From: Jeotgalibacillus malaysiensis
Lineage (GTDB): Bacteria; Bacillota; Bacilli; Bacillales; Jeotgalibacillaceae
Reading direction: 5' to 3'
Length of the DNA: 64,000 nucleotides
Assembly (NCBI GenBank): GCA_000818095.1
Contig: CP009416.1
Location: 3,084,501 to 3,148,500, forward strand
Both the position numbers and the translations under genes were made by a program. The notes beneath the pieces were generated by a model. That model worked only from the letters and a program-made list of their open reading frames with translations. It did not search any database and had not been told where the DNA came from. Shown piece after piece: positions 1-64,000 of the stretch; the first letter of the stretch is position 1; every line of letters begins with the position of its first letter.

Positions 1-1547
1 GTCGGTCTGACAAATAGAAGCGTATCAACAGGCGGAATATCAACACCTTCATTGAATAGATCTACTGTAAAAATTACATCCAACAGCCCTTCATGAAGCT
101 CTTTAATTGCTTTCTGTCTTGAATAACCGCTTTTGGAATGCAGCGCTGTTACCTGCTTCCCCTGCTCTCTAAAATAGTCTGCAAGGAACTCCGCCTGTTT
201 AATAGATGAACAAAATGCTATGGTTCTTGTCTGACGGTGTCTGTTCCAGGCAGCGTAAATTTTTTCCGCCATCCCTTTTCTAAGTTGAACCTGTTCCAGC
301 TGTTCCTGATCATAGCCCGAACTGAGCCATCTTATCTTTGAGTAGTCTGTTTCATCATAAACTCCGTAATAGTGAAATGGAGCAAGCCACTGATGCTGAA
401 TAGCCTTCCAAAAGTTCATATTATAAGCTTCATTCCCGTCACAAATGGCAAAAACATCTTTTCCATCGTTGCGGTCAGGAGTTGCCGTTATTCCCAGAAG
501 AAAGCCAGGCTTAAAGTGATTAATAATTTTCTGATAAGAAACCGCTGCTGCGTGATGAAATTCATCCACTACGATTAAATCAAACGTTTCAGGGTGATAT
601 TGATCCAGATAATGCTTTCTTGATAACGTGGCAACTGATGCAAAAATCACATCTTCATTCATCTGTTTTTCAGTACCTGTAAGCAGACCCGTTGTCCACT
701 CTCCTGATACATGTTCAAAAGAAGCTTTCGCCTGTCTTAAAATTTCTTCACGATGCGCAATGAAAAGCACTCTTTTAAACTGACGCGCAAAAAAAGCCGC
801 TAAATATGTTTTGCCAAGTCCGGTAGCCATCACAATCATCGCTTTATCGTATCCAAGATCCATTGTTTCAGTCAGTGCCTGCAGAGCCTGCTGCTGGGCT
901 TCTCTCGGTGCAATCTCGCCGGCAACAGACGTTTCAAAAACCTCTTCCGGCACATCCTGGTCCTCCGGCTCTCCAAACATCACTGCCTCTTCCTCTGATT
1001 GAGTCCAGACTTTATGTACATCTTTAGTAGAATGGAAAGCATCAAATATCTGTTCATAGCGTTCTATTGTTTTAATATTGACCGGAACCGTACATTCATG
1101 CTGAAAAAGGTTCATAAACGACTCAGCTGAATGTTCGAATAACTGCTCCTGATCTGAGGCGGCAGACAGGCTCCATTCAATACCACCATCTAAAGCTGAT
1201 GCTGATAAGTTAGAAGAACCCACTACTACATGTCCGCCACTGGAAAATCTGAATAAATATGCTTTGGGATGAAAAGAACGCCCGTCATTCTGCCACAGTC
1301 GTACTTCAGCAGAAGGTAACTCAGCGATAAGCTTCTTTAAGGCTTTTGGCTGAGTAATACATAGATAATCACCAGTCAACAGCCTGATGTCCGCTCCTCT
1401 TTCAGCAGCTTTCTTTAAAGACGGCAGGATTCTTTTCACACCTGAATCCATTACAAACGCCGTTAAAAGATAGATTTCTTCAGCTCGTTCGATATGATGA
1501 ATCAACTCATTAATTAAATGCGAGGTAATAAGCTTTACGCTACTCAT
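1..1547 (-). CDS. PLD-domain/SF2 helicase (DUF3427-like), C-terminus outside window
   Basis: Partial gene: 515 residues are readable from the ATG at 1547 to the left edge. I translated it directly. The N-terminus carries a phospholipase D-like nuclease fold with FHPKAYLF (about residue 91) followed by GSSNLS. An SF2 helicase core follows: motif I ATGLGKT (about 240), motif II VVDEFHHA (about 325), motif III ITATPDRNDG, then a helicase C domain reaching FNEGVDIPPVDTLLF at the edge. This order matches long bacterial PLD-ResIII-Helicase_C proteins that usually end in DUF3427; that tail is not visible here. Its ATG lies inside the end of the MazG-like gene (8-nt overlap), so the two are probably translationally coupled. 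Role in DNA repair or defence is inference. Family call is firm, function is not. Confidence 0.85.
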   Translation of the reverse strand, partial: MSSVKLITSHLINELIHHIERAEEIYLLTAFVMDSGVKRILPSLKKAAERGADIRLLTGDYLCITQPKALKKLIAELPSAEVRLWQNDGRSFHPKAYLFRFSSGGHVVVGSSNLSASALDGGIEWSLSAASDQEQLFEHSAESFMNLFQHECTVPVNIKTIERYEQIFDAFHSTKDVHKVWTQSEEEAVMFGEPEDQDVPEEVFETSVAGEIAPREAQQQALQALTETMDLGYDKAMIVMATGLGKTYLAAFFARQFKRVLFIAHREEILRQAKASFEHVSGEWTTGLLTGTEKQMNEDVIFASVATLSRKHYLDQYHPETFDLIVVDEFHHAAAVSYQKIINHFKPGFLLGITATPDRNDGKDVFAICDGNEAYNMNFWKAIQHQWLAPFHYYGVYDETDYSKIRWLSSGYDQEQLEQVQLRKGMAEKIYAAWNRHRQTRTIAFCSSIKQAEFLADYFREQGKQVTALHSKSGYSRQKAIKELHEGLLDVIFTVDLFNEGVDIPPVDTLLFVRP

Positions 1548-1866
1548 CGTCTACACTGACCAAATAGATCTTTTCATTAAAACCGCCCCGATCCCTCGCT
1601 TTCACCTCTCGCACTTCCTCAACTTCCTCAAGTGAAGCCCCATGCGTCTTAGCTGCAGCAGAGATCAGTTCTAAGAGATCTGCCAGTTCCTCGATTGCGT
1701 CTTCATCATTCTGGGTGGCGTGGTATTCTGCCAGTTCTTCCTTCATCTTTTTCTTCACTTCAATCACATACTCTTCATTACTCAGAATTCTCGTCTCCAT
1801 CGACTTCCCGCTTGCTGCAATAATATCCGGGATGAGGTCGCGTACGAGCTTGTTGTAGACTGGCAT
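1540..1866 (-). CDS. MazG-like / phosphoribosyl-ATP pyrophosphohydrolase-like house-cleaning enzyme
   Basis: 108 aa from the ATG at 1866, which has an AGAGGGAGTG ribosome site; a longer reading from 1923 lacks one. It starts MPVYNKLVRDLIPDII, typical of a small all-alpha NTP pyrophosphohydrolase family. It shows the metal-binding pattern EELAEY (about 43-48) then EELADLLELI (about 58-67). Such enzymes hydrolyse nucleoside triphosphates to the monophosphate and PPi, often acting on non-canonical nucleotides. The true substrate cannot be told from sequence. It is the first gene of a two-gene operon with the PLD-helicase. A TATAAT (1895-1900, minus strand) lies 29 bp upstream of the ATG. Confidence 0.85.
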   Translation of the reverse strand: MPVYNKLVRDLIPDIIAASGKSMETRILSNEEYVIEVKKKMKEELAEYHATQNDEDAIEELADLLELISAAAKTHGASLEEVEEVREVKARDRGGFNEKIYLVSVDDE

Positions 1867-1987
1867 ATGAGACACTCCCTCTATGTTTTCTTCTATTATA
1901 CCCCCTATAAAAGGAAGCTTCATCCAAAACTATATTTTTCATCTGAGGCGTTATATAATAGATTCATCAATAGAGGAGGTGAGAACA

Positions 1988-2290
1988 ATGGAGAAAGAAA
2001 TACTAGTAATTTTGCAGGATATGCAGGGGGAGTTGAAAGAGATTAAGACTGACCTGCGCGAGTTTAAGCAGCAGGTAGAAGAAAGATTTGTTGAAGTTGA
2101 TACCAGATTTGATAAAGTCGACACCCAGCTCCACCGTATAGAATATGAAAACCAACATGCAATCCTTTCTATGTTAAAGATCCAGGATAAAAAACATGAA
2201 GAGCAACACCAAAATTTCGATTACCTGCTTCACAAACACATTGAGCTCGATAAAGACTTCCACACGTTTAAAAAACAATCACAGAACTAG
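1988..2290 (+). CDS. Small coiled-coil protein, unknown function
   Basis: 100 aa from the ATG at 1988, preceded by AGAGGAGGTGAG. A longer in-frame reading from 1883 runs across the promoter region and is unlikely. The protein is highly charged and almost entirely helical. The segment LREFKQQVEERFVEVDTRFD and what follows has heptad spacing, so a long coiled coil is likely. There is no signal peptide, membrane segment or Cys. It is transcribed divergently from the MazG-like gene; a TATAAT lies at 1954-1959. I do not recognise a named family. It could be a short structural or partner protein. Confidence 0.7.
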   Translation: MEKEILVILQDMQGELKEIKTDLREFKQQVEERFVEVDTRFDKVDTQLHRIEYENQHAILSMLKIQDKKHEEQHQNFDYLLHKHIELDKDFHTFKKQSQN

Positions 2291-2337
2291 CTCCGCGTCA
2301 TTCCTCATGACACTGCTAAAACTGAATATCCAAAAAG

Positions 2338-2369
2338 AAAACAGCAGTGTGCGTTCACTGCTGTTTTTT
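2338..2369. terminator. Bidirectional terminator between convergent genes
   Basis: Arms ACAGCAGTG (2341-2349) and CACTGCTGT (2356-2364) are perfectly paired around a 6-nt loop. T-runs lie on both sides, so it can serve the coiled-coil gene (plus) and the RpiR gene ending at 2375 (minus). Confidence 0.85.
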
Positions 2370-2374
2370 GATGA

Positions 2375-3253
2375 TTACTTTTTTAAAAAATCCATGGCTG
2401 ACTTGATTTCTTCTATATAACTTGCCGCTTCATCATATTGATCCGTCACAACGCATGTAAACAGGATATCGATCATATGGAGCTGGGCGAGTCTTGAAGA
2501 GGTTGCACCGCTTCTGAACGGTGCAGGAATCTCTCGGGATGCTGAGATAAATAGGTTGATGTCAGCGTGTGAGGTTACCTTAGACTGGCCGTAGCGCGTT
2601 AGGCTGATTGTTGTTGCCCCCTGCTTTTTGGCAAGCTCCATGATTTTTGCAGTTTCATGCGTTTCACCTGAGAACGATATCCCCACAACGACGTCATCAT
2701 TAGTCGCATTGGCAATGTACATCGCAGCATTATGGATATCTGTAAAGGCAGAGGTCGGTTTGTTCATGCGCAGAAACTTTTGCTGGGCATCTTTTGCGAT
2801 AATACCTGAAGCGCCTACTCCGTAAAAGTGAAGACGGTCTGCTTTCTGAATGGCTGCGACTGCTTTTTTCAACGCTTCCACATTGACCATTTCAGTTGTT
2901 TCTTTGATTGCCTGAATACTGTTGCTTGTTACTTTATTGATAATCGATTCAATATCCTCACCCGGCTGTATATCGCGGTACTGGGCTTCATCAGGCTTGT
3001 GAAGATCTCCTGAAATTCTGACTTTCAATTCCTGATATCCTTTTAGCCCGAGAGATTTACATAGCCTGATCACTGCTGCACTGCTTGTTCTGCTTGCTTC
3101 TCCAAGCTGCGAGGCGGTGAAATAGACGGTTTCATGCGGGTGCTTTAAGATATATTCTGCAATTTTACGTTCTGATGGCGGCAGCTTGTGTAAAAGCTCG
3201 TTAATCAATACAAGTCCGCCTGTGATCGATCGGTTACGCTGAGGGTCCTTCAC
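2375..3253 (-). CDS. murR: MurR/RpiR family transcriptional regulator
   Basis: 292 aa with a GTG start at 3251-3253, chosen because AGGAGG sits 6 nt upstream. The N-terminal HTH_6 domain (about residues 10-85) contains ERKIAEYILKHP and SSAAVIRLCKSLGLKGYQEL. The SIS sugar-phosphate isomerase fold (about 115-260) contains FYGVGASGIIAKD and VGISFSGETHET. RpiR proteins sense phosphorylated sugars through SIS. Last gene of a minus-strand cluster with a sugar ABC transporter, murQ and an amino-sugar kinase, so MurNAc-6P or GlcNAc-6P is the likely ligand (inference). Two direct repeats upstream of the kinase gene (8832-8880) are candidate operators. A palindromic repeat element separates it from the permease gene. 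Confidence 0.85.
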   Translation of the reverse strand: MKDPQRNRSITGGLVLINELLHKLPPSERKIAEYILKHPHETVYFTASQLGEASRTSSAAVIRLCKSLGLKGYQELKVRISGDLHKPDEAQYRDIQPGEDIESIINKVTSNSIQAIKETTEMVNVEALKKAVAAIQKADRLHFYGVGASGIIAKDAQQKFLRMNKPTSAFTDIHNAAMYIANATNDDVVVGISFSGETHETAKIMELAKKQGATTISLTRYGQSKVTSHADINLFISASREIPAPFRSGATSSRLAQLHMIDILFTCVVTDQYDEAASYIEEIKSAMDFLKK

Positions 3254-3307
3254 TGCTTTCCTCCTATTGGTCAGTCATTTCTAATGATCATCTCTCTGCA
3301 AATGTTG

Positions 3308-3433
3308 GCTGTGATCTCCGCTTCAGGGGGACGCTTTCCGCGGCCGGGCGGTGAGCCAGCAGGCTTCGCCATGCCCTGTCTCACGCGTCCCTTCCTGCCG
3401 CAGGAGTCTGCCCCCTTACGCTCTAATCACAGC
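3308..3433 (+). repeat. Palindromic intergenic element, copy 1
   Basis: About 126 bp with outer arms GCTGTGAT / ATCACAGC and inner matching halves (GCTTCAGGGGGACGC ... GCCCCCTTACGC). It contains GGTGAG ... CTCAC and CAGGAGTC, shared with the other copies in this window. It fills the 239-bp gap between the permease and regulator genes. Confidence 0.85.
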
Positions 3434-3492
3434 TGTGCAGAAACTTTAATGGACTTTTATATAACTCTTAATAATGTATCATAATCTAACGT

Positions 3493-4335
3493 TTATCCTT
3501 TAATCGCACCTTCAGTCATTCCTTTTGCGATACGCTTCTGGAAGATCGCGTACAGGACGATGACCGGGATGATGGCGATGGTCAGACTTGCGAACAGTGT
3601 GCCCCATGCGTTGGTGTACTGGGCTTCACTTCCGATAAAATCAATTGCCAGCCCAAGCGTGTACTTTTCGCGTGAGTTCAGGAAGATCAGTGCCATAAAG
3701 TATTCATTCCAGAACTGAATGGCATTCATAATTGAGACGGTAATGATCGCCGTTGTTGAAAGTGGCGCAATGATTTTAAATAAGATTCCGTATGGTGACA
3801 TTCCATCCATGGATGCTGATTCCTCCAGCTCTTTTGGAATCGTCCCCATGAAGCTTGTGAGGACGAAGATTGAAAACGGAAGCTGTGAAATCGCATAGAC
3901 GATTGAAAGGCCGATAATACTGTCGAGTAAGCCAAAGTCCATTAATAAGAAGAACAATGGAATCCAGCCAAGCACCATCGGAATCATCATCGCTGAGACA
4001 TAGACTGTAAACAGAATGCTGCTTCCGCGAAAGCGCAGGCGCTCGAGTGCATACGCTGTCGGGAGTGCCAGCACAAGCGTGAGTACCATCCCGAGCACCG
4101 TAACAATCGCACTGTTGAATACGCTTGTATCAATATTATAATTGTTCCATGCATCCGCAAAGTTCTGAACGTTAAACGTTTCAGGAAGCCCCCACGGATT
4201 GGCATAAATTTCTGCATTTGATTTAAAAGAGCCGATAAACATCCAGATAATCGGATACAGCACCGCAAGTGTCCACAGGATCAGTGGAATCCGAATGCCT
4301 GTTCTGATCAGTGTCGGCTGCCATTTCTTTTTCAT
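3493..4335 (-). CDS. Carbohydrate ABC transporter permease (MsmG/MalG type)
   Basis: 280 aa, six predicted membrane helices, inner membrane. The EAA loop that docks the ATPase is visible as PKELEESASMDGMSPYGILF. The start at 4335 follows AGGAGGGG. It lies 13 bp after the companion permease and in the same direction, so the two form the heterodimeric channel of a CUT1-type sugar importer. No ATP-binding subunit is encoded here. CUT1 systems in Bacillus commonly share one MsmX-type ATPase encoded elsewhere, which probably applies. Substrate: an amino sugar such as MurNAc or a muropeptide sugar, inferred from murQ and the kinase. Confidence 0.9.
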   Translation of the reverse strand: MKKKWQPTLIRTGIRIPLILWTLAVLYPIIWMFIGSFKSNAEIYANPWGLPETFNVQNFADAWNNYNIDTSVFNSAIVTVLGMVLTLVLALPTAYALERLRFRGSSILFTVYVSAMMIPMVLGWIPLFFLLMDFGLLDSIIGLSIVYAISQLPFSIFVLTSFMGTIPKELEESASMDGMSPYGILFKIIAPLSTTAIITVSIMNAIQFWNEYFMALIFLNSREKYTLGLAIDFIGSEAQYTNAWGTLFASLTIAIIPVIVLYAIFQKRIAKGMTEGAIKG

Positions 4336-4348
4336 TCCGGTTCCCCTC

Positions 4349-5242
4349 CTAGTACTGTACTTTCTCTCTCTTCATAAAGAACTGCAGGATCAAGACTGTC
4401 AGCAGTGACAGAATCAGAATCATGACACCAATCGTTGCCCCGTAACCGAAGTTATACTGAACAAACGCCTGCTGATAAAGGTAAGAACCCATCACGTGCG
4501 TTGAGTTATTCGGTCCGCCGCCTGTCATGATCTGTACAATGATGAATGAGCCATTTAACGTTGTAATCACGATATACAAAATTGAAATTTTAATCTGAGG
4601 CCATACAAGCGGAAGGGTAATTTTCCAGAACTGCTGCCACTGGTTTGCCCCGTCAATTTCCGCTGCCTCGTAGTAGCTTTTAGAAACGTTGGAAATACCG
4701 CCGATCAGGAGCAGCATAAAGAGTCCGATTCCCGCCCATACTGACGGCAGCACAAGACTCGGCAGTGCCCAGTCCTGATCACCAAGCCATGGACGCGTCC
4801 AGCTCTCAAGCCCCAGGAATTCAAGCCCTGAATTCACAAGACCCAGACTCGGGTTATAGATAAACGTCCAAAGAATCCCGATCACGACAACTGACATGAT
4901 ATTCGGGAAAAAGAAGACAACTCTGTAAAAGGGTGCTTCTTTAATTTTCAGCTGCGTTAGTGCGACTGCAAAGAAGATTGCAAGAATCATGATGCCGAAT
5001 ACTTTTGTAATGACAAGGAAGTAGTCATGCCAGATCGTCATTGGGATGATGTTGTCGCTAAGCAGTCTTTTGTAGTTATCAAGACCGATGAATTCTGAGT
5101 TTGAAGAAGAGCCTGACCAGTCAAAAAATGAATAGTATAGTCCACTAAACAAAGGGTATAGCGTGAAGATTGCGAAGAGAATAAAGGTCGGCACCAAACA
5201 GAAAGCTAAGAACAGATTTTTTTGTTTTTTCGACTGTACCAT
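4349..5242 (-). CDS. Carbohydrate ABC transporter permease (MsmF/MalF type)
   Basis: 297 aa with six predicted membrane segments and the EAA motif SYYEAAEIDGANQWQQFWKI. Partner of the next permease (13-bp gap). The substrate-binding protein gene is 270 bp upstream, separated by a strong hairpin and a palindromic repeat. This is a common arrangement that leaves the binding protein more abundant than the membrane parts. The N-terminus is short and basic (MVQSKKQKN) before the first helix, as usual for this family. Confidence 0.9.
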   Translation of the reverse strand: MVQSKKQKNLFLAFCLVPTFILFAIFTLYPLFSGLYYSFFDWSGSSSNSEFIGLDNYKRLLSDNIIPMTIWHDYFLVITKVFGIMILAIFFAVALTQLKIKEAPFYRVVFFFPNIMSVVVIGILWTFIYNPSLGLVNSGLEFLGLESWTRPWLGDQDWALPSLVLPSVWAGIGLFMLLLIGGISNVSKSYYEAAEIDGANQWQQFWKITLPLVWPQIKISILYIVITTLNGSFIIVQIMTGGGPNNSTHVMGSYLYQQAFVQYNFGYGATIGVMILILSLLTVLILQFFMKREKVQY

Positions 5243-5301
5243 TCAAATCACTCTTTCTATCTGTTTTTACAGTGTGTTTATTATGTAATTCTTTTAAATG
5301 A

Positions 5302-5327
5302 AGGGTGAAACTAATATGTTTCACCCT
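5302..5327 (-). terminator. Intercistronic hairpin after the sugar-binding protein gene
   Basis: Perfect 10-bp stem AGGGTGAAAC / GTTTCACCCT with a 6-nt loop, between the binding-protein gene and the permeases. It probably acts as a partial terminator or 3'-end stabiliser. Confidence 0.6.
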
Positions 5328-5342
5328 TTAATAACCGGTTCA

Positions 5343-5452
5343 CTACGCTTCAGGCGGACGCTTTCCGGACGGTTGTTGCTGAGCCTCCTCGCCTTTGGCT
5401 GCGGGGTCTCAGCTTCCAACTAATCGTCCCGGAGTCGCCGCCTTACGCTCCG
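5343..5452 (+). repeat. Palindromic intergenic element, copy 2
   Basis: Shares GCTTCAGGCGGACGCTTTCC, GCTGAGCCTCCTCG, GGGGTCTCAGCTTCC and CCCGGAGTCGCCGCC with the copies at 44007 and 51364. Unlike most copies its outermost arms are not self-complementary. It lies inside the ABC operon. Confidence 0.8.
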
Positions 5453-5511
5453 TTCACCTCAAAATATTCTTAAAAATTCCTACATACATCGCTGTCTCTG
5501 TTTAATAAAAG

Positions 5512-6840
5512 TTATTGTCTATACTGACTTGCTGCGTCTTCTGCTGCCTGGACGAATTCTTCTGCTGTGCTGTCTCCAAGCATAAGTGACAGAAGGGCGT
5601 TGCCGACTGGTGTTTCAAGGTCAGCGCTCATTGGGTGAGGCTTCTGGTAGATTGTTACCTGTTCAGTGTCATTGATCATTTCGTTTGCGTCTTTCAGGTA
5701 TTGTGGTACGTTTTCGTTTTCAGAGAGGTCAACGCCTGATACGTTCATGATTGCGCCTGTGTGCTCTGAGAATGATTCTGCGTATTCACGTGAGAAGACA
5801 AATTCAACAAATGCTTCTGCTGCTTCTTTGTTTTCTGCATTTTCAGCGATTGCAAGTGGACGAAGGTCCGGAACGATCGCGAAGTTTTCACCTGCGTCCT
5901 GCATTGGTGAAGGAATAAAGCCGTATTCAAAGTCCTCCGGCGTATCGTTCGCCATTTCATTTGGCAGCCAGAAGCCGACCGGTACAAATGCATTGTCGTG
6001 TAACAGGAAGTTCATCTGTGACTGTGTATGGTTCAGTGCGCCAAGGCCTGAATCAAAGTATCCTGCCTCTACCATCTGCTCAACTTTTTTCATCACTTCA
6101 AGCGTCGTATCAGATGTCCATGCACCTTCTTCACCTTTAATTAATGAAGCAAGAAGTTCTTCACCGCCCGCTGCAGCAAATGCCGGATAAAGCACGCCAC
6201 GCAGGAAGTAGTAAGGATGCTGACCACTTGTGACAAATGGGTCAATGCCTGCTTCTTCCTGGATTGTTCCCATTGAATCCATGAAGCTGTCGAAGTCTGT
6301 CGGCACTTCAAAGCCTTCTGATTCGAACCATGCTTTGTCATACCATGTTCCCCATGTATCAAATACAAGCGGCAGACTGTAGATCTCGCCGTCATGCTGA
6401 TCCGGGTCAACGATAAAGTTATCCATCATTGGTGAACCATCTTCAAGCTCCATGCCTTCAACAAGCTCAGTCAGGTTTGCAAGCTGCCCGTCTTCAATCA
6501 TCTGTGTTTCACTTGAGCCCGCGCCATCAATATATACGACATCAGGTGGATCATCCGATACCCAGCGCGATCTCATTTCTTCATTAATATTTGGTCCTGC
6601 ATGTTCAACAATTGTCAGATCAGGATATTCCTCCTGAAAATCTCCAATGACTTCTTTCCACCAGGAGTCGCCGTAACCGCCTACGAAATATTGAATCTCA
6701 AGCTCACCTGACATGCCTTCTCCGCCGCCACCTTCACTCTGGCCGCCGCTTTCTTCATCAGATGAACACGCCCCAAGGAATCCAGCTGAAAGTACAACTC
6801 CCCCTAAGATTAAACCGGTACATCTCCAATCCTTTTTCAA
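5512..6840 (-). CDS. Extracellular sugar-binding lipoprotein of ABC transporter
   Basis: 442 aa with a TTG start (6838-6840), supported by GAGGGGG 8 nt upstream. The signal sequence ends in a lipobox LGAC with Cys25 as the lipidation site, so the protein is anchored on the outer face of the membrane. A Ser/Gly/Glu-rich linker follows (SSDEESGGQSEGGGGEG), then a family 1 solute-binding fold. It delivers substrate to the two permeases downstream. The neighbours murQ and the amino-sugar kinase point to MurNAc, GlcNAc or a disaccharide of these; this is inference. Many family members bind oligosaccharides, so specificity is open. Confidence 0.9.
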   Translation of the reverse strand: MKKDWRCTGLILGGVVLSAGFLGACSSDEESGGQSEGGGGEGMSGELEIQYFVGGYGDSWWKEVIGDFQEEYPDLTIVEHAGPNINEEMRSRWVSDDPPDVVYIDGAGSSETQMIEDGQLANLTELVEGMELEDGSPMMDNFIVDPDQHDGEIYSLPLVFDTWGTWYDKAWFESEGFEVPTDFDSFMDSMGTIQEEAGIDPFVTSGQHPYYFLRGVLYPAFAAAGGEELLASLIKGEEGAWTSDTTLEVMKKVEQMVEAGYFDSGLGALNHTQSQMNFLLHDNAFVPVGFWLPNEMANDTPEDFEYGFIPSPMQDAGENFAIVPDLRPLAIAENAENKEAAEAFVEFVFSREYAESFSEHTGAIMNVSGVDLSENENVPQYLKDANEMINDTEQVTIYQKPHPMSADLETPVGNALLSLMLGDSTAEEFVQAAEDAASQYRQ

Positions 6841-6877
6841 GATATTTTCCCCCTCTGTTTTGTAAATGATATTAAAA

Positions 6878-6898
6878 CACTCCGGACGATCCGGAATG
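6878..6898 (-). terminator. Hairpin after murQ
   Basis: Stem ATTCCGGA / TCCGGAGT around TCG, followed on the minus strand by TTTTAAT. It lies a few bases after the murQ stop and before the binding-protein gene, so it may attenuate or process the transcript. Confidence 0.5.
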
Positions 6899-6900
6899 AA

Positions 6901-7821
6901 TCAACCCGCTTTATCCTGCTTTGCCAGACGCACCGCTTCTCTTGCATACCCCGAAGCGAGCGTAATATAGTGATCCGCCTTTTCAAAGCTGACCCCTGCT
7001 TCAATCATGACAATGGAATGCTTTACTTTCAGATGTGCAGCTTCAAGTGTCTCAGCTGCATGCTCATAAGTGGTTCCTGTCAGATCCATAATGATGCGTT
7101 TTGCACGCTCCATTAATTTATAATTGCTCGCATGCACATCAATCATCAGGTTTTCCTGCACCTTGCCAAGCTGTACCATCGCAGCTGTGCTGATCATATT
7201 CAGCACCATTTTGTGACCGGTCGCAGCCTTCATTCTGGTTGAACCCGTCAGTACTTCAGGACCTGTCACGACTTCAATGGCTGTCTCAGCAAATTGACTG
7301 ATTTCAGCCTTCCGGTTACTCGATAAAGCGACCGTATAAGCGCCAATTGAACCGGCATATTTCAGCGCACCCGCCACATAAGGCGTTCTGCCGCTTGCCG
7401 CAATGCCGATCACAGTATCCTTTGCAGTAAGCGACTCATGCTTCAGATCAGCAGCTCCCTGACTTTCACTGTCTTCTGCATTTTCCTTCGCCTTACCAAA
7501 AGCCTCCATTCCGCCGGCCATAATCGCCTGAACCATCTCTGGCGGTGTCATAAATGTTGGCGGGCACTCTGAAGCATCTAAGTAGCCAAGCCGACCACTG
7601 GTTCCTGCTCCTATATAAAATAGCCTGCCACCTTCTTTTAGCTTCTGTGAGATCCTGGTTGTTGCTTCTGTAATCGCAGGTAATGCTTCCTTGACCGCTT
7701 CAGCCACCTTCTGATCCTCAGCGTTCATCACTTTAAGACACTCTTCTACTGACAGCTGATCTAAATTCATTGAATTCGGATTGCGCTGTTCTGTAATAAG
7801 TGAAGTTAAATCTGACGTCAT
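6901..7821 (-). CDS. murQ: N-acetylmuramic acid 6-phosphate etherase
   Basis: 306 aa, full length. It cleaves the D-lactyl ether of MurNAc-6P, giving GlcNAc-6P and D-lactate, in the cytoplasm. It has a SIS fold with GAGTSGRLG (71-79), the acidic LDASECPPTF next to it (E85), and TGSTRMKAATGHKM further on, all typical of MurQ. Start ATG at 7821 has GAAGGTGA upstream. It follows the kinase gene by 7 bp. The product GlcNAc-6P would be taken over by NagA and NagB encoded divergently next door, completing a MurNAc salvage route to fructose-6P. Confidence 0.95.
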   Translation of the reverse strand: MTSDLTSLITEQRNPNSMNLDQLSVEECLKVMNAEDQKVAEAVKEALPAITEATTRISQKLKEGGRLFYIGAGTSGRLGYLDASECPPTFMTPPEMVQAIMAGGMEAFGKAKENAEDSESQGAADLKHESLTAKDTVIGIAASGRTPYVAGALKYAGSIGAYTVALSSNRKAEISQFAETAIEVVTGPEVLTGSTRMKAATGHKMVLNMISTAAMVQLGKVQENLMIDVHASNYKLMERAKRIIMDLTGTTYEHAAETLEAAHLKVKHSIVMIEAGVSFEKADHYITLASGYAREAVRLAKQDKAG

Positions 7822-7828
7822 TTTAAAG

Positions 7829-8791
7829 TCACCTTCTTTTCTCTAAGCTAACCGACTCTGCCGCTTCAATGAGCGCCCCTTCAACAGGCGTTCCGTGCGC
7901 TTGTGTCCAGATACCGAGCTGTCTTTCATCCAGTTCTTTGATAAATGCAGTTCTGAGCTGTGTCATATGCTTAAAAACTGAACCCGTTGTTGTCACAATC
8001 GTCTGCGCGTCATATTCTCCAGCCTGAAGATGCAGACTCTTCACATGATCAGCAAGATCACGCGCCGCGTCTCTAATAATGGCTGCCGCTACTTCATCTC
8101 CGTTTTCCGCCGCTTCTGATACCAGTCTCGCAAGTGTGGCAATCTCACTTTTATCCCTTTGTTCCTGGTACATATATGTAACAAGCTGTGTTTCTTTTTC
8201 AAATCCAAGTGTCTGAAGCATCAATTGACTTAATGTTGTTTCAGGACCCCTTTTATCATAAGCCTTGACCACAGCCTTCAGACCGGCAGCAGCAATCGCA
8301 TAACCGCTTCCCTCATCACCAAGCAGATGTCCCCAGCCGCCAGACTTAACCATCGTGCCATTTCTCAGTAAGCCGGCCGCATTAGACCCTGTGCCGGAAA
8401 TAATCAACATCCCCTGCTCGCGCTCAGGTGGAATTGCGCCTTTTAGTGCAATTTGGAGATCCGACCTAATTAAAGCGCTTACATATTTGTGATAACCATT
8501 TGCCAGCAGCTTGCTTTCAAGTGCCTGACGTGCTTTTTCTGCATCATCACTTCGGCCTGCTCCGGCAAATCCGCCGCATATGGCTGTGATCTGATGTTTC
8601 TCAATCTGATGAATCTGTAGCAGTTCTTCAAGCTTCAGCGTGATCCGCTCAGCCATCTGCTGAAACCCTACAATCTGCGGATTGGTCCCCGCTCCTTCAA
8701 GCGGTTCCCCGAGAATTGAAACCTGATCTGCGCAGCTGATTGCATACGTTGTTTTCGTTCCGCCGCCATCCATTCCGATAATGTATTCCAT
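7829..8791 (-). CDS. BadF/BadG-type amino-sugar kinase (GlcNAc/MurNAc kinase)
   Basis: 320 aa ASKHA-fold kinase. Phosphate-1 loop MDGGGTKTTY is at the N-terminus, GGFAGAGR about residue 70, and the ATP-site GTGSNAAG and GWGHLLGDEGSGY are in the middle. The family phosphorylates GlcNAc, and MurK members also MurNAc. Transport here is by an ABC system rather than a PTS, so the imported sugar arrives unphosphorylated. This kinase would supply the MurNAc-6P that MurQ needs (inference). First gene of the minus-strand operon, with GGAGG 6 nt before the ATG and a consensus promoter upstream. Confidence 0.88.
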   Translation of the reverse strand: MEYIIGMDGGGTKTTYAISCADQVSILGEPLEGAGTNPQIVGFQQMAERITLKLEELLQIHQIEKHQITAICGGFAGAGRSDDAEKARQALESKLLANGYHKYVSALIRSDLQIALKGAIPPEREQGMLIISGTGSNAAGLLRNGTMVKSGGWGHLLGDEGSGYAIAAAGLKAVVKAYDKRGPETTLSQLMLQTLGFEKETQLVTYMYQEQRDKSEIATLARLVSEAAENGDEVAAAIIRDAARDLADHVKSLHLQAGEYDAQTIVTTTGSVFKHMTQLRTAFIKELDERQLGIWTQAHGTPVEGALIEAAESVSLEKRR

Positions 8792-8818
8792 CTGATCCTC
8801 CTTGTAAGAGTTTCGTTC

Positions 8819-8847
8819 ATTATAAAGTTTATGAATTTTTATGTCAA
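8819..8847 (-). promoter_or_regulatory. Consensus sigma-A promoter of the kinase-murQ operon
   Basis: On the minus strand TTGACA (8842-8847) and TATAAT (8819-8824) are separated by exactly 17 bp. Both hexamers match consensus perfectly, which suggests the operon relies on repression for control. Confidence 0.85.
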
Positions 8848-8880
8848 TATATTTTAAAAATAATGAATTTTTGTTTCAAT
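8832..8880 (+). promoter_or_regulatory. Candidate operator: two direct repeats in the divergent promoter
   Basis: Two 17-bp sites, at 8832-8848 and 8864-8880, match at 15 positions (TGAATTTTT..TCAAT form) and start 32 bp apart, three helical turns. The first covers the -35 of the kinase operon. A TATACT at 8885-8890 may be the -10 for nagA. The MurR/RpiR protein encoded in the cluster is the obvious candidate binder (inference). Confidence 0.6.
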
Positions 8881-8910
8881 CTGCTATACTTGAGGGAAAA
8901 AGCGGGTTCA

Positions 8911-9043
8911 AATGTCGGGTGAGTACAGTCGATTGGTGCATTAACCGACGTCAGTCGCTGACTTATGTCACTCAACCCGGGTGTATCGCTACGTCAAACG
9001 CCCAGCTATATACGTCAACATCATTCTATACGCACTCAACCAC
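8911..9043 (+). repeat. 21-bp-period array, core ACGTCAA (nagA leader)
   Basis: Units ACGTCAG/CACTCAA/ACGTCAA start at 8948, 8969, 8991, 9012 and 9033, with steps of 21, 22, 21 and 21; weaker units lie before 8948. The rest of each unit is not conserved. The array lies in the presumed nagA 5' leader. It belongs to the window-wide class of 21-bp arrays. Confidence 0.65.
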
Positions 9044-9065
9044 TTTAAAAAAGGAGACTCCCCCT

Positions 9066-10223
9066 ATGAGAAGCGATCTAATCATCCAAACATCATTAAA
9101 AACAATCATTGTAACCGATGGACAAATCTCTGCAGTCAACGAGCAGCCAACCGACTTCAACACCCCACACATCTCTATTCCCCCAAACTACCACCTCCTC
9201 CCCGGCTTCATCGACCCCCATATTCACGGGGCCGGCGGTGCGGATGTGATGGATGCAACACCTGAAGCGCTGAAGACCATGTCACATACGCTTGTTAAGG
9301 AAGGGGTAACCTCATTCCTTGCAACAACAATGACGCAGACTAAAGAAGCCATTACGAATGCTTTACGCAATACAGCTGATTATATGAAACAACCGGGTCA
9401 GGGTGCTGAAGTGCTTGGCGTCCATCTTGAAGGACCATTTCTTTCACCTGAAAAAGCCGGTGCGCAGGACCCGGAATTGATGCTTGTGCCTGATATTGAA
9501 TTGTTCAACCAGTTCCAGGAGGCAGCCGGCGGTAGCATTAAAGTGATAACTGCTGCGCCTGAGCTTTTGGATGGAATGGCATTTATAAAAGAGGTTTCTG
9601 AGAGTGGCGTGACCGTTTCAATCGGACATTCAGATGCCACTTACAATGAGTTTAAAGAGTCTATTAAAGCCGGAGCCACGCAGGTCACTCATTTATATAA
9701 TCAGATGAGTGCTTTTCATCACCGGGATCCGGGTGTCGCAGGCGGTGCACTTTTGGAAAAAGGGGTAAGGGCTGAAATCATTGCGGATTTTGTCCATAGT
9801 CATCCTGAAGCGGTGCGGCTTGCCTGGCATGAAAAAGGAGCGGCTGGGCTGATACTGATTACAGATGCCATGCGTGCCAAAGGATTATCTGACGGTGAAT
9901 ATGACCTTGGCGGCCAGCAGGTGACGGTTCAGGGAGCGGAAGCACGGCTTGCTGACGGAACGCTTGCAGGCAGCGTGTTGAAAATGGAACAGGCTGTGAA
10001 AAATATCATGTCTCTAACTGACCTCACCACGGATGAACTTTCTGCCATTACATCAGGGAATGCAGCGCGTCAGCTTGGGGTATGGAACCGTAAAGGCAGT
10101 ATTGAACCGGACAAGGATGCTGACTTCGTCGTACTCGATGAAACATATAACGTTGTACTGACGATCTGCCGCGGTGAAATCGTCTACCAAAAGGAGGACT
10201 TCGCATGGATATCGTCATTGTAA
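9066..10223 (+). CDS. nagA: N-acetylglucosamine-6-phosphate deacetylase
   Basis: 385 aa from the ATG at 9066, chosen because AAGGAGA lies 9 nt upstream. A longer in-frame reading from 8841 covers the promoter and repeat array. It converts GlcNAc-6P to GlcN-6P and acetate. Amidohydrolase barrel: PGFIDPHIHGAGG holds the first metal histidines, GVHLEGPFLSPEKAG the metal Glu, SIGHSDATY and THLYNQMSAFHHRDPG further ligands, and ITDAMRAKGLSDG the catalytic Asp. Its end overlaps nagB by 19 nt, so the two enzymes are coupled. It takes GlcNAc-6P produced by MurQ and the kinase across the divergent promoter. Confidence 0.95.
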   Translation: MRSDLIIQTSLKTIIVTDGQISAVNEQPTDFNTPHISIPPNYHLLPGFIDPHIHGAGGADVMDATPEALKTMSHTLVKEGVTSFLATTMTQTKEAITNALRNTADYMKQPGQGAEVLGVHLEGPFLSPEKAGAQDPELMLVPDIELFNQFQEAAGGSIKVITAAPELLDGMAFIKEVSESGVTVSIGHSDATYNEFKESIKAGATQVTHLYNQMSAFHHRDPGVAGGALLEKGVRAEIIADFVHSHPEAVRLAWHEKGAAGLILITDAMRAKGLSDGEYDLGGQQVTVQGAEARLADGTLAGSVLKMEQAVKNIMSLTDLTTDELSAITSGNAARQLGVWNRKGSIEPDKDADFVVLDETYNVVLTICRGEIVYQKEDFAWISSL

Positions 10224-10927
10224 AAAACTATATCGAAATGAGTAAATACGCTGCAGGACTTGTTGGAGATTGTATCAGGAACGAAGAGCATCCGGTGCTT
10301 GGACTTGCAACCGGCGGAACGCCAATTGGACTTTACCAGCTGCTTGTCAGGCAGTATCGTGAATGTCTGCTTTCCTTTAAAAATGTGCGTACTTTTAACC
10401 TTGATGAATATATTGGACTCGATCCCACTCACTCAAAAAGCTATCACCGTTATATGCAGGAGCATTTATTTTCACATATTGATATTCCGCGCGACCAGAC
10501 TTTTATACCAGATGGCATGGCAGCCAGTCTTCAACGGGAATGCCGTCATTATGAAAAGTTACTGAAAAAATTCGGACCGCCTGACCTGCAGATTCTTGGC
10601 ATTGGTGAAAATGGACATATCGGTTTTAACGAACCGGGCAGTGATTTTGATGGACATACTCATGTGATTCGTCTGGCAGACTCAACGCGCGAGGCGAATG
10701 CACGCTACTTCCAGTCCCTGAATGAAGTTCCGACCCACGCAATTACAATGGGTGTGAAATCTATTTTGCGCAGTAAAAAAATTGTGTTGCTAGCTTCCGG
10801 AGAAAGAAAAGCAGCAGCAGTCAACAGGCTGCTTGAAGGAAAACCAGATCCGGATTTCCCTGCCTCTGCTTTAACACAGCATCAAAATGTTGTGCTTGTC
10901 GTGGATCAGCAGGCTTTCGGAAAATAA
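10205..10927 (+). CDS. nagB: Glucosamine-6-phosphate deaminase
   Basis: 240 aa, similar in length to B. subtilis NagB. It converts GlcN-6P to fructose-6P and ammonia. Motifs: GLATGGTPIGLY (phosphate loop), FNLDEYIGL with the catalytic Asp, and LGIGENGHIGFNEPG with the general-base region. AAGGAGG precedes the ATG, and the first 19 nt overlap the 3' end of nagA. It ends the salvage route and feeds glycolysis. No clear terminator follows. Confidence 0.95.
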   Translation: MDIVIVKNYIEMSKYAAGLVGDCIRNEEHPVLGLATGGTPIGLYQLLVRQYRECLLSFKNVRTFNLDEYIGLDPTHSKSYHRYMQEHLFSHIDIPRDQTFIPDGMAASLQRECRHYEKLLKKFGPPDLQILGIGENGHIGFNEPGSDFDGHTHVIRLADSTREANARYFQSLNEVPTHAITMGVKSILRSKKIVLLASGERKAAAVNRLLEGKPDPDFPASALTQHQNVVLVVDQQAFGK

Positions 10928-11001
10928 TTTTAATCAAAATTAGATATTTAGACCTATTATCCCTTATAATGAAATTATCACATTAAAGGGAGGTGGGCCT
11001 A

Positions 11002-12159
11002 ATGTTGCTGGATCCGATTACGCTTGGTGCAGTCGTCTTTCTGCTTGCTGTCATTTCTGCGGTTGTGATGACCATTACATGGAAGATGAATGTGAAGGAA
11101 AGAGGACTCGATATGTGGGCGTGGGCTGCGATCATTGGCGGACTGGGCTTTTTACCTCTTCTATTTGTACAGTATATCGGTGCTTATGCAGCGGTATTAA
11201 ATAATATTTCCACTTTGATTACGCCACTACTGATCCTTGAAGGAATTATGCGGTTTAAAAACTATAAAAAAGAGCGTCTCCGTCTGACCATTTACACAAC
11301 TGTTATGAGTGCGGTAACGGCGCTAATTATTTTTTTCCGTGAATCACCTAATGAGCGTTTTCTTGTTTTTGATGTAGTAGCTGTCGCAATTTTTCTGTTG
11401 TCAGCTTATTTTCTACTGAAAAGATCATCCGGAACTGAACGAAAAATCTATATGATGTCAGCTGCCGCTTTTATTTTGATGGGGCTGGCGTTCGCAGGCA
11501 GATGGTTTCTCGCGTTAAATGGTGCCTTTGAAGCAAATTTCGCAGCGCATCCTTATACAAGCTTTCTATTTATCATCGTCATTATCTGGACAGTCGGCTG
11601 GACGTACGGACTGAGTATCGCTGTAAACTTCCGGAACCACAACCGCGTCATGAAACTGGCTACACACGACTACCTGACAGGTCTCCCTAACCGAAAGTAC
11701 TTGAATGATTATATGGAACATCTTTTTCAGGAAGAAACGAAGGATCCATTTGTCTTATTCTCACTGGATCTGAATGGCTTTAAGCAGATCAATGATACTT
11801 TTGGTCATAAAACCGGTGATGAGGTGCTGATTAAGCTTGCTGATGCACTACGGGATTTCGCATGGCAGCGCTATACAGCAGTCCGGCTGGGTGGGGATGA
11901 ATTCGTTGTGATCATCAGTCAGCCCATTGACCCTCACTCGATCACTAAAAAGAAAGGCGAACTCAGACAGGCAGTTGAGTGCGATAAGCTGATTGATGCC
12001 GGGGTTATGACTCTTAAAATCTCGATCGGTCATGCCGCTTACCCCGTTGACGGACAAACGATGGATGAACTGTTATCAAAAGCTGATGCCAAGATGTATC
12101 GTGAGAAATCTGAGAGAAAGCAGAGTTCTGAGATTCATTCAGCTAACTACAATATATAA
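11002..12159 (+). CDS. Membrane-bound diguanylate cyclase (GGDEF)
   Basis: 385 aa from the ATG at 11002, 6-7 nt after GGGAGGTGG. The alternative GTG at 10993 overlaps that ribosome site. About six membrane helices fill residues 5-205, followed by a GGDEF domain with THDYLTGLPNRKYL and an intact RLGGDEFVVI (GGDEF at about 296-300), so it should make cyclic di-GMP from two GTP. The product-inhibition I-site (RxxD, nine residues before GGDEF) is replaced by WQRY, so feedback inhibition through it is not expected. The membrane part matches no sensor I can name. It is monocistronic. Confidence 0.88.
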   Translation: MLLDPITLGAVVFLLAVISAVVMTITWKMNVKERGLDMWAWAAIIGGLGFLPLLFVQYIGAYAAVLNNISTLITPLLILEGIMRFKNYKKERLRLTIYTTVMSAVTALIIFFRESPNERFLVFDVVAVAIFLLSAYFLLKRSSGTERKIYMMSAAAFILMGLAFAGRWFLALNGAFEANFAAHPYTSFLFIIVIIWTVGWTYGLSIAVNFRNHNRVMKLATHDYLTGLPNRKYLNDYMEHLFQEETKDPFVLFSLDLNGFKQINDTFGHKTGDEVLIKLADALRDFAWQRYTAVRLGGDEFVVIISQPIDPHSITKKKGELRQAVECDKLIDAGVMTLKISIGHAAYPVDGQTMDELLSKADAKMYREKSERKQSSEIHSANYNI

Positions 12160-12202
12160 AATCCAGCGACAAATTTCCCGGGAAATAGACAGTATTTCAA
12201 GC

Positions 12203-12526
12203 TTAATTTAAATGCTCAGAATTCCTGTCGTCCCGGGATATAATTTCTGAAAAAAGCGGCGCTTCAGCAGATTTGTTATTACTATTCACATCCTTAATAT
12301 TTAACTGCTGACAGATCTGATTTAGCTGATGCAGCATCTGCTGATATTCCCCATTCGTCACTGCCTGATACTCCGGTTTCAGTACAAACCCCAACTGACC
12401 ACTCGGCTCAATCGTTGCCCATTGAACCTTCTTAAAAAATGTCACCTCGTTGAACCCTGTCAGCACAATCCAGATCAAAGGAAATAAGAGCAGCGCTTTA
12501 ATCAGCATAGATTTTCCATGATTCAT
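12203..12526 (-). CDS. Small membrane-anchored protein, unknown
   Basis: 107 aa from the ATG at 12526, which follows GGAGGTGTG; a longer reading from 12619 lacks a ribosome site. One N-terminal membrane helix (ALLLFPLIWIVLTGF) is followed by about 80 extracytoplasmic residues. The Gln-rich helix YQQMLHQLNQICQQLNI contains a single Cys, and the tail is polar. I do not recognise the family. A short perfect palindrome (ATTTCCCGGGAAAT, 12173-12186) lies between its stop and the convergent diguanylate cyclase gene. Confidence 0.65.
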   Translation of the reverse strand: MNHGKSMLIKALLLFPLIWIVLTGFNEVTFFKKVQWATIEPSGQLGFVLKPEYQAVTNGEYQQMLHQLNQICQQLNIKDVNSNNKSAEAPLFSEIISRDDRNSEHLN

Positions 12527-12619
12527 TTTTTCACACCTCCGATCCTGTATAATCTGCCCTGTTATGAGGGGAGGCATACGGTGGATTGGGTGCCAGTGAT
12601 GGTGGAAATGACCAATCAC

Positions 12620-12645
12620 AAAAGCCCGGCGCTAACCAGGCTTTT
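12620..12645 (-). terminator. Terminator of the exporter pair
   Basis: AAAAGCCTGG / CCGGGCTTTT stem on the minus strand with a 6-nt loop TTAGCG, starting 5 bp after the stop at 12651. Confidence 0.7.
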
Positions 12646-12650
12646 ACTCA

Positions 12651-13094
12651 TCAACCTATTCTCTTCAACCTGCTCTGCTTCATAATCTGACTGATCACCT
12701 CAGACAATACAATTCCCATCGCAATCGATCCTGACACCATAAATGCTTTAGCCGCAAAAGACAGTGCCATATTGTAATCGTTTGTGACAAACGAGCGCAT
12801 CGCATTATAAGCAGTTCCACCCGGGACAAGCGGAATAATGCCGGATACGATATAAATAATGATTGGTGCTTTATAGACGCGGGAGAACGCCTGGCTGATC
12901 ACTGCGATCATAAAGGCTGCCGCAATCGTAGCAGGCACTTCGCCAATCCCCTGGAATGTCAGGACAAAGTAAGCCATCCAGCCCAGCATACCAACGAGCC
13001 CGCATTTCCATAAAGCTTCTTTTGGGGCATTAAAAATAATGCCAAACCCTGCTGCAGCAATAAAACTCGTCACAATATTAATCAAGATATCCAC
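12651..13094 (-). CDS. Threonine/serine exporter family, small subunit (ThrE_2)
   Basis: 147 aa integral membrane protein with about five helices. It has the family's PLVPGGTAYNAMRSF turn and a C-terminal helix pair. In actinobacteria ThrE is one protein; in Firmicutes it is split into this half and the longer ThrE_1 half, encoded 15 bp upstream. Together they probably export threonine, serine or related small compounds (family knowledge; substrate unproven). Start ATG has AAGGGGGAG upstream. Confidence 0.85.
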   Translation of the reverse strand: MDILINIVTSFIAAAGFGIIFNAPKEALWKCGLVGMLGWMAYFVLTFQGIGEVPATIAAAFMIAVISQAFSRVYKAPIIIYIVSGIIPLVPGGTAYNAMRSFVTNDYNMALSFAAKAFMVSGSIAMGIVLSEVISQIMKQSRLKRIG

Positions 13095-13109
13095 AGGTTC
13101 TCCCCCTTT

Positions 13110-13886
13110 CTATAATAATGTCACCACTACTGCAATCCCTGAACCGATCGCAAACGCGGTTAAAAATGCTTCGGCCCCTTTAGATAAGCCGGATATAAAG
13201 TGACCTGCGATCAGATCCCTGACTGCATTTGTAATTAACAGCCCCGGGACAAGCGGCATGACTGAACCGATAATGATTTTATCAAGCTCCTGACCAAGAC
13301 CTGTCAGCACTGCACCTGCAGCAAGCAGGCCAACCACCAGCGCCGCCATAAATTCCGAGAAGAACTTAATCAAAACCAGATCATGTATATAAACGACAGT
13401 TGCAAAACCAAGCCCTCCGATGATCATTGCCGGAATAAAGTCAGCCCATGATCCCTGAAACATCATCAGAAAACAGCCGCTGGCAATCGCAGCTGCTGCA
13501 ATGCGTGTGCCGAGCGAATATGTCTCATCATCCTTATCGATTCTTTTTAAAATCCGGTAAGCCTGTGGTACGTCAAGCTCCCCGTTCGCAATACGGCGCG
13601 ACGTACTATTCACAAGCACCACTTTATTTAAATCCGTGGTGCGGTCAGAAATCCGGATCAGCTTCGTCTTCGTTGGCTCTTCTGTCTCAATCGAGAACAT
13701 GATACCAGTCGGGGTGACATAGCTATGGGATTCCTTAATACCGTAATTCTTCGCAATCCGCATCATCGTATCCTCTACACGGTAAGTCTCTGCTCCGCTC
13801 TCAAGCATAATTTTCCCCGCAAGCAGACACACATCCATAATGTCATATTGCTCCTCGAGATACTGCTCCATATCCTCGATCTCCAT
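13110..13886 (-). CDS. Threonine/serine exporter family, large subunit (ThrE_1)
   Basis: 258 aa from the ATG at 13886, preceded by GGAGGTGG; a longer reading from 13907 includes the ribosome site itself. The cytoplasmic N-terminal domain shows LLAGKIMLESGAETYRVEDT and SYVTPTGIMFSI, both ThrE_1 hallmarks. Five membrane helices follow with PLVPGLLITNAVRDL, which mirrors the PLVPG turn of the small subunit and shows that the two halves are related by duplication. First gene of the two-gene operon. Confidence 0.88.
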   Translation of the reverse strand: MEIEDMEQYLEEQYDIMDVCLLAGKIMLESGAETYRVEDTMMRIAKNYGIKESHSYVTPTGIMFSIETEEPTKTKLIRISDRTTDLNKVVLVNSTSRRIANGELDVPQAYRILKRIDKDDETYSLGTRIAAAAIASGCFLMMFQGSWADFIPAMIIGGLGFATVVYIHDLVLIKFFSEFMAALVVGLLAAGAVLTGLGQELDKIIIGSVMPLVPGLLITNAVRDLIAGHFISGLSKGAEAFLTAFAIGSGIAVVVTLL

Positions 13887-14087
13887 GCCGTCACCACCTC
13901 CGTACAATTTCAGTGCTATTAGTGTACCATGATTTATTTATCAGGCGGTGAGGAAATGTGGATTTGTTTGTGGAAAACCAATGTTTTTGGTCAGGTATAT
14001 CCTCACTCTTTTTAAAAATGTGTGAAAAACCGCTAAAACACTTCCTCTATCCACACCCTTTACCCACAGCTGTGTAAAAAGAAGTGA

Positions 14088-14126
14088 TTGACAATCAAAA
14101 CGATTAGTGTAAAATTACACTAATCG
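14088..14126 (+). promoter_or_regulatory. Promoter overlapped by a 26-bp palindromic operator
   Basis: TTGACA at 14088-14093 and TAAAAT at 14110-14115 form a promoter. A perfect inverted repeat spans 14101-14126 with 12-nt arms CGATTAGTGTAA and TTACACTAATCG around AA, and covers the -10. This is the layout of an autorepressor site, most likely for the Xre protein encoded next. Confidence 0.8.
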
Positions 14127-14156
14127 GATAATTTTAACCTGAAAGGAGTGAAAAAG

Positions 14157-14618
14157 TTGGATAAAGATGAGGTTATCCACATCATTGCAGAAAAATTAAA
14201 GTTAATTAGAACTGAAAGTGGCTATTCCCAGGACAAAATGGCTGAGCTGCTGGGGATATCTAAAAAAACGCTCGTACAGATCGAGAAAGACCGTACACTG
14301 CCGGGATGGAATACAGTTGTTGCGGTGACAGCACTGTTTCATCAAAGTGAAGTCCTGCAAAACAGTCTTGGAGATGAACCGCTCGAAGTCATCAGACTCG
14401 TTACTTTTGACCATGCAGAAGAACCTTATAACAGAACGCTCGGCGGTAAGGTCTGGTGGAAGGAAATCCGCACAGCAGGCCCGTACGTACTTCAGCAGAA
14501 CCTGATCAGTAAGCATTACCGAATCCTTGATCACAAGCGGTTCAGATGGATCAGTACGTTTGATGAAGGTGAAGCGGTGAAACGACTGGAGGAATTGGCA
14601 GGTGGAAAAAAGGCCTAA
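14157..14618 (+). CDS. Xre-type HTH transcriptional regulator
   Basis: 153 aa using TTG at 14157, which lies 9 nt after AAAGGAG. The GTG at 14148 directly abuts that site and is unlikely. The N-terminal HTH (about residues 10-60) contains GYSQDKMAELLGISKKTLVQIEKDR. The C-terminal ~90 residues (KVWWKEIRTAGPYVLQQNLI...) are not a domain I recognise and may bind a ligand or partner. The gene overlaps the next one by 17 nt. The large palindrome over its promoter suggests autoregulation. Confidence 0.82.
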   Translation: MDKDEVIHIIAEKLKLIRTESGYSQDKMAELLGISKKTLVQIEKDRTLPGWNTVVAVTALFHQSEVLQNSLGDEPLEVIRLVTFDHAEEPYNRTLGGKVWWKEIRTAGPYVLQQNLISKHYRILDHKRFRWISTFDEGEAVKRLEELAGGKKA

Positions 14619-15774
14619 AAACAACGGTTTAAGATTACTTGCAGCAATCGTATTCGGAATGGCAGGAGTCTTTTTTGTGATCATCGGCAGTCTCTTTCTG
14701 TTATTCGAAAGCGGTCAGCGTGCAGTCGTTATTCTGATCGCCACCAGTATTGCCGTTTACCTGTTATTTATTTTAAGGCTTTTCCGTCTGGTTCAGGGTA
14801 GAAAATTCGCATATTCAGCTGCAGGCATTGCAGCAGCCGTTTTGATTACAGTCGGCAGTATCGCTGCTTATGATACCTACCTTGAAAGTATTACGAATTC
14901 AGCAGAAGTGGACCTGAGAGCTCATGAACCATTTGAATCGGGCACGAAAGCTGTCTCAATGCCTAAGGAAGCATCACTTCATTTAGAGGACGATCTCCCT
15001 GAATTAGACGGTGCAACAGCACTTTATCCACTGTATTCAGCTTTTGTTCAGGCAGTCTATCCTGAAGACGATTATCCACATGTGGGTAAATCCAATCAGA
15101 CAGTGATGTCCACACAGACGGATAATGCCTACAAGCGGCTGATTGAGGAAGAAGCGGATATTATTTTCGTAGCAGGCCCTTCCAAAAGGCAGGAACTTGC
15201 AGCTGAACGTGCAGGTCACGAATTTGAGATGACACCGATCGGACGTGAAGCTTTCGTCTTTTTTGTCAATGCGAAAAATCCGGTTGATTCTCTGACGATT
15301 GAAGAAATTCAGGGCATTTACTCCGGAAAGATCACCAATTGGCAGGAAGTCGGTGGTGAGAATGAAGAGATTCAGGCTTTTCAGCGACCTGAAGATAGCG
15401 GCAGTCAGACTGCACTTGAAAAACTGATGGGTGACATTCCGATTATGGAAGCCCCTGGTGAAGAAATCGTCACCGGAATGGGCGGGATCATCAAAGAAAC
15501 ATCTGATTACCGTAACCACGGCAATGCGATCGGCTTTTCTTACAGATTCTTTTCCACAGAAATGGTGAGAAATGGGGATATCAAGCTGATTGCGATTGAA
15601 GAAGTTAAGCCGTCAGCGGAATCCATCCGCGATAACAGTTATCCGCTTTCGGCAGAATTTTATGCGATTACAGTAGGTAAACGCACTGAAAACGAACAGA
15701 AGATGATCGACTGGATTTTGTCTGATGAAGGTCAGTGGGTTGTAGAGGAAACCGGTTATGTGAGTGTGGAGTAA
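14602..15774 (+). CDS. Membrane-anchored PstS-like phosphate-binding domain protein
   Basis: 390 aa with a GTG start at 14602 and GGAGGAATT upstream, inside the end of the Xre gene. Residues about 10-95 form three membrane helices. The rest (about 130-390) is a PstS/PBP-like fold: DGATALYPLYSAFV, TVMSTQTDNAYKRLIEEEAD, FFVNAKNPVDSLTIEEIQGI, GKITNWQEVGG and FQRPEDSGSQT match the phosphate-binding loops of PstS proteins. There is no lipobox and no pstCAB nearby. Fusion to several helices plus coupling to a regulator suggests sensing or surface display rather than ordinary import (inference). Confidence 0.82.
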   Translation: MEKRPKNNGLRLLAAIVFGMAGVFFVIIGSLFLLFESGQRAVVILIATSIAVYLLFILRLFRLVQGRKFAYSAAGIAAAVLITVGSIAAYDTYLESITNSAEVDLRAHEPFESGTKAVSMPKEASLHLEDDLPELDGATALYPLYSAFVQAVYPEDDYPHVGKSNQTVMSTQTDNAYKRLIEEEADIIFVAGPSKRQELAAERAGHEFEMTPIGREAFVFFVNAKNPVDSLTIEEIQGIYSGKITNWQEVGGENEEIQAFQRPEDSGSQTALEKLMGDIPIMEAPGEEIVTGMGGIIKETSDYRNHGNAIGFSYRFFSTEMVRNGDIKLIAIEEVKPSAESIRDNSYPLSAEFYAITVGKRTENEQKMIDWILSDEGQWVVEETGYVSVE

Positions 15775-15779
15775 GGAAA

Positions 15780-15886
15780 GGTACGAGTATCGGGTTTAAT
15801 TGGTACATCCTGAACTGGAAAAGATACAAACAGCCGGGTGGATTGCAACATTCTTAGGATAAAATGCTACAACTTAACGCAAAACC
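15780..15886 (+). repeat. 21-bp-period array, core G.TACAA
   Basis: Units GGTACGA, GGTACAT, GATACAA, GCAACAT and GCTACAA start at 15780, 15802, 15823, 15845 and 15866 (steps 22, 21, 22, 21). The array sits between the PstS-like gene's stop and the terminator. It is related to the array at 60478. Confidence 0.65.
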
Positions 15887-15901
15887 TGAACAAGTCACTA
15901 A

Positions 15902-15939
15902 AAAGCTGCCCGGCATCCATACACATGCCGGGCAGCTTT
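15902..15939. terminator. Strong bidirectional terminator
   Basis: Perfect 15-bp stem AAAGCTGCCCGGCAT / ATGCCGGGCAGCTTT with an 8-nt loop, between convergent genes ending at 15774 and 15948. Confidence 0.9.
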
Positions 15940-15947
15940 CACTCCAT

Positions 15948-16946
15948 TTATTCTCCCGCCACTTTTACAAGTACGCGGCCTCTGATCTTACTTTCAATGA
16001 TATCCGCCATCGCCTGCGGTACATCCTGAAGCTCTACTTCACGATCGACCATATCTTCAAGGTTCTCGGGCTTAAGATCAGAATCAAGTCGCTTCCAGAC
16101 CTTTTCGCGGAGCGGCATGGCACAGTACGCAGAATCCACTCCAAGCAGACTCACACCGCGCAGGATAAATGGATGAACAGTAGCAGGCACCTTCGTTCCA
16201 CCTGTCAGTCCGCTCACTGCAACGGATCCATTTTGCTTCATCTTACTTAAAACAGATGCCAGACTGTCCCCTCCTACAGGATCGACAGCGCCTGCCCAGA
16301 TCCCTTTATCAAGCGGCCTGATCTTACCGCCGTCATAGACTTCATCACGTGAAATCACGTGAGCAGCACCAAGTGATTTCAGATATTCAAACTCTGAAGA
16401 CTTCCCTGTACTGCCAGTGACCTGATACCCTTTTGTCGCAAGCATCGCAACCGCCATACTGCCGACACCACCCGTTGCACCGGTCACAAGCACATCCCCT
16501 GCGTCAGGTGTGACGTCTTCCTTTTCAAGCCTATGTACAGATAGCCCTGCCGTGAAGCCTGCCGTCCCGAAAATCATTGCCTCACGTAAGGAAAGTCCTT
16601 CAGGCAGCGGCACTACCCAATCTGCAGGGATCCGCGCATACTCACTATATCCACCAAAGTGCGTAACACCAATATCATAGCTCGTTGCGATAACCTTATC
16701 CCCTTTTTGAAAACGGCTGTCATCTGAAGATTCCACCGTACCAGACAGGTCAATTCCCGGTATAAATGGATATGACTGAACAATCTTACCGTCTTTTAAC
16801 CCCGCAAGCCCGTCTTTAAAGTTCACACTTGAGTAAGCAACCTTAATCAGCACTTCTCCTTTTGGAAGCTGGTCTTCTGAAATGTCCTTCACCTTCGCCT
16901 CTACCTGATCACCTTTTAAATCAACCATTACTGCTTTAAAAGCCAT
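15948..16946 (-). CDS. YhdH/YhfP-family NADPH-dependent oxidoreductase (acryloyl-CoA reductase-like)
   Basis: 332 aa medium-chain dehydrogenase/reductase without the structural zinc cysteines. ATG at 16946 follows GGGAGGAATTGAAG. N-terminal GroES-like part SSVNFKDGLAGLKDGKIVQ and PFIPGIDLSGTV; Rossmann part VTGATGGVGSMAVAML. Family members reduce acryloyl-CoA or related enoyl compounds and quinones. The YNYKD-like region is typical of the YhdH branch (AcuI in proteobacteria, YhfP in B. subtilis). It is followed 19 bp upstream by the DNA glycosylase gene in the same direction, so co-transcription is likely; no functional link is evident. Confidence 0.85.
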   Translation of the reverse strand: MAFKAVMVDLKGDQVEAKVKDISEDQLPKGEVLIKVAYSSVNFKDGLAGLKDGKIVQSYPFIPGIDLSGTVESSDDSRFQKGDKVIATSYDIGVTHFGGYSEYARIPADWVVPLPEGLSLREAMIFGTAGFTAGLSVHRLEKEDVTPDAGDVLVTGATGGVGSMAVAMLATKGYQVTGSTGKSSEFEYLKSLGAAHVISRDEVYDGGKIRPLDKGIWAGAVDPVGGDSLASVLSKMKQNGSVAVSGLTGGTKVPATVHPFILRGVSLLGVDSAYCAMPLREKVWKRLDSDLKPENLEDMVDREVELQDVPQAMADIIESKIRGRVLVKVAGE

Positions 16947-16965
16947 CTTCAATTCCTCCCTTTAT

Positions 16966-17553
16966 TTAACGCGAAATATACCGGTTTCCTTTTACAAAAA
17001 ACCGCCACGGATAATGCTTCGCTTCACCTGTATTATCAATGCCGATCCTTGGACCGGTTACGATCTCAAAATCATGCGACCAGCCTTCAAAAATCTGCAG
17101 CGGCGGCACTGTATAATGCGAGCCGTAATCACTCATCGCAATACCAAGCGCCTTCGTCAGCTTACCCGGACCATTCGTCCACTCAACCTGCTTTCTGCCA
17201 GGGCGCCTTTTTTCCATTAAATCAAGTCCCTCAACCGGCTCCACCGCACGGATCAACACGGCCTGTGGTGTATCCACCTCAGCCGCCACCACATTGACAA
17301 GCGTATGCGTATGCATCTGATACGTATAAACAGAACCCGCCTTCCCAAACATAATCTCAGTCCGGCGCGTCCTTCGGTTCCCATAACTGTGCGCCGCACG
17401 ATCATCAGCCCCCATATACGCCTCAGTCTCCACAATGATCCCCGAAGCCCTGCCCTCAGGGGTATCCTTTACCAGCAGCTTCCCGAGCAGAGATTCAGCA
17501 AGCAAAAGCGCATTTTTCTCATAAAAAGTCTGATCCAGCAGCTGCATCATCAT
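16966..17553 (-). CDS. DNA-3-methyladenine glycosylase (AAG/MPG family)
   Basis: 195 aa from the first of three consecutive ATGs (17553), 6 nt after AGGAGG; the second (17550) is equally possible. It excises alkylated purines in base excision repair. Family marks: LAESLLGKLLV, the catalytic IIVETEAYMGADDRAAHSYG, RTEIMFGKAGSVYTYQMH with the tyrosine that flips out the base, and NGPGKLTKALGI. This is the B. subtilis Aag type. First gene of a pair with the YhdH-like reductase. Confidence 0.92.
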   Translation of the reverse strand: MMMQLLDQTFYEKNALLLAESLLGKLLVKDTPEGRASGIIVETEAYMGADDRAAHSYGNRRTRRTEIMFGKAGSVYTYQMHTHTLVNVVAAEVDTPQAVLIRAVEPVEGLDLMEKRRPGRKQVEWTNGPGKLTKALGIAMSDYGSHYTVPPLQIFEGWSHDFEIVTGPRIGIDNTGEAKHYPWRFFVKGNRYISR

Positions 17554-17672
17554 TCCCCTCCTCCTATTTTCTTGCATTCCCTGTTAAGATCCTTCTTAAA
17601 ACGGTATTTTACATAGAGGAATTTCGCCTGACATGTGGAAACATATTATTATCATGAACCGGAGGCGAAAAA

Positions 17673-18029
17673 ATGAAAATAAATATCCTGTTCTTAATTG
17701 CCGGCTTAATGTTATCAGCAACTTCTAAATACCTTCAATACAGATACCAGTCCCTGACAGGAGATCTCCTTGTCTTTCCAGCCGCTATATTTCTGCTGCT
17801 CGCACTGCTGTTTAGCATACCCTCTTACCAAGAATGGTTTAAAAACAATCTGACTCATTCAGACGCAATCCTCCTCGCACTCACAGGAAGCGGAGCCGTA
17901 CTATCCTTCCAACTATTCACTTGGCTCGTTTTCGGACGAGGAACGGATGCAGGTTACTACATGCTGATCCCTTTTCTGACCTTGACTGCCATTGCAATCC
18001 GACTGATTTTTAAGCTGAAGGGAGGATGA
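17673..18029 (+). CDS. Four-helix membrane protein, unknown
   Basis: 118 aa, ATG with GGAGGCG 6 nt upstream. Four hydrophobic segments: about residues 3-18, 30-48, 65-88 and 92-113. The turn QYRYQSLTGDLLVFPA and the tail RLIFKLKGG are the only polar stretches. No motif suggests a function, and I do not recognise the family. Single gene, divergent from the glycosylase operon. Confidence 0.7.
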   Translation: MKINILFLIAGLMLSATSKYLQYRYQSLTGDLLVFPAAIFLLLALLFSIPSYQEWFKNNLTHSDAILLALTGSGAVLSFQLFTWLVFGRGTDAGYYMLIPFLTLTAIAIRLIFKLKGG

Positions 18030-18067
18030 TGTGGGTAGGTGAGAATGACTCTAAAAACGTTTCACTT

Positions 18068-18187
18068 GGGGACGGAGTTTGTGGTGTGTCACTTTTAGAA
18101 TCATTACAAAAATGGATCACTGAACTCCGTCCCCAAGCTACTCATTTTTAGAATCACTACATAAACGAACCACTCAACTCCGTCCCC
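18068..18187 (+). repeat. REP-like ACTCCGTCCCC repeats and 53-bp direct repeat
   Basis: AACTCCGTCCCC occurs at 18123-18134 and 18176-18187, and its reverse complement GGGGACGGAGTT at 18068-18079. A longer direct repeat starting TTTTAGAATCA begins at 18093 and 18146, period 53 bp. The first pair can fold into a long hairpin. It resembles REP-type elements of Firmicutes; no Y1 transposase is in this window. Confidence 0.7.
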
Positions 18188-18207
18188 CCTGTGCCTCTAA
18201 AACAAAA

Positions 18208-18241
18208 AAACACCCGCTCCTCAAAAGAGAAGCGGGTGTTT
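18208..18241. terminator. Bidirectional terminator before the cold-shock gene
   Basis: Perfect stem AAACACCCGCT / AGCGGGTGTTT with a 12-nt loop, 13 bp from the end of the cold-shock gene. Confidence 0.88.
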
Positions 18242-18254
18242 TGAAAGTGTAAAA

Positions 18255-18455
18255 TTATAATTTTACAACGTTAGCAGCTTGGTCGCCACGGTTGCCTTGA
18301 GTGATTTCAAAGCTAACTTTTTGACCTTCTTCAAGAGTTTTGAATCCTTCGCCAGTGATAGCTGAGAAGTGTACGAATACATCTTCGCCGCCGTCTACTT
18401 CGATGAAGCCAAATCCTTTTTCTGCGTTAAACCATTTTACTGTACCTTCGTTCAT
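18255..18455 (-). CDS. Cold-shock protein (CspA/CspB family)
   Basis: 66 aa from the ATG at 18455, preceded by TGGAGGAAT; five extra codons upstream in frame include the ribosome site. A single cold-shock OB-fold: [20 protein letters not shown] carries RNP1 (KGFGFIE), DVFVHFSAI carries RNP2, and the tail is [11 protein letters not shown]. It binds single-stranded RNA and DNA and acts as an RNA chaperone. The leader is about 147 nt from the predicted start site and holds a long hairpin, as expected of cold-inducible csp genes. Confidence 0.95.
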
Positions 18456-18510
18456 GGGTAATTCCTCCACTGTGTTCTAAGTTTTACTTAATAGCTGAGT
18501 AAAAACAAAG

Positions 18511-18579
18511 AATTCACATGCTATCACAAGCTTTTTACATGATCGGAAAATGTAAAAAGTTCCTGATAACATGTGAATT
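18511..18579 (-). promoter_or_regulatory. 69-nt hairpin in the cold-shock gene leader
   Basis: Outer arms AATTCACATG (18511-18520) and CATGTGAATT (18570-18579), then CTATCA against TGATAA, then inner arms CTTTTTACAT (18531-18540) and ATGTAAAAAG (18550-18559). Nearly continuous pairing. It lies between promoter and ribosome site; a temperature-responsive or transcript-stabilising role is inferred. Confidence 0.75.
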
Positions 18580-18608
18580 AGATGGTGTTACGTATTAAGC
18601 ATGGACTA

Positions 18609-18637
18609 ATCATAGCATGGGGTTTTGGAAATAGCAA
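18609..18637 (-). promoter_or_regulatory. Promoter of the cold-shock gene
   Basis: Minus strand TTGCTA (18632-18637) and TATGAT (18609-18614) with 17-bp spacing, placing transcription start near 18602. Confidence 0.6.
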
Positions 18638-18741
18638 ACCTTTTGCCAAAATACTTTCCGACATGATTCGTCATTATCCGTTGTGCAAACGGTACGATCG
18701 TGAGCAGCATAGGGTTGTGGTCATGGAAATAAAATACTTGA

Positions 18742-18908
18742 AGTGATTCGGGTTTTTGATAATGTGACCTGAGATTTCGGGAAGGTGACCGGAAAATGAG
18801 GAGAGATGACCTTAAATTCTCGATTCAAATAAGGAGGTGACCGAAAATCTGGTGAAGGTGATCTTACATTTCACGGAGGTGACCCGAAATTGATTGGATG
18901 TGACCCCA
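18742..18908 (+). repeat. 21-bp-period array, core GGTGACCGAAA
   Basis: Eight units start at 18742, 18763, 18784, 18805, 18836, 18857, 18878 and 18899; every step is 21 bp except one of 31. Cores include AGTGATTCG, TGTGACCTG, GGTGACCGG, GATGACCTT and GGTGACCGA. The remaining ~10 bp of each unit vary freely. Same core family as the arrays at 36447 and 59032. Confidence 0.85.
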
Positions 18909-18944
18909 ATCCTTCCCCTGCCTCTTCCCTCTCTCACACCCCAA

Positions 18945-18974
18945 TAAAAAAGACCACCCCTCAGGACGGTCTTC
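18945..18974 (-). terminator. Terminator of the 31-residue protein gene
   Basis: Minus strand AAGACC ... GGTCTT stem followed by a T-run (TTTTTTATTG), a few bases after the stop at 18980. Confidence 0.6.
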
Positions 18975-18979
18975 CTCAC

Positions 18980-19075
18980 TTAATATCTTTTCGCTTTACG
19001 GCTATTTAAAAACTTACGGATGAACGGGTACACGATCGGTCCGTATTTGATTGCGCGTTTAATGAGTCTTCCCAT
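18980..19075 (-). CDS. 31-residue basic protein, unknown
   Basis: Short ORF with an ATG at 19075 preceded by GGGAGGGATTCATA and followed after its stop by a terminator. It reads MGRLIKRAIKYGPIVYPFIR then KFLNSRKAKRY. It is strongly basic with a short hydrophobic middle (YGPIVYPFI), so a peripheral membrane or nucleic-acid contact is possible. Good ribosome site, terminator and intergenic position make it a probable real gene. It lies 67 bp after ykfD in the same direction and could be the last gene of that operon. Confidence 0.65.
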   Translation of the reverse strand: MGRLIKRAIKYGPIVYPFIRKFLNSRKAKRY

Positions 19076-19142
19076 TATGAATCCCTCCCGCTTGTGATCA
19101 AGTTAATCTTGTTATTCCCACAACGCGGGAGATACAAACATC

Positions 19143-20105
19143 TCACTCTGCGTAATGGCATGCAGCAAAGTGTCCCGGGCGTACTTCGCGCCACTCCGGA
19201 ACAGCTTCAGCGCAATGTGCTGTCGCGACCGGACAGCGCGTTCTGAAGACGCAGCCTGATGGCGGATTGATCGGACTCGGCAGTTCACCTTCAAGCAGAA
19301 TCCGCTCGCGTGACTCCTCTACATCCGGGTCCGGGATCGGGATCGCTGACATCAGTGCTTTTGTATATGGATGGAGCGGCTCGTCATAGAGCTTCTCACT
19401 TGTCGTGAGCTCCATCATGCGACCAAGGTACATAACGCCGATCCGGTCTGAAATGTGCTTGACCATCGAAAGATCATGGGCGATAAATAAATAAGTCAGC
19501 CCTTTTTCCTCCTGGAGTGATTTCAGCAGATTGACAACCTGTGCCTGCACGGATACATCAAGCGCTGAGATCGGCTCATCCGCTACGATAAAGTCAGGAT
19601 CGAGCGCAAGTGCGCGTGCGATTCCGATTCTCTGACGCTGACCGCCTGAGAATTCGTGCGGGTAGCGGTTGGCGTGATCGCGGTTCAGTCCCACATCTTC
19701 AAGGAGCTGATACACCTTTTCCTTCATTTCTTTCTGATTTTTATAAAGACCGTGAATTTCCATCGGTTCTGAAATAATTTCAAGGACAGTTGATCTCGGA
19801 TTTAGTGAAGCGTAAGGATCCTGAAAAATCATCTGCATGTTGCGCAAGAAATCGAATCGGTCTTTCTCAGACATGCTGTGCACATCTTTCCCGTCAAATG
19901 TCACTGCACCTTCAGTCCGGTTGTATAACCCCATGACTGTGCGTCCTGTTGTTGATTTGCCGCAGCCTGATTCTCCTACGAGTCCAAGCGTTTCCCCTTT
20001 ATGTACGTCAAAGCTGATCCCGTCTACCGCTTTTAACAGCTGGTTTTTTCCGAGATCAAAGTGTTTTTTCAGGTCTGTTACTTCCAGCAGTTTCTGCCCG
20101 CTCAT
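19143..20105 (-). CDS. ykfD: Oligopeptide/muropeptide ABC transporter ATP-binding protein YkfD
   Basis: 320 aa ABC ATPase of the OppF/DppF class. Walker A GESGCGKS (44-51), signature FSGGQRQRIGIARAL, Walker B FIVADEPISALD, and the C-terminal oligopeptide-transporter domain with four Cys in CVFRTRCPVATAHC...C. Last enzyme-type gene of dppA-B-C-D-E-ykfA-B-C-D, the same order as in B. subtilis. It pairs with DppD as the second ATPase of the dipeptide importer. Start ATG has GAGGAGGAA upstream. Confidence 0.93.
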   Translation of the reverse strand: MSGQKLLEVTDLKKHFDLGKNQLLKAVDGISFDVHKGETLGLVGESGCGKSTTGRTVMGLYNRTEGAVTFDGKDVHSMSEKDRFDFLRNMQMIFQDPYASLNPRSTVLEIISEPMEIHGLYKNQKEMKEKVYQLLEDVGLNRDHANRYPHEFSGGQRQRIGIARALALDPDFIVADEPISALDVSVQAQVVNLLKSLQEEKGLTYLFIAHDLSMVKHISDRIGVMYLGRMMELTTSEKLYDEPLHPYTKALMSAIPIPDPDVEESRERILLEGELPSPINPPSGCVFRTRCPVATAHCAEAVPEWREVRPGHFAACHYAE

Positions 20106-20118
20106 GGTGTCTTCCTCC

Positions 20119-21027
20119 TCATTCCTGCCAGTAGCGCCTTGTCTGGCACCATTCTTTTTCGTAAAACGTTCCTGCGATTTCCTGAATCATAATCTTTTTC
20201 CCCGGCGTCGGTGAATGAATCATTTTGCCGTCCCCGTGATAGATCGCTACGTGGTGCAGGCGCCCTTTTCCTTCTTCATAAGCAAAAAAGATTAAGTCTC
20301 CCGGCTGCACATCCTCTTTTGCAACCTCTTTACCCGCCGCTGCCTGATCAGATGCATCACGCGGGATCAGATAGCCGTTCGCTCTCATCATTGAATAGCT
20401 GAAGCCCGAGCAATCGTAGCCGTATGGCGTCATACCGCCCCACAGGTAGAGTAAGTCCAGAAATCTTTCCCCATCTTTTAAAATCGCTTCAGGCGTTCCC
20501 TGATCAAGCTCTTCAGTGAATAGCTTTACTGCATCTCTTTTCACAAAAGCCTGTCCGTGAGGCGTATGCACTTCCACTTTTTCATCGTCCAAATCTGTTA
20601 CCGGCAGAATGGTTGTAAATGCAAGCTTTACCAGCGTTTCCCCATTCTCATTTAAAAGGTGGGTGAAGTCTAATGTAATGATTGCTTTTTCCTCAGCCGG
20701 CTCCATATCATCAGCATCAATTTCAGTCAGCTGTGCCAACGGAATCCATCCCGGGTAGCCTGCAGGATGCTTTTTAGAGCTTTGAGTTAATACAACGACC
20801 TTTGCCCAGTCACCCTTCACTTCTTCGATTGTAACGGTGTCACCGTAAAGCACCTGCGACTGCACTTTATTATCATCAAGCAGCGCCTTACGCTCTTCAG
20901 CCGTCATACCGCCGAGCCAGTCCTCCATTTTAACCGGGACTTCAAGCGCAGGCTGATCAAGTGTGCGTGGTGACGCCGGCTCTGTCCAGAGTGTGGCTGC
21001 TGTTACATTGATGTGTGCTGTTCTCAT
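20119..21027 (-). CDS. ykfC: Gamma-D-glutamyl-L-diamino acid endopeptidase, NlpC/P60
   Basis: 302 aa. It cleaves muropeptides after gamma-D-Glu, releasing L-Ala-D-Glu. SH3-like domains occupy about residues 1-180, followed by an NlpC/P60 domain with Cys206 in YGYDCSGF, His259 in RLHHVAIYHG and a third polar residue at His271 in MIHSPTPG. There is no signal peptide, so it acts in the cytoplasm on imported peptides. ATGA overlap (4 nt) with ykfB. L-Ala-D-Glu made here is the substrate for YkfB. Confidence 0.93.
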   Translation of the reverse strand: MRTAHINVTAATLWTEPASPRTLDQPALEVPVKMEDWLGGMTAEERKALLDDNKVQSQVLYGDTVTIEEVKGDWAKVVVLTQSSKKHPAGYPGWIPLAQLTEIDADDMEPAEEKAIITLDFTHLLNENGETLVKLAFTTILPVTDLDDEKVEVHTPHGQAFVKRDAVKLFTEELDQGTPEAILKDGERFLDLLYLWGGMTPYGYDCSGFSYSMMRANGYLIPRDASDQAAAGKEVAKEDVQPGDLIFFAYEEGKGRLHHVAIYHGDGKMIHSPTPGKKIMIQEIAGTFYEKEWCQTRRYWQE

Positions 21028-22124
21028 TTGATAACCTCCCCAAGGACTGCGTGTTCCTTAATTGATTCAATGCCAAGACCCGCTGCTTCGTTAAATGTCA
21101 TCCGGGCCCCGTTAAATTGCACGCCTCCATTTACAATATCCTCAGCAAGTAAAAGCGGTGCGTCAAAATCATAGCGCGTAATGTTACGCTGACTTGCTGC
21201 AAAGTGGGCAGCTGCTGTGATGCCGACCTTCGTTTCAATCATACTGCCGGTCATACACGGAATTCCATAGGCTTCAGCAAGCTTTGCAATCGTAAGTGCC
21301 TGATGGATCCCCCCTGCTTTCATGAGCTTAATATTGATCAGATCCGCAGCACCCATTTCCAGCACCTGGATGGCATCCTGCGGGCTGAAGACACTTTCAT
21401 CTGCCATAATTTTCGTATATGTATGATCTGTCACGTATTTTAAACCTTTAAGATCATGGGCTTTTACCGGCTGTTCGACGAGTTCAATATTCAGCCCCTC
21501 ATCCTCCATCCGGCTGATCGCATACACGGCCTCTTTCGCCGTCCACCCCTGATTCGCATCAAGTCTCAGCGTGCAGTCCGTTTTCTCACGGATTGCCCTG
21601 ATGCGCTTGAGATCATCTTCAATTGCGCCGATCCCAACCTTTATTTTCAAAACAGAAAAGCCGTCATTGTTAAATTGTGCTGCATCTGCAGCCATTTCAT
21701 CGGGCTCATTCACACTAACCGTATAGTCTGTTTCAAATGAATCAGCCGCGCCGCCTAAGAATTGATACAACGGCAGGCCGGCGTGCTGTGCGAGCAGATC
21801 ATGAATCGCACAATCCACAGCCGCCTTCGCGCTCGTATTGCGCACCATTGACGTGTTCACGATATGAAGCAGATTTTCTCTGTTTAAAAGTGACTGTCCG
21901 ATACATTTCGGCGCGATGATGCCATTAACCGCTTCTTCAATACTTGATAGTGAGTCGCCGGTAATCACATGTGTCGGTGGTGCTTCACCGTACCCTGTGC
22001 GACCTTCCTCATCCGTAATTTTTACGATCACAGAATCAGAAACAGTCAGTGTCCTGAGCGCTGTTTTAAACGGTTTTTTGAGCGGCACTCTTACGCGGAA
22101 CGTTTCAATAGAGCGGATCTTCAT
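21024..22124 (-). CDS. ykfB: L-Ala-D/L-Glu epimerase
   Basis: 366 aa of the enolase superfamily, muconate-lactonizing subgroup. It epimerises L-Ala-D-Glu to L-Ala-L-Glu so peptidases can use it. Visible: capping domain MKIRSIETFRVRVPLKKPF, the KxK base in VLKIKVG, metal ligands in LRLDANQGW, VEQPV and IMADESVF, and a C-terminal barrel with MTGSMIETKVGI. Start codon shares TAATG with the ykfA stop, so the genes are coupled. Middle of the muropeptide-degrading part of the dpp-ykf operon. Confidence 0.94.
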   Translation of the reverse strand: MKIRSIETFRVRVPLKKPFKTALRTLTVSDSVIVKITDEEGRTGYGEAPPTHVITGDSLSSIEEAVNGIIAPKCIGQSLLNRENLLHIVNTSMVRNTSAKAAVDCAIHDLLAQHAGLPLYQFLGGAADSFETDYTVSVNEPDEMAADAAQFNNDGFSVLKIKVGIGAIEDDLKRIRAIREKTDCTLRLDANQGWTAKEAVYAISRMEDEGLNIELVEQPVKAHDLKGLKYVTDHTYTKIMADESVFSPQDAIQVLEMGAADLINIKLMKAGGIHQALTIAKLAEAYGIPCMTGSMIETKVGITAAAHFAASQRNITRYDFDAPLLLAEDIVNGGVQFNGARMTFNEAAGLGIESIKEHAVLGEVIK

Positions 22125-23044
22125 TACTCTACACCCGGCAGCAGCGTCAGTGTTTTATCAGCAGCTGAGAGTTTTGCGTTTACACCAAGCGGAACTGAGA
22201 AATGAGGTTCGCAGTGGCCGATTTTAAATCCTGATACAACTGGAATGCCGAGGTCTCCTAAATAATGCTGGAGCACTTCATCCAGTGAAAGTGACGGCTT
22301 GCCGTTTGTTGGTACTGCGTTTTTGAAGTCACCTGCGACAATACCGTTTAATTCCTGCAGCTTACCCGCTGATTTTAACTGGCTCAGCATTCCGTCAATT
22401 CTATAAGGCTCTTCATCTACATCTTCTATTAAAAGAATTTTGTCTTTAAAGTCGAGTTCGTGCTTTGTATTCAATGTGCTTACGATCAGCGTCAGGTTTC
22501 CACCTGTCAGTTCACCTGTCGCACCGCCTGCTGAAATCAGGTTTAACTCACCGATCGCTTCAGTGTAATGAAGTTCTCTCGGCTCAAACAGCTGCGCAAA
22601 CATTTTACCTGACAGCTCATGGAACTCATCCTTACCGATATCAGAAGCCGGCATCGGACCGTGAAACGTGATGAGCCCTGTTTCCTGACGGATAGCTGTA
22701 TGTAAATAGGTGATGTCACTGTAGCCCCAGAAAATTTTCGGATTCTGGCGGATCAGGTCGTAATCAATGCTGTCAGCGATGCGCCCTGTACCGTAACCGC
22801 CGCCAGCGCAGATCACTGCACTTACTTCAGGGTCAGCAAACATAGCGTGAAGATCTTCAAGCCGCTCCTCGTCTGTTCCTGCAAGGTACCCGTGGACGTT
22901 CCGGACGTGTTTGCCTTCTTTTACTTTTAATCCGAGTGATGTGAAAAATGTGATGGACTTTTCCATGCTTTCAATATTTGGCGGACTCGCCGGCGCGATA
23001 AATCCGACTGTGTCACCACTTTGAAGTCGTTTAGGTAAGATCAT
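22124..23044 (-). CDS. ykfA: LD-carboxypeptidase (S66 family) YkfA
   Basis: 306 aa. S66 LD-carboxypeptidases remove the terminal D-Ala from murein tetrapeptides in the cytoplasm. Nucleophile elbow FWGYSDITYLHTAI, glycine loop AGGGYGTGRIADS, then EDVDEEPYRIDGML and GFKIGHCEPHFSVPLG supply the Glu and His of the Ser-Glu-His triad. No signal peptide. GAAAGGAGCACG precedes the ATG. A 314-bp gap with a terminator and a 21-bp array separates it from dppE, so ykfABCD may be transcribed less than dpp. Confidence 0.92.
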   Translation of the reverse strand: MILPKRLQSGDTVGFIAPASPPNIESMEKSITFFTSLGLKVKEGKHVRNVHGYLAGTDEERLEDLHAMFADPEVSAVICAGGGYGTGRIADSIDYDLIRQNPKIFWGYSDITYLHTAIRQETGLITFHGPMPASDIGKDEFHELSGKMFAQLFEPRELHYTEAIGELNLISAGGATGELTGGNLTLIVSTLNTKHELDFKDKILLIEDVDEEPYRIDGMLSQLKSAGKLQELNGIVAGDFKNAVPTNGKPSLSLDEVLQHYLGDLGIPVVSGFKIGHCEPHFSVPLGVNAKLSAADKTLTLLPGVE

Positions 23045-23160
23045 TTGTGTCGTGCTCCTTTCTGTACTCTGAAAAAGGGGTTGGGTAACCCGCTTTTCAG
23101 AAAACAGAAGTGGTTTTTGCTTAATAAAACCCTTGTGACGCGTAGGCCGATATACCCTAA

Positions 23161-23287
23161 ATGGCGAACATCTGTTAATGAGCGTTGAAGTTGTGCTGTT
23201 GAGTGTCGAAGGTTAACACCATTGCGTTGAACATCACCGATTGAACGCCGAACACCCGGGCGCAAACGCCGAACCACTGCCACGTCC
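23161..23287 (+). repeat. 21-bp-period array, core GCGTTGAA/ACGCCGAA
   Basis: Six units start exactly every 21 bp: 23161, 23182, 23203, 23224, 23245 and 23266. Cores are ATGGCGAA, GCGTTGAA, GTGTCGAA, GCGTTGAA, ACGCCGAA and ACGCCGAA; the other 13 positions vary. It lies between the dppE terminator and ykfA, so it is inside the presumed operon. Confidence 0.85.
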
Positions 23288-23320
23288 AACCACACAAACA
23301 CCCTAACCAACCTAACAAAC

Positions 23321-23350
23321 AGGAAGCACCGCCCCCAAGCGGCACTTCCT
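23321..23350 (-). terminator. Hairpin after dppE
   Basis: AGGAAGCACCGC / GCGGCACTTCCT arms with two wobble positions, followed on the minus strand by TGTTTGTT. A partial terminator between dppE and ykfA. Confidence 0.6.
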
Positions 23351-23358
23351 ATTTTAAC

Positions 23359-24990
23359 TTAAGCTTCTTTATCTGCCCACTTCAGTTCAAGGTATCCAAC
23401 CGGGTGACGTACAACATCAGAGATGCTGTCTGCATACAGGTAAACCTGGTTGTAGTAGTGAAGTGTGAAGATTGGTGCTTCTTCCATTAACAGCTTTTCA
23501 GCTTCATATAGAAGCTCGTAGCGTGCCTGCTCATCTGTTTCTGCTTTTGCATCAGCAATCAGCTGATCGTATTCTTCGTTTGACCAGCCTGTACGGTTCA
23601 TGGATGAACCAGTGACAAAGCTTTCAAGTGCGTTTACAGGGTCAGCGTAGTCATGCAGGAATGAGCTTCGTGACAGCTGGTGCTGCAACGCGCGCTGCTC
23701 ATCAAGGAATACGTTACTTTCTGAAGCTGAAAGCTCCATGTCAACGCCGATGTTCTGGCTGACCATCTGCTGGATTGCTTCAGCGACGATACGGTTTGAT
23801 TCTGTGTTGCTGTAAGTCAGTGTGATCGTTGGAAGCTCGTCATAGCCTTCCTCTTCCATACCTTCTTCAAGAAGTGCTTTTGCTTCTTCAGCGTCAAATG
23901 TCTGAAGGTCGCCGTTTGTTTCACGGAAGTCGTTACCTTCTGCATCTTCAAATCCAGGTGAAACGAATCCTGTTGCTGGTACTTCACCCATTTTCGTTAC
24001 GTAATCAACAAGCTCCTGCTGGTTCACGGCTTTACCGATCGCCTGGCGGATTTTCTTGTTCTGGAAAGGCTCTTCTTCTACGTTAAAACGGTAGAATGCA
24101 AGACCAGCCTGATCTTCGATGACCACATTTTCAGAGTCAATCAATTCTTCAGCGCTGTCTGCAGGAATTTCAGTCATATCTAGGTCTCCGCTTTCAAACA
24201 TCTGGTACTCAGTGTTTGTATCGCTGACCATTGCCCAGTGAACTTTATCAAGCTTTACAGTTTCTGCATCCCAGTACTCTTCGTTTTTCGCCATGACGAT
24301 TTCGCTGTCATGCTCCCATGCTTCAAGCTTGAATGGTCCGTTTGCAACGAACGTGTCAGCTTCAGCAAACCACTCAGGGTTTTCTTCAGCGGTTGCTTTA
24401 TGCACCGGGAAGAATGAAGGGTTCGAGATGATATTTAAGAATGCGCCAGTTGGCTGTGTCAGTGTTACTTCAAATGTTTTTTCGTCTACTGCAGTCAGAC
24501 CAAGGTCTTCTGCACTGCCTTCACCTGCGTTGAAAGCTTCAGCGCCCTCAATGAAGTAAGCAAGAAACGCTGCGGGAGATGCTGTCTCAGGCTCAAGCAT
24601 GTAAGTCCATGCATAAACGAAGTCCTCTGCTGTTACAGGCTCTCCGTTTGACCAGTTCGCATCTTCACGAATTGAAAACGTGTATGTAAGTCCGTCTTCA
24701 GATACTTCCCATGACTCTGCCATTGCTTCCTGTGGCTGGTCGTCCTGACCAAGACGCGTCAGTCCTTCCATTACGTTATTCAGTACGTTCCATGATGATG
24801 CGTCAAAACCGATTGGCGGGTTCATTGAAGTAGGCTCGGTACCGTTGTTCATGCGAAGGACTTTCTCTCCGCCTTCTTCGCTCTGGACGCCTTCATCCTG
24901 CTCTTCCTGACCGGCTTCATCGTTCGCCGTGCAGGCTGCAAGTACAAGCACCATGACGATTGAAAATAAAAAGATTCCCCATTTTTTCAT
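23359..24990 (-). CDS. dppE: Dipeptide-binding lipoprotein
   Basis: 543 aa from the ATG at 24990 (GGGGGAAT upstream); in-frame codons before it have no ribosome site. Lipobox LAAC with Cys20, then an acidic linker and a family 5 solute-binding fold (TYTFSIREDANWSNGEPVTA, AFLNIISNPSFFPVHK). It captures di- or short peptides outside the membrane for DppBCD. In B. subtilis the equivalent also carries murein tripeptide, which suits the YkfABC enzymes here. Confidence 0.93.
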   Translation of the reverse strand: MKKWGIFLFSIVMVLVLAACTANDEAGQEEQDEGVQSEEGGEKVLRMNNGTEPTSMNPPIGFDASSWNVLNNVMEGLTRLGQDDQPQEAMAESWEVSEDGLTYTFSIREDANWSNGEPVTAEDFVYAWTYMLEPETASPAAFLAYFIEGAEAFNAGEGSAEDLGLTAVDEKTFEVTLTQPTGAFLNIISNPSFFPVHKATAEENPEWFAEADTFVANGPFKLEAWEHDSEIVMAKNEEYWDAETVKLDKVHWAMVSDTNTEYQMFESGDLDMTEIPADSAEELIDSENVVIEDQAGLAFYRFNVEEEPFQNKKIRQAIGKAVNQQELVDYVTKMGEVPATGFVSPGFEDAEGNDFRETNGDLQTFDAEEAKALLEEGMEEEGYDELPTITLTYSNTESNRIVAEAIQQMVSQNIGVDMELSASESNVFLDEQRALQHQLSRSSFLHDYADPVNALESFVTGSSMNRTGWSNEEYDQLIADAKAETDEQARYELLYEAEKLLMEEAPIFTLHYYNQVYLYADSISDVVRHPVGYLELKWADKEA

Positions 24991-25074
24991 GCTGTGATTC
25001 CCCCTAAGGTGTTTTATTTTTGCCGGCCTGAAAGCTGTCCGGATCAACCGGAAACGTCTCTTTCAGACCAGTTG

Positions 25075-26103
25075 TTACCTTTGTGCTCTTTCATCTAAAA
25101 GCCAGCAGTCTGCCTGGTGTGTTTCTGACAGCCGTTCTGATGGCGGCACCACTTTTTCACACACAAACATCGCATGCGGGCATCTGGCTGCAAATGGACA
25201 GCCGGCCGGTGGTGAAAATAAATCTGGCGGTGTGCCTTCGATCGGCTCGAGCGGCTTCCCTTTTAAATCAAGTCGCGGCACTGAATCCAATAACCCTTGC
25301 GTATAAGGATGCTCAGGCTGATAAAAGACCTCGCGCTTTGTACCGATTTCAACAATTTTACCTGCATACATCACGGCAATCCGGTGAGCGATTTTTGCTA
25401 CAACGCCAAGATCGTGTGTGATCAGGATAATGGAAACGCCGGTTTTCTTCTGAATTTCTTCAAACAGTTCAAGAATCTGTGCCTGAATCGTGACGTCAAG
25501 CGCTGTTGTCGGCTCATCTGCAATAAGCAGCTCCGGCTCACACATGAGTGCAATCGCAATGACGATCCGCTGTCTCATACCTCCGCTAAACTGGTGAGGA
25601 TATTGCTTCAGCCGCTCTTCAGGGTTCGGGATGCCTACCAGCTTCATCATCTCGAGCGCTTTTTCATTCGCCTGTGCTTTTGACAGCTTCTGGTGCTGGC
25701 GGATCCCTTCTGTTAACTGATCGCCTATTTTTAAAGTAGGGTTCAGCGCCGTCATCGGATCCTGGAAGATCATTGAGATATCAACGCCGCGGATCTCCCG
25801 CATGTCTTTTTTGGAGAGCTTCGTCAGGTCGTTTCCTTTAAATTGAACGTTGCCGCGTGTGATTTCGCCGGGTGGTGATGGGATCAGCCCCATGATTGCG
25901 CTTGATGTCACGCTTTTACCGGAACCGGATTCTCCTACGATGGCGAGTGTTTCTCCTTTATATACGTCAAAGTTCACACCGCGCACGGCCTGTACGGTTC
26001 CTCCGTAGGTTTTGAATGTTACTTCGAGGTCGCGCACTTCAAGGACAGGCTTGCCTGCTGTTGTCCCATCGACTGTACGGTGTTTTCTGTCTGCTACAGT
26101 CAT
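25075..26103 (-). CDS. dppD: Dipeptide ABC transporter ATP-binding protein
   Basis: 342 aa. Walker A GESGSGKS (57-64), signature FSGGMRQRIVIAIAL, Walker B LLIADEPTTALD, then the oligopeptide C-terminal domain with Cys residues in CPFAARCPHAMFVC. Start ATG at 26103 has AGCAGGAGTG upstream. It is 84 bp before dppE and 205 bp after dppC; that longer gap contains palindromic element copy 3, an interruption inside an otherwise tight operon. Confidence 0.93.
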   Translation of the reverse strand: MTVADRKHRTVDGTTAGKPVLEVRDLEVTFKTYGGTVQAVRGVNFDVYKGETLAIVGESGSGKSVTSSAIMGLIPSPPGEITRGNVQFKGNDLTKLSKKDMREIRGVDISMIFQDPMTALNPTLKIGDQLTEGIRQHQKLSKAQANEKALEMMKLVGIPNPEERLKQYPHQFSGGMRQRIVIAIALMCEPELLIADEPTTALDVTIQAQILELFEEIQKKTGVSIILITHDLGVVAKIAHRIAVMYAGKIVEIGTKREVFYQPEHPYTQGLLDSVPRLDLKGKPLEPIEGTPPDLFSPPAGCPFAARCPHAMFVCEKVVPPSERLSETHQADCWLLDERAQR

Positions 26104-26146
26104 CTGTTGTTCACTCCTGCTATCTTATTTTTGCTTATGTACGCCG

Positions 26147-26273
26147 GCTGATGATTTCCGCTTCAGGGGGACGCTTTCCGTGGCCGGGCGGTGAGACAGC
26201 AGGCTTCGCCATGCTCTGTCTCACCTGTCCCTTCCTGCCACAGGAGTCGCCCCCTGCAGCGAGAATCATCAGC
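26147..26273 (+). repeat. Palindromic intergenic element, copy 3 (inside dpp operon)
   Basis: Outer arms GCTGATGATT / AATCATCAGC are perfect and differ from those of the other copies. The body is nearly identical to copy 1 (GGTGAG.CAGCAGGCTTCG). It sits between dppC and dppD. Confidence 0.88.
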
Positions 26274-26308
26274 TGTGCAAGAATCAAAATAACTTTCTAA
26301 AAAAGCGA

Positions 26309-27262
26309 TTACTTTCTCAGTTTCGGATCTAAGGCATCCTGCAGGCCGTCACCGAGTACGTTAAACGCGAACATGGTGAGTGAGATGAAGAATGCCGGGA
26401 AGAATAGTCTCCACCAGTGGCCTGAGATGATGACGCCGAGTGCGTCGTTGGCCATGACGCCCCAGCTTGCGTGTGGTGCCTGGATGCCGAGGCCGAGGAA
26501 GCTTAGGAATGCTTCTGCGAAAATGGCTGTTGGTACGGTTAGTGTCATTTGAACAATGATTGGTCCCATTGTATTTGGCAAAAGGTTCTTACGGATAATC
26601 CGTGATGTTTTTGCACCAAATGACTGGGAAGCTGTGACGAATTCATAGTTTTTAATCTGCATCACCTGACCGCGGACAATCCGCGCCATCCCAATCCAGC
26701 CGGTGACTGTCAGGGCTACAATGATTGTTACAAGACTTGGTCCCATCACAACTAGCAGCAGAATGACAACGAGTAAGTAAGGCAGTCCGTATAAAATTTC
26801 GATGACGCGCATCATCGCTGAGTCGGTTCTGCCGCCTTTGTAGCCGGCGATTCCTCCGTAAATGATGCCGATCGTAAAGTCAATGAGTGCGGCCATCAGT
26901 CCGACGAATAAACTGATCCTTGCGCCGTACCATGTCCTTGCGAATACGTCACGTCCCAGATTATCCGTTCCAAACCAGTGTGTGCTGTTAGGCGCCAGGT
27001 TCTGATTCGGTAAGTTCTGCGTTGTTGGCGAGTGCGGCGTCAGCATTGGGCCGAATATCGCCATAAATGCCAGACCGATTAAAAATAACAGTCCGGCCAT
27101 TGCCAGCTTGTTTTTCAGTAACCTTCTCCACGCGTCTCTCCAATAGGAAAGCGACGGGCGTACAACCTCTTCCGCTTTTTCACGATCCTGTCCGACCGGG
27201 CGGAACCAGTCATCTGGAATCTGTTCCTGATGTGAAGGAGGGTTTTCAACTGTTTTTCTCAT
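26309..27262 (-). CDS. dppC: Dipeptide ABC transporter permease
   Basis: 317 aa, six predicted membrane helices after an ~45-residue cytoplasmic N-terminus. Family marks HWFGTDNLGRDVFARTWYGARISL and the EAA loop FVTASQSFGAKTSRIIRKNLLP. Paired with DppB (1-bp gap). ATG with GGGAGGAGA upstream. Confidence 0.93.
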   Translation of the reverse strand: MRKTVENPPSHQEQIPDDWFRPVGQDREKAEEVVRPSLSYWRDAWRRLLKNKLAMAGLLFLIGLAFMAIFGPMLTPHSPTTQNLPNQNLAPNSTHWFGTDNLGRDVFARTWYGARISLFVGLMAALIDFTIGIIYGGIAGYKGGRTDSAMMRVIEILYGLPYLLVVILLLVVMGPSLVTIIVALTVTGWIGMARIVRGQVMQIKNYEFVTASQSFGAKTSRIIRKNLLPNTMGPIIVQMTLTVPTAIFAEAFLSFLGLGIQAPHASWGVMANDALGVIISGHWWRLFFPAFFISLTMFAFNVLGDGLQDALDPKLRK

Positions 27263-27263
27263 C

Positions 27264-28196
27264 CTACTCTCCTCCCTTCTTCACGAGCTTAATCCGCGGA
27301 TCAAGCAGCGTGTATGCAACGTCCACGAGGAAGAGCATAATCACAAGAATCGTACTATAAAAGACTGTTGTTCCCATAATAACCGGGTAGTCACGGTCGT
27401 TAATACTGTCGACGAAATACTTACCCATGCCGGGAATCGCAAAGATTTTTTCAATAACAAACGTTCCAGTTAAAATACCGGCCACCAGTGTGCCGAGAAT
27501 CGTGACGACTGGAAGCATCGCATTTTTCAAAGCATGTTTGACAACGATTTTAAAAGGTGTCAGCCCTTTTGCACGTGCCATTTTTATGTAATCCTGCGTC
27601 AGTACTTCAAGCATGCTTGAGCGGGTCAGACGGGCGATAATCGCCATCGGGCCTGTTGCCAGTGCAACAACCGGAAGTACCATATGTGCGGGACTCGACC
27701 ATGTTGCGGCCGGAAGAATGCCCCAATTTACCGCAAACTGCTGAATGACAAGCGTTGCAAGTACAAAGTTTGGAATCGAAATCCCGAGCACTGCAAGTGT
27801 CATCGCCAGGTAATCAATGACGCCGTTATGTCTGAGCGCTGCCAGTACGCCGAGCACGACACCTGAGACTAAGGCGAGCAGAATGGTGATGATTCCGAGC
27901 TCTGCTGAAATCGGAAACCCTCTTCCCAGTAAATCATTCACTGTCTGATTCGGATTTTTGATCGATGGTCCGAAATCAAATGTTGCGATACTTTTTAAAT
28001 ACATGACGTACTGCACATACAGCGGCTGATCGAGTCCGAAGTGTGCATTTAAGTTTGCCTGTACTGCTTCACTCGTTCCGCGGTCCTCGTTAAATGGTGA
28101 TCCCGGAATCGCATTCATTAATACGAATGTGAGTGTTGCAATGACAAGGATGGTTACGACCATCATCATAAAACGTTTTGCTATGTATCCTGCCAC
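27264..28196 (-). CDS. dppB: Dipeptide ABC transporter permease
   Basis: 310 aa from GTG at 28196, with GGGGGGAG 6 nt upstream. A longer reading from 28235 would run into dppA and lacks a site. This matches the usual DppB length of about 308. Six membrane helices, with YIAKRFMMMVVTILVIATL at the start and the EAA loop YIKMARAKGLTPFKIVVKHALK. It forms the import channel with DppC. Confidence 0.93.
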   Translation of the reverse strand: MAGYIAKRFMMMVVTILVIATLTFVLMNAIPGSPFNEDRGTSEAVQANLNAHFGLDQPLYVQYVMYLKSIATFDFGPSIKNPNQTVNDLLGRGFPISAELGIITILLALVSGVVLGVLAALRHNGVIDYLAMTLAVLGISIPNFVLATLVIQQFAVNWGILPAATWSSPAHMVLPVVALATGPMAIIARLTRSSMLEVLTQDYIKMARAKGLTPFKIVVKHALKNAMLPVVTILGTLVAGILTGTFVIEKIFAIPGMGKYFVDSINDRDYPVIMGTTVFYSTILVIMLFLVDVAYTLLDPRIKLVKKGGE

Positions 28197-28209
28197 CTGC
28201 TGCTCCCCC

Positions 28210-29031
28210 CTAACAAAATGATGTGCGCATCGCAAGCTCTGTCATGACTAACATTGCCTGATATGCTTCTAAGATGTTTTTAGCTCTGAATGTCACGATA
28301 CAGGTGTCCGGCTCTATCTCTGTGCCGGGCATCAGATTCGCCCACTCCGCCATGCCGTAATTGGTGAATTCAATTTTAAAAACAGGTGCATCAGATGCGA
28401 TTAATGGCTTCGCCTGAATGTTCTTTAAAGCTTCAGCTGTAGTTTCTTTTAACAGTGCACGTGCTTTGACTGGCGTCAGACTTTTTACTGCCGACCTTGA
28501 GATCGTTTCTTTAACCGCTGCCGTCTTCACACCACTGATGAGCGCTTTTGCTTCAGCGGCTGCACAATCATCGCCGCCAACCATGACAACCGGAACGCCG
28601 AAGTGTCCTGCGACCATTGCATTAAAACCAAGCTCACCTACTACCTCATCATCCACCCACATATTGCGGACGCCCCACGTCATCGCGTGTGACATGACCC
28701 CTTTTTGACCTGCGCGGGCGTGATAGCCGAGGAAGATTGCCGCGTCATACGTCGAGTCAAGCCCCTGCACCATTGAAAATGGTTTCACGTCCCCTGTGAT
28801 CAGCATCGCATCCGGGTGAAGCTCCTCAATGACAATGTTGTTCATTTTAGAGTGTGAGTCGTTGACAAGCACCTCTGTGGCGCCTGCTTCAAACGCCGCC
28901 TCAATGACTGCATTCGCCTCGTGCGTCATGATCAGCCGGCCGCGCTCATAATTTTTTTCATTTGAACTGACATATGTATAATCCGGAAGACCTGAGATCC
29001 CCTCCATGTCCACTGACAAGTACACCTTCAT
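28210..29031 (-). CDS. dppA: D-aminopeptidase
   Basis: 273 aa from the ATG at 29031 (AAGGGG 9 nt upstream). Zinc-dependent, removes N-terminal D-amino acids such as D-Ala from D-peptides. The known B. subtilis metal ligands fall at the same numbers here: Asp8 and Glu10 (SVDMEG), His60 (NDSHS), His104 (GYHARAG) and Glu133 (VVGELGF), with His115 also present. First gene of the dpp-ykf operon; a CodY-like site covers its promoter. The product helps recycle D-Ala-containing wall peptides. Confidence 0.96.
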   Translation of the reverse strand: MKVYLSVDMEGISGLPDYTYVSSNEKNYERGRLIMTHEANAVIEAAFEAGATEVLVNDSHSKMNNIVIEELHPDAMLITGDVKPFSMVQGLDSTYDAAIFLGYHARAGQKGVMSHAMTWGVRNMWVDDEVVGELGFNAMVAGHFGVPVVMVGGDDCAAAEAKALISGVKTAAVKETISRSAVKSLTPVKARALLKETTAEALKNIQAKPLIASDAPVFKIEFTNYGMAEWANLMPGTEIEPDTCIVTFRAKNILEAYQAMLVMTELAMRTSFC

Positions 29032-29060
29032 CGACAAATTCCCCTTTTTTCTTCAATCAC

Positions 29061-29101
29061 AATTTTCAAACAACTATACCAAAGAGAGGGAATTCGATCA
29101 A
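29061..29101 (-). promoter_or_regulatory. dpp promoter with CodY-like box
   Basis: Minus strand TTGATC (29096-29101) and TATAGT (29073-29078) with 17-bp spacing. At 29061-29075 the plus strand reads AATTTTCAAACAACT, 12 of 15 matches to the CodY consensus AATTTTCWGAAAATT, overlapping the -10 and start point. B. subtilis dpp is CodY-repressed, so this is a credible site. Confidence 0.7.
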
Positions 29102-29318
29102 ATGGAGGAAGCCCTGTCCAAGCCTGTCAGATCAGGGTTCTGGTGGTAATCCAATTGTCCCTGAACGCTGATAAATCAACTATTTCGGTTAGGTAAATAG
29201 TTCGAGGGAGGGAGTTGAAAAATTTTTTTAAAATTAGGTTTATTCATAGAAATTTTTGTTCATATAGGCGGGTAATTATGCTTGGGGGTGGATAATTATG
29301 TGGGTCTAGAACGTCGGG

Positions 29319-29444
29319 GTTCGCAGAAAAAGATGCAATGTTCGTAGAATAAACTAACTGGTTCGTAGAATAGAAACTATTGTTCATAGGAAGACATAAG
29401 ACCTTCTTAGAAAAAAGTGGCCGCTTCGTAGAATAGTGACATTT
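29319..29444 (+). repeat. 21-bp-period array, core GTTCGTAGAATA
   Basis: Six units start exactly every 21 bp at 29319, 29340, 29361, 29382, 29403 and 29424. Cores are GTTCGCAGAAAA, GTTCGTAGAATA (twice), GTTCATAGGAAG, CTTCTTAGAAAA and CTTCGTAGAATA. Looser TTCATAG units lie upstream from 29242. The same core occurs inverted at 47826-47934. Confidence 0.88.
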
Positions 29445-29463
29445 GACCCACCTTTCAAACACA

Positions 29464-29491
29464 TAAAAAACCCGGAGCAGCACCCCGGATT
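29464..29491 (-). terminator. Terminator of the TIM-barrel isomerase gene
   Basis: Minus strand AATCCGG / CCGGGTT stem followed by a six-T run, 13 bp after the stop. Confidence 0.75.
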
Positions 29492-29503
29492 TCGAATCAA
29501 AAC

Positions 29504-30253
29504 TCATTCATACCAGCCCTTAACAACCTTCGCGCTCGGCTTCACTTCTTCAAGCGGATCACCGTCAAAATGCTCCTGCTCGACAACAAGCCAGTCTGTC
29601 TTCACGCGGTCAGCAAAGCCTTTCAAATCAAGGCTTCCTTTACCGATTGCAGCCGTTCTTTTGTGACCGTTTTCTTCTATCATATCTTTTAAATGGATAG
29701 AGAAAATATTCCCTTTTAAGCGGTCTAGCAGATTATATGTATGAATCCCTGCATATTCTGTCCAGTAGACGTCAATTTCGAGGTGAATGAGATCTTTATT
29801 AATCGTTTCTTCAAGGACGTCCCATCCTGTCATACTCGTTTCAACCTTTTGAAACTCGAAATCATGGTGATGGTAACCGAGTTTAATCCCGGCTTTTCCA
29901 AGCGAAACTGCTGCTTTATTCATCAGTTTTGCCAGTTTTTTATAGCCTTCGAGCGTGCGCCATTCTTCATCTACGAAAGGAATGATCAGTTTTGTATTGC
30001 CGATTTCTTTGCTGAAGCTGATCCAGTGATCAAGCTCTGATTGATTTTCAAGTGCAGTGACCGGCATATGTATTCCTGCTGCGCCAAGCTGGTTGTCTGA
30101 TAAAATCTGTTTCCATTCTGCGCCTGTTTTGCCGTAATCGCCTGCAAGCTGAACGCCGTCGTATCCTGCTTCGCTGAGTGCGCGGATTGTTTGTTCAGGA
30201 TTTTCTTCCATTGCTTCTTTTACTGACCAGAGCTGTATTGCTACTTTTACCAT
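29504..30253 (-). CDS. Sugar phosphate isomerase/epimerase family (xylose isomerase-like TIM barrel)
   Basis: 249 aa AP-endonuclease-2/IolE-like barrel. Metal-site segments: LGYHHHDFEF, LIHLEIDVYWTEYAG, IFSIHLKDM and the C-terminal WLVVEQEHFDGD. Members isomerise or epimerise sugars and inositol derivatives; the substrate cannot be told from sequence. Single gene with its own terminator and GGAGGGT before the ATG. The downstream gap holds a 21-bp array rather than further genes. Confidence 0.85.
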   Translation of the reverse strand: MVKVAIQLWSVKEAMEENPEQTIRALSEAGYDGVQLAGDYGKTGAEWKQILSDNQLGAAGIHMPVTALENQSELDHWISFSKEIGNTKLIIPFVDEEWRTLEGYKKLAKLMNKAAVSLGKAGIKLGYHHHDFEFQKVETSMTGWDVLEETINKDLIHLEIDVYWTEYAGIHTYNLLDRLKGNIFSIHLKDMIEENGHKRTAAIGKGSLDLKGFADRVKTDWLVVEQEHFDGDPLEEVKPSAKVVKGWYE

Positions 30254-30421
30254 GTGAAACCCTCCTCTTTTACATAAGGGTATTATGAAAACACTTTCAC
30301 CTCAAGTGTAAGCCATTTTCAGATTATTTCTGTAACTTAATTGACATCTTCACGTCTTATATGTAACAAGGAAAATGAAGGCAGATTTTTTTGACCCAAA
30401 TTTGATGGGAGGTCGCAGCAG

Positions 30422-32551
30422 ATGAAGAAGTGGCTATTTATATTGATTGTCTTAATGGTTTCTGCCGGCGGGCTGGCTTTTTACCTTTTACAAAAGCCTG
30501 AAGTGACGAGCACGGCAACTGGTGCAGAAGTCAGATCCGTTTTCAGTGATCATACGTGGCAAATGAATTTCACTGAAAAAATGCGTGAAGAAACTGTTAA
30601 TGAAGAAACGGTTTTTGTAGAGGATCAGGAAGGCAATAAAACGCCGGTTTCAATTGAACTGGAAAATGAAGGTCACACTTTGAGAGTAACCCCTCCTGAT
30701 GGAGGATATGAAAATGGTGCGTTTTATACGCTCCATTTATCAGATGAAATCAAGTCCTCACTTGGTCTGAAACTAAAAGGTGAGCAGGCGATTGAGTTTA
30801 AAATCGTGACGGACCTACCTGTTTTTACAAATGAGCAGGAGCTGAGAGATCATTTTGCGGCATTGCTGGAAAACAGCCGCTCGCTTGGCTTTGGCGTTGA
30901 AACTGCAGAGGAAGAGGCAGCGTCTGAAAGCAGTGCAGATTCTGCGGGTAGTGCGGCAGACGGCGGTGGCGGTGATTTCTCTACTGTCAATAACCAGGTT
31001 GACGGGGTTGAGGAAGCTGACATTGTGCAGACGGATGGCAGCTACATTTACATGCTCTATCAGAATCAAAATATCAAAATCGAAAAGATCTTAGAGGATG
31101 GATCAACTGAAACGGTTCATACAATTTTACTCGGGGAAGGAAATTTTTATGGATCATCTCTTTACCTAAGTGGAGATACGCTCGTTGCAGTCGGTGATTT
31201 CTGGCATAGTCAACCCGGGCAGGAAGTGAGTACGACAACTGCTAAAGTTTATGATGTGACTGATCCCGCTGCCCCTGAGTTGACGAGAGAGTTTTCTGCT
31301 GAAGGCTATCTGGCGAGTTCAAGAATGGTGGATGACGTCTTGTACCTGGTGACTAATCATCACCCTGATGTGTGGATCATGCGGGAAAATGAAGAGGCTG
31401 ACGCGAGACTCCAGCCTTATATAAAAGATACGGCAGTGTCAGATGAATTTTTCATCCAGCCGGTTGATCAGATTCAGAAAATACCTGAGTCAAACAGTAC
31501 TGAATACGCAACGATTTCAGCAGTACCGGTTAACGAACCGGACACAGAAGCAACGGTCCATTCTTATTTAGGCAGCAGCGGACAGATTTATATGTCTAAA
31601 AACAATTTGTATATCGCAGCCATGCAGCATACCTTCTTTCCGATGATGGATACGATGGATATTATGCCGGCTGGCGGAGGCGCTGGGGATGAGACGGAAA
31701 TTTATAAGTTCTCAATAGATGGTCTGAACGTGAAGTTTGCCGCACAGGGAAAAGTCCCGGGGCGTATCCTAAATCAATTTTCGATGGATGAGCATAATGG
31801 ATATTTCCGTGCAGCAACTACAAAAGGGTCTATGTGGTCAGAGGAACAGCCTTCTGTGAATAACCTGTATATTTTAGATGAACAGCTGGCGATGAGCGGC
31901 TCTGTCGAAAACCTTGCACCCGGTGAGCGTATTTATTCAGCGCGGTTTATGGGGGATAAAGCGTATATCGTAACATTCAGGGAAACGGATCCGCTATATG
32001 TGATTGATACGTCTGACCCGACAGCACCTGAAGTACTTGGCGAACTCAAGATCCCGGGCTTCAGCACGTACCTTCACCCACTTGATGACAATCACCTGAT
32101 CGGCTTTGGCGTGGAAACGTCGCTTGAAGAAACAAAGCCTGGTGAAGCACCGATTGTCAGACAGGAAGGCATGAAGATTTCACTTTTCGATATTACAGAT
32201 TTCTCGAATCCTGTTGAAAAGGATGTAGAAGTGATCGGCGGACGCGGCACGCATTCCCCGATTCAATATGATCATAAAGCCCTTTTCAGACATGAGGAAC
32301 GCGGACTGTATGGATTCCCGATCATGTTATATGAAGGAAATGATGATATGAACCTGTCATTTGAAGGTCAGGGCGCAATGCTGTTTGAAATCACCACAGA
32401 CGGTGTTGAGCCTGCAGCTGAGTATATGGATGAAAAGGATCCAAACCAGCTGTATGAAGAGTATGAAAGCATGGTGCAGCGGATGATTTATGTGGAGGAT
32501 GATCTGTATCTTGTGAAGTATAACGGGATTGATCATCACCCTCTTCCATAG
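30422..32551 (+). CDS. Membrane-anchored beta-propeller domain protein
   Basis: 709 aa. One N-terminal membrane helix (LFILIVLMVSAGGLAFYLL) without a lipobox, then an SbsA-type Ig-like domain (about 35-130, NFTEKMREETVNEETVFV), a Ser/Ala/Gly-rich linker (about 165-190), and a large beta-propeller starting STVNNQVDGVEEADIVQTDG, the hallmark of the Firmicute/archaeal secreted beta-propeller family. Blades repeat as LYLSGDTLVAVGD, YIVTFRETDPLYVIDTSDPT and similar. It probably sits outside the cell. Function unknown; a binding or scaffolding role is usual for propellers. GGGAGGTCG precedes the ATG, and TTGACA lies at 30341. Confidence 0.85.
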   Translation: MKKWLFILIVLMVSAGGLAFYLLQKPEVTSTATGAEVRSVFSDHTWQMNFTEKMREETVNEETVFVEDQEGNKTPVSIELENEGHTLRVTPPDGGYENGAFYTLHLSDEIKSSLGLKLKGEQAIEFKIVTDLPVFTNEQELRDHFAALLENSRSLGFGVETAEEEAASESSADSAGSAADGGGGDFSTVNNQVDGVEEADIVQTDGSYIYMLYQNQNIKIEKILEDGSTETVHTILLGEGNFYGSSLYLSGDTLVAVGDFWHSQPGQEVSTTTAKVYDVTDPAAPELTREFSAEGYLASSRMVDDVLYLVTNHHPDVWIMRENEEADARLQPYIKDTAVSDEFFIQPVDQIQKIPESNSTEYATISAVPVNEPDTEATVHSYLGSSGQIYMSKNNLYIAAMQHTFFPMMDTMDIMPAGGGAGDETEIYKFSIDGLNVKFAAQGKVPGRILNQFSMDEHNGYFRAATTKGSMWSEEQPSVNNLYILDEQLAMSGSVENLAPGERIYSARFMGDKAYIVTFRETDPLYVIDTSDPTAPEVLGELKIPGFSTYLHPLDDNHLIGFGVETSLEETKPGEAPIVRQEGMKISLFDITDFSNPVEKDVEVIGGRGTHSPIQYDHKALFRHEERGLYGFPIMLYEGNDDMNLSFEGQGAMLFEITTDGVEPAAEYMDEKDPNQLYEEYESMVQRMIYVEDDLYLVKYNGIDHHPLP

Positions 32552-32578
32552 ATGATGCAGTGTTCGCGTAGGACCTGG

Positions 32579-32705
32579 TTGAATGTAGTAAGATTGCATT
32601 TGAATGCAGTATTTCTTCGTTTGACCGCTGTAAAACCACAATTGAATGCTGTTAAATGCCATATATGCAAAACTGAGTGCTGCTTCTCATTTGAACGTCA
32701 TAACT
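32579..32705 (+). repeat. 21-bp-period array, core TTGAATGCAGTA
   Basis: Units start at 32579, 32600, 32621 and 32642 in exact 21-bp steps (TTGAATGTAGTA, TTGAATGCAGTA, TTGACCGCTGTA, TTGAATGCTGTT), with displaced copies at 32673 and 32691. It lies between the propeller gene's stop and its terminator, so it is transcribed. Confidence 0.8.
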
Positions 32706-32716
32706 GCAAAAGCGAC

Positions 32717-32753
32717 ATGCCCGGTGGAAACTTCGAAAGTTTCCACCGGGCAT
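32717..32753 (+). terminator. Very strong terminator
   Basis: Perfect 17-bp stem ATGCCCGGTGGAAACTT / AAGTTTCCACCGGGCAT with a 3-nt loop, followed by TTTATCG. Confidence 0.9.
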
Positions 32754-32865
32754 TTTATCGTGTCAGCTACTCTTTTCCAAGACCCATCACACCTCCCACC
32801 CACCTTGCCTCTCCTTCTATCCTCAAGTAAAATAAGAATATGTATGTACAAGAAGGAGACTTAAA

Positions 32866-33669
32866 ATGACCTATAAAATGATTGTATTAGATATGGACGA
32901 TACGTTACTGCAGGATGACCATAGCATTTCACCAGAAACGTCTGCTGCACTCATGAAGGCACAGGAAAAAGGCGTGAAAGTTGTGCTCGCTTCAGGCCGC
33001 CCGACATTTGGCATGTGGGATACAGCGAATGAACTCCGTCTCGCGGATTACGGAAGTTATATTCTTTCATATAATGGAGCAAATATTTTTAATGCAAAAA
33101 CGAAGGAGCTGTTATTTGAAAGCACGTTATCACCTGAGACGGTTCACCACCTGTATGATTTGAGCCAGCGTGAAAACGTCGGAATCCAGACGTATGTCAA
33201 TGAAGCGATTTTGACACCTGTGGATAATGAATATACACAGATCGAATCTACTCTGACCGGTCTTCCGGTTGCACTGACAGATGATTTCAAGCAGGCGGTA
33301 AAGGAACCGGTTGTGAAGGTACTGATGCTTGAAGAAGGAAGCGTGCTGAAAAAGGTTGAGGATAAGCTGAAGCAGGAGCTTTCAGGCACACTGAGCGTAT
33401 ACCGCTCAAAGCCATATTTCCTTGAATTCACAGAGGCTGGCGTGACAAAAGGGACAAGCCTTGAACAGCTGGCGAAAAAGCTTGAGATTGACCGTTCTGA
33501 AATCATCGCAGTCGGTGACAGTTATAACGACCTTGAAATGATTCAGTATGCAGGGCTTGGCGTTGCGATGGGCAATGCACCTGAGGATATTCAGAGGGAA
33601 GCTGACTTTGTGACAAAAACAAATATGGATCACGGCGTCGCGCACGTTGTGGAGAAATATTTACTCTAA
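32866..33669 (+). CDS. Cof-type HAD-IIB phosphatase
   Basis: 267 aa. HAD motifs: LDMDDTLLQDD (nucleophile Asp), VVLASGRP, the catalytic Lys in VTKGTSLEQLAKKL, and VGDSYNDLEMIQYAG. The IIB cap lies between (about 85-190). Cytoplasmic sugar-phosphate or FMN-type phosphatase of the YwpJ/YcsE/YitU group; the substrate is not predictable. GAAGGAGA precedes the ATG. Its stop directly abuts the ATG of the pseudouridine synthase gene, so the two are co-transcribed and probably coupled. Confidence 0.88.
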   Translation: MTYKMIVLDMDDTLLQDDHSISPETSAALMKAQEKGVKVVLASGRPTFGMWDTANELRLADYGSYILSYNGANIFNAKTKELLFESTLSPETVHHLYDLSQRENVGIQTYVNEAILTPVDNEYTQIESTLTGLPVALTDDFKQAVKEPVVKVLMLEEGSVLKKVEDKLKQELSGTLSVYRSKPYFLEFTEAGVTKGTSLEQLAKKLEIDRSEIIAVGDSYNDLEMIQYAGLGVAMGNAPEDIQREADFVTKTNMDHGVAHVVEKYLL

Positions 33670-34374
33670 ATGCAGCATATTCAAACTGTTTTAGCGAAAA
33701 GCGGTGCATATTCCAGACGCGAAACAGGCAGAATGATTGAGCAGAAGCGCGTCACGGTAAATGGTGTGACATGTACCCATTCCACTGAAGTGCTGCCTGA
33801 AGATGAGATTCTAATTGATGGAAAGCCTTTACCGGAGCCTGCTGAGCGCATCTATCTTGCTTTTCATAAACCGGCAGGCATCACCTGTACAGCGCAGCAG
33901 AAAGTAGAGGGCAACCTTGTCGACTACCTTAACTTCAACACGAGGATTTTTGCTGTCGGCAGACTGGATAAAGCATCAACCGGGCTGCTGCTTCTGACAA
34001 ATGACGGCTCCATTGTGAATCCGCTCATGAAGGAGGCTGCTGACAAGGAAAAGGAGTATCTCGTAGAAACGAAGCGTCCTGTATCAGACGAAATGATTGC
34101 AAAAATGCGTGCCGGCGGTTTGCTGATTAAAGGCAAAGCCGCCTCGCCTGCTTTTGCTGAAAAAACAGGTGAATATACATTTCGGATTATTTTAAAACAG
34201 GGATTGAATCGGCAGATCCGCCGCATGTGCAGCGCTTTTGGCAACCATGTAACCAGCCTGAAAAGAGTGCGCATTTCACATATCCACCTTGGATCACTGC
34301 CGGCTGGTGAATGGCGGCATTTAAACCTTGAAGAGATACACCTGCTAAAAGTCGGAGTAAATGATCAAAACTAG
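33670..34374 (+). CDS. RluF/RsuA-type rRNA pseudouridine synthase
   Basis: 234 aa. S4 RNA-binding domain at the N-terminus (LAKSGAYSRRETGRMIEQKRVTVNG), then the RsuA-family catalytic core with GRLDKASTGLLLLTND (catalytic Asp) and RQIRRMCSAFGNHVTSLKRVRIS. Family members isomerise one uridine in 16S or 23S rRNA; the RQIRRMC...G.V..LKR.RI pattern favours the RluF (23S U2604) side, but the target base is uncertain. Its start immediately follows the HAD gene stop, and the stop codon lies in the terminator stem. Confidence 0.9.
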   Translation: MQHIQTVLAKSGAYSRRETGRMIEQKRVTVNGVTCTHSTEVLPEDEILIDGKPLPEPAERIYLAFHKPAGITCTAQQKVEGNLVDYLNFNTRIFAVGRLDKASTGLLLLTNDGSIVNPLMKEAADKEKEYLVETKRPVSDEMIAKMRAGGLLIKGKAASPAFAEKTGEYTFRIILKQGLNRQIRRMCSAFGNHVTSLKRVRISHIHLGSLPAGEWRHLNLEEIHLLKVGVNDQN

Positions 34375-34395
34375 TGCAAACGCACTAGTTTTTTT
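34370..34395 (+). terminator. Terminator overlapping the pseudouridine synthase stop
   Basis: ACTAGTGC / GCACTAGT perfect stem with a 4-nt loop and seven Ts; the TAG stop is within the left arm. Confidence 0.9.
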
Positions 34396-34485
34396 ATTTT
34401 GATGAAAAAAATTTCAGAAAATTGTTTTTCCATGTCATAACAAGGGAAATGATAATTTGAACATCAAATACTGAGGAGGGTTTTT

Positions 34486-36303
34486 ATGAATAATAACTGG
34501 TTTGGAGGAGACGGCTTCAATACAAGCGGTTTTCTGAATTCACTTGGAAACCTTGTGCTGGCTCTGCTCGTACTGCTGATCGGCTTTATTATCGCCAAGG
34601 CGATTTCTGCAGGTGTAGAAAAGCTCCTTAAGAAAACAGGTGTGATCCGTAAATACGGAACCCCGAAAAGGCGCTCATCAACTGCAGAAGGCGACAAAGA
34701 TTCGCCTAAGAAATGGACACCTGAAAAAGTGGCCGGAACCATTGTATTCTGGATTGTGATGGTATTTGTCTTTATTTTATTCTTCAATATACTTAACCTT
34801 AACATCATTGCATCACCGCTTGTCGATATGATGAGCACGATTCTGGCATTTATTCCAAATATCCTGACGGCTGCACTCATCCTGCTTTTAGCGTACGTGC
34901 TTGCACTTGTACTGAAAACAGTCGTGGTCAAGGTTGGACATAAGCTCGTTCAGAACCGTAAAGTACGTGACAGTAAATATGTTAAAGATTCTTCTAACCT
35001 CGGAAGCTATGTAGATAGTGCCGGAACGATTGTATTCTATCTTGTATTACTGATGTTCCTGCCGGGTATTCTCGGTGCACTTGGCATTGATGCAGTCTCT
35101 GAACCATTCAGCGGCATGCTTGCAAGCTTCCTGTCATTTATTCCTAGACTCGTAGCTGCTGCACTGATCTTTATCATTGGCTGGATTGTTGCAAAGATTG
35201 TCAGAGATATTGTCTCTAACTTCCTGCATGCACTTGGAGCTGACAAGCTTGGTGCAAGACTTGGATTTGATAAAGCACTTAAAGACACATCAATTTCTTC
35301 AATCATCGGTACAGTTGTATTCGTTCTGATTATGATTCCTGTGACAATCTCAGCGCTTGAACGTCTGCAGGTTGCAGGTATTACAGACCCTGCGATTAAT
35401 ATGCTTGATGACGTGATGGCGATGATTCCAAACATTATTATTGCAATTCTGCTGATCTTTGTCGGTCTGTTTGTTGGTAAATGGGCCCGCCGCTTTGTGG
35501 CAGATCTGCTTGCAAGACTAAGCTTCAATAATGTTACAAGCCAGCTTCGCGTAGGCGGATGGAAAGCTTCCGGAAACGGCATGACGCCATCTGATATCGT
35601 TGGCTATCTTGTACAGATTATTGTTGTCATTCTGTTTGTAGTAGAAGCGTTCCAGGTTGTAGGACTCAGCTTCCTAGTAGACCTTGGTACAGCTGTCCTT
35701 GCATTCCTGCCAAGCGTGATCACAGCGATTGTCATTCTTGGACTTGGTATCATCCTTGCAAATGTTGTAAAACGTATCCTTGCGAGCCTGTTTGAAGGTT
35801 CAGAGCTTGAAGTACTGAGCTCAGTTGCAAAGTATGCAATTATGGCACTTGCCCTGTTCATGGCACTTGATCAGCTTGGTGTTGCAGATACGATTGTTAA
35901 CTCAGCATTCATCCTGATCCTTGGTGCAGTTGCACTTGCATTCGGCCTTGCATTTGGTCTTGGCGGACGCGACAATGCTTCACGCTACCTTGATAAGATT
36001 GAGCGCAAAGCTGAAAACACTGAAATGAACAAAGAAAATGCAAGAATGGAAAGAGAAAAAATGAAGCAGGAGAACCGTAACGAAGGATCTAAGCACACTG
36101 CTTCAACACCCCCTCAGGAAGCCGTTCATGACGACGTTGATCAGCGCCCGGTTGATAATGACTGGAGCGGAGACGACCTGTCACGTGACACTTCTGCGTG
36201 GGACAGTGTAAATGACGCGGATGATTTCCCTGAAAATGATCAGCGTGGTCATAACAACCCTTATGCCCCTGATGATTTTGATAATGACCGCCGCGGAGAA
36301 TAA
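34486..36303 (+). CDS. Conserved-TM-helix repeat channel-like protein (MscS-related)
   Basis: 605 aa. About ten membrane helices arranged as repeats of the 'conserved TM helix' unit: VLALLVLLIGFIIAKAI, PNILTAALILLLAYVLA, PRLVAAALIFIIGWIVAKI, PNIIIAILLIFVGLFVGKW and PSVITAIVILGLGIILANV each begin with a proline after a short loop. The end ALAFGLAFGLGGRDNASRYL matches the channel helix seen in MscS-related proteins, but the soluble MscS beta domain is missing. A charged tail (about 505-605) is Asp/Asn/Arg-rich and likely disordered. A mechanosensitive or ion-flux role is inferred from the family. GGAGGG before the ATG. Confidence 0.82.
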   Translation: MNNNWFGGDGFNTSGFLNSLGNLVLALLVLLIGFIIAKAISAGVEKLLKKTGVIRKYGTPKRRSSTAEGDKDSPKKWTPEKVAGTIVFWIVMVFVFILFFNILNLNIIASPLVDMMSTILAFIPNILTAALILLLAYVLALVLKTVVVKVGHKLVQNRKVRDSKYVKDSSNLGSYVDSAGTIVFYLVLLMFLPGILGALGIDAVSEPFSGMLASFLSFIPRLVAAALIFIIGWIVAKIVRDIVSNFLHALGADKLGARLGFDKALKDTSISSIIGTVVFVLIMIPVTISALERLQVAGITDPAINMLDDVMAMIPNIIIAILLIFVGLFVGKWARRFVADLLARLSFNNVTSQLRVGGWKASGNGMTPSDIVGYLVQIIVVILFVVEAFQVVGLSFLVDLGTAVLAFLPSVITAIVILGLGIILANVVKRILASLFEGSELEVLSSVAKYAIMALALFMALDQLGVADTIVNSAFILILGAVALAFGLAFGLGGRDNASRYLDKIERKAENTEMNKENARMEREKMKQENRNEGSKHTASTPPQEAVHDDVDQRPVDNDWSGDDLSRDTSAWDSVNDADDFPENDQRGHNNPYAPDDFDNDRRGE

Positions 36304-36312
36304 GTAAGATGG

Positions 36313-36345
36313 AAAAAGCGCTCATGCTTGGCATGAGCGCTTTTT
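36313..36345 (+). terminator. Terminator of the channel gene
   Basis: AAAAAGCGCTCATGC / GCATGAGCGCTTTTT perfect stem with a 3-nt loop, 9 bp after the stop. Confidence 0.92.
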
Positions 36346-36446
36346 GGCGTTTGGATATGCGGGTGATATTGGCGCGCGGGCAGCCTTGATTGACGCGAGC
36401 CGTGACATAGTCGCACGGGTGCGGAGTTGTGGTCGTGGCGTTAATT

Positions 36447-36588
36447 CGGTCAGCTTCCTGGTTATATCTATCACCTTTGCGAGTAATTGCGGCACCTTTT
36501 TGGTTATTTTGTCATCTGCGTTTTATAGGCTCGTTTTTCAATTGGCATTTGACATGATTCCATCACCTATCCAATTAATTACGTCACC
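36447..36588 (-). repeat. 21-bp-period array, core GGTGACNG.AAT (minus strand)
   Basis: Read on the minus strand, units begin at 36588, 36567, 36516, 36496, 36475 and 36454 (steps 21, 51, 20, 21, 21). Cores are GGTGACGTAATTA, GGTGATGGAATCA, GATGACAAAATAA, GGTGCCGCAATTA, GGTGATAGATATA and GCTGACCGAATTA. The 330-bp gap holds no gene. Confidence 0.75.
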
Positions 36589-36676
36589 TTTTCTTTTTTT
36601 CGCTCTCGTTGCACTGCCACGCACCACCTCACCCAGGTTCACGACACCCACTCGAAAAAGGTCCAATCCACAAAAA

Positions 36677-37708
36677 CTACTCCTTCTTCCTAAAGTAAGT
36701 CAGCGCAAGCGCACCAACTAAAATTCCACCTTTAATAATATCCTGCGCATAATACGGTACATTCATCATCGTCAGACCATTTAACAAAATCCCGATAATA
36801 ATAGCTCCGATAAACGTCCCGATCACGTTCGGCTTACCTGCACCAAATACAGAATAGCCGATGAGTGCAGCTGCTACGCCGTCCATCAGGAGCGGATCTC
36901 CTGCTGACACCTGCCCTGTACCAATGCGTGCTGCGAGTACAATTCCGGCAAGTGCTGCGAACACGCCGCTGATTACGTAAGCGTATGTACGATAGCGATT
37001 CACAGGCACACCTGAAAGACGTGCCGCTTCTTTATTGCCACCAGTCATATAAAACAGACGTCCTGCACGCGTGTAATTCAGGAATAAATGGACGAGCGCT
37101 ACGATTACGACCATTAAAATTACAGGGAACGGAATGTTGAACAATCTGCCCTGTCCAATAAACTGAAACGCCGGAATAAAAATACCAGGCGCTGTACCAC
37201 TTCCATCAGGCATTGGCATATTGCTGTATATTGAATAACCTTTTGTATACGTCAGGTGCACACCATTGATGATATACATGACAGCCAGCGTTCCGATCAA
37301 ATCAGGAATTCTGATTTTCACCACGATGAATGCATTAATCAGTCCAATCAAAGCACCGAGTACGAGCGGCACAAGCAGGACGACAAGAAGTTCCTGACTG
37401 TACCAGACTAACAGTGCGCCACTTGCAACGGTTGCCAGACTGACAGTGGATCCGACTGATAAGTCAAATCCACCTACAATCATGGAAAACGTAACGCCGA
37501 TAGCGACAAGCGTCACAATCGAAATCGAACGGAGAATATCTGTGATGTTGCCGTATGTTAAAAATTGCTCATTTGTCAGACTGAAAATAAGTATGATCAG
37601 TGCAAGTGCCAGGAGTGTGCCAAATTTCATGAAAAAATTGACGATCCGCTCCTTAAGATCTGCCTGCTGCGGATAATCGCTGCTGATATTCAGCTGTTTC
37701 AACTGCAT
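36677..37708 (-). CDS. Sugar ABC transporter permease (RbsC type)
   Basis: 343 aa with about ten membrane helices. RbsC-type marks: VTLVAIGVTFSMIVGGFDLSVGST, GTLAVMYIINGVHLTYTKG and the conserved AARIGTGQVSAGDPLLMDGVAAALIG. The ATG at 37708 has AGGAGG only 2 nt away; the TTG at 37702 has ideal spacing and may be the real start. The start overlaps the end of the ATPase gene by over 50 nt. With the upstream ATPase and lipoprotein it forms a ribose-type importer, probably for methylthioribose given mtnKA next door (inference). Confidence 0.87.
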   Translation of the reverse strand: MQLKQLNISSDYPQQADLKERIVNFFMKFGTLLALALIILIFSLTNEQFLTYGNITDILRSISIVTLVAIGVTFSMIVGGFDLSVGSTVSLATVASGALLVWYSQELLVVLLVPLVLGALIGLINAFIVVKIRIPDLIGTLAVMYIINGVHLTYTKGYSIYSNMPMPDGSGTAPGIFIPAFQFIGQGRLFNIPFPVILMVVIVALVHLFLNYTRAGRLFYMTGGNKEAARLSGVPVNRYRTYAYVISGVFAALAGIVLAARIGTGQVSAGDPLLMDGVAAALIGYSVFGAGKPNVIGTFIGAIIIGILLNGLTMMNVPYYAQDIIKGGILVGALALTYFRKKE

Positions 37709-39194
37709 TCCCTCCTGTCGCTGCTGTCATCAGACGTGCTTCTGTCGCTTCCTGATTCAGCATTTCATCAGTGATTTCCCCGTCCGCCATGACCAGAATC
37801 CGGTCTGCGATCTGGAGTAGTTCATCAAATTCACTCGTAAAATATAAAATGCCTTTCCCCTGATCAGCTAAATGTGTGATCAGACGGAAGACATCGTTTT
37901 TTGCACCGACGTCAATCCCTTTTGTCGGTTCATCAAACATAAACACGCTGCTGTCATGATTCAGCCACTTGCCAATCGATACCTTTTGCTGATTACCACC
38001 GCTGAGGTGCTTCATCAAAGCTTTTGGAGAAGATGTAATGATCCCGAGCTCCTGTATCTGTTGAAGTGCCGACTGGTGTTCTTTTTTCCGGTTGATAAAG
38101 CCTGCTGTTGTAAAATGCTTAAGCGCCGGAAGTGACAGGTTTTCCTGCACATTCGACTCGATCAGCACACCGCTTTTACGGCGTTCTTCAGGAATAAATG
38201 ACAGTCCTGCCTGAACAGCGTGACGCGGGCTTTTCACCTTTACTTCCTTGCCATTTATCAGCCACTTGCCTTTTGCATTCGTCACACCGAAAATCGCATT
38301 CGCTGTTTCTGATTTTCCTGCACCAACGAGCCCTGCGATCCCGACAATTTCACCCGCTCTAACTGAAAGACTGATTTGTTTACCTGTCTCAGGGACGGCT
38401 ATATGATCAATTTCAAAAACGGTTTCTTCACTGAAATCGCGGTGATGATAATCTGCTTTATGAAGCTGCTTGCCAAGCATCGTTTTTACTACTTCTTCAG
38501 TTGATACACTGTCTGTCTCATATACTGCTACGGCTTTTCCATCTCTCATAATGGTCATGCGCTCTGCAATCTGCTTGATTTCCTGCATGCGGTGGGAGAT
38601 GTAAATCATCCCGATTCCCTGCGCCTTCAGTTCTTCGATCACGCTAAAAAGCTGTTTTGTTTCCTGATCGCTTAACGGTGCAGTCGGCTCATCAAAGATA
38701 ATAATTTTTGCATCAGATGCCACTGCCCGCGCTAAAAGGATCATCTGTTTTTGAGAAAGCGTGCAGTCTTCTACCAGGCGATTCAGCTGAATCTGTGTCT
38801 GAACTTTCGCCAGCCGCTCTTCTGCAATCAGCTTTCGTTTTTTCCAGCTGATCGGTCTGCTGTTTTTCCCACCAACGGTCAGATCGAGCGTGACGTTTTC
38901 AGCGACTGACAGATTTGGGATCAGACCTGTATCCACTTCCTGCACAACGATCGCGATTCCTTTTTCCTGGGCGTCTGATGGGGAAGTGAAATGTACTTCT
39001 TCCCCCTCAATTAAAATCGTGCCCCCATCTTTTTCATAGTCGCCTGATAAAATTTTAACGAGCGTACTTTTACCGGCTCCATTTACACCAAGCAAGGCAT
39101 GAACTTCACCAGGTTCAACTGAGAAGTCCACCTGCTTTAGCACATTGACTGGACCAAATGACTTTGTAAGTTGTTGAACCTGAAGATAACTCAT
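37653..39194 (-). CDS. Sugar ABC transporter ATP-binding protein (RbsA type, two ABC domains)
   Basis: 513 aa from the ATG at 39194, which overlaps the upstream stop as ATGA. Two ABC halves: the first with GVNGAGKSTLVKIL (Walker A) and IIIFDEPTAPLSD; the second with GLVGAGKSETANAI, LSGGNQQKVSIGKWL and VFMFDEPTKGIDVGAK. The second Walker A is degenerate, as in RbsA/MglA proteins. Energises the RbsC-like permease. Confidence 0.92.
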   Translation of the reverse strand: MSYLQVQQLTKSFGPVNVLKQVDFSVEPGEVHALLGVNGAGKSTLVKILSGDYEKDGGTILIEGEEVHFTSPSDAQEKGIAIVVQEVDTGLIPNLSVAENVTLDLTVGGKNSRPISWKKRKLIAEERLAKVQTQIQLNRLVEDCTLSQKQMILLARAVASDAKIIIFDEPTAPLSDQETKQLFSVIEELKAQGIGMIYISHRMQEIKQIAERMTIMRDGKAVAVYETDSVSTEEVVKTMLGKQLHKADYHHRDFSEETVFEIDHIAVPETGKQISLSVRAGEIVGIAGLVGAGKSETANAIFGVTNAKGKWLINGKEVKVKSPRHAVQAGLSFIPEERRKSGVLIESNVQENLSLPALKHFTTAGFINRKKEHQSALQQIQELGIITSSPKALMKHLSGGNQQKVSIGKWLNHDSSVFMFDEPTKGIDVGAKNDVFRLITHLADQGKGILYFTSEFDELLQIADRILVMADGEITDEMLNQEATEARLMTAATGGNAVETAEYQQRLSAAGRS

Positions 39195-40345
39195 TGTCCG
39201 TTTTTCGCCTCCAGTGCGTCCATCCAAGGTGAACGCGCAGCATTCGGTGATCCCCATCCTTCAATATGCTGGCCAACATCAGCCATTGTGACAGGCTCAT
39301 CCGGAAGGTCGCTTACGTTTACAACTGATGGATCAAGTGCGTAGATTGAAGGCGTTTCTTCACCGGCAATCTTTTGATACAGGAATCTCACCTGTACGCC
39401 TGCTACTTCAGCAGGATCTGTTGCCGCCGTTGTTACCCACGGGCTGTTCTCTTCCTGCATAATCTGAAGATCCTCATCACTCAGGTCAATGCCGTATACT
39501 TTGATTTCATCGCGTCCTGCCTGCTGAATCGCACGCGTCACACCTTTTGCAAACTCATCATATGGTGCAAATACTGCATCAATTGAGCCTTCTTCAGGAT
39601 ATTTCTTCAGTACAGCCTCCATCTGATTTTGTGAATCAAGTGCTGTATTATTACTCACGCTTCCAAAACGCGCGACTTCTGATACATTTGGATAGTGCTC
39701 AAGGAATGCTTCATAGATAACGTTACGTCTTTCAAGCGGCGTAAAGCCTCCTGCCCATACATACACGATGTTACCTTCCCCGTCGATGTCCTGTGCCATC
39801 TGCTTCAGCGTGCCCCATGCAAGGCTGTAATCATCCTGGCTGATTGCTGTTACACCGTCTACAGTAATGTCGTTATCAAACGTTACAACAGGAATGCCTT
39901 TTTCAAGCGCTTCTTCTACACCCTGATTCAATGCTTCTGCACGGCCGTGGTCGATCAGAATTCCATCCACGCCCTGGTTGATCGCTGTCTGAAGGTGATT
40001 CGCCATCTGTGACAGGTCGTTGTTAGCATTGTAGATCTGTACTTCTCCGCCAAACTTTTCAACCTGTGCTTCAAGTCCGCTTACGTATTGGGAAGCGAAT
40101 GTGCCAGTTGAGAACTCCATAATGGCAGCGATTTTAAGCGGCTTGTCTACTGCTGCCGGGATTTCTGCATCGCCTGCCTGTGATGTTTGTTCGGTTGAAG
40201 CTTCTTCTGTTTCTTCTGCAGCTTCAGTCGATTCTTCTGCTACTGCTTCTTCCGGTGCTTCCTCTTGCGAAGCCGGCTGCTGGTCTGTACATGCTGCAAG
40301 GATGAGTGTTAGTGAGAGTAATAGTAAAATAAGTCCTTTTTTCAT
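39191..40345 (-). CDS. Sugar-binding lipoprotein (RbsB type)
   Basis: 384 aa from the ATG at 40345 (AAAGGAG 8 nt upstream). Lipobox LAAC with Cys19, an Ala/Glu-rich linker (about 25-60), then a periplasmic-binding-protein type 1 fold (KIAAIMEFSTGTFASQYVSGL, DGILIDHGRAEALNQGV, GIPVVTFDND). It binds a monosaccharide-like ligand outside the cell. First gene of the transporter, 230 bp after mtnA with palindromic element copy 4 between. 5-Methylthioribose is the leading candidate ligand from context; ribose or autoinducer-like sugars are alternatives. Confidence 0.88.
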   Translation of the reverse strand: MKKGLILLLLSLTLILAACTDQQPASQEEAPEEAVAEESTEAAEETEEASTEQTSQAGDAEIPAAVDKPLKIAAIMEFSTGTFASQYVSGLEAQVEKFGGEVQIYNANNDLSQMANHLQTAINQGVDGILIDHGRAEALNQGVEEALEKGIPVVTFDNDITVDGVTAISQDDYSLAWGTLKQMAQDIDGEGNIVYVWAGGFTPLERRNVIYEAFLEHYPNVSEVARFGSVSNNTALDSQNQMEAVLKKYPEEGSIDAVFAPYDEFAKGVTRAIQQAGRDEIKVYGIDLSDEDLQIMQEENSPWVTTAATDPAEVAGVQVRFLYQKIAGEETPSIYALDPSVVNVSDLPDEPVTMADVGQHIEGWGSPNAARSPWMDALEAKNGQ

Positions 40346-40411
40346 TTTCTGCACTCCTTTAAAAGGTTAATTTAGTAAAGTTTTAGTCTATAAGTGTTCA
40401 ATATAAGTTGA

Positions 40412-40540
40412 CTGAAGATTTCCGTTTCGGGCGGACGCTTTCCGCGGGGACGGCGCTGGGCCTCCTCAGGCTTCGCCTTGCGGGGTCTCAGCTGTCCGTC
40501 ACATCCCGCAGGAGTCGCCGCCCTCCACTCCAATCTTCAG
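40412..40540 (+). repeat. Palindromic intergenic element, copy 4
   Basis: Perfect outer arms CTGAAGATT / AATCTTCAG. The body carries GGGCGGACGCTTTCCGCGGG, CCTCCTC, CGGGGTCTCAGCTGTCC and CCGCAGGAGTCGCCGCCC. It lies between mtnA and the transporter genes. Confidence 0.87.
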
Positions 40541-40575
40541 CTGCGCAAGGATAAAAATGGGTTTTATTAAATAAA

Positions 40576-41625
40576 TTAAACCGTTACTTCTTCAAATAAT
40601 GCTTTTAGTTTCGTCGGATAATCTCCTCTGACGATTCCTTTTTCCGTCACGATGCCTGAGATCAGGCCGTGTGGTGTTACGTCGAATGCCGGGTTGAATA
40701 CCTGGATGTCTTCGGGTGCGATTCGTTTGCCGGCGAGATGGGTGATTTCTACTGCGTTTCTTTCTTCGATGATGATGTCATCGCCTGTTTCAGTTTCAAG
40801 ATCAATGGTTGAGAGCGGTGCAGCGACGTAGAATGGGATACCGTGGGCTTTTGCTAAAATGGCAAGTCCGTATGTACCGATTTTATTTGCTGTGTCGCCA
40901 TTGGCTGTAATTCTGTCGGCGCCGACTAAGATCGCGTCAACGTTTTTGGTTCTCAATACGTGTGCAGCCATATTGTCTGTGATGAGTGTGACGTCAATGT
41001 CTGCTTGCTGAAGCTCCCACGCAGTCAGCCTTGCTCCCTGCAAAACAGGTCTTGTTTCAGTTGCATACACGTGAATGTCAGACCCGCGCTCTTTTGCGAT
41101 ATAAAATGCGCCAAGTGCTGTGCCGTATTTCGACGTGGCAATTGCGCCAGTGTTGCAGTGGGTGAGAACCGTTGCGTCATCAGGAAGCAGCGAAAAACCG
41201 TACTCCCCAATGCGCTTACACGTTTCCTCATCCTGCTGCTGGATTAGAATCGCTTCTGTTTCAAGACGTTCAATCACTTTTGCAGATGTTGGTTCTTCTT
41301 CAGCGACTTTCAATAACCGCTGCAGCGCCCAGGATAGATTCACTGCAGTCGGACGGGAAGAATTGAGATACGCTGCTTTGACAGCAAGCTCGGCTTTTAA
41401 AATATCCGTCTGATCTAGATTGCTGTTTTTTGCCCATAAAGCAAGTCCAAATGCAGCAGTGATGCCGATCGCCGGCGCGCCTCTTACCTTTAATTCCGTA
41501 ATGCTGTCCCACACATCTTCAATCGTTTTTAAAAAGATATATTCCACTGCTCCGGGAAGCTTCTGCTGATTCAACAGGCGGATCGCATCGCCTTCCCAGA
41601 TCACCGGTTTAATCAAGTTTGTCAT
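40576..41625 (-). CDS. mtnA: S-methyl-5-thioribose-1-phosphate isomerase
   Basis: 349 aa from the ATG at 41625; the start shares ATGA with the mtnK stop. It converts methylthioribose-1P to methylthioribulose-1P. eIF2B-like fold with [18 protein letters not shown] (substrate loop), [19 protein letters not shown] with the catalytic Cys, and [23 protein letters not shown] with the catalytic Asp. Second gene of the mtnK-mtnA pair under the minus-strand SAM riboswitch. Confidence 0.96.
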
Positions 41626-42836
41626 TTTGCCAGCCCCTTCAGATAAGCAGTCAGACTTTTCGGTGAGCGCCATACTGTGCGGTTGAAAACCAGTGATCTG
41701 CCTGTTTCAATCGCACGTTGCTGTGCCTGCAGTCTGCCTGCTTCGTCTTCAATTCCATCGATGTCTTCAACATGCGCAAGTCCAATGATTCGACGGATCG
41801 TTTTACAGCCGGCGAATCCAAGCGTATCCTGCCAGATCTTTTCGAGTACATAGTCTGCATACTGATTTGTGCGCTGTCTTTCTTCAAACCCTTTTTCAAG
41901 CAGCAGCTCGCGGTAGCGCTTTTCAAATACTGCCCATGTCTGTTCAATTGTCTCAAGCAGGTACTCACTGATTTCAGTGCGCTTATTTTCATCAGCTCTC
42001 TCCTGCTGCGCGATATAATTCAGCGTAAGATTGGCAATGAATGCACCGATATCAAACCCTGCCGGACCATAAAATGCAAATTCAGGGTCAATGACTTTTG
42101 TCGATTTCTCCGTTACAAACACACTGCCTGTATGAAGATCTCCATGAAGCAGCGTTTCACCTTCAGTCAGGAATTGTTTTTTCAATTTTGCGACTTCAAA
42201 GATTAGACGATCGTCCTCCCAAAGTGACTTCACTGTTTCCTGAAGGTTTTCAGGATAGGAATTTGATTCAGCATTTTGATAAGGATCTGTGAATACAAGC
42301 TTTTCAGTAATATCACACAGGTCCGGATTCACAAACTGACGTGCCAGCTTTTTCTTTTCAATCGGTCCAAGCGCTTCATCAGAGGCGTTGAACAGATTTT
42401 CAGCAAGATACGTTCCAATGTGCGCTGAAATATGAGGGTAAAGGTTCCCTTCAAGTAATCCTTTTCTGAGAATCACGTGATCTGAGAGGTCTTCCATCAC
42501 TGTCACTGCATAATCATCGTCATAGTGGAATACTTCCGGCACAAGCGCCGGTACGTATTTCGCAGCCTCCTGCAGTGCCTGGCGTTCAATCCGTGCACGA
42601 TCAAGCGAGAGCGGCCAGCTTTCACCGACAACTTTTGCATATGGCAGCGCCTGCTTCACAACAAGTGATTTGTCAGTCTGCAGATCCTTCACGATAAACA
42701 CGTAATTCAGATTGCCGTCTCCTACTTCCTTACACGTTACCTGCTCAATATCTGTGATCAGTCCCTTGTTTTCTAAATAAACGAGGACACTCTGTTCAGT
42801 AAATGGTTCATACACGTGCTCACGTACATTTGTCAT
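41622..42836 (-). CDS. mtnK: S-methyl-5-thioribose kinase
   Basis: 404 aa. It phosphorylates 5-methylthioribose at C1 with ATP. APH/choline-kinase-like fold: [11 protein letters not shown] (ATP loop), [13 protein letters not shown] (Brenner motif with catalytic Asp) and [19 protein letters not shown] (metal Asp and the DPE variant typical of MtnK). GGAGAGG before the ATG, 15 bp after the oxidoreductase gene. It can act on methylthioribose made from methylthioadenosine or on imported methylthioribose. Confidence 0.96.
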
Positions 42837-42851
42837 GATCGTTCCTCTCCT

Positions 42852-43514
42852 TTAATCGAATTCTTTTTTATGCCACTCATCTTCAGGAATATCTAAATCC
42901 TCTCCTGAAAAACGCTCTTCTCTAAATACTTCCCCGTAATTATGGAATCCGTTACGCTCCCAGAACCCTGGGCGGTCTTCCTGTAAAAATTCAATACCTC
43001 TGATCCACTTCACACTCTTCCAGAAATACAGGTGCGGGACAACCAGCCTGAATGGATAACCATGCTTCGCTGTCAGCGGCTTCCCTTCAAACGAGTGAGC
43101 GAGTAGGATATCATCTTTTAATAGATCCTCAAGTGGTAAGTTGGCTTCATAATCATGATCCCCATAAATCATAACGTGTTTTGTGCCTTCAGGAATTTCA
43201 AAGTCTTTCAGCAGATCTCTGATGGTGACCCCTGTAAAAGCATTATCAAATCGCGACCACCTTGTGACGCAGTGAATATCTTTTACAACTGTCGTCTGCG
43301 GCAGCTGCATGAGTTCGTCATATGTGAATGTCCTTTTTTCTGCACCTTCACCAAACAGCGTGAAATCCCATGTAGCAAGATTGTATTCAGGGACTTCGCC
43401 TTCATGCAGAATCGGAAATTTTTCTGTCAGCGTCTGACCTGGCGGGAGTCTGCCATCGTGTGTATTTTTCTGTACCGGCGGCCGTGCTTTTTTCAACCGT
43501 TCTGCCTTACCCAT
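42852..43514 (-). CDS. Sulfite-oxidase-like molybdopterin oxidoreductase (YuiH type)
   Basis: 220 aa from the ATG at 43514 (AAGGAG 9 nt upstream); the longer frame from 43556 has no site. SUOX-fold molybdopterin domain with VVKDIHCVTRWSRFDNAFTGV, where the Cys is the expected Mo ligand, then HDYEANLPLEDL and KHGYPFRLVVPHLYFWKSVKWIRG. No Tat signal, so it is cytoplasmic, unlike MsrP/YedY. It lies directly before mtnK and behind the same SAM riboswitch, so it is co-regulated with methionine salvage. A role in sulfur-compound oxidation or sulfoxide reduction is inferred; substrate unknown. Confidence 0.87.
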   Translation of the reverse strand: MGKAERLKKARPPVQKNTHDGRLPPGQTLTEKFPILHEGEVPEYNLATWDFTLFGEGAEKRTFTYDELMQLPQTTVVKDIHCVTRWSRFDNAFTGVTIRDLLKDFEIPEGTKHVMIYGDHDYEANLPLEDLLKDDILLAHSFEGKPLTAKHGYPFRLVVPHLYFWKSVKWIRGIEFLQEDRPGFWERNGFHNYGEVFREERFSGEDLDIPEDEWHKKEFD

Positions 43515-43571
43515 TGTTTCACGCTCCTTGTTTGATTCATTCTTAGTAAAAGCCATTTACATTTATTCTCA

Positions 43572-43695
43572 GCTGAGATTGGAGCGTAAGGCGGCGACTC
43601 CTGTGGCAGGAAGGGACAGGTGAGACGATCACGGCGAAGCCTGATGGCTCAGCGCCCGGCCACGGAAAGCGTCCGCCTGAAGCGGAAATCACAGC
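43572..43695 (-). repeat. Palindromic intergenic element, copy 5 (in the mtnK operon leader)
   Basis: Inverted relative to copy 1. Outer arms GCTGAGATT / AATCACAGC pair with one mismatch. It lies between the SAM riboswitch terminator (43719) and the first gene's ribosome site, so it is transcribed whenever the switch is on. Confidence 0.87.
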
Positions 43696-43718
43696 CAAGC
43701 TTTAGAAAGTTAAACAAT

Positions 43719-43887
43719 AAAAAGCCCCTTTCTAAGATAGAAAGAGGCAGAATTAGACTGATTCGACCTCTTATCTCTCAGACCATTACGTCTGTTGGAT
43801 GTAGCACCGTGTCCCTGCTGAATGTATACAGCGGGCCGGTTGCCGGGCTTCATAGGGCCAATTCCCTCAGCCAACTCTCGATAAGAG
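43719..43887 (-). promoter_or_regulatory. SAM-I riboswitch (S box) with terminator, mtnK operon
   Basis: Minus strand: P1 arms CTCTTAT (43887-43881) and ATAAGAG (43774-43768) enclose the conserved GAGGGA, ATGAAGCCCGGCAACC and GGTGCTA blocks. A terminator stem GCCTCTTTCTA / TAGAAAGGGGC follows at 43724-43749, with a T-run at 43719-43723. High SAM should stop transcription of the oxidoreductase-mtnK-mtnA operon. Confidence 0.95.
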
Positions 43888-43935
43888 TGGTATATGTAGT
43901 TGGTTGTTATTGGTTATTTCGAATTCATAATTGCA

Positions 43936-43965
43936 AGTTTACGGAATAGAGTGACGTTTTGTCAA
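43936..43965 (-). promoter_or_regulatory. Promoter of the mtnK operon
   Basis: Minus strand TTGACA (43960-43965) and TAAACT (43936-43941) with an 18-bp spacer, about 45 bp before the riboswitch. Confidence 0.6.
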
Positions 43966-44006
43966 TGAGTTTTTTTAAAATTATTTTTTTGAGGCTTACG
44001 GGAACC

Positions 44007-44137
44007 GCTGTTGACCTGCGTTCCAGGCGGACGCTTTCCGGGCGGAGGTTGCTGAGCCTCCTCGACGCAATCGCCTGCGGGGTCTCAGCTTCCCTCTAAT
44101 CGTCCCGGAGTCGCCGCCTTACACTCCGGTCAACAGC
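44007..44137 (+). repeat. Palindromic intergenic element, copy 6
   Basis: Perfect outer arms GCTGTTGACC / GGTCAACAGC, with the B-type body (GCTGAGCCTCCTCG ... CTAATCGTCCCGGAGTCGCC). It lies between the two divergent riboswitch operons, 88 bp from copy 7. Confidence 0.88.
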
Positions 44138-44225
44138 TTAGTTATCTTTAAGAAGTATATATAGTTGGTTGCTAAATTATCTCTCTTACTTTTCAATTTT
44201 TTGAAGAAATCTTAGTACCTGCACA

Positions 44226-44357
44226 GCGGGTGATTGAAGCGTAAGGGGCGACTCCAGCGCGAGGAGCCGGACAGGTGAGACCCCGCAGGCGCAAAGCGAC
44301 GAGGAGGCTCACCGCCGGCCGCGCGGAAAGCGTCCCCCTGAAGCGGAAATCACCCGC
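44226..44357 (-). repeat. Palindromic intergenic element, copy 7
   Basis: Perfect outer arms GCGGGTGATT / AATCACCCGC. Inverted relative to copy 6. The body mixes features of both subtypes (GGTGAGACCCCG and GAGGAGGCTCACC). Confidence 0.88.
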
Positions 44358-44429
44358 CAAATTATAGGTGACAACACAATGTCACTCATAAACTGAAATC
44401 ACAATAATATAATTTTCTGAAAAAGCAGC

Positions 44430-44458
44430 TTGACGTTTTTGAAGATGTCTGCCATAAT
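44430..44458 (+). promoter_or_regulatory. Promoter of the mtnWXBD operon
   Basis: TTGACG (44430-44435) and CATAAT (44453-44458) with 17-bp spacing, about 40 bp before the riboswitch. Confidence 0.75.
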
Positions 44459-44497
44459 TCGGTACATGATTTTAAATCCAACCGAATACGTATGAAA

Positions 44498-44660
44498 CTC
44501 TTATAAAGAGCAGGTGGAGGGACGAGCCCGATGAAACCCGGCAACCTGTTTCAGCGATTTACCGCTGATTCAAGGTGCTAATTCTCACAGCGACAGCTGA
44601 AGGATAAGAGGAAGAACGTTCATGTAGATGTCCGCTTCCTCTTTGGGAGCGGATTTTTTA
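44498..44660 (+). promoter_or_regulatory. SAM-I riboswitch (S box) with terminator, mtnW operon
   Basis: P1 arms CTCTTAT (44498-44504) and ATAAGAG (44604-44610) enclose GGAGGGACGAGCCCGATGAA, ACCCGGCAACC and GGTGCTAATTC. Terminator TCCGCTTCC (44631-44639) / GGGAGCGGA (44645-44653) plus T-run. The antiterminator pairs AAGAGGAAG with CTTCCTCTT, sharing the P1 3' strand, the standard S-box switch. Confidence 0.97.
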
Positions 44661-44686
44661 TTTCTGTTTTTGAAAGGATGTCTATT

Positions 44687-45904
44687 ATGTCAAAGATCAC
44701 AGCGACTTATCTTGTACATGATGCAAAAGGAAATTTAGAAAAAAAGGCTGAGTCTATCGCGCTTGGGCTGACGGTTGGTTCGTGGACGGACCTGCCGGCG
44801 GTTGATCAGGAACAGTTGAAAAAGCACAAAGGTGAGGTTGTGTCTGTGAGCGAAACGCCACCTTCAGCGGCAGCGGGCCACCTCGGTGAACGTAAGGCAG
44901 GGCTAATTAAAATCGCCTATCCAGCAGCAAACTTCAGCGCTGATATTCCGGCGATCCTGACAACGATTTTTGGAAAGCTTTCACTGGATGGTGAAGTGAA
45001 ACTTGTTGATATTGAACTTGATGAATCACTTGAGCAGCAGTTCCCCGGTCCCCAGTTCGGGATTGATTCCATCAGAAATAAGCTTGGCGTACACGATCGC
45101 CCGCTTCTAATGAGTATTTTTAAAGGGATGATCGGACGTGGAACAGACCTGTTTGAAGAACAACTCCGTGCCCAGGCGGCAGGCGGTGTGGATCTTGTAA
45201 AGGACGATGAGATTTTATTTGATAATCCGCTTACACCTTTTGAAGACCGGATCCGCCGTGGTGTGAAGGTGCTGAATGAAGAATATGAGCGCACAGGCCA
45301 CCGCACGTTGTATGCAGTGAATCTTTCAGGAAGAACTTTTGATTTAAAAGAGAAAGCACGAAAAGCAGTGTCACTTGGCGCAAATGCACTTCTATTTAAC
45401 GTATTCGCTTACGGGCTTGATACATTGCAAAGCCTTGCTGAAGACCCATATATTGATGTGCCGATTATGGCGCACCCTGCTGTATCCGGTGCCTTTACCG
45501 CTTCACCGCTTTATGGAATTTCCAATCAGGTACTGCTTGGTAAATTGCTTCGTCTTGCAGGTGCAGATTTCGTGCTGTTCCCTTCTCCATATGGCAGTGT
45601 TGCGATGGAAAAAGCTGAAACATTTGCGATCAGAGATGCACTTACTTCTGACAGCCGCCTGAGGCGAGCATTCCCTGTCCCATCAGCTGGTATTCACCCG
45701 GGGTTAGTCCCTCAGCTGATTCAGGACTTCGGAAAAGATTCAATCATCAATGCAGGAGGCGGGATTCATGGTCACCCTGGTGGCGCGGCGGCCGGTGCAA
45801 AAGCGTTCCGTGATGCGATCGCTGAAGTGCAGGCCGGTGGTACTTTAGAGGACGCTGCTGCTAAATCAGCAGAGCTTGAAAAGGCACTTGCATTATGGGG
45901 GTGA
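44687..45904 (+). CDS. mtnW: 2,3-diketo-5-methylthiopentyl-1-phosphate enolase (RuBisCO-like)
   Basis: 405 aa from the ATG at 44687 (AAAGG 9 nt upstream); the ATG at 44678 abuts the site. RuBisCO-like form IV protein that enolises the diketone in methionine salvage. The carbamylated-lysine segment reads [16 protein letters not shown], and the phosphate loops are present ([29 protein letters not shown]). First gene after the plus-strand riboswitch; mtnX starts 5 bp later. Confidence 0.96.
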
Positions 45905-45908
45905 GCGC

Positions 45909-46574
45909 ATGCCGAGCGTAATCTTTTGTGACTTCGATGGCACGATTACAAAATCCGACAACATTATTTCCATCATGCGGCACTTTGATCCACCGGGATG
46001 GGAACCGATCAAAAATCATATTCTTTCCCGGGAAATATCGATCCGTGAAGGTGTAGGGAAAATGTTCGCAACACTCCCCTCTTCTCTAAAAGATGAGATC
46101 ATTCAATATGTTGTCGAAACAGCTGAAATCCGTGATGGTTTTGAGGATTTTGTCAGCTATACAAGAAAGGAAAATGTTCCCCTGAATATCGTCAGCGGCG
46201 GCATCGACTTTTTCGTAAAGCCAATGTTAAAACCGTATGATCTCGAAAACCAGCTTTACTGCAACGGCAGTGACTTTTCGGGAAATACGATACAAATCAC
46301 CTGGCCTCATACATGTGATGATCACTGTTCAAATGACTGTGGCTGCTGTAAGCCAAGCATCATCCGAGAACTTGCTGATGACCATGTACAGAAAATCGTC
46401 ATTGGTGATTCTGTCACAGATCTTGAGGCAGCAAAGCTTGCTGACCTGGTATTTGTCTGTGGTGATTATCTTGAGGAAAAATGCAGGGAGTTAAACCTTC
46501 CATATAAGCGTTTTACTCATTTTGATGAAGTGGTTACGTATCTTGAACAGTCAAAGGAGGTTGTACACCGTTGA
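45909..46574 (+). CDS. mtnX: 2-hydroxy-3-keto-5-methylthiopentenyl-1-phosphate phosphatase
   Basis: 221 aa from the ATG at 45909 (GGGGGTGAG upstream). HAD phosphatase with [14 protein letters not shown] at the start, [11 protein letters not shown] in the middle and [16 protein letters not shown] near the end. The Cys-rich [17 protein letters not shown] insert is typical of MtnX. Takes the MtnW product. Ends in TTGA, overlapping the mtnB start by 4 nt. Confidence 0.95.
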
Positions 46575-47200
46575 AAACACTTGATCTTGAAGCCCGCTGG
46601 CAGGAGCTTGCCGATGTAAAGGATGCACTTGGCGCAAGATACTGGTTCCCGGGTACAAGCGGCAACCTGTCGATCAAAGTATCCGATGATCCGCTCGAAT
46701 TTTTAGTGACAGCAAGCGGTAAGGATAAGTATCAGCGGACCGATGAAGACTTTCTTTTAGTCGACCGGAACAACCAGCCTGTTGAACAAACAGGATTAAA
46801 GCCTTCTGCTGAAACGCTTTTACATCAAAAGGTCTATGAACTAACAGATGCAGGCTGCTCCCTTCACGTTCACACAGTAAGCAATAATGTGATTTCCGAG
46901 CTGTACGCTGAAAAAGGAGAAATTACTTTTCACCAGCAGGAGCTCATTAAAGCATTCAACTTGTGGGAAGAAGATGCAGTATTACGGGTGCCGATTATCG
47001 AAAATCCGGCACATATTCCGGACCTCGCAGACCTTTTAGCAGAACGAATTGAAGAGAATGTCTTTGGCGTATTGATCCGCAATCACGGTATTACCGTCTG
47101 GGGACGGAATGCTTTTGAAGCCAAAAAGCATCTTGAAGCATTTGAATTTCTATTTGAGACACATTTAGCACTGCGACTACACACTCAGGGAGGAAGATAA
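46571..47200 (+). CDS. mtnB: Methylthioribulose-1-phosphate dehydratase
   Basis: 209 aa with a TTG start overlapping the mtnX stop; AAAGGAGG lies upstream. Class II aldolase fold: [13 protein letters not shown] (phosphate loop), [13 protein letters not shown] (zinc His pair), [11 protein letters not shown] (third zinc His). It dehydrates methylthioribulose-1P, the product of MtnA, to the diketone used by MtnW. Confidence 0.95.
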
Positions 47201-47202
47201 AA

Positions 47203-47745
47203 ATGGCGACAATTACAATCAGAGATACTCAGGAAACGATTAAAGGCGAAGAACAGGTTCAGGCATTTCTGGCTGATCAGGGCGTATTATATGAAAAGTG
47301 GGATACTGCAAAGCTTCCTGAAGCACTTCAGGGTGTGACAGGACTTTCTGATGAAGATAAAGAAACTGTTCTTTCAGTATTTGACGGCGAGATCCGTTCA
47401 CTTGCTGAGCGCCGCGGTTATCATAACTGGGACGTGATTTCACTGAATGAACAGACACCGGGTCTTGAGGATCTGCTGAAAAAATTCGAGCAGGTACATA
47501 CGCATACGGAAGATGAAGTGCGTGCCATCACTGCAGGTTCAGGTATTTTCATTATTAAAAGTGAAGAAAAAGGTTACTTTGATGTAAACCTTGCACCTGG
47601 TGACGTGATTTCTGTACCGGTTGATACACCTCACTTCTTTACACTGACTGATGAGCGCGAAGTCGTGGCCGTGCGCCTCTTTATTGAAAAAGAAGGCTGG
47701 GTTGCTCACCCTTATCACGATCCTGCATTTGAAGAAGCAAAATAA
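47203..47745 (+). CDS. mtnD: Acireductone dioxygenase
   Basis: 180 aa cupin. Metal ligands His99, His101, Glu105 (VHTHTEDEVRAI) and His144 (VDTPHFF). With Fe it gives formate and the keto acid that is transaminated to methionine; with Ni it goes off-pathway to CO. GGGAGGAAG before the ATG. Last gene of the operon; a methionine-forming aminotransferase (mtnE) is not in this window. Confidence 0.96.
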   Translation: MATITIRDTQETIKGEEQVQAFLADQGVLYEKWDTAKLPEALQGVTGLSDEDKETVLSVFDGEIRSLAERRGYHNWDVISLNEQTPGLEDLLKKFEQVHTHTEDEVRAITAGSGIFIIKSEEKGYFDVNLAPGDVISVPVDTPHFFTLTDEREVVAVRLFIEKEGWVAHPYHDPAFEEAK

Positions 47746-47753
47746 GATGATGA

Positions 47754-47781
47754 ACCGCATCCTTTAGGGGTGCGGTTTTTG
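47754..47781 (+). terminator. Terminator of the mtnWXBD operon
   Basis: AACCGCATCC / GGGTGCGGTT stem (one wobble) with a 5-nt loop and T-run, 8 bp after the mtnD stop. Confidence 0.88.
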
Positions 47782-47825
47782 TTTTGAAAGTATGATGTGG
47801 AGTAGGTCTAATTACACTATTCTAA

Positions 47826-47934
47826 TGACCACGACGTTTTTTCTCCGAACAGCATCTTCTATTCTACGAACCACACATGTTTTTCTTTGAACATCACCTC
47901 TCATTCTTCGAACACCTACTGCTTTTCTAAGAAC
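47826..47934 (-). repeat. 21-bp-period array, core GTTCGTAGAATA (minus strand)
   Basis: On the minus strand six units begin exactly every 21 bp at 47934, 47913, 47892, 47871, 47850 and 47829. Cores are GTTCTTAGAAAA, GTTCGAAGAATG, GTTCAAAGAAAA, GTTCGTAGAATA, GTTCGGAGAAAA and GTCATTAGAATA. Same core family as 29319-29444. Confidence 0.9.
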
Positions 47935-47981
47935 CACCCCCACACGCACTCCCCAAACAAAAAATATTTTCCAAAAACCTA

Positions 47982-48026
47982 TTGACTAATTCTCCTTTTG
48001 GTTTTATTGTTAATTACATAAGTAAC
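47982..48026 (+). promoter_or_regulatory. Promoter and GntR operator of the ABC module
   Basis: TTGACT (47982-47987) and TATTGT (48005-48010) with a 17-bp spacer. An imperfect dyad starting GTTAATTAC and ending AAGTAAC covers 48009-48026, at the -10 and start point. It is suited to autorepression by the GntR protein. Confidence 0.7.
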
Positions 48027-48049
48027 TAACCAATGAGGCAGGCGATAAA

Positions 48050-48418
48050 ATGGACTACAAACTGAGAGAAGATGTTCCGATTTTCCAGCAGATCGCCGAA
48101 ACGATTGAATCAGGCATCCTTGAAGGGTCATACAGCATCGGAGATCGTGTTCCATCCACTAATGAATTCGCAAAGTTTTATCAGATCAATCCGGCTACAG
48201 CAGCTAAAGGCATCAACCAGCTTGTGGAGCAGGAAATTCTTTTTAAGAAAAGAGGCATTGGCATGTTCGTCGGAGATCAGGCAAGAGAGATTATTCTCTC
48301 TAAGCGGAAGGACCGTTTTTATCACGATTATATTGTTCCTTTGAAAACTGAGGCGGAAAAGCTGGGGATTAGTGAGAGTGAGCTGAATACACTACTTCGA
48401 AAGGGTGACCCTAAATGA
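48050..48418 (+). CDS. GntR family regulator (YtrA subfamily)
   Basis: 122 aa. Winged HTH: MDYKLREDVPIFQQIAETIE, GDRVPSTNEFAKFYQINPATAAKGINQL and FKKRGIGMFVG. The C-terminus is only a ~40-residue helix pair instead of a ligand domain, which marks the YtrA group that controls adjacent ABC transporters. ATGA overlap with the ATPase gene. A dyad at its promoter supports autoregulation. Confidence 0.9.
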   Translation: MDYKLREDVPIFQQIAETIESGILEGSYSIGDRVPSTNEFAKFYQINPATAAKGINQLVEQEILFKKRGIGMFVGDQAREIILSKRKDRFYHDYIVPLKTEAEKLGISESELNTLLRKGDPK

Positions 48419-49287
48419 AAATTGAGATACAGCAATTAGAAAAGCATTATGGCAGTAAGCAGGCTTTAAAACCATTCAACCTGACGATTGGAAATGAGAA
48501 AATCATTGGACTACTTGGCAGAAACGGTGCGGGAAAGACGACGCTGCTTCAAATGATGGCAGGACACATCAAGCCTTCAGGCGGCCAGGTGCTGATTAAT
48601 GGAGAAAAGCCATTTAACAACCGTAATGTGCTGCAGCATATCTGTATGATCAGTGAAGCAAATAATTTCAAACGCAAGCTGAAGATCCGGGAAGTTTTAA
48701 AGACTGTGAGCCGATTTTATCCAAACTGGTCGCAGGAAACGGCGGAGCGCTTACTGAAAACATTTAACCTCTCCCCTTCTCAAAGTGCAAAGGGTCTGTC
48801 TAAAGGGATGGAGTCAGCGCTCAGTATTACAATTGGTCTTGCAAGCCATACAACGATCACGATCTTTGATGAGCCCTATATCGGAATGGATGCGAGCGCA
48901 AGATATACATTTTACGACATTCTGCTTGAGGAATATGAAATTCATCCAAGAACCTTTATTATCTCCACCCATCTGATTGATGAAGTAAGCAACCTGTTCG
49001 AAGAGATCGTGCTGTTAAAAGACGGCAATCTGCTTACGCATGAACCGGCTGATGTTCTGCTCGCAAAAAGCCTGCAGGTAAGTGGACCGGCTGTCCAGGT
49101 TGATCGTTTTACTGAAGGAAAGCAGGTACTGCATGCGGCTGAAATTATGGGCCAGAAAAGCGTCATGATTTTCGGGGATGACCTGGATCCGGCCCGGGCA
49201 AAAGCGATGGGCTTATCAACAGAACGCTGCTCGATTCAGGAGCTCATGGTGTACTTAACTGAGAAGGAGGAGAAAATGTATGTTTAA
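48415..49287 (+). CDS. ABC transporter ATP-binding protein of GntR module
   Basis: 290 aa. Walker A GRNGAGKT (35-42), Walker B TITIFDEPYIGMD, switch His in IISTHLIDEVS. The signature is degenerate (GLSKGMESAL instead of LSGGQ), common in this YtrB-like group. The C-terminal ~70 residues probably contact the membrane partner. Overlaps the GntR gene by 4 nt and the permease gene by 8 nt. Likely exports or senses a cell-wall-active compound by analogy with ytr operons (inference). Confidence 0.88.
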   Translation: MKIEIQQLEKHYGSKQALKPFNLTIGNEKIIGLLGRNGAGKTTLLQMMAGHIKPSGGQVLINGEKPFNNRNVLQHICMISEANNFKRKLKIREVLKTVSRFYPNWSQETAERLLKTFNLSPSQSAKGLSKGMESALSITIGLASHTTITIFDEPYIGMDASARYTFYDILLEEYEIHPRTFIISTHLIDEVSNLFEEIVLLKDGNLLTHEPADVLLAKSLQVSGPAVQVDRFTEGKQVLHAAEIMGQKSVMIFGDDLDPARAKAMGLSTERCSIQELMVYLTEKEEKMYV

Positions 49288-49990
49288 TCAGGTGTCTGCA
49301 CTGATCAGATTCTTTCTGATTGATTACCGGTTTTCAGTATTGATTTTCTGGGGCATTTTCACCTTTACACTGCTTCCACTGACTGTTCTTTCATCATCTA
49401 CAAACGGCAGTGTCATCATTTCAGCTGCGATGGCCGTATTTATTTACTCCGGCATTTCAGGTTTTGTGCTAGTAAAAGAAACGTTTTCTTACGGCGTGCG
49501 CATGGGTGCATCCCGGCAGGCTTTTATTCTTTCAGCATTCACCTTCAGTGCACTGCTCGCGCTGATCATGGCAGCTGTTAGTGTGGTTGTAACGTTCACC
49601 TATACACAACTTGCAGCTACGACATGGGATAACATTCAGTTCCTCCACCTCTCTGAGTCAATAACAGGCGAATTCAGCTGGTTAACAGAGTTCGGATTAC
49701 TCTCGTTATTTTGCTTTATGTTCTTTAATGCAGGCTTCTTTCTCGCAACAGCTTTTCATCGTTTTGGACTGGTTGGCGGACTTGGGCTCCTTGCGATTGG
49801 AGTTGTTGCGCTTCTGGTGGAGTCATTGCGTACACCGATTATTGAATTCTTCGTATCAGACATTCAGATCGGTGCACCGGTTATCATTGATCTCAATTTT
49901 TGGGCTTTCCCTGTGACAGTTGTGATACTCGCAGCGCTTATTTACATCATTTTTAAAAACGCCTCCATCCACCCCGGAGCCGTCAGATAA
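49280..49990 (+). CDS. ABC-2 type membrane protein of GntR module
   Basis: 236 aa with six predicted membrane helices (for example VLIFWGIFTFTLLPLTVL, IMAAVSVVVTFTYTQLA, LGLLAIGVVALLVESL, FWAFPVTVVILAALIYIIF). No recognisable catalytic motif; membrane partner of the preceding ATPase by position and 8-nt overlap. Closed by a terminator. Confidence 0.8.
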   Translation: MFNQVSALIRFFLIDYRFSVLIFWGIFTFTLLPLTVLSSSTNGSVIISAAMAVFIYSGISGFVLVKETFSYGVRMGASRQAFILSAFTFSALLALIMAAVSVVVTFTYTQLAATTWDNIQFLHLSESITGEFSWLTEFGLLSLFCFMFFNAGFFLATAFHRFGLVGGLGLLAIGVVALLVESLRTPIIEFFVSDIQIGAPVIIDLNFWAFPVTVVILAALIYIIFKNASIHPGAVR

Positions 49991-49995
49991 GCTGC

Positions 49996-50021
49996 AGCCG
50001 CGCATACACGCGCGGCTTTTT
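49996..50021 (+). terminator. Terminator of the GntR-ABC operon
   Basis: AGCCGCGC / GCGCGGCT perfect stem with a 6-nt loop and five Ts. Confidence 0.9.
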
Positions 50022-50168
50022 GTTTGCTCCTTTATTCAAAAGGGTACGTATTAATACCTTATAACGTGTTCATACTTTTGACATTCCTGACCTATGATGA
50101 GTCCCTTCTCACTTCCGCCCAACCCTTACAGTCATGTAAAATAAAGTACAGATAGGGGGAAATACGCT

Positions 50169-51311
50169 TTGAGAAAACTACTTCTATTGATCGTCATCGC
50201 CTTTGGCCTGTTTCTCTCAAAACCGATGTGGGAAGATCAAATTCCTGAATCGGTTAATCTGTCTGCTGTAAGTGACTTATCTGACCGTGCAACCGCTGCT
50301 TTTGAAGGCGGCAGTATACAAAATGCATGGGAATCTTTATTGGAATCAATGACTGATTTTATTATAGAGATCGATGAGATCATTCAGGACGCACCGGAGC
50401 TCTCCACTGAAAATGAAACAGCTGCAGTGGAGCGGCCCGATCTTACCGTCCCTTCTGAAGAGCTGTTTGCTATTCATAATATCGAGCTTGGACAGACAAA
50501 AGCTGATGTCGAAGCAGCAGCTGGACAGGCCAGCCGCAGTTCGATGAACGAATTCGGCGTTAACTGGCACGCTTATCATGAACAATATCAAAACTTTTTT
50601 ATGGTTTCTTATAATGGGGAAAATGAAGTGAATGGTCTTTTTACCAATCAGGATCTAATCTCCTCCTCACTCCCGCTTGAAATGGGCAGTACACGTGATG
50701 AAGTAAGAGCTGAGCTTGGTGAGCCTCTTTCTTCTATACAGAAAGGGTTCGTACGCTATGAGCTGCAGGATGATGGGGAGTATGATTTATTTTCCTTTGA
50801 TGGCGCTTATGTAACAGTTTTTTATGATCAGCATGAAAACAATACAGTCACTGCGCTTCAGGTCGTTTCAGAGGATCTTGAAGACCAGCGGGACGCTCTG
50901 TACGCTGCACCTTCTGCAGAACTTGAAGAGGGATTTAAATATCAGCTTTTTGATGTTACCAATGCAGCAAGAGTTATGCATGGACTTGATACACTCCAGT
51001 GGGATGAAGCCGTCAGTGAAACAGCACGTAAGCATAGCGCGGACATGGCTGAAAACCGCTTTTTCTCGCATGATAACTTAGATGGCGAGTCGCCATTTGA
51101 CCGTATGGATGCGGATGGGATTCGTTACAGAGTGGCGGGTGAAAACCTGGCTTATGGTCAATACAGCGCCATTTTTGCACATGAAGGGCTGATGAATTCA
51201 CTTGGTCACCGAGAGAATATTCTGAAGCCGGAGTATGGCTATCTTGGAGTCGGCGTAGACTTTAACACAGAGAACCAGCCGTTTTTTACAGAGTTGTTTT
51301 TTAATAATTAG
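50169..51311 (+). CDS. CAP (SCP/PR1) domain secreted protein, YlbC-like
   Basis: 380 aa with a TTG start at 50169; GGGGGA lies 9 nt upstream. N-terminal membrane/signal helix LLLLIVIAFGLFLSKP, a spacer, a CAP-associated domain (about 105-245, IELGQTKADVEAAAGQASRSS and LEMGSTRDEVRAELGEPL as two related halves), then a CAP domain (about 250-380): LFDVTNAARVMHGLDTLQWD, ARKHSADMAENRFFSHDNLDG, VAGENLAYG and LGHRENILKPEYGYLGVG. CAP histidines and glutamates are in place. Extracellular or membrane-anchored; function of this bacterial group is not established. Confidence 0.88.
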   Translation: MRKLLLLIVIAFGLFLSKPMWEDQIPESVNLSAVSDLSDRATAAFEGGSIQNAWESLLESMTDFIIEIDEIIQDAPELSTENETAAVERPDLTVPSEELFAIHNIELGQTKADVEAAAGQASRSSMNEFGVNWHAYHEQYQNFFMVSYNGENEVNGLFTNQDLISSSLPLEMGSTRDEVRAELGEPLSSIQKGFVRYELQDDGEYDLFSFDGAYVTVFYDQHENNTVTALQVVSEDLEDQRDALYAAPSAELEEGFKYQLFDVTNAARVMHGLDTLQWDEAVSETARKHSADMAENRFFSHDNLDGESPFDRMDADGIRYRVAGENLAYGQYSAIFAHEGLMNSLGHRENILKPEYGYLGVGVDFNTENQPFFTELFFNN

Positions 51312-51322
51312 ACAATAAGAAA

Positions 51323-51354
51323 GAGGATGGGACATTTTTATATGTTCCATCCTC
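51323..51354. terminator. Terminator-like hairpin between convergent genes
   Basis: GAGGATGGGACAT / ATGTTCCATCCTC, one wobble, 6-nt loop. It directly precedes palindromic element copy 8, as the hairpin at 5302 precedes copy 2. Confidence 0.75.
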
Positions 51355-51363
51355 TTAATCGTT

Positions 51364-51483
51364 TCGCTGCGCTTCAGGCGGATGCTTTCCGGACGGAGGT
51401 TGCTGAGCCTCCTCGAGCTTCGCTCTGCGGGGTCTCAGCTTCCCTCTAATCGTCCCGGAGTCACCGCCTTCCGCTCCGCTGCA
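51364..51483 (+). repeat. Palindromic intergenic element, copy 8
   Basis: B-type body (GCTTCAGGCGGATGCTTTCC, GCTGAGCCTCCTCGAG, GGTCTCAGCTTCCCTCTAAT, CCGGAGTCACCGCC). The outer arms are not clearly self-complementary. It lies between the convergent CAP and GtrA genes. Confidence 0.82.
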
Positions 51484-51551
51484 TTTAGATATTAATTAAT
51501 ACACTGTTTTATTTTTTAAATATCAAAATCTCTTCTCATTACTACTTTATA

Positions 51552-51968
51552 TCATTTCCTAAACACAAACCACTTCATAAAGAAAAAGCTCGATAATGAA
51601 GATAACAGCATGGACAGGCCTTTGGCTGTATTTGTTTCAAGCCACTGTGGCAGGAGGTCGGGCTGTTCGATTACCCATAAGCCTCCAATAAATACGCCAT
51701 TTGCTATAAACAGACTAATAATGGCTTGCGTAATAAAACCTGCAAACTGTTTTTTATTTTTATTAACATTAAACGTATAGCGTGAGTTCCATATATAACT
51801 GTTTAATACGGCTGCAGTGTATGCGAGTGTATTAAAAACGGTCAGCAGTCCGGCATCCCGAGTCGGAAACAACAGCAGCAGTCCATTTAGTACCCCGATA
51901 TCAAGCAGGGCACACGTAATTCCAATGAGACTGTAGGAATAAAACTGTTTAACGCCACGTTTTCTCAT
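51552..51968 (-). CDS. GtrA family membrane protein
   Basis: 138 aa, four membrane helices. GtrA-like proteins are thought to help move lipid-linked sugars across the membrane. Pattern: FYSYSLIGITCALLDIGVLNGLLL, AYTAAVLNSYIWNSRYTFNV (the NSYIWNRRYTF hallmark) and a C-terminal helix SMLLSSLSSFFFMKWFVF. Third gene of the sulfolipid-type operon, 9 bp after the glycosyltransferase; a role in placing the glycolipid is inferred. Confidence 0.87.
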   Translation of the reverse strand: MRKRGVKQFYSYSLIGITCALLDIGVLNGLLLLFPTRDAGLLTVFNTLAYTAAVLNSYIWNSRYTFNVNKNKKQFAGFITQAIISLFIANGVFIGGLWVIEQPDLLPQWLETNTAKGLSMLLSSLSSFFFMKWFVFRK

Positions 51969-51977
51969 ATTTACACC

Positions 51978-53108
51978 TTACTTACCTGCTTTATTGTGCA
52001 CTGAGAGTGTTTCGTGATAATAATCCATCAGCTGTGCGGCGGATTCATCCCATCCGACAGACTGAATTTCCTCATGTGCACGCTGTCCCATTTTAGCACG
52101 GACTTCCTTTATTTTCAGCTGATCTGCTACACTCAGTATGTCAGATGGATCTGCCGGGTCAAACAGTACGCCGGTTTCACCATCTGCCACCTGTTCTGCA
52201 GTCGGGCCGCTTTTTGCAGCTAAGACTGGCAGGCCTGCCGCCATTGCTTCCATGAGGACAAGTCCGAGCGTTTCAGTTGTGGACGGAAATATAAATACAT
52301 CTGATGAAGCATAGGCCTGTGCAAGCTCTTCTCCATGCAGAAAGCCTGTAAAAATCGTGTTCGTGCCGGCAAATTCTTTTTCAAGTGTCTTTCGGTTCGG
52401 ACCATCACCTACAATGGCGAGGCAATAATCATCTGATTCGGTCAACAGCGGTTTTACACGTTCAATTTCTTTTTCAGCTGCCAGTCTCCCGACAAAGATC
52501 AGGAGTGTTTTATCATTCTCTCCGCCACTCAGCCGTGTTCTCATCTCTTCGTTATAAAAGTCAGGGTGAAACCGCTTTGTGTCAACGCCTCTTTTCCAAA
52601 GGTGGACATTACGAAAGCCCTTTTCCTGCAGCTCACCAAGAACGGTTTTTGACGTGCACAGGTTCAGGCTCGCACGGTTATGCAGCGTTTTAAAATAAGT
52701 CCACATCGCAGGCTTCAGGTAGGAAAAGTTATAGTAATCAGCATATTTCGGTACGTGCGTGTGATAGGAAGCCATCAGCGGCAGCTTCAGCCTCTTCGTA
52801 TAATAAATACCCGTCACACCGAGAAAAGAAGGGTTTACCACGTGAACAATATCCGGGTTAAATGTTTTAAGGTACCTTTTTACTTTTTTAGAGTAAAAGG
52901 AAAACTTCCGGTCCTCTTTATATAAGAAGAAATTGTATGCAGGAATGCCTGCTACAATCGCTCCTTCATACTCTTTTATGCCGTGATCCGGTGCAAGCAC
53001 CATCACTTCATGTCCCTCGCGTCTCAGCCAGCGGATCGACGCACAGAGTCTTGTGACCACTCCGTCTGTTGAGGGAAGAAATGTCTCTGTTATGATCGCA
53101 ATTCTCAT
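51978..53108 (-). CDS. SqdX/SQD2-like sulfoquinovosyl-diacylglycerol synthase (GT4)
   Basis: 376 aa GT-B glycosyltransferase. The N-terminus IITETFLPSTDGVVTRLCAS with EYEGAIVAGIPAY, NPDIVHVVNPSFLGVTGIYY, MASYHTHVPKYADYY and LWKRGVDTKRFHP closely follows the cyanobacterial SqdX/plant SQD2 pattern. The donor-binding EX7E region is FPSTTETLGLVLMEAMAAG. Expected reaction: transfer of sulfoquinovose from UDP-sulfoquinovose to diacylglycerol. It directly follows sqdB (15-bp gap). A mannosyl- or glucosyl-transferase is the alternative if the neighbour is ignored. Confidence 0.82.
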   Translation of the reverse strand: MRIAIITETFLPSTDGVVTRLCASIRWLRREGHEVMVLAPDHGIKEYEGAIVAGIPAYNFFLYKEDRKFSFYSKKVKRYLKTFNPDIVHVVNPSFLGVTGIYYTKRLKLPLMASYHTHVPKYADYYNFSYLKPAMWTYFKTLHNRASLNLCTSKTVLGELQEKGFRNVHLWKRGVDTKRFHPDFYNEEMRTRLSGGENDKTLLIFVGRLAAEKEIERVKPLLTESDDYCLAIVGDGPNRKTLEKEFAGTNTIFTGFLHGEELAQAYASSDVFIFPSTTETLGLVLMEAMAAGLPVLAAKSGPTAEQVADGETGVLFDPADPSDILSVADQLKIKEVRAKMGQRAHEEIQSVGWDESAAQLMDYYHETLSVHNKAGK

Positions 53109-53123
53109 AAAAGCCTCCAGTTG

Positions 53124-54374
53124 TCAGGTTTGATCAGTGACAGTTTCGCGCTTTTCAGGAACACCTGCCTGCTGGTTCTTTGTCCAGACGCTTCGTGCAG
53201 GAATTTTAGAGAGGTCGGCCCTGTCGGCATAGCGTCTAGCTACTTCAGTGACTTCTTCGAGCAGTCCTCTATTCAGCGTAATCGGGTTCAGCCCTTTTGA
53301 GATAAATAAATCATTTTTTACGTGCAGCTCATTTTCGGGTGCTTCATTACGCGGGTTAGGTACGTATGCAATCTCCCCGTCTGTCAGCTCTGCCACCATT
53401 TTAGCGAGATCCTCCACGCGGTGAGTCTCTGTCATCTGGTTAAAGATCATGACACGCTCCCCTTTTTCAGGCGGATTCTCTACTGAGAGCTGAATGCAGC
53501 GGACAGTATCCTGGATATGAATGAATGCGCGCGTCTGACCGCCTGTGCCATGCACGGTGATTGGATAATCGAGTGCTGCCTGCATTAAAAAGCGGTTCAG
53601 TACTGTCCCGTAGTCGCCATCGTAATCGAAACGGTTAATCAGGCGCTCATCAAGATTGGTCTCTTCCGTATTTGTCCCCCAGACGATTCCCTGATGGAGG
53701 TCTGTAATTCTGATCTGATCGTTTTTATTGTAGTATTGGAATAGAAGCTGATCCTGTGATTTTGTCATATGGTAGACAGAGCCCGGGTTTGTCGGGTATA
53801 AAATCTGCTGCGCCACCCGTTCTCCCTGATCTGTAGTCACTTCCACATCCAGATAACCCTCCGGAATTTTCACTCCTGCTGTTCCGTAGCCGTATACCCC
53901 CATTGTACCGAGGTGGACAAGGTGAATATCCTGACCGGATTCTGCAATCGCACACAGCAGGTTATGTGTGGCATTCATATTATTGTTCACAGTGTAGCGC
54001 TTATGTCGCGTGGATTTCATGGAGTAAGGTGCTGAGCGCTGTTCGGCAAAATGAATGATGGCACCCGGTTTTTCTTCATTGATGACCTGTAAGAGCCTGT
54101 CGTAATCCTCAGCCAGATTGAGGTTTATATGGCGGATCTGGCTTCCTGTCATTTCTTTCCAGGAATTGATCCTCTCACCCAACGTTCTGATCGGTGTCAG
54201 CGACTCAACCTCGAGCTCATTATCGATATTCCGCCTCGAAAGGTTATCAATGATCACAACCTCATAGCCCTGCTTTGATAAATGCAGTGACGTCGGCCAC
54301 CCGCAAAAGCCGTCACCCCCAAGCACGAGTATTTTTTTATTTAAATACAGTTTCTGATTCAGTTCATAAGTCAC
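53124..54374 (-). CDS. sqdB: UDP-sulfoquinovose synthase (SQD1/SqdB)
   Basis: 416 aa from GTG at 54374, 8 nt after AGGGAG; the GTG at 54383 overlaps that site. Extended SDR enzyme that makes UDP-sulfoquinovose from UDP-glucose and sulfite using bound NAD. Hallmark NAD loop GGDGFCGW (19-26), where most epimerases have GxxGFIG. HFAEQRSAPYSM matches the SQD1 substrate segment. Catalytic Thr157 (HLGTMGVYG), Tyr201 and Lys205 (VYHMTK) are present. The C-terminal ARSVWTKNQQAG resembles SQD1 ends. First gene of the operon with the SqdX-like transferase and GtrA. Confidence 0.92.
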   Translation of the reverse strand: MTYELNQKLYLNKKILVLGGDGFCGWPTSLHLSKQGYEVVIIDNLSRRNIDNELEVESLTPIRTLGERINSWKEMTGSQIRHINLNLAEDYDRLLQVINEEKPGAIIHFAEQRSAPYSMKSTRHKRYTVNNNMNATHNLLCAIAESGQDIHLVHLGTMGVYGYGTAGVKIPEGYLDVEVTTDQGERVAQQILYPTNPGSVYHMTKSQDQLLFQYYNKNDQIRITDLHQGIVWGTNTEETNLDERLINRFDYDGDYGTVLNRFLMQAALDYPITVHGTGGQTRAFIHIQDTVRCIQLSVENPPEKGERVMIFNQMTETHRVEDLAKMVAELTDGEIAYVPNPRNEAPENELHVKNDLFISKGLNPITLNRGLLEEVTEVARRYADRADLSKIPARSVWTKNQQAGVPEKRETVTDQT

Positions 54375-54551
54375 ATCGCTCACTCCCTCATGTACAGAAT
54401 ATTCATTATTTTCTATTGTAGCGGTTTTGAGGGGTTGTGACTAATGATTCACTGTTAAAGTTGTGTATAGATTAGAGAAGCTGCCGGTTGAACTGGATTA
54501 AAGGGTTTGAGGTTGTGTGGGAGTGTGGGGAAAGGACAATCGTGTTATTTC

Positions 54552-54735
54552 CTTCATTTTGAGAGATATTGCTTCAATATGGAAACCATTCGATCAATAT
54601 CGTAAATAATCCCTTCAATTTTGAGGCCGATTCCTTCATTCGCTTTTGAAAGGAATGATTCACTTCAACTATAGTGATGATTCCTTCAGCAGCACCCTTC
54701 ATTTCCATCAACTTCTGCGCTATTCCCTTCAACTA
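54552..54735 (+). repeat. 20-22-bp-period array, core CCTTCAATTTTGA
   Basis: TTCA/ATCA anchors lie at 54553, 54573, 54593, 54614, 54635, 54664, 54685, 54698 and 54728; the first five steps are 20, 20, 21 and 21. The flanking core is CCTTCA(A/T)TTTTGA. Less regular than other arrays but the same design. It fills the 400-bp gap between sqdB and the acetyltransferase. Confidence 0.65.
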
Positions 54736-54773
54736 CTCCTATGGTATCACCGCCCGGATTCCCCTTGATAAAG

Positions 54774-54799
54774 AAAAAACGGCTCACCTATGTGAACCG
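54774..54799 (-). terminator. Terminator overlapping the acetyltransferase stop
   Basis: Minus strand CGGTTCAC / GTGAGCCG stem (one wobble), followed by six Ts. Confidence 0.8.
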
Positions 54800-55338
54800 C
54801 CATTCCATTCCCGCTTCAAGAGCGAGTAGCTGTAGTGATCATAATATTTCCCCTGAAACAGATGCTTGTCACGCACCAGTCCCTCCTGTTTGAAGCCGAG
54901 ACGTTCAAGCAGTTTCATTGAAGCGGCATTGCCTTTTGCAGCATAAGCTTCAATCCGGTTCAGCTTCATCTCCTGAAAACCGTGCTCCACCATCCCCGCC
55001 ACTGCTTCGATGCCATATCCTTTTCCCCATTCAGCAGGCGTCAGATCATAACCGATTTCAGCAATGTTGTTGAAGCGGTCCCACTGGTGGAATCCGCATG
55101 TTCCGATGACATCACCGCTCCCCTTTTTCACAATTGCCCAGCGGTTGTTGTTTTTCTTGGGATGATAGGCGTTAAACAAAATAAAGTTCTCCGCTTCTTC
55201 AAGCTCTGTGTAGACTTCCTCATCGAGCAGATATCTGCAGACGACTGGATCTGAAAAGTGATCGAAGACAAATTGCGTATGCTCTTTTGTGAGCGGGGTG
55301 AGATGTAAACGCTCAGTGTCGACCTCAGCGAATATCAT
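54784..55338 (-). CDS. GNAT acetyltransferase (RimJ/RimL type)
   Basis: 184 aa. RLHLTPLTKEHTQFVFDHF at the start, then IGTCGFHQWDRFNNIAEIGYDLTPAEWGKGYGIEAVAGMV (acetyl-CoA loop GKGYGIEA), and NRIEAYAAKGNAASMKLLERLGFKQEG. This group acetylates N-termini of ribosomal proteins or small amines; target unknown. Its start overlaps the preceding stop as TGATG. Confidence 0.88.
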   Translation of the reverse strand: MIFAEVDTERLHLTPLTKEHTQFVFDHFSDPVVCRYLLDEEVYTELEEAENFILFNAYHPKKNNNRWAIVKKGSGDVIGTCGFHQWDRFNNIAEIGYDLTPAEWGKGYGIEAVAGMVEHGFQEMKLNRIEAYAAKGNAASMKLLERLGFKQEGLVRDKHLFQGKYYDHYSYSLLKREWNGGSHR

Positions 55339-55607
55339 CAGCTTTTCTTTTCAAGCTCCGGGTTCTTTTCGAGTTCAATTCTCTTTTGTTTTCTCACCCA
55401 CAGCATGCCTGCTACTGCCACTACAAAAAATAAAATGTAAATACCAAGCTCCATGTTACTCACAGTCTGCATGGTAATATCATCGATCATTAATACATTG
55501 ATTAAGCGGAAATTCAGTCCAAGGGCGCCGCCGATCAGCAGGCCGAGGAAAATCTTTTCGCGGGATTTTAATTTATCCATTCTTGTCGGTTCAGAAGCAT
55601 TGCTCAT
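55338..55607 (-). CDS. Small two-helix membrane protein, unknown
   Basis: 89 aa from the ATG at 55607 (GAAAGGAAC upstream); the GTG at 55625 overlaps that site. Two membrane helices: IFLGLLIGGALGLNF and LGIYILFFVVAVAGMLWV. The tail is charged (RKQKRIELEKNPELEKKS). No recognised family. Translationally coupled to the acetyltransferase that follows. Confidence 0.7.
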   Translation of the reverse strand: MSNASEPTRMDKLKSREKIFLGLLIGGALGLNFRLINVLMIDDITMQTVSNMELGIYILFFVVAVAGMLWVRKQKRIELEKNPELEKKS

Positions 55608-55676
55608 TAAGATCGTTCCTTTCACATCTATTCTTACTTAACTATATCAAAGAAATAGCCGGAATTATGAAAAATC

Positions 55677-56195
55677 TTAACGAATCCAATAACGTCTGAT
55701 CAGGACACCATTTTCTTCAGCATCCTCAGGATCTCTGACACCGCCATTAGATTCAATGGTTTTATACGAACCCGGATTATCATCGTCACAGGTAATCAGC
55801 ACTTCATTGATTCCAAGGTTTCTTGCTTCGTTTAATGAAAGCTTTAGAATCTCTGTTGCATATCCTTTTTTCCGTTCACCAGGTCTGACACCGTAGCCAA
55901 TGTGGCCTCCCCGTTTTAAAAGTGGTTCTGTCAGCTTGTGCCTTATGTGTACAGCGCCAAGAACTTTTTCTTCACCGTTGACTAAAAAGAACAGTGATCC
56001 GCTCACCCAGCCTTCAGGAATGCCGATCCCCTGTTCTTCCTTACGCCAGATGTCTATCTGCTCATCATAATTCTTACTCTTCGATATAGAAGCATGTGGA
56101 ATGATTTCTTCTTCTGATGCCTGCCATTCTTTTATGTACTCAAGATAAGCCTCTTCCTTTACCTGTGAAGGTTTCACCAGTTGTACGCCTTCCAT
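55677..56195 (-). CDS. GNAT acetyltransferase
   Basis: 172 aa. AVHIRHKLTEPLLKRGGHIGYGVRPGERKKGYATEIL contains the acetyl-CoA loop (RKKGYATE), and VLITCDDDNPGSYKTIESNGG the conserved C-terminal motif; this matches the B. subtilis YesJ/YjaB-like 'predicted acetyltransferase' group. Substrate unknown. ATG preceded by AGGTGTGA. Divergent from the SDR gene. Confidence 0.87.
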   Translation of the reverse strand: MEGVQLVKPSQVKEEAYLEYIKEWQASEEEIIPHASISKSKNYDEQIDIWRKEEQGIGIPEGWVSGSLFFLVNGEEKVLGAVHIRHKLTEPLLKRGGHIGYGVRPGERKKGYATEILKLSLNEARNLGINEVLITCDDDNPGSYKTIESNGGVRDPEDAEENGVLIRRYWIR

Positions 56196-56298
56196 TTCTC
56201 ATCACACCTTTACTTCCAATAATTTCTTTTGTCTATGTTAACGTTATAATAGAGAAAAGAGAATACTTTTTATTCAAAAAACTGAAAGTGGTGATCGT

Positions 56299-57069
56299 AT
56301 GGCACGCAGACTCGCACTTGTAACAGGCGTTGGCAGAAAAATCGGGATTGGTGCTGCACTGGTTGAAAGACTCGCAGCAGACGGAATGGATGTCTTATTT
56401 ACCTACTGGCACGCTTATGACCGTGAAGTATCCGCTCATGAACGAAGTGAAGACCCGGATGATATTTTACAGCTTTGTCGTGAAAAGAGCGTTCACGCTG
56501 AAATGATTGAGCTGAACTTAGCTGAGGTCCATTCAATAAATGAACTGTTTTCCTATTGTTACTCAGTCTTTGCCCGCTATCCGGATACGCTGATTCACAA
56601 TGCTGCCGTCTCTATTAACGATACGATCGAAACGGTCACAGCAGAACAGCTTGATCAGCATTATGCAGTGAATACGCGCGCTGTCACGCTGCTGACGCAA
56701 AAGTTCTTAACCCATTTTGATCACGATTTTGGCAGAGTTGTCTGCCTGACAACCGGATGGGTGCAGGGCCCTATGCCAAATGAGCTTTCCTATGCGCTGA
56801 CCAAATCTACAATCGATACGCTCGCATACACGATCTCCCCTGTTCTCGCTAAAAAAAAGATCACGATCAATGTGATTAATCCCGGACCTACTGATACTGG
56901 CTGGATGACTGATGAGTTAAAAGATGAATTGCTTGAGCGTGCGCCACAGGGGCGTGTGGGCAAGCCTTCAGATGTTGCAAACCTGGCGTCATTTTTAGTC
57001 AGTGTAGAGGCTCAATGGGTGACAGGGCAGACAATCCATTCTGAAGGCGGTTTTAGAAATTACCTGTAA
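56299..57069 (+). CDS. Short-chain dehydrogenase/reductase
   Basis: 256 aa Rossmann protein. Cofactor loop TGVGRKIGIGAAL, HNAAVSIND (NAG-like), Ser/Thr in CLTTGWVQG, active-site SYALTKST (YxxxK), NPGPTDTGWM and the C-terminal WVTGQTIHSEGG. FabG/FabL-like general SDR. The catalytic Ser position reads Thr (LTTG), which is tolerated in the family. Substrate unknown. Single gene divergent from the acetyltransferase. Confidence 0.87.
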   Translation: MARRLALVTGVGRKIGIGAALVERLAADGMDVLFTYWHAYDREVSAHERSEDPDDILQLCREKSVHAEMIELNLAEVHSINELFSYCYSVFARYPDTLIHNAAVSINDTIETVTAEQLDQHYAVNTRAVTLLTQKFLTHFDHDFGRVVCLTTGWVQGPMPNELSYALTKSTIDTLAYTISPVLAKKKITINVINPGPTDTGWMTDELKDELLERAPQGRVGKPSDVANLASFLVSVEAQWVTGQTIHSEGGFRNYL

Positions 57070-57151
57070 ACTATAAGACTTTCCAACTAAAAATTTAGTT
57101 TTCCGAACAGATTATTATTTTAATATTTACACAATTCTCACAATAACCTAT

Positions 57152-57180
57152 TATAGTACATGACATTGAAAGTGTTTACA
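57152..57180 (+). promoter_or_regulatory. cstA promoter region with cre (CcpA) site
   Basis: TATAGT at 57152-57157 is a likely -10; no good -35 is visible. TGAAAGTGTTTACA at 57167-57180 matches the cre consensus TGWAANCGNTNWCA at all but one position. Its place just after the start point fits CcpA roadblock repression of a carbon-starvation gene. Confidence 0.7.
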
Positions 57181-57227
57181 TACTATATATAGCAGTGTCA
57201 GATTACATAACTAAGGGGGAAAACTGA

Positions 57228-58967
57228 ATGAATGCAATTGCGTTAGCAGCGATCGGGCTGTTTGTATTTGTGCTGGGCTACAGATTTTATTCAAAATTTG
57301 TTGCTGAGAAAATTTACAGACTTGATCCGAACTACGTTACACCTGCTCACCGCTACAAAGATGGCGTCGATTTCGTACCGACGAATAAGTTCGTGCTCTG
57401 GGGACACCACTTTACGTCTGTAGCCGGTGCTGCACCGATTTTGGGACCTGCCATTGCGGTCTACTGGGGCTGGCTTCCCGCTGTGCTCTGGGTTGTGCTT
57501 GGAACAGTATTTGCTGCCGGTGTTCATGACTTTGGTACACTCGTTGTGTCTGTCAGAAATAAGGGACAGTCAATGGGAACACTTGCGAATAAATTAGTTG
57601 GTCAGCGTGCAAAGATTTTGTTCTTATTTATTATTTTAATTCTTGTACTGATGGTTAACGCCGTATTTGCATGGGTCATTGCGAACCTGTTTATCACATT
57701 CCCATCAAGCGTACTGCCTGTATTTATACAGATTCCACTTGCAGTGTGGATTGGGCATGCGGTGTATAAGCGTAACGCAAAAATGCTAGTGCCTTCACTT
57801 GTGGCACTCGCTGTGATGTACCTTGTAGCTGTTCTTGCAGCTGAGTATCAGATTCTGCAGATCGACCTTGTCCGCTATATGGGCGGTGAGGAAGGTGCCG
57901 GAATCTTTGGACTTGGTGCCATTTCAAGTGCATTCTTTATCTGGATTGTCATCCTGATGATTTATGTGTATATCGCGTCTACACTTCCAGTCTGGAAGCT
58001 TCTGCAGCCGCGTGACTTTATTAATTCACACCAGCTTGTAGTTGGTCTTGGTATCCTGTATCTTGGTCTGCTATTTACAAACCCTGAGATTACAGCACCA
58101 ATTACGAACCCTGATGCAAATGATGTATCCTGGTTCCCGCTTCTATTTATCACAATCGCCTGTGGGGCCATTTCAGGTTTCCACGGACTTGTATCATCAG
58201 GAACATCTTCAAAACAGCTGAATAAAGAAACGGATGCTCGTTTTGTCGGGTATGCAGGTGCTGTAGGTGAAGGTGTGCTGGCACTGATTTCCATCATTGC
58301 TGTTATCACGTTCTTCCCGAATGCTGATGCATTTAAAGAGTCTTATAATAGCTTTACAGCAGCAAGCGGCGGCGGTCTTGGCAACTTTGTTCAGGGTGCC
58401 GGTCAGCTTGCAGGCGGTCTTGGCATCCCTGCTGAAGTCGCGGCGACAATCGTATCGATCATCGTCGTCAGCTTTGCAGCAACAACGCTTGATACATCTG
58501 TTCGTCTGATGCGTTACATCATCTCTGAACTTGGGACTGAATATAAAGTACCTGCACTTGAGAAAACACACGTTGCTACAACAATCGCAGTTGTATCAAG
58601 TGCTGCGCTTGTATTAATTCCTGAAGGTCCAAACGGATTCGGTTCAGGTGGTTACCTGCTGTGGCCGCTGTTCGGTACATCCAATCAGCTTTTAGCCGGT
58701 ATTAACCTGTTACTGATCTCCATCTGGCTGAAGCGACTTGGCAGAAACTATCTGATCACACTGATTCCAATGGTCTTCCTGATGTTCATGACGCTTTACG
58801 CAATGATCAGTCAGGTATTTACACAATGGGCTTGGTGGAACGAGCAATCAAGCACACTTCTATTTGTATTCGGTGCGCTGATCCTCGGATTCGCACTATG
58901 GATCTGTCTGACAGCGATCTCTACGCTAATGTCTAAAAACCAGACGCCAATTGACCCGAACGAATAA
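57228..58967 (+). CDS. cstA: Carbon starvation protein CstA, peptide/pyruvate transporter family
   Basis: 579 aa with about 14-16 membrane helices. CstA marks: PTNKFVLWGHHFTSVAGAAPILGPAIAVYWGW, VHDFGTLVVSVRNKGQSMG, ISGFHGLVSSGTSSKQL and YLLWPLFGTSNQLLAGINLLL. Family members take up peptides (E. coli CstA) or pyruvate. The length is that of the shorter Firmicute form rather than the ~700-residue E. coli one. GGGGGAAA before the ATG. The cre site links it to carbon catabolite control. Confidence 0.93.
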   Translation: MNAIALAAIGLFVFVLGYRFYSKFVAEKIYRLDPNYVTPAHRYKDGVDFVPTNKFVLWGHHFTSVAGAAPILGPAIAVYWGWLPAVLWVVLGTVFAAGVHDFGTLVVSVRNKGQSMGTLANKLVGQRAKILFLFIILILVLMVNAVFAWVIANLFITFPSSVLPVFIQIPLAVWIGHAVYKRNAKMLVPSLVALAVMYLVAVLAAEYQILQIDLVRYMGGEEGAGIFGLGAISSAFFIWIVILMIYVYIASTLPVWKLLQPRDFINSHQLVVGLGILYLGLLFTNPEITAPITNPDANDVSWFPLLFITIACGAISGFHGLVSSGTSSKQLNKETDARFVGYAGAVGEGVLALISIIAVITFFPNADAFKESYNSFTAASGGGLGNFVQGAGQLAGGLGIPAEVAATIVSIIVVSFAATTLDTSVRLMRYIISELGTEYKVPALEKTHVATTIAVVSSAALVLIPEGPNGFGSGGYLLWPLFGTSNQLLAGINLLLISIWLKRLGRNYLITLIPMVFLMFMTLYAMISQVFTQWAWWNEQSSTLLFVFGALILGFALWICLTAISTLMSKNQTPIDPNE

Positions 58968-58974
58968 GCTGAAG

Positions 58975-59007
58975 GCAGGAAAGGGCATTGGCTCTTTCCT
59001 GCTTTTT
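58975..59007 (+). terminator. Terminator of cstA
   Basis: GCAGGAAAGGGC / GCTCTTTCCTGC stem (one wobble) with a 4-nt loop and five Ts. Confidence 0.9.
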
Positions 59008-59031
59008 AGTTTAAGCTTGATGATATAAAAA

Positions 59032-59213
59032 GGTGACTGGAAAACTTGTGAAGGTGATCGAAAAAATAATGATGGTGACCGGAAAATCACTAAAGGTGAC
59101 CGAAAAAACTGCTTTTACCGGCTGCATAATGAAACGTGATTGAAAAATCTGTGAAGGTGACCGAAAAACATCTGAAGGTGACCCAAAAACAACCGAACGT
59201 GATCGAAAAACCT
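59032..59213 (+). repeat. 21-bp-period array, core GGTGACCGAAAA
   Basis: Eight units start at 59032, 59053, 59074, 59095, 59135, 59156, 59177 and 59198; all steps are 21 bp except one of 40. Cores are GGTGACTGGAAAA, GGTGATCGAAAAA, GGTGACCGGAAAA, GGTGACCGAAAAA, CGTGATTGAAAAA, GGTGACCGAAAAA, GGTGACCCAAAAA and CGTGATCGAAAAA. The other eight positions vary. The clearest array in the window. Confidence 0.93.
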
Positions 59214-59252
59214 TACCACCCACTCAACTCAACCTAAAGGAGGCGCTCACCC

Positions 59253-59510
59253 ATGCTCGACCATGTCAAAAAACTCATCGCCTACTACGAAGAAGTGCTG
59301 AGCATGCCCCACCGTCAGGAAATTGCCCGCGAGCTGCGTAATGAGGATGATCTCTTTTTGCTCATGCTCTATTCAGAAATGATCGGCATCCCTAACCCTG
59401 TTTACTATTACACGCTCGAACTCTACCCTCATATGATCGAAAAATTTCACGACTGGCATCTGCGGATGGGAATGGAGAAATCTCCGCTCTCAGGCATACG
59501 TTGCTGCTAA
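59253..59510 (+). CDS. cory-CC-star protein
   Basis: 85 aa, AAAGGAGG before the ATG. Helical throughout (LIAYYEEVLSMPHRQEIARE, YYYTLELYPHMIEKFHDWHL) and ends in Cys-Cys immediately before the stop (SGIRCC). This terminal pair and pairing with an ArsA-type ATPase are the defining features of the family I know as cory-CC-star; its function is not established. The two genes are 14 bp apart. The C-terminal cysteines may bind metal or take part in thiol exchange with the ATPase (inference). Confidence 0.85.
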   Translation: MLDHVKKLIAYYEEVLSMPHRQEIARELRNEDDLFLLMLYSEMIGIPNPVYYYTLELYPHMIEKFHDWHLRMGMEKSPLSGIRCC

Positions 59511-59524
59511 AAAGGAGCCATTGG

Positions 59525-60451
59525 ATGGATATTTTAAAGAATAATATTTTATTTGTCGGCGGAAAAGGCGGCGTTGGTAAATCCACATCCGCTGCAGCCA
59601 TTGCATGGAAATCAGCAAAGCAGGGTTACCGCACACTGCTTGTTTCCACTGATCCCGCTCATAACGTCGGAGATATTTTTGACCGTAAAATCGGTGGAAA
59701 GAACACGGAAATCGCACCCAATTTATTCGCACTTGAGATTGATCCTGAAATTGAAACGGCGAATTACATTAAAGGCGTGAAAGCTAACATTAAGGGTGTT
59801 GTACATGCAGGTATGATGGAAGAGGTTCACAGGCAGCTTGATACGGCTAAATCTTCACCCGGTGCAGATGAGGCTGCCCTGTTTGATAAACTGATTTCAA
59901 TTGTACTAGAGGAACGCGAGAAGTTTGATAAAATCGTTTTTGATACGGCGCCAACCGGTCACACAATCCGCCTGTTAACACTGCCTGAACTCATGGGCAT
60001 CTGGATTGAGGGATTGCTTGAAAAGCGCAGAAAAACGAATGAGAATTATGCTGCCCTTTTAAATGACGGAGAGCCGGTGGAAGATCCGATTTATGATGTG
60101 CTCAGAACGCGACAGGACCGCTTTTCAAGAGCGCGTGAGATCCTGCTTGACCCTAAGGAAACAGGCTTTGTTTTCGTGCTGAACCCAGAAAGGCTGCCGA
60201 TACTTGAAACAGAAAAAGCACTGCAGCTCCTTGATCAGTATGACCTGCACGTAAAGACGCTGATCGTAAATAAGGTGCTGCCTGAAGATGTGGACGGCAC
60301 GTTTATGCAGGAACGGAAAAAGCATGAGAAACCTCATTTAGAAAAGATTAAAGAGACATTTAAAAAACAGGAACTGATATATGTTCCATTTTCTTCGCAG
60401 GATATTGTGAATAAGGACTTGCTGGAGTGGTTTAGCGGACAGCTTGATTAG
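59525..60451 (+). CDS. ArsA/GET3 family ATPase
   Basis: 308 aa from the ATG at 59525 (AAAAAGGAG upstream). Deviant P-loop GGKGGVGKS (12-20), switch I STDPAHNVGDIF, and switch II/A-loop FDTAPTGHTIRLLTLPEL. One ABC-like half only, so it should work as a homodimer like GET3. No ArsB or ArsR nearby and no cysteine cluster for arsenite, so arsenite transport is unlikely. A targeting or maturation role with the cory-CC-star protein is more plausible (inference). Confidence 0.9.
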   Translation: MDILKNNILFVGGKGGVGKSTSAAAIAWKSAKQGYRTLLVSTDPAHNVGDIFDRKIGGKNTEIAPNLFALEIDPEIETANYIKGVKANIKGVVHAGMMEEVHRQLDTAKSSPGADEAALFDKLISIVLEEREKFDKIVFDTAPTGHTIRLLTLPELMGIWIEGLLEKRRKTNENYAALLNDGEPVEDPIYDVLRTRQDRFSRAREILLDPKETGFVFVLNPERLPILETEKALQLLDQYDLHVKTLIVNKVLPEDVDGTFMQERKKHEKPHLEKIKETFKKQELIYVPFSSQDIVNKDLLEWFSGQLD

Positions 60452-60477
60452 AAGAAATGAACGGGTTCGGGTGGATT

Positions 60478-60604
60478 GAGACAAATTTGGTGTGAATAGC
60501 GACAAATCCCCGGGTGTATCGCGACAATCCCGGCCCGGACCACGACAAATTCAGCCCGAAAAGGTACAACACCAGCAAAGATTGCAACATCTCAGCCCAG
60601 TCCT
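60478..60604 (+). repeat. 21-bp-period array, core GCGACAAAT
   Basis: Units GAGACAA, GCGACAA, GCGACAA, ACGACAA, GGTACAA and GCAACAT start at 60478, 60499, 60521, 60542, 60563 and 60584 (steps 21, 22, 21, 21, 21). It lies between the ATPase stop and the terminator, so it is transcribed. GCGACAAATTTCCCGGG at 12167 and the array at 15780 share this core. Confidence 0.8.
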
Positions 60605-60646
60605 CACCCTCTTCATGCACTTAGGAAACAGGCACTTCCAACCAGC

Positions 60647-60678
60647 AAAAAACAGGATGAACACTCATCCTGTTTTTT
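60647..60678. terminator. Bidirectional terminator
   Basis: AAAAAACAGGATGA / TCATCCTGTTTTTT perfect 14-bp stem with a 4-nt loop between convergent genes. Confidence 0.93.
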
Positions 60679-60687
60679 AATATACTC

Positions 60688-61881
60688 TTATGAAAATAGC
60701 TCTGGCAGCTGATTGATCATCGTGTAACCGCCAAGGTAAGCCATAACGACAACAATCAAAATCCCAAACCCTGTTAACCACTTCGGATGATTGTAGTCAC
60801 CAACAATTTTCTTATTATGTGCCGCAAGCAAGATCACACCAAGTGAAATTGGCAGGATCAGTCCATTTAACGCACCAGCAAGGATCAGCAATGTGACCGG
60901 CTGACCGATTGATGTAAAGATCGCTGTTGAAGCAGTAATAAAGCCGACAATCAGAAACTTTTCATATTTTGCCAATACCGGGCTGAAGGTCTTGATAAAA
61001 GAAACGGATGTATAAGCAGCCCCGATCACTGAACTGATTGCCGCTGACCACATCACGACACCGAAAATTTTATAACCGATATTACCTGCTGCGAGCTGAA
61101 ATACAGAGGCAGGCGGGTTATCGGGATTAATTTCAAGACCCTGTGCCACGACGCCAAGCGTAGCCAGGAATAGAAAGATTCTGATGATCGAAGCAAGTCC
61201 GATCGCAGATACTGCACTCTTATTCACTTCTGGAATATTCTTCGTTCCGCTCAGACCCGCATCAAGCAGTCTGTGTCCCCCTGCAAATGTAATGTAACCG
61301 CCGACTGTACCCCCGACTAGCGTGACAATTGCCAGGAAATCGACCGTTTCAGGAACAAATGAACGGGTAATCGCTTCTCCAATTGGCGGCTGCGACTGGA
61401 ACATGACAAATACAGTCAGTCCAATCATAAGAAAGCCGAGCACTTGTATAAAACGGTCCATGATCCTTGCAGCTTCCCGCACGAGGAAAATACCGATTGC
61501 GATCAGTCCACTGAACAGGGCACCCATTTCAGGAGATACTCCGAAAAGCACGTTGGTACCAAGACCAGCTCCACCAATGTTTCCGATATTAAATGCAAGC
61601 CCACCGAGTACAACGAGTCCGGCAAGCACAACACCAAGCCCCGGAAGTACATCATTAGCAATTTCCTGCGCACGCTTACCCGATACGGTAATAATGCGCC
61701 AGATATTCATCTGAACGCCGATATCAATAATGATTGAAATTAAAATAACAAACCCGAAGCTTGCTGCAAGCGTCTGAGTAAATGTTGTTGTTTGCGTCAA
61801 AAAGCCCGGTCCGACGGCGGATGTCGCCATCAAAAACGCAGCGCCGAGCAGTATACTGCGGTTTGATTCTGGTTTTTTCAT
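60688..61881 (-). CDS. Nramp-fold carrier lacking metal-site residues (YcsG type)
   Basis: 397 aa, about 11 membrane helices, LeuT/Nramp fold (SAVGPGFLTQTTTFTQTLAA in helix 1, GGYITFAGGHRLLDAGLSG in helix 6). Canonical Nramp metal transporters need DPGN in helix 1 and MPH in helix 6; here these are GPGF and GGH, so the transition-metal site is missing. It lies downstream of pxpB-pxpC-pxpA, as B. subtilis ycsG lies by ycsF and kipIA. Uptake of 5-oxoproline or a related acid is more plausible than metal transport (inference). Confidence 0.85.
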   Translation of the reverse strand: MKKPESNRSILLGAAFLMATSAVGPGFLTQTTTFTQTLAASFGFVILISIIIDIGVQMNIWRIITVSGKRAQEIANDVLPGLGVVLAGLVVLGGLAFNIGNIGGAGLGTNVLFGVSPEMGALFSGLIAIGIFLVREAARIMDRFIQVLGFLMIGLTVFVMFQSQPPIGEAITRSFVPETVDFLAIVTLVGGTVGGYITFAGGHRLLDAGLSGTKNIPEVNKSAVSAIGLASIIRIFLFLATLGVVAQGLEINPDNPPASVFQLAAGNIGYKIFGVVMWSAAISSVIGAAYTSVSFIKTFSPVLAKYEKFLIVGFITASTAIFTSIGQPVTLLILAGALNGLILPISLGVILLAAHNKKIVGDYNHPKWLTGFGILIVVVMAYLGGYTMINQLPELFS

Positions 61882-61919
61882 CGCTGTTCAATTCCTTTCA
61901 TGCTGTCTCAAAAGCTCCT

Positions 61920-61959
61920 GATGCCTTTAGCCGGCATAAGTATGCTGACTAAAGGCATC
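61920..61959 (-). terminator. Intercistronic hairpin between pxpA and the carrier gene
   Basis: GATGCCTTTAG / CTAAAGGCATC stem enclosing a second GCATA/TATGC stem. No long T-run directly after it, so it is a partial terminator or RNA-stability element. Confidence 0.6.
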
Positions 61960-61975
61960 ATGGGCTTAAAACCTT

Positions 61976-62734
61976 TTATTTTAAGCTTTGTAAACTGATG
62001 TTTTCTTCTTTTAACTTCTGATTAATCTTCTCTGCAAAAGCCAGTGCATGCGCACCATCTCCATGAATACACACTGTGTCAGCTTCAATACTGACATCAT
62101 TGCCATCAACGTCACGCACCTTGCCTTCCTTCACCATTCGCACGACCTGATTAACCGCCTCATCATCATTTTCGATCAGCGCATTACTTTGTGTTCTTGG
62201 CGTTAATGTACCGTCCGGCTGATACGTTCTGTCAGCGAAAACTTCTGAAGCAGTTGTGAGTCCGATTTGTTTACCTGCCCGGATCAGTTCTCCGCCTGAC
62301 AAGCCGAACAGGATCAGTTCAGGATCAAAATCATATACTGCTTTTGCAATCGCACCGGCAAGCTTAGCATCCTTCGCAGCAGCATTGTATAGAGCACCGT
62401 GAGGCTTTACGTGCTGAAGCGTGCCTCCCTGGACTTTGACAAAACCGGCAAGTGCACCGATCTGATAAAGTGTCATCTCATAGGCTTCGTCTGCAGAAAC
62501 CGTCATCTGGCGGCGGCCGAAGCCACCGAGGTCAGGGAATCCGGGATGCGCACCAATCGCCGTCCCGTGTTCAAGCGCCAGTTTGACCGTCTGCCTCATT
62601 ACAGAAGGATCACCGGCATGGTAACCGCAGGCAACATTTGCAGAAGTAATGAACTTCAAAACTTCTGCATCGTTTCCCATTTTATAAGCGCCAAAACTTT
62701 CGCCCATATCACAGTTCAAGTCGATTTTAACCAT
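61976..62734 (-). CDS. pxpA: 5-oxoprolinase subunit A
   Basis: 252 aa LamB/YcsF family protein. [81 protein letters not shown] and [13 protein letters not shown] are the family's signature blocks. With PxpB and PxpC it hydrolyses 5-oxoproline to glutamate using ATP. Overlaps pxpC by 8 nt (ATGGTTAA). Confidence 0.95.
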
Positions 62735-63719
62735 CCAATCCCTCCAGTTTCATCTCAATCATTCGTTTTAATTCCTGCCATTCTTTTTCACGCTGCTTAA
62801 ATAATTGCTGCGCTTCCTGAATTGATATTTCTTCAAAGCTGATCGCTTCACCCGGTTTTTTCTGGATTAAAGCAGGCAGATCCACTGAAGCTACCTGTCC
62901 AATTTTCGGATAGCCGCCAAGCGTCTGTCTGTCTGCGAGCAGAATAATCGGCTGTCCATCTGCCGGTACCTGGACTGTTCCAAAAGCAACACCTTCTGAT
63001 AGCATATCTCCATTTAATCCGCACTCAAGATTTTCACCATCAAGACGGAAGCCCATCCGGTCAGACCGCTTGGAAATTTTATAATCCTGTTCAAAAAAGC
63101 ACGCTCTGCTGTCCTTAGTAAAATCATCATACTGTTTGCCCGGAATCACTCTCATAACAGAACGGTTGTAAATGTGGTTTGTATAAGCGCCGGATACAGA
63201 CCAGTCGATAGGAGTCTGATCAACTTTTTCAAAAATCTCCTGAGAACGGCTGCTGCGCTCTCCAATACTGAGGATGTCTTCTTTCTCAAGACCGCGCCCT
63301 TCATACCCGCCTATTTTCGCTCTGAGATAAGTTGATTTACTGCCGAGCACTTTAGGTACATCAAAGCCGCCGCCGACTGCAATCACGCCTCTGCAGCCCA
63401 CTTTAGAAAACTTCATATGTAAGGTACTGCCTTCTTTCACTACAACCGGTCGCCACAGTGGTGCAGGCTTGTCATCAATTGTGGCAGAAAAATCCGCTCC
63501 GCAAATCGCTATCAGCTGATCCTCCTGAAACTCAATTGTCGGTCCAGTCAGTGTGATCTCAAGGACCGCTTCGTCTTCTGCATTCCCCACTAAATGGTTT
63601 GCAATACGCATTGAAAATATATCCATCACGCCGGATATAATCATGCCGGATTCCTGATGTCCCCGGCGGCCATTATCCTGAATTGAAGACAGCAGCCCTG
63701 GTTCCACTACTTTCATCAT
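62727..63719 (-). CDS. pxpC: 5-oxoprolinase subunit C (KipA family)
   Basis: 330 aa from the ATG at 63719, which shares ATGA with the pxpB stop and has GAGGAG 8 nt upstream; the GTG at 63726-63728 is less likely. Biotin-carboxyltransferase-like cyclophilin fold: [54 protein letters not shown] and [20 protein letters not shown]. Formerly called KipA (kinase-inhibitor antagonist) in B. subtilis, but the pxpA neighbourhood favours the 5-oxoprolinase role. Confidence 0.95.
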
Positions 63720-64000
63720 GTCTGCCACTCCTCAAATTCTTTGTCTGTTATCGCATAAAATTCGATCCGGTCCCCTGCCCGCAAAAGGAAGGATTCCTCT
63801 CTATTTAAATCAAAAAGCTTTTCCGGCGTTCTGCCGATGATCTGCCAGCCGCCTGGTGTTTCAATTGAATACACGCCGGTCTGTTTACCTGCTATACCGA
63901 CAGATCCTGCAGGAATGGCCGTTCTCGGATTATCCTTACGGGGTGCTGCAATGGAAGGATCAAGCCCGCCTATATAAGGAAAACCCGGTGCAAAGCCAAG
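63716..64000 (-). CDS. pxpB: 5-oxoprolinase subunit B (KipI family), N-terminus outside window
   Basis: C-terminal 94 residues, read directly in the minus strand from the right edge. LGFAPGFPYIGGLDPSIAAP, AIPAGSVGIAGKQTGVYSIE, PGGWQIIGRTPEKLFD and RAGDRIEFYAIT are typical KipI/PxpB blocks. Coupled to pxpC by a 4-nt overlap. Together B and C form the ATP-using part of prokaryotic 5-oxoprolinase. Confidence 0.93.
   Translation of the reverse strand, partial: LGFAPGFPYIGGLDPSIAAPRKDNPRTAIPAGSVGIAGKQTGVYSIETPGGWQIIGRTPEKLFDLNREESFLLRAGDRIEFYAITDKEFEEWQT

Follow-up and report, generated by a model that had tools for sequence, protein, structure and literature searches.

The window analysed here, a 64,000-nucleotide stretch of the Jeotgalibacillus malaysiensis genome (contig CP009416.1, positions 3,084,501 to 3,148,500), raised the question of what two arrays of short direct repeats, sharing one core and one period and lying on opposite strands, might be. 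An earlier note on this DNA had described six cores at 29319-29444 and six more on the opposite strand, all in exact 21-bp register. This description held, with the sister array extending to 47809, and the following features were defined (the two class A arrays and their tail ends by sequence reading):

18742..18919, plus strand: class B array (KGTGACCYGAAAAT units), 4+4 units, centre step 31 bp (unit 1 is degenerate and was assigned by eye)
29319..29444, plus strand: class A array, six 21-bp units (core GTTCNTAGAAAA followed by 9 variable bases)
29445..29450, plus strand: fixed-tail end, GACCCA (consensus GACCTA)
29467..29493, minus strand: terminator-like hairpin and T-run behind gene 29504-30253 (minus strand), facing the tail end of the array
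47752..47778, plus strand: terminator-like hairpin behind gene 47203-47745 (plus strand), facing the tail end of the array
47803..47808, minus strand: fixed-tail end, GACCTA
47809..47934, minus strand: class A array, six 21-bp units
59032..59218, plus strand: class B array, 4+4 units with a 40-bp centre step, behind gene 57228-58967 (plus strand)
C1:2354066 of the whole J. malaysiensis genome (G000): class A array

Architecture of the arrays

Every step of the array at 29319-29444 was 21 bp; the cores of units 4-6 were imperfect (GTTCATAGGAAG, CTTCTTAGAAAA and CTTCGTAGAATA) and the array closed with the tail GTGACATTT-GACCCA. The sister array ran from 47934 down to 47809, its six cores also exactly 21 bp apart, the last of them GTCATTAGAATA, and closed with GTGTAATTA-GACCTA. 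When the window was scanned for periods of 12 to 40 (ORF 39191-40354 excluded), the top three spots, 47837, 29329 and 59107, all had period 21; the spot at 59107 was a different word, of a second class, and was absent from the list in the earlier note. The argument that a common core and period spoke against chance proved sound: adjacent cores 21 bp apart (up to one mismatch) were matched 138 times in the whole genome, vs. 0 for the reversed pattern. Single cores within the window (up to two mismatches; 10 found vs. 3.7 expected) were weaker evidence. Two loci, as first counted, were too few, class A alone being present at 34 places at least, a lower bound among the matches listed.

Class A arrays (GTTCNTAGAAAA-N9), read side by side at these places, consisted of six 21-bp units and the tail GTGTAAWWWGACCTA; 168 of the 170 steps between the six units of 34 arrays were exactly 21 bp and two were 20 bp. 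An automated count gave six units in 27 of the 34 and seven to nine in 7, the extra matches lying in the flanks and scoring 4-5 of 8, and two of these that scored 5 could be decayed units. GTTC and AGAA were nearly invariant and positions 5-6 variable. The last unit ran on, with few exceptions, as GTGTAATTT-GACCTA (tail consensus GTGTAAWWW-GACCTA from 32 of the 34 arrays, 2 being left out). The variable halves, previously described as sharing no similarity, were mostly unlike each other, except for this fixed tail and for base preferences in units 1, 4 and 5 (same 32 of 34 arrays). The arrays were preceded by about 40 bp rich in G/T and followed by about 30 bp rich in A/C. The 34 arrays read, with six units each and mutually unlike variable halves, did not fit a simple tandem repeat or VNTR, and a 21-bp unit throughout, at dozens of loci, did not fit a CRISPR (long repeat with spacers and cas genes). 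Copy number was not wholly fixed: one array of the A-prime word had 4 units in G007 and 6 in G011, two of the 12 Jeotgalibacillus genomes searched.

Class B arrays (KGTGACCYGAAAAT; also written KGTGACCYGAAAATT..GGA) had 4+4 units around a longer centre step. Two pattern searches gave 47 matches vs. 0 in the control and 96 vs. 0, all listed, and together 30 places, of which 20 were read (three by eye) and ten matched by pattern alone, some by one or two pairs. The centre step was 30 bp in 17 of the 20 read, 31 bp in 2 and 40 bp in 1. At C1:2940691-2940806 in G000, two units among the class B matches were apparently in exact tandem repeat (42 bp). A dispersed gap repeat (..GGAAGGCGC..CAGCTCCGACAG..) adjoined some arrays or stood alone, for example in the L335-L344 gaps and in the flanks of class B arrays of G000 (C1:88160, 726679).

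Words, conservation and turnover in the genus

The J. malaysiensis genome comprised 4,119,509 bases in two contigs (3,516,439 and 603,070), the second replicon having the size given for pJeoMA of this species in an excerpt of its published description (PMC5027565). In 504,534 bases of this genome, 82 spots of period 21 were found, vs. 23-30 at each other period from 14 to 35, a shared floor of about 23 spots being masked sequence that scored at every period. Other words in G000 were A-prime (GTTCGRCG...), C (GTTCMKGARATTA), K (GATTCCTTCAA) and M (GATTTGTAGC), and sister species carried further words as well; the words D-M, apart from A, A-prime, B, C and H, were each recognised by eye, at no more than a few places.

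Among the 12 genomes of the halophilic genus Jeotgalibacillus, class A was present in 7 (just 2 matches each in G004 and G009), class B in 5 (mostly with the spelling GTGACCSGTAA in G007 and G011) and class C in 7, chiefly G007, G008 and G011 (control: 1, in G011); the G004 matches and most G009 matches of the class C search were a related word, GTTCGTGAGGTTA. Class H matched 202 times in G005 and no more than 6 times in each other genome, and words A, B and C were all without match in G005. Species favour their own words at the common 21-bp period (C in G007 and G008, H in G005).

In 299 kb from 20 other genera of the order (some stretches very short) no array was seen, and three period-21 spots lay in open frames. 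The class A pattern retrieved 78 database stretches; the titles of 15 named Jeotgalibacillus (J. salarius, J. alimentarius, J. terrae), and among the stretches scored the tail was found in Jeotgalibacillus only. Candidates in rumen Bacteroidetes (L223, L226) were rejected, having varying spacers without tail inside open frames of 130 and 394 codons, as was class A beyond the genus in general: one of 138 other-genus genomes matched, with a best six-unit score of 28/54 inside an open frame. No description of the arrays was found in the open-access literature, and the family is real, genus-wide and apparently undescribed. The interpretation in the earlier note was partly supported, the two arrays belonging to a genus-wide family with many words.

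Arrays of different words lay side by side in one gap at C1:33798-34059 (A-prime and A) and 749589-749750 (A and C) in G000, and at 5386-6000 of L131 (E, A and C; we take word E to resemble DnaA boxes, TGTGNATAA). The class K arrays at C1:19658 and 111330 in G000 were both preceded by the same CAAGAGCGTCAAAGGCCAAAAC... sequence, the former lying some 2 kb beyond masked sequence that may be an rRNA operon. In G005, entire arrays were tandemly duplicated each 225-270 bp (C35:301096-301598, C37:69-524).

Seventeen orthologous class A pairs with both flanks homologous (of 21 such pairs, two within-genome pairs and two others being dropped; the pairs share loci) agreed at 95.5% of core positions, 89% of tail positions, 61% of positions in the variable halves and 32-39% of those in flanks of 40 bp, the arrays having been picked with an ungapped six-unit frame, which would miss length changes. 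For non-orthologous class A arrays the figures were 92% (core) and 36% (variable half). The identities of the orthologous pairs indicate that the arrays are old and inherited with the core kept, and the differences between core, variable half and flanks that the core is under selection. Inverted-repeat ends were considered and rejected (own-flank pairing no better than with swapped flanks, p 0.48-0.69); with no such pairing excess and a core better kept than the variable half in orthologues, the arrays did not resemble MITEs or transposon remnants.

The window array at 47809-47934 had an orthologous array in G008 (L119), alike in position and orientation. Behind gene 47203-47745, presumably related to mtnD from its sequence resemblance, or its orthologues, class A was found in G000 and G008 and A-prime in G007 and G011, in the orientation of class A in the former two; no array was seen behind the orthologues in G004 and G009. 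Between G007 and G011, arrays dropped entire units and eroded, and with such gain, loss and erosion of arrays among close species, no array is essential by itself. Two G000 arrays (749589 and 754155), 4.6 kb apart and inverted, were 90% identical from the array start to GACCTA, with unrelated flanks and homology stopping at the array ends. The flanks of array 749589 matched a G008 array site, the variable half of that G008 array being only 38% identical. Copying between arrays occurs as well, array 749589 having nearly the sequence of its neighbour 754155.

Placement among genes and along the chromosome

In gaps of at least 200 bp, arrays were found in 20/30 gaps between convergent genes, 29/89 between tandem genes and 2/28 between divergent ones (Fisher 2e-6, convergent vs. 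divergent; genes from a hexamer-based caller), and only the contrast among gap types counts, because the DNA stretches were fetched for their arrays. The caller overlooked a NERD gene at 505.3-506.3 kb, so that array 505125 is tandem, not divergent; array 506493 sits in a divergent gap. In 14 of the 17 tandem gaps with class A, the array ran antiparallel to the adjacent genes (p 0.013), and class B showed no orientation bias (7 antiparallel, 5 parallel). The tail of antiparallel class A arrays pointed at the end of the upstream gene, with a terminator-like hairpin in between for both class A arrays of the window. Arrays are located behind terminators and mostly avoid divergent gaps. The link between orientation and replication direction raised in the earlier note did not appear (co-directional: class A 13/34, p 0.23; class B 12/30, p 0.36), and class A orientation weakly follows transcription rather than the fork.

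On the larger G000 contig, dnaA (named from sequence) started at C1:523, and skew and gene strand flipped between 1.56 and 1.74 Mb. Fully listed searches placed none of the 30 class B arrays, none of 23 class A tails (up to one mismatch) and none of 6 class C arrays in a zone from 1.25 to 2.26 Mb. The zone limits were set after seeing the data, which the largest-gap test allows for (class B alone, 0.005; tails alone, 0.006; pooled, 0/59 sites and 0/20,000 simulations). Each of the 23 tails closed an array: 20 of these arrays belong to the 34 described above, and three further ones have mixed words (L196, L200, L201); the 22 tails with two mismatches were dropped (control 47 vs. 45 tails in all), 4 of them being within the zone, and at the two of these that were examined no array was present. 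Thirteen 20-kb stretches inside the zone (260 kb) held no array, each of their 8 threshold spots falling within an open frame interpreted as a gene (in one case a short one, of 85 codons). At the density elsewhere, about 8 arrays were expected in these 260 kb, which offered 45 tandem or convergent gaps of at least 200 bp; a comparison sample from elsewhere, chosen so as to avoid known arrays, had 2 arrays in 200 kb.

In the sister genomes, odhA, a terminus-zone gene in G000 (1.74 Mb), served for comparison. All 59 class C matches of G008 (20 arrays) lay off the odhA-bearing contig C2, which carried, among the matches listed, a class A array (964.6 kb) at a distance of 0.62 Mb from that gene. 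Of the exact class H matches listed in G005, 2 of 61 were on the odhA contig, 0.6 Mb from odhA.

The Noc-binding consensus, ATTTCCCGGGAAAT, was matched with up to one mismatch at 20 sites in G000, none between 1.151 and 2.408 Mb. These 20 sites were used for comparison and 20 two-mismatch sites were dropped, 7 of the latter falling in the zone, as chance would be expected to produce (the control had 7 in the whole genome). Excerpts of two reports describe Noc sites as largely absent from the terminus region (PMC4331003, PMC5540599). The Noc gene was present in 12/12 genomes, and the idea that the arrays replace Noc was therefore rejected. The words A, B, C and H differed from the Noc consensus, and 1 of the 20 Noc matches (up to one mismatch), a perfect copy of the consensus at C1:88023-88036 of G000, fell within a class B array. 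The terminus gap shared with Noc sites is a correlation, and the gene content or history of the region could also cause it. This gap argues for a chromosome-scale role and against pure insulators or decoys.

Possible function and alternatives

An action at the level of RNA or peptide was not supported. Covariation in 55 of 62 arrays gave 1 of the 40 strongest column pairs at least 80% pairable and no stacked triplet in the top 200, and Rfam had nothing near threshold at 28900-29600 and no match at any window array; with neither compensatory changes nor Rfam matches, a structured RNA was disfavoured. Two SAM riboswitches and a cspA thermoregulator scored above the Rfam thresholds in the window (43768-43887, minus strand; 44498-44610, plus strand; 18208-18643, minus strand). 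Frame and shuffle tests also took in 55 of the 62 arrays. The best frame, on the reverse strand and starting at the class A tail (TTT TCT ANG AAC ...), was open in 31/55 (other frames in 1-16/55), vs. 19 in core-kept and 23 in column-wise shuffles (0/300 reach 31). Despite this excess, a protein-coding repeat was rejected, with a stop in the best frame of 24/55 arrays, and coding was unsupported because every frame was closed in many arrays. Nor was there a sign of the decayed gene family considered in the earlier note, five of the six frames being closed in most of the 55. That the units act after transcription, either as sites for proteins or pairing or by encoding a short repeat peptide on the reverse strand, is suggested by the position of arrays at gene ends and by the partly open frame; with no stem-like covariation, no own-flank pairing excess, no Rfam match at the window arrays, these stops and the mixed orientation of class B against it, we give it hardly any credence.

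A protein complex on double-stranded DNA is suggested by the helical phasing, the conserved half of each unit, the nearly constant unit count and the fixed end. From the architecture, phasing, conservation, dialects and placement observed, and from the terminus gap of J. malaysiensis, we infer protein binding, a protein family and a role: with a probability of about 0.4, the arrays are platforms, in helical phase, on which members of a diversifying DNA-binding protein family act at chromosome scale, the binder being putative and the role deduced from the distribution. Each array would be a double-stranded DNA docking platform for proteins, the 12-13-bp core of each unit being the binding site of one protomer (or dimer). 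The 21-bp step, two helix turns, would bring six or eight protomers onto one DNA face, in mutual contact; the 8-9 variable bases would point away and be free to drift, and the fixed tail and unit number would set one closed complex of defined size. Different words may be the sites of diverged relatives in one protein family, which would give species dialects. The likeliest role would be to mark or organise the origin-proximal part of the chromosome, for its folding or segregation or for division timing, and not to control genes locally; a chromosome-scale role seems most likely because arrays occupy gaps behind terminators, mostly shun promoters and leave the terminus zone empty, as for Noc. 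Against the platforms count the multiple words per genome, which a simple organiser does not need, the excess of open reverse frames, which a pure DNA site does not explain, and the 30-bp centre step, which is no exact multiple of 10.5. A Pfam scan of 10 proteins, nearly all near arrays (a minority of array neighbours), gave no replication initiator and no candidate binder. A tentative extension, which we hold to be possible and rather doubtful, is a lineage-specific chromosome address system, in which diversifying binders would each read their own 12-13-bp word in fixed-size complexes on the phased arrays, marking the chromosome near the origin, with the terminus unmarked and species dialects.

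Arrays might instead be transcription insulators, a bound protein acting as a roadblock to polymerase leaking past the adjacent terminator. The preference for convergent over divergent gaps, the antiparallel class A arrays in 14 of 17 tandem gaps and the hairpins facing both window class A arrays fit this reading, which we consider unlikely: class B has no orientation bias, the 45 suitable gaps in the 260 kb read in the terminus zone are without array, and six or 4+4 units are left unaccounted for. Less likely still is selfish or self-spreading DNA, arrays being copied from gap to gap by an enzyme or recombination and selection removing only harmful insertions. The inverted pair 749589/754155 with its unrelated flanks, arrays of different classes side by side, the gain, loss and erosion in G007 and G011 and the tandem copies of whole arrays in G005 would be so explained, but dead copies would decay evenly, whereas the orthologous core is kept far better than the variable half; conversion of a pre-existing array accounts for the 749589 copy as well, and junk DNA usually collects near the terminus.

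Plasmid iterons are typically 17-22-bp direct repeats in helical phase, and iterons and centromere arrays (parC, tubC), sometimes in two blocks, are alike in this to the arrays described here, which differ in their dozens of chromosomal copies and in conserving only 12-13 of 21 bp. Chromosomal decoys, copies of initiator sites that titrate incoming plasmids or phages and whose words an arms race keeps changing, would account for numerous fast-changing words and seem very improbable: in viral contigs, words B, C and H were all without exact three-unit match and word A had 15 matches, none scoring as an array, and blastn found no plasmid match for one window array and no phage match for the other (phages and plasmids of the genus may be missing there). 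The DNA uptake sequences (DUS) of Neisseriaceae lie close to terminators and are single words without register, fixed number or tail. Species words enriched by uptake and recombination would resemble the arrays in their many copies and species dialects, as described in an excerpt of a report on DUS dialects (PMC3630211); neither a strict 21-bp register nor a set number or tail is required of uptake words, and we judge this reading, too, very improbable. REP/BIME and MITE-type repeats are likewise dispersed intergenic elements near gene ends; the arrays differ in that no inverted-repeat ends were found and in having a conserved core with drifting spacers at orthologous places.

Alike in distribution to the proposed protein platforms are the Noc-binding sites of Bacillus and Staphylococcus and the SlmA sites of E. 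coli, described in excerpts of PMC4331003 and PMC5540599 as many origin-proximal sites, largely lacking around the terminus. Noc-binding sites are palindromes of one word, whereas the arrays are fixed-size direct repeats with many words, and Noc is present alongside; the array family perhaps resembles Noc sites in distribution without being a member, word and build being different. Known chromosome-wide site systems use, to our knowledge, one word per system. If the platform reading is true, phased fixed-size arrays with several words per genome would make a change of recognition code watchable in recent evolution, as where the word behind one and the same gene is A in G000 and G008 and A-prime in G007 and G011, and the arrays may reveal a new organiser of the bacterial chromosome.
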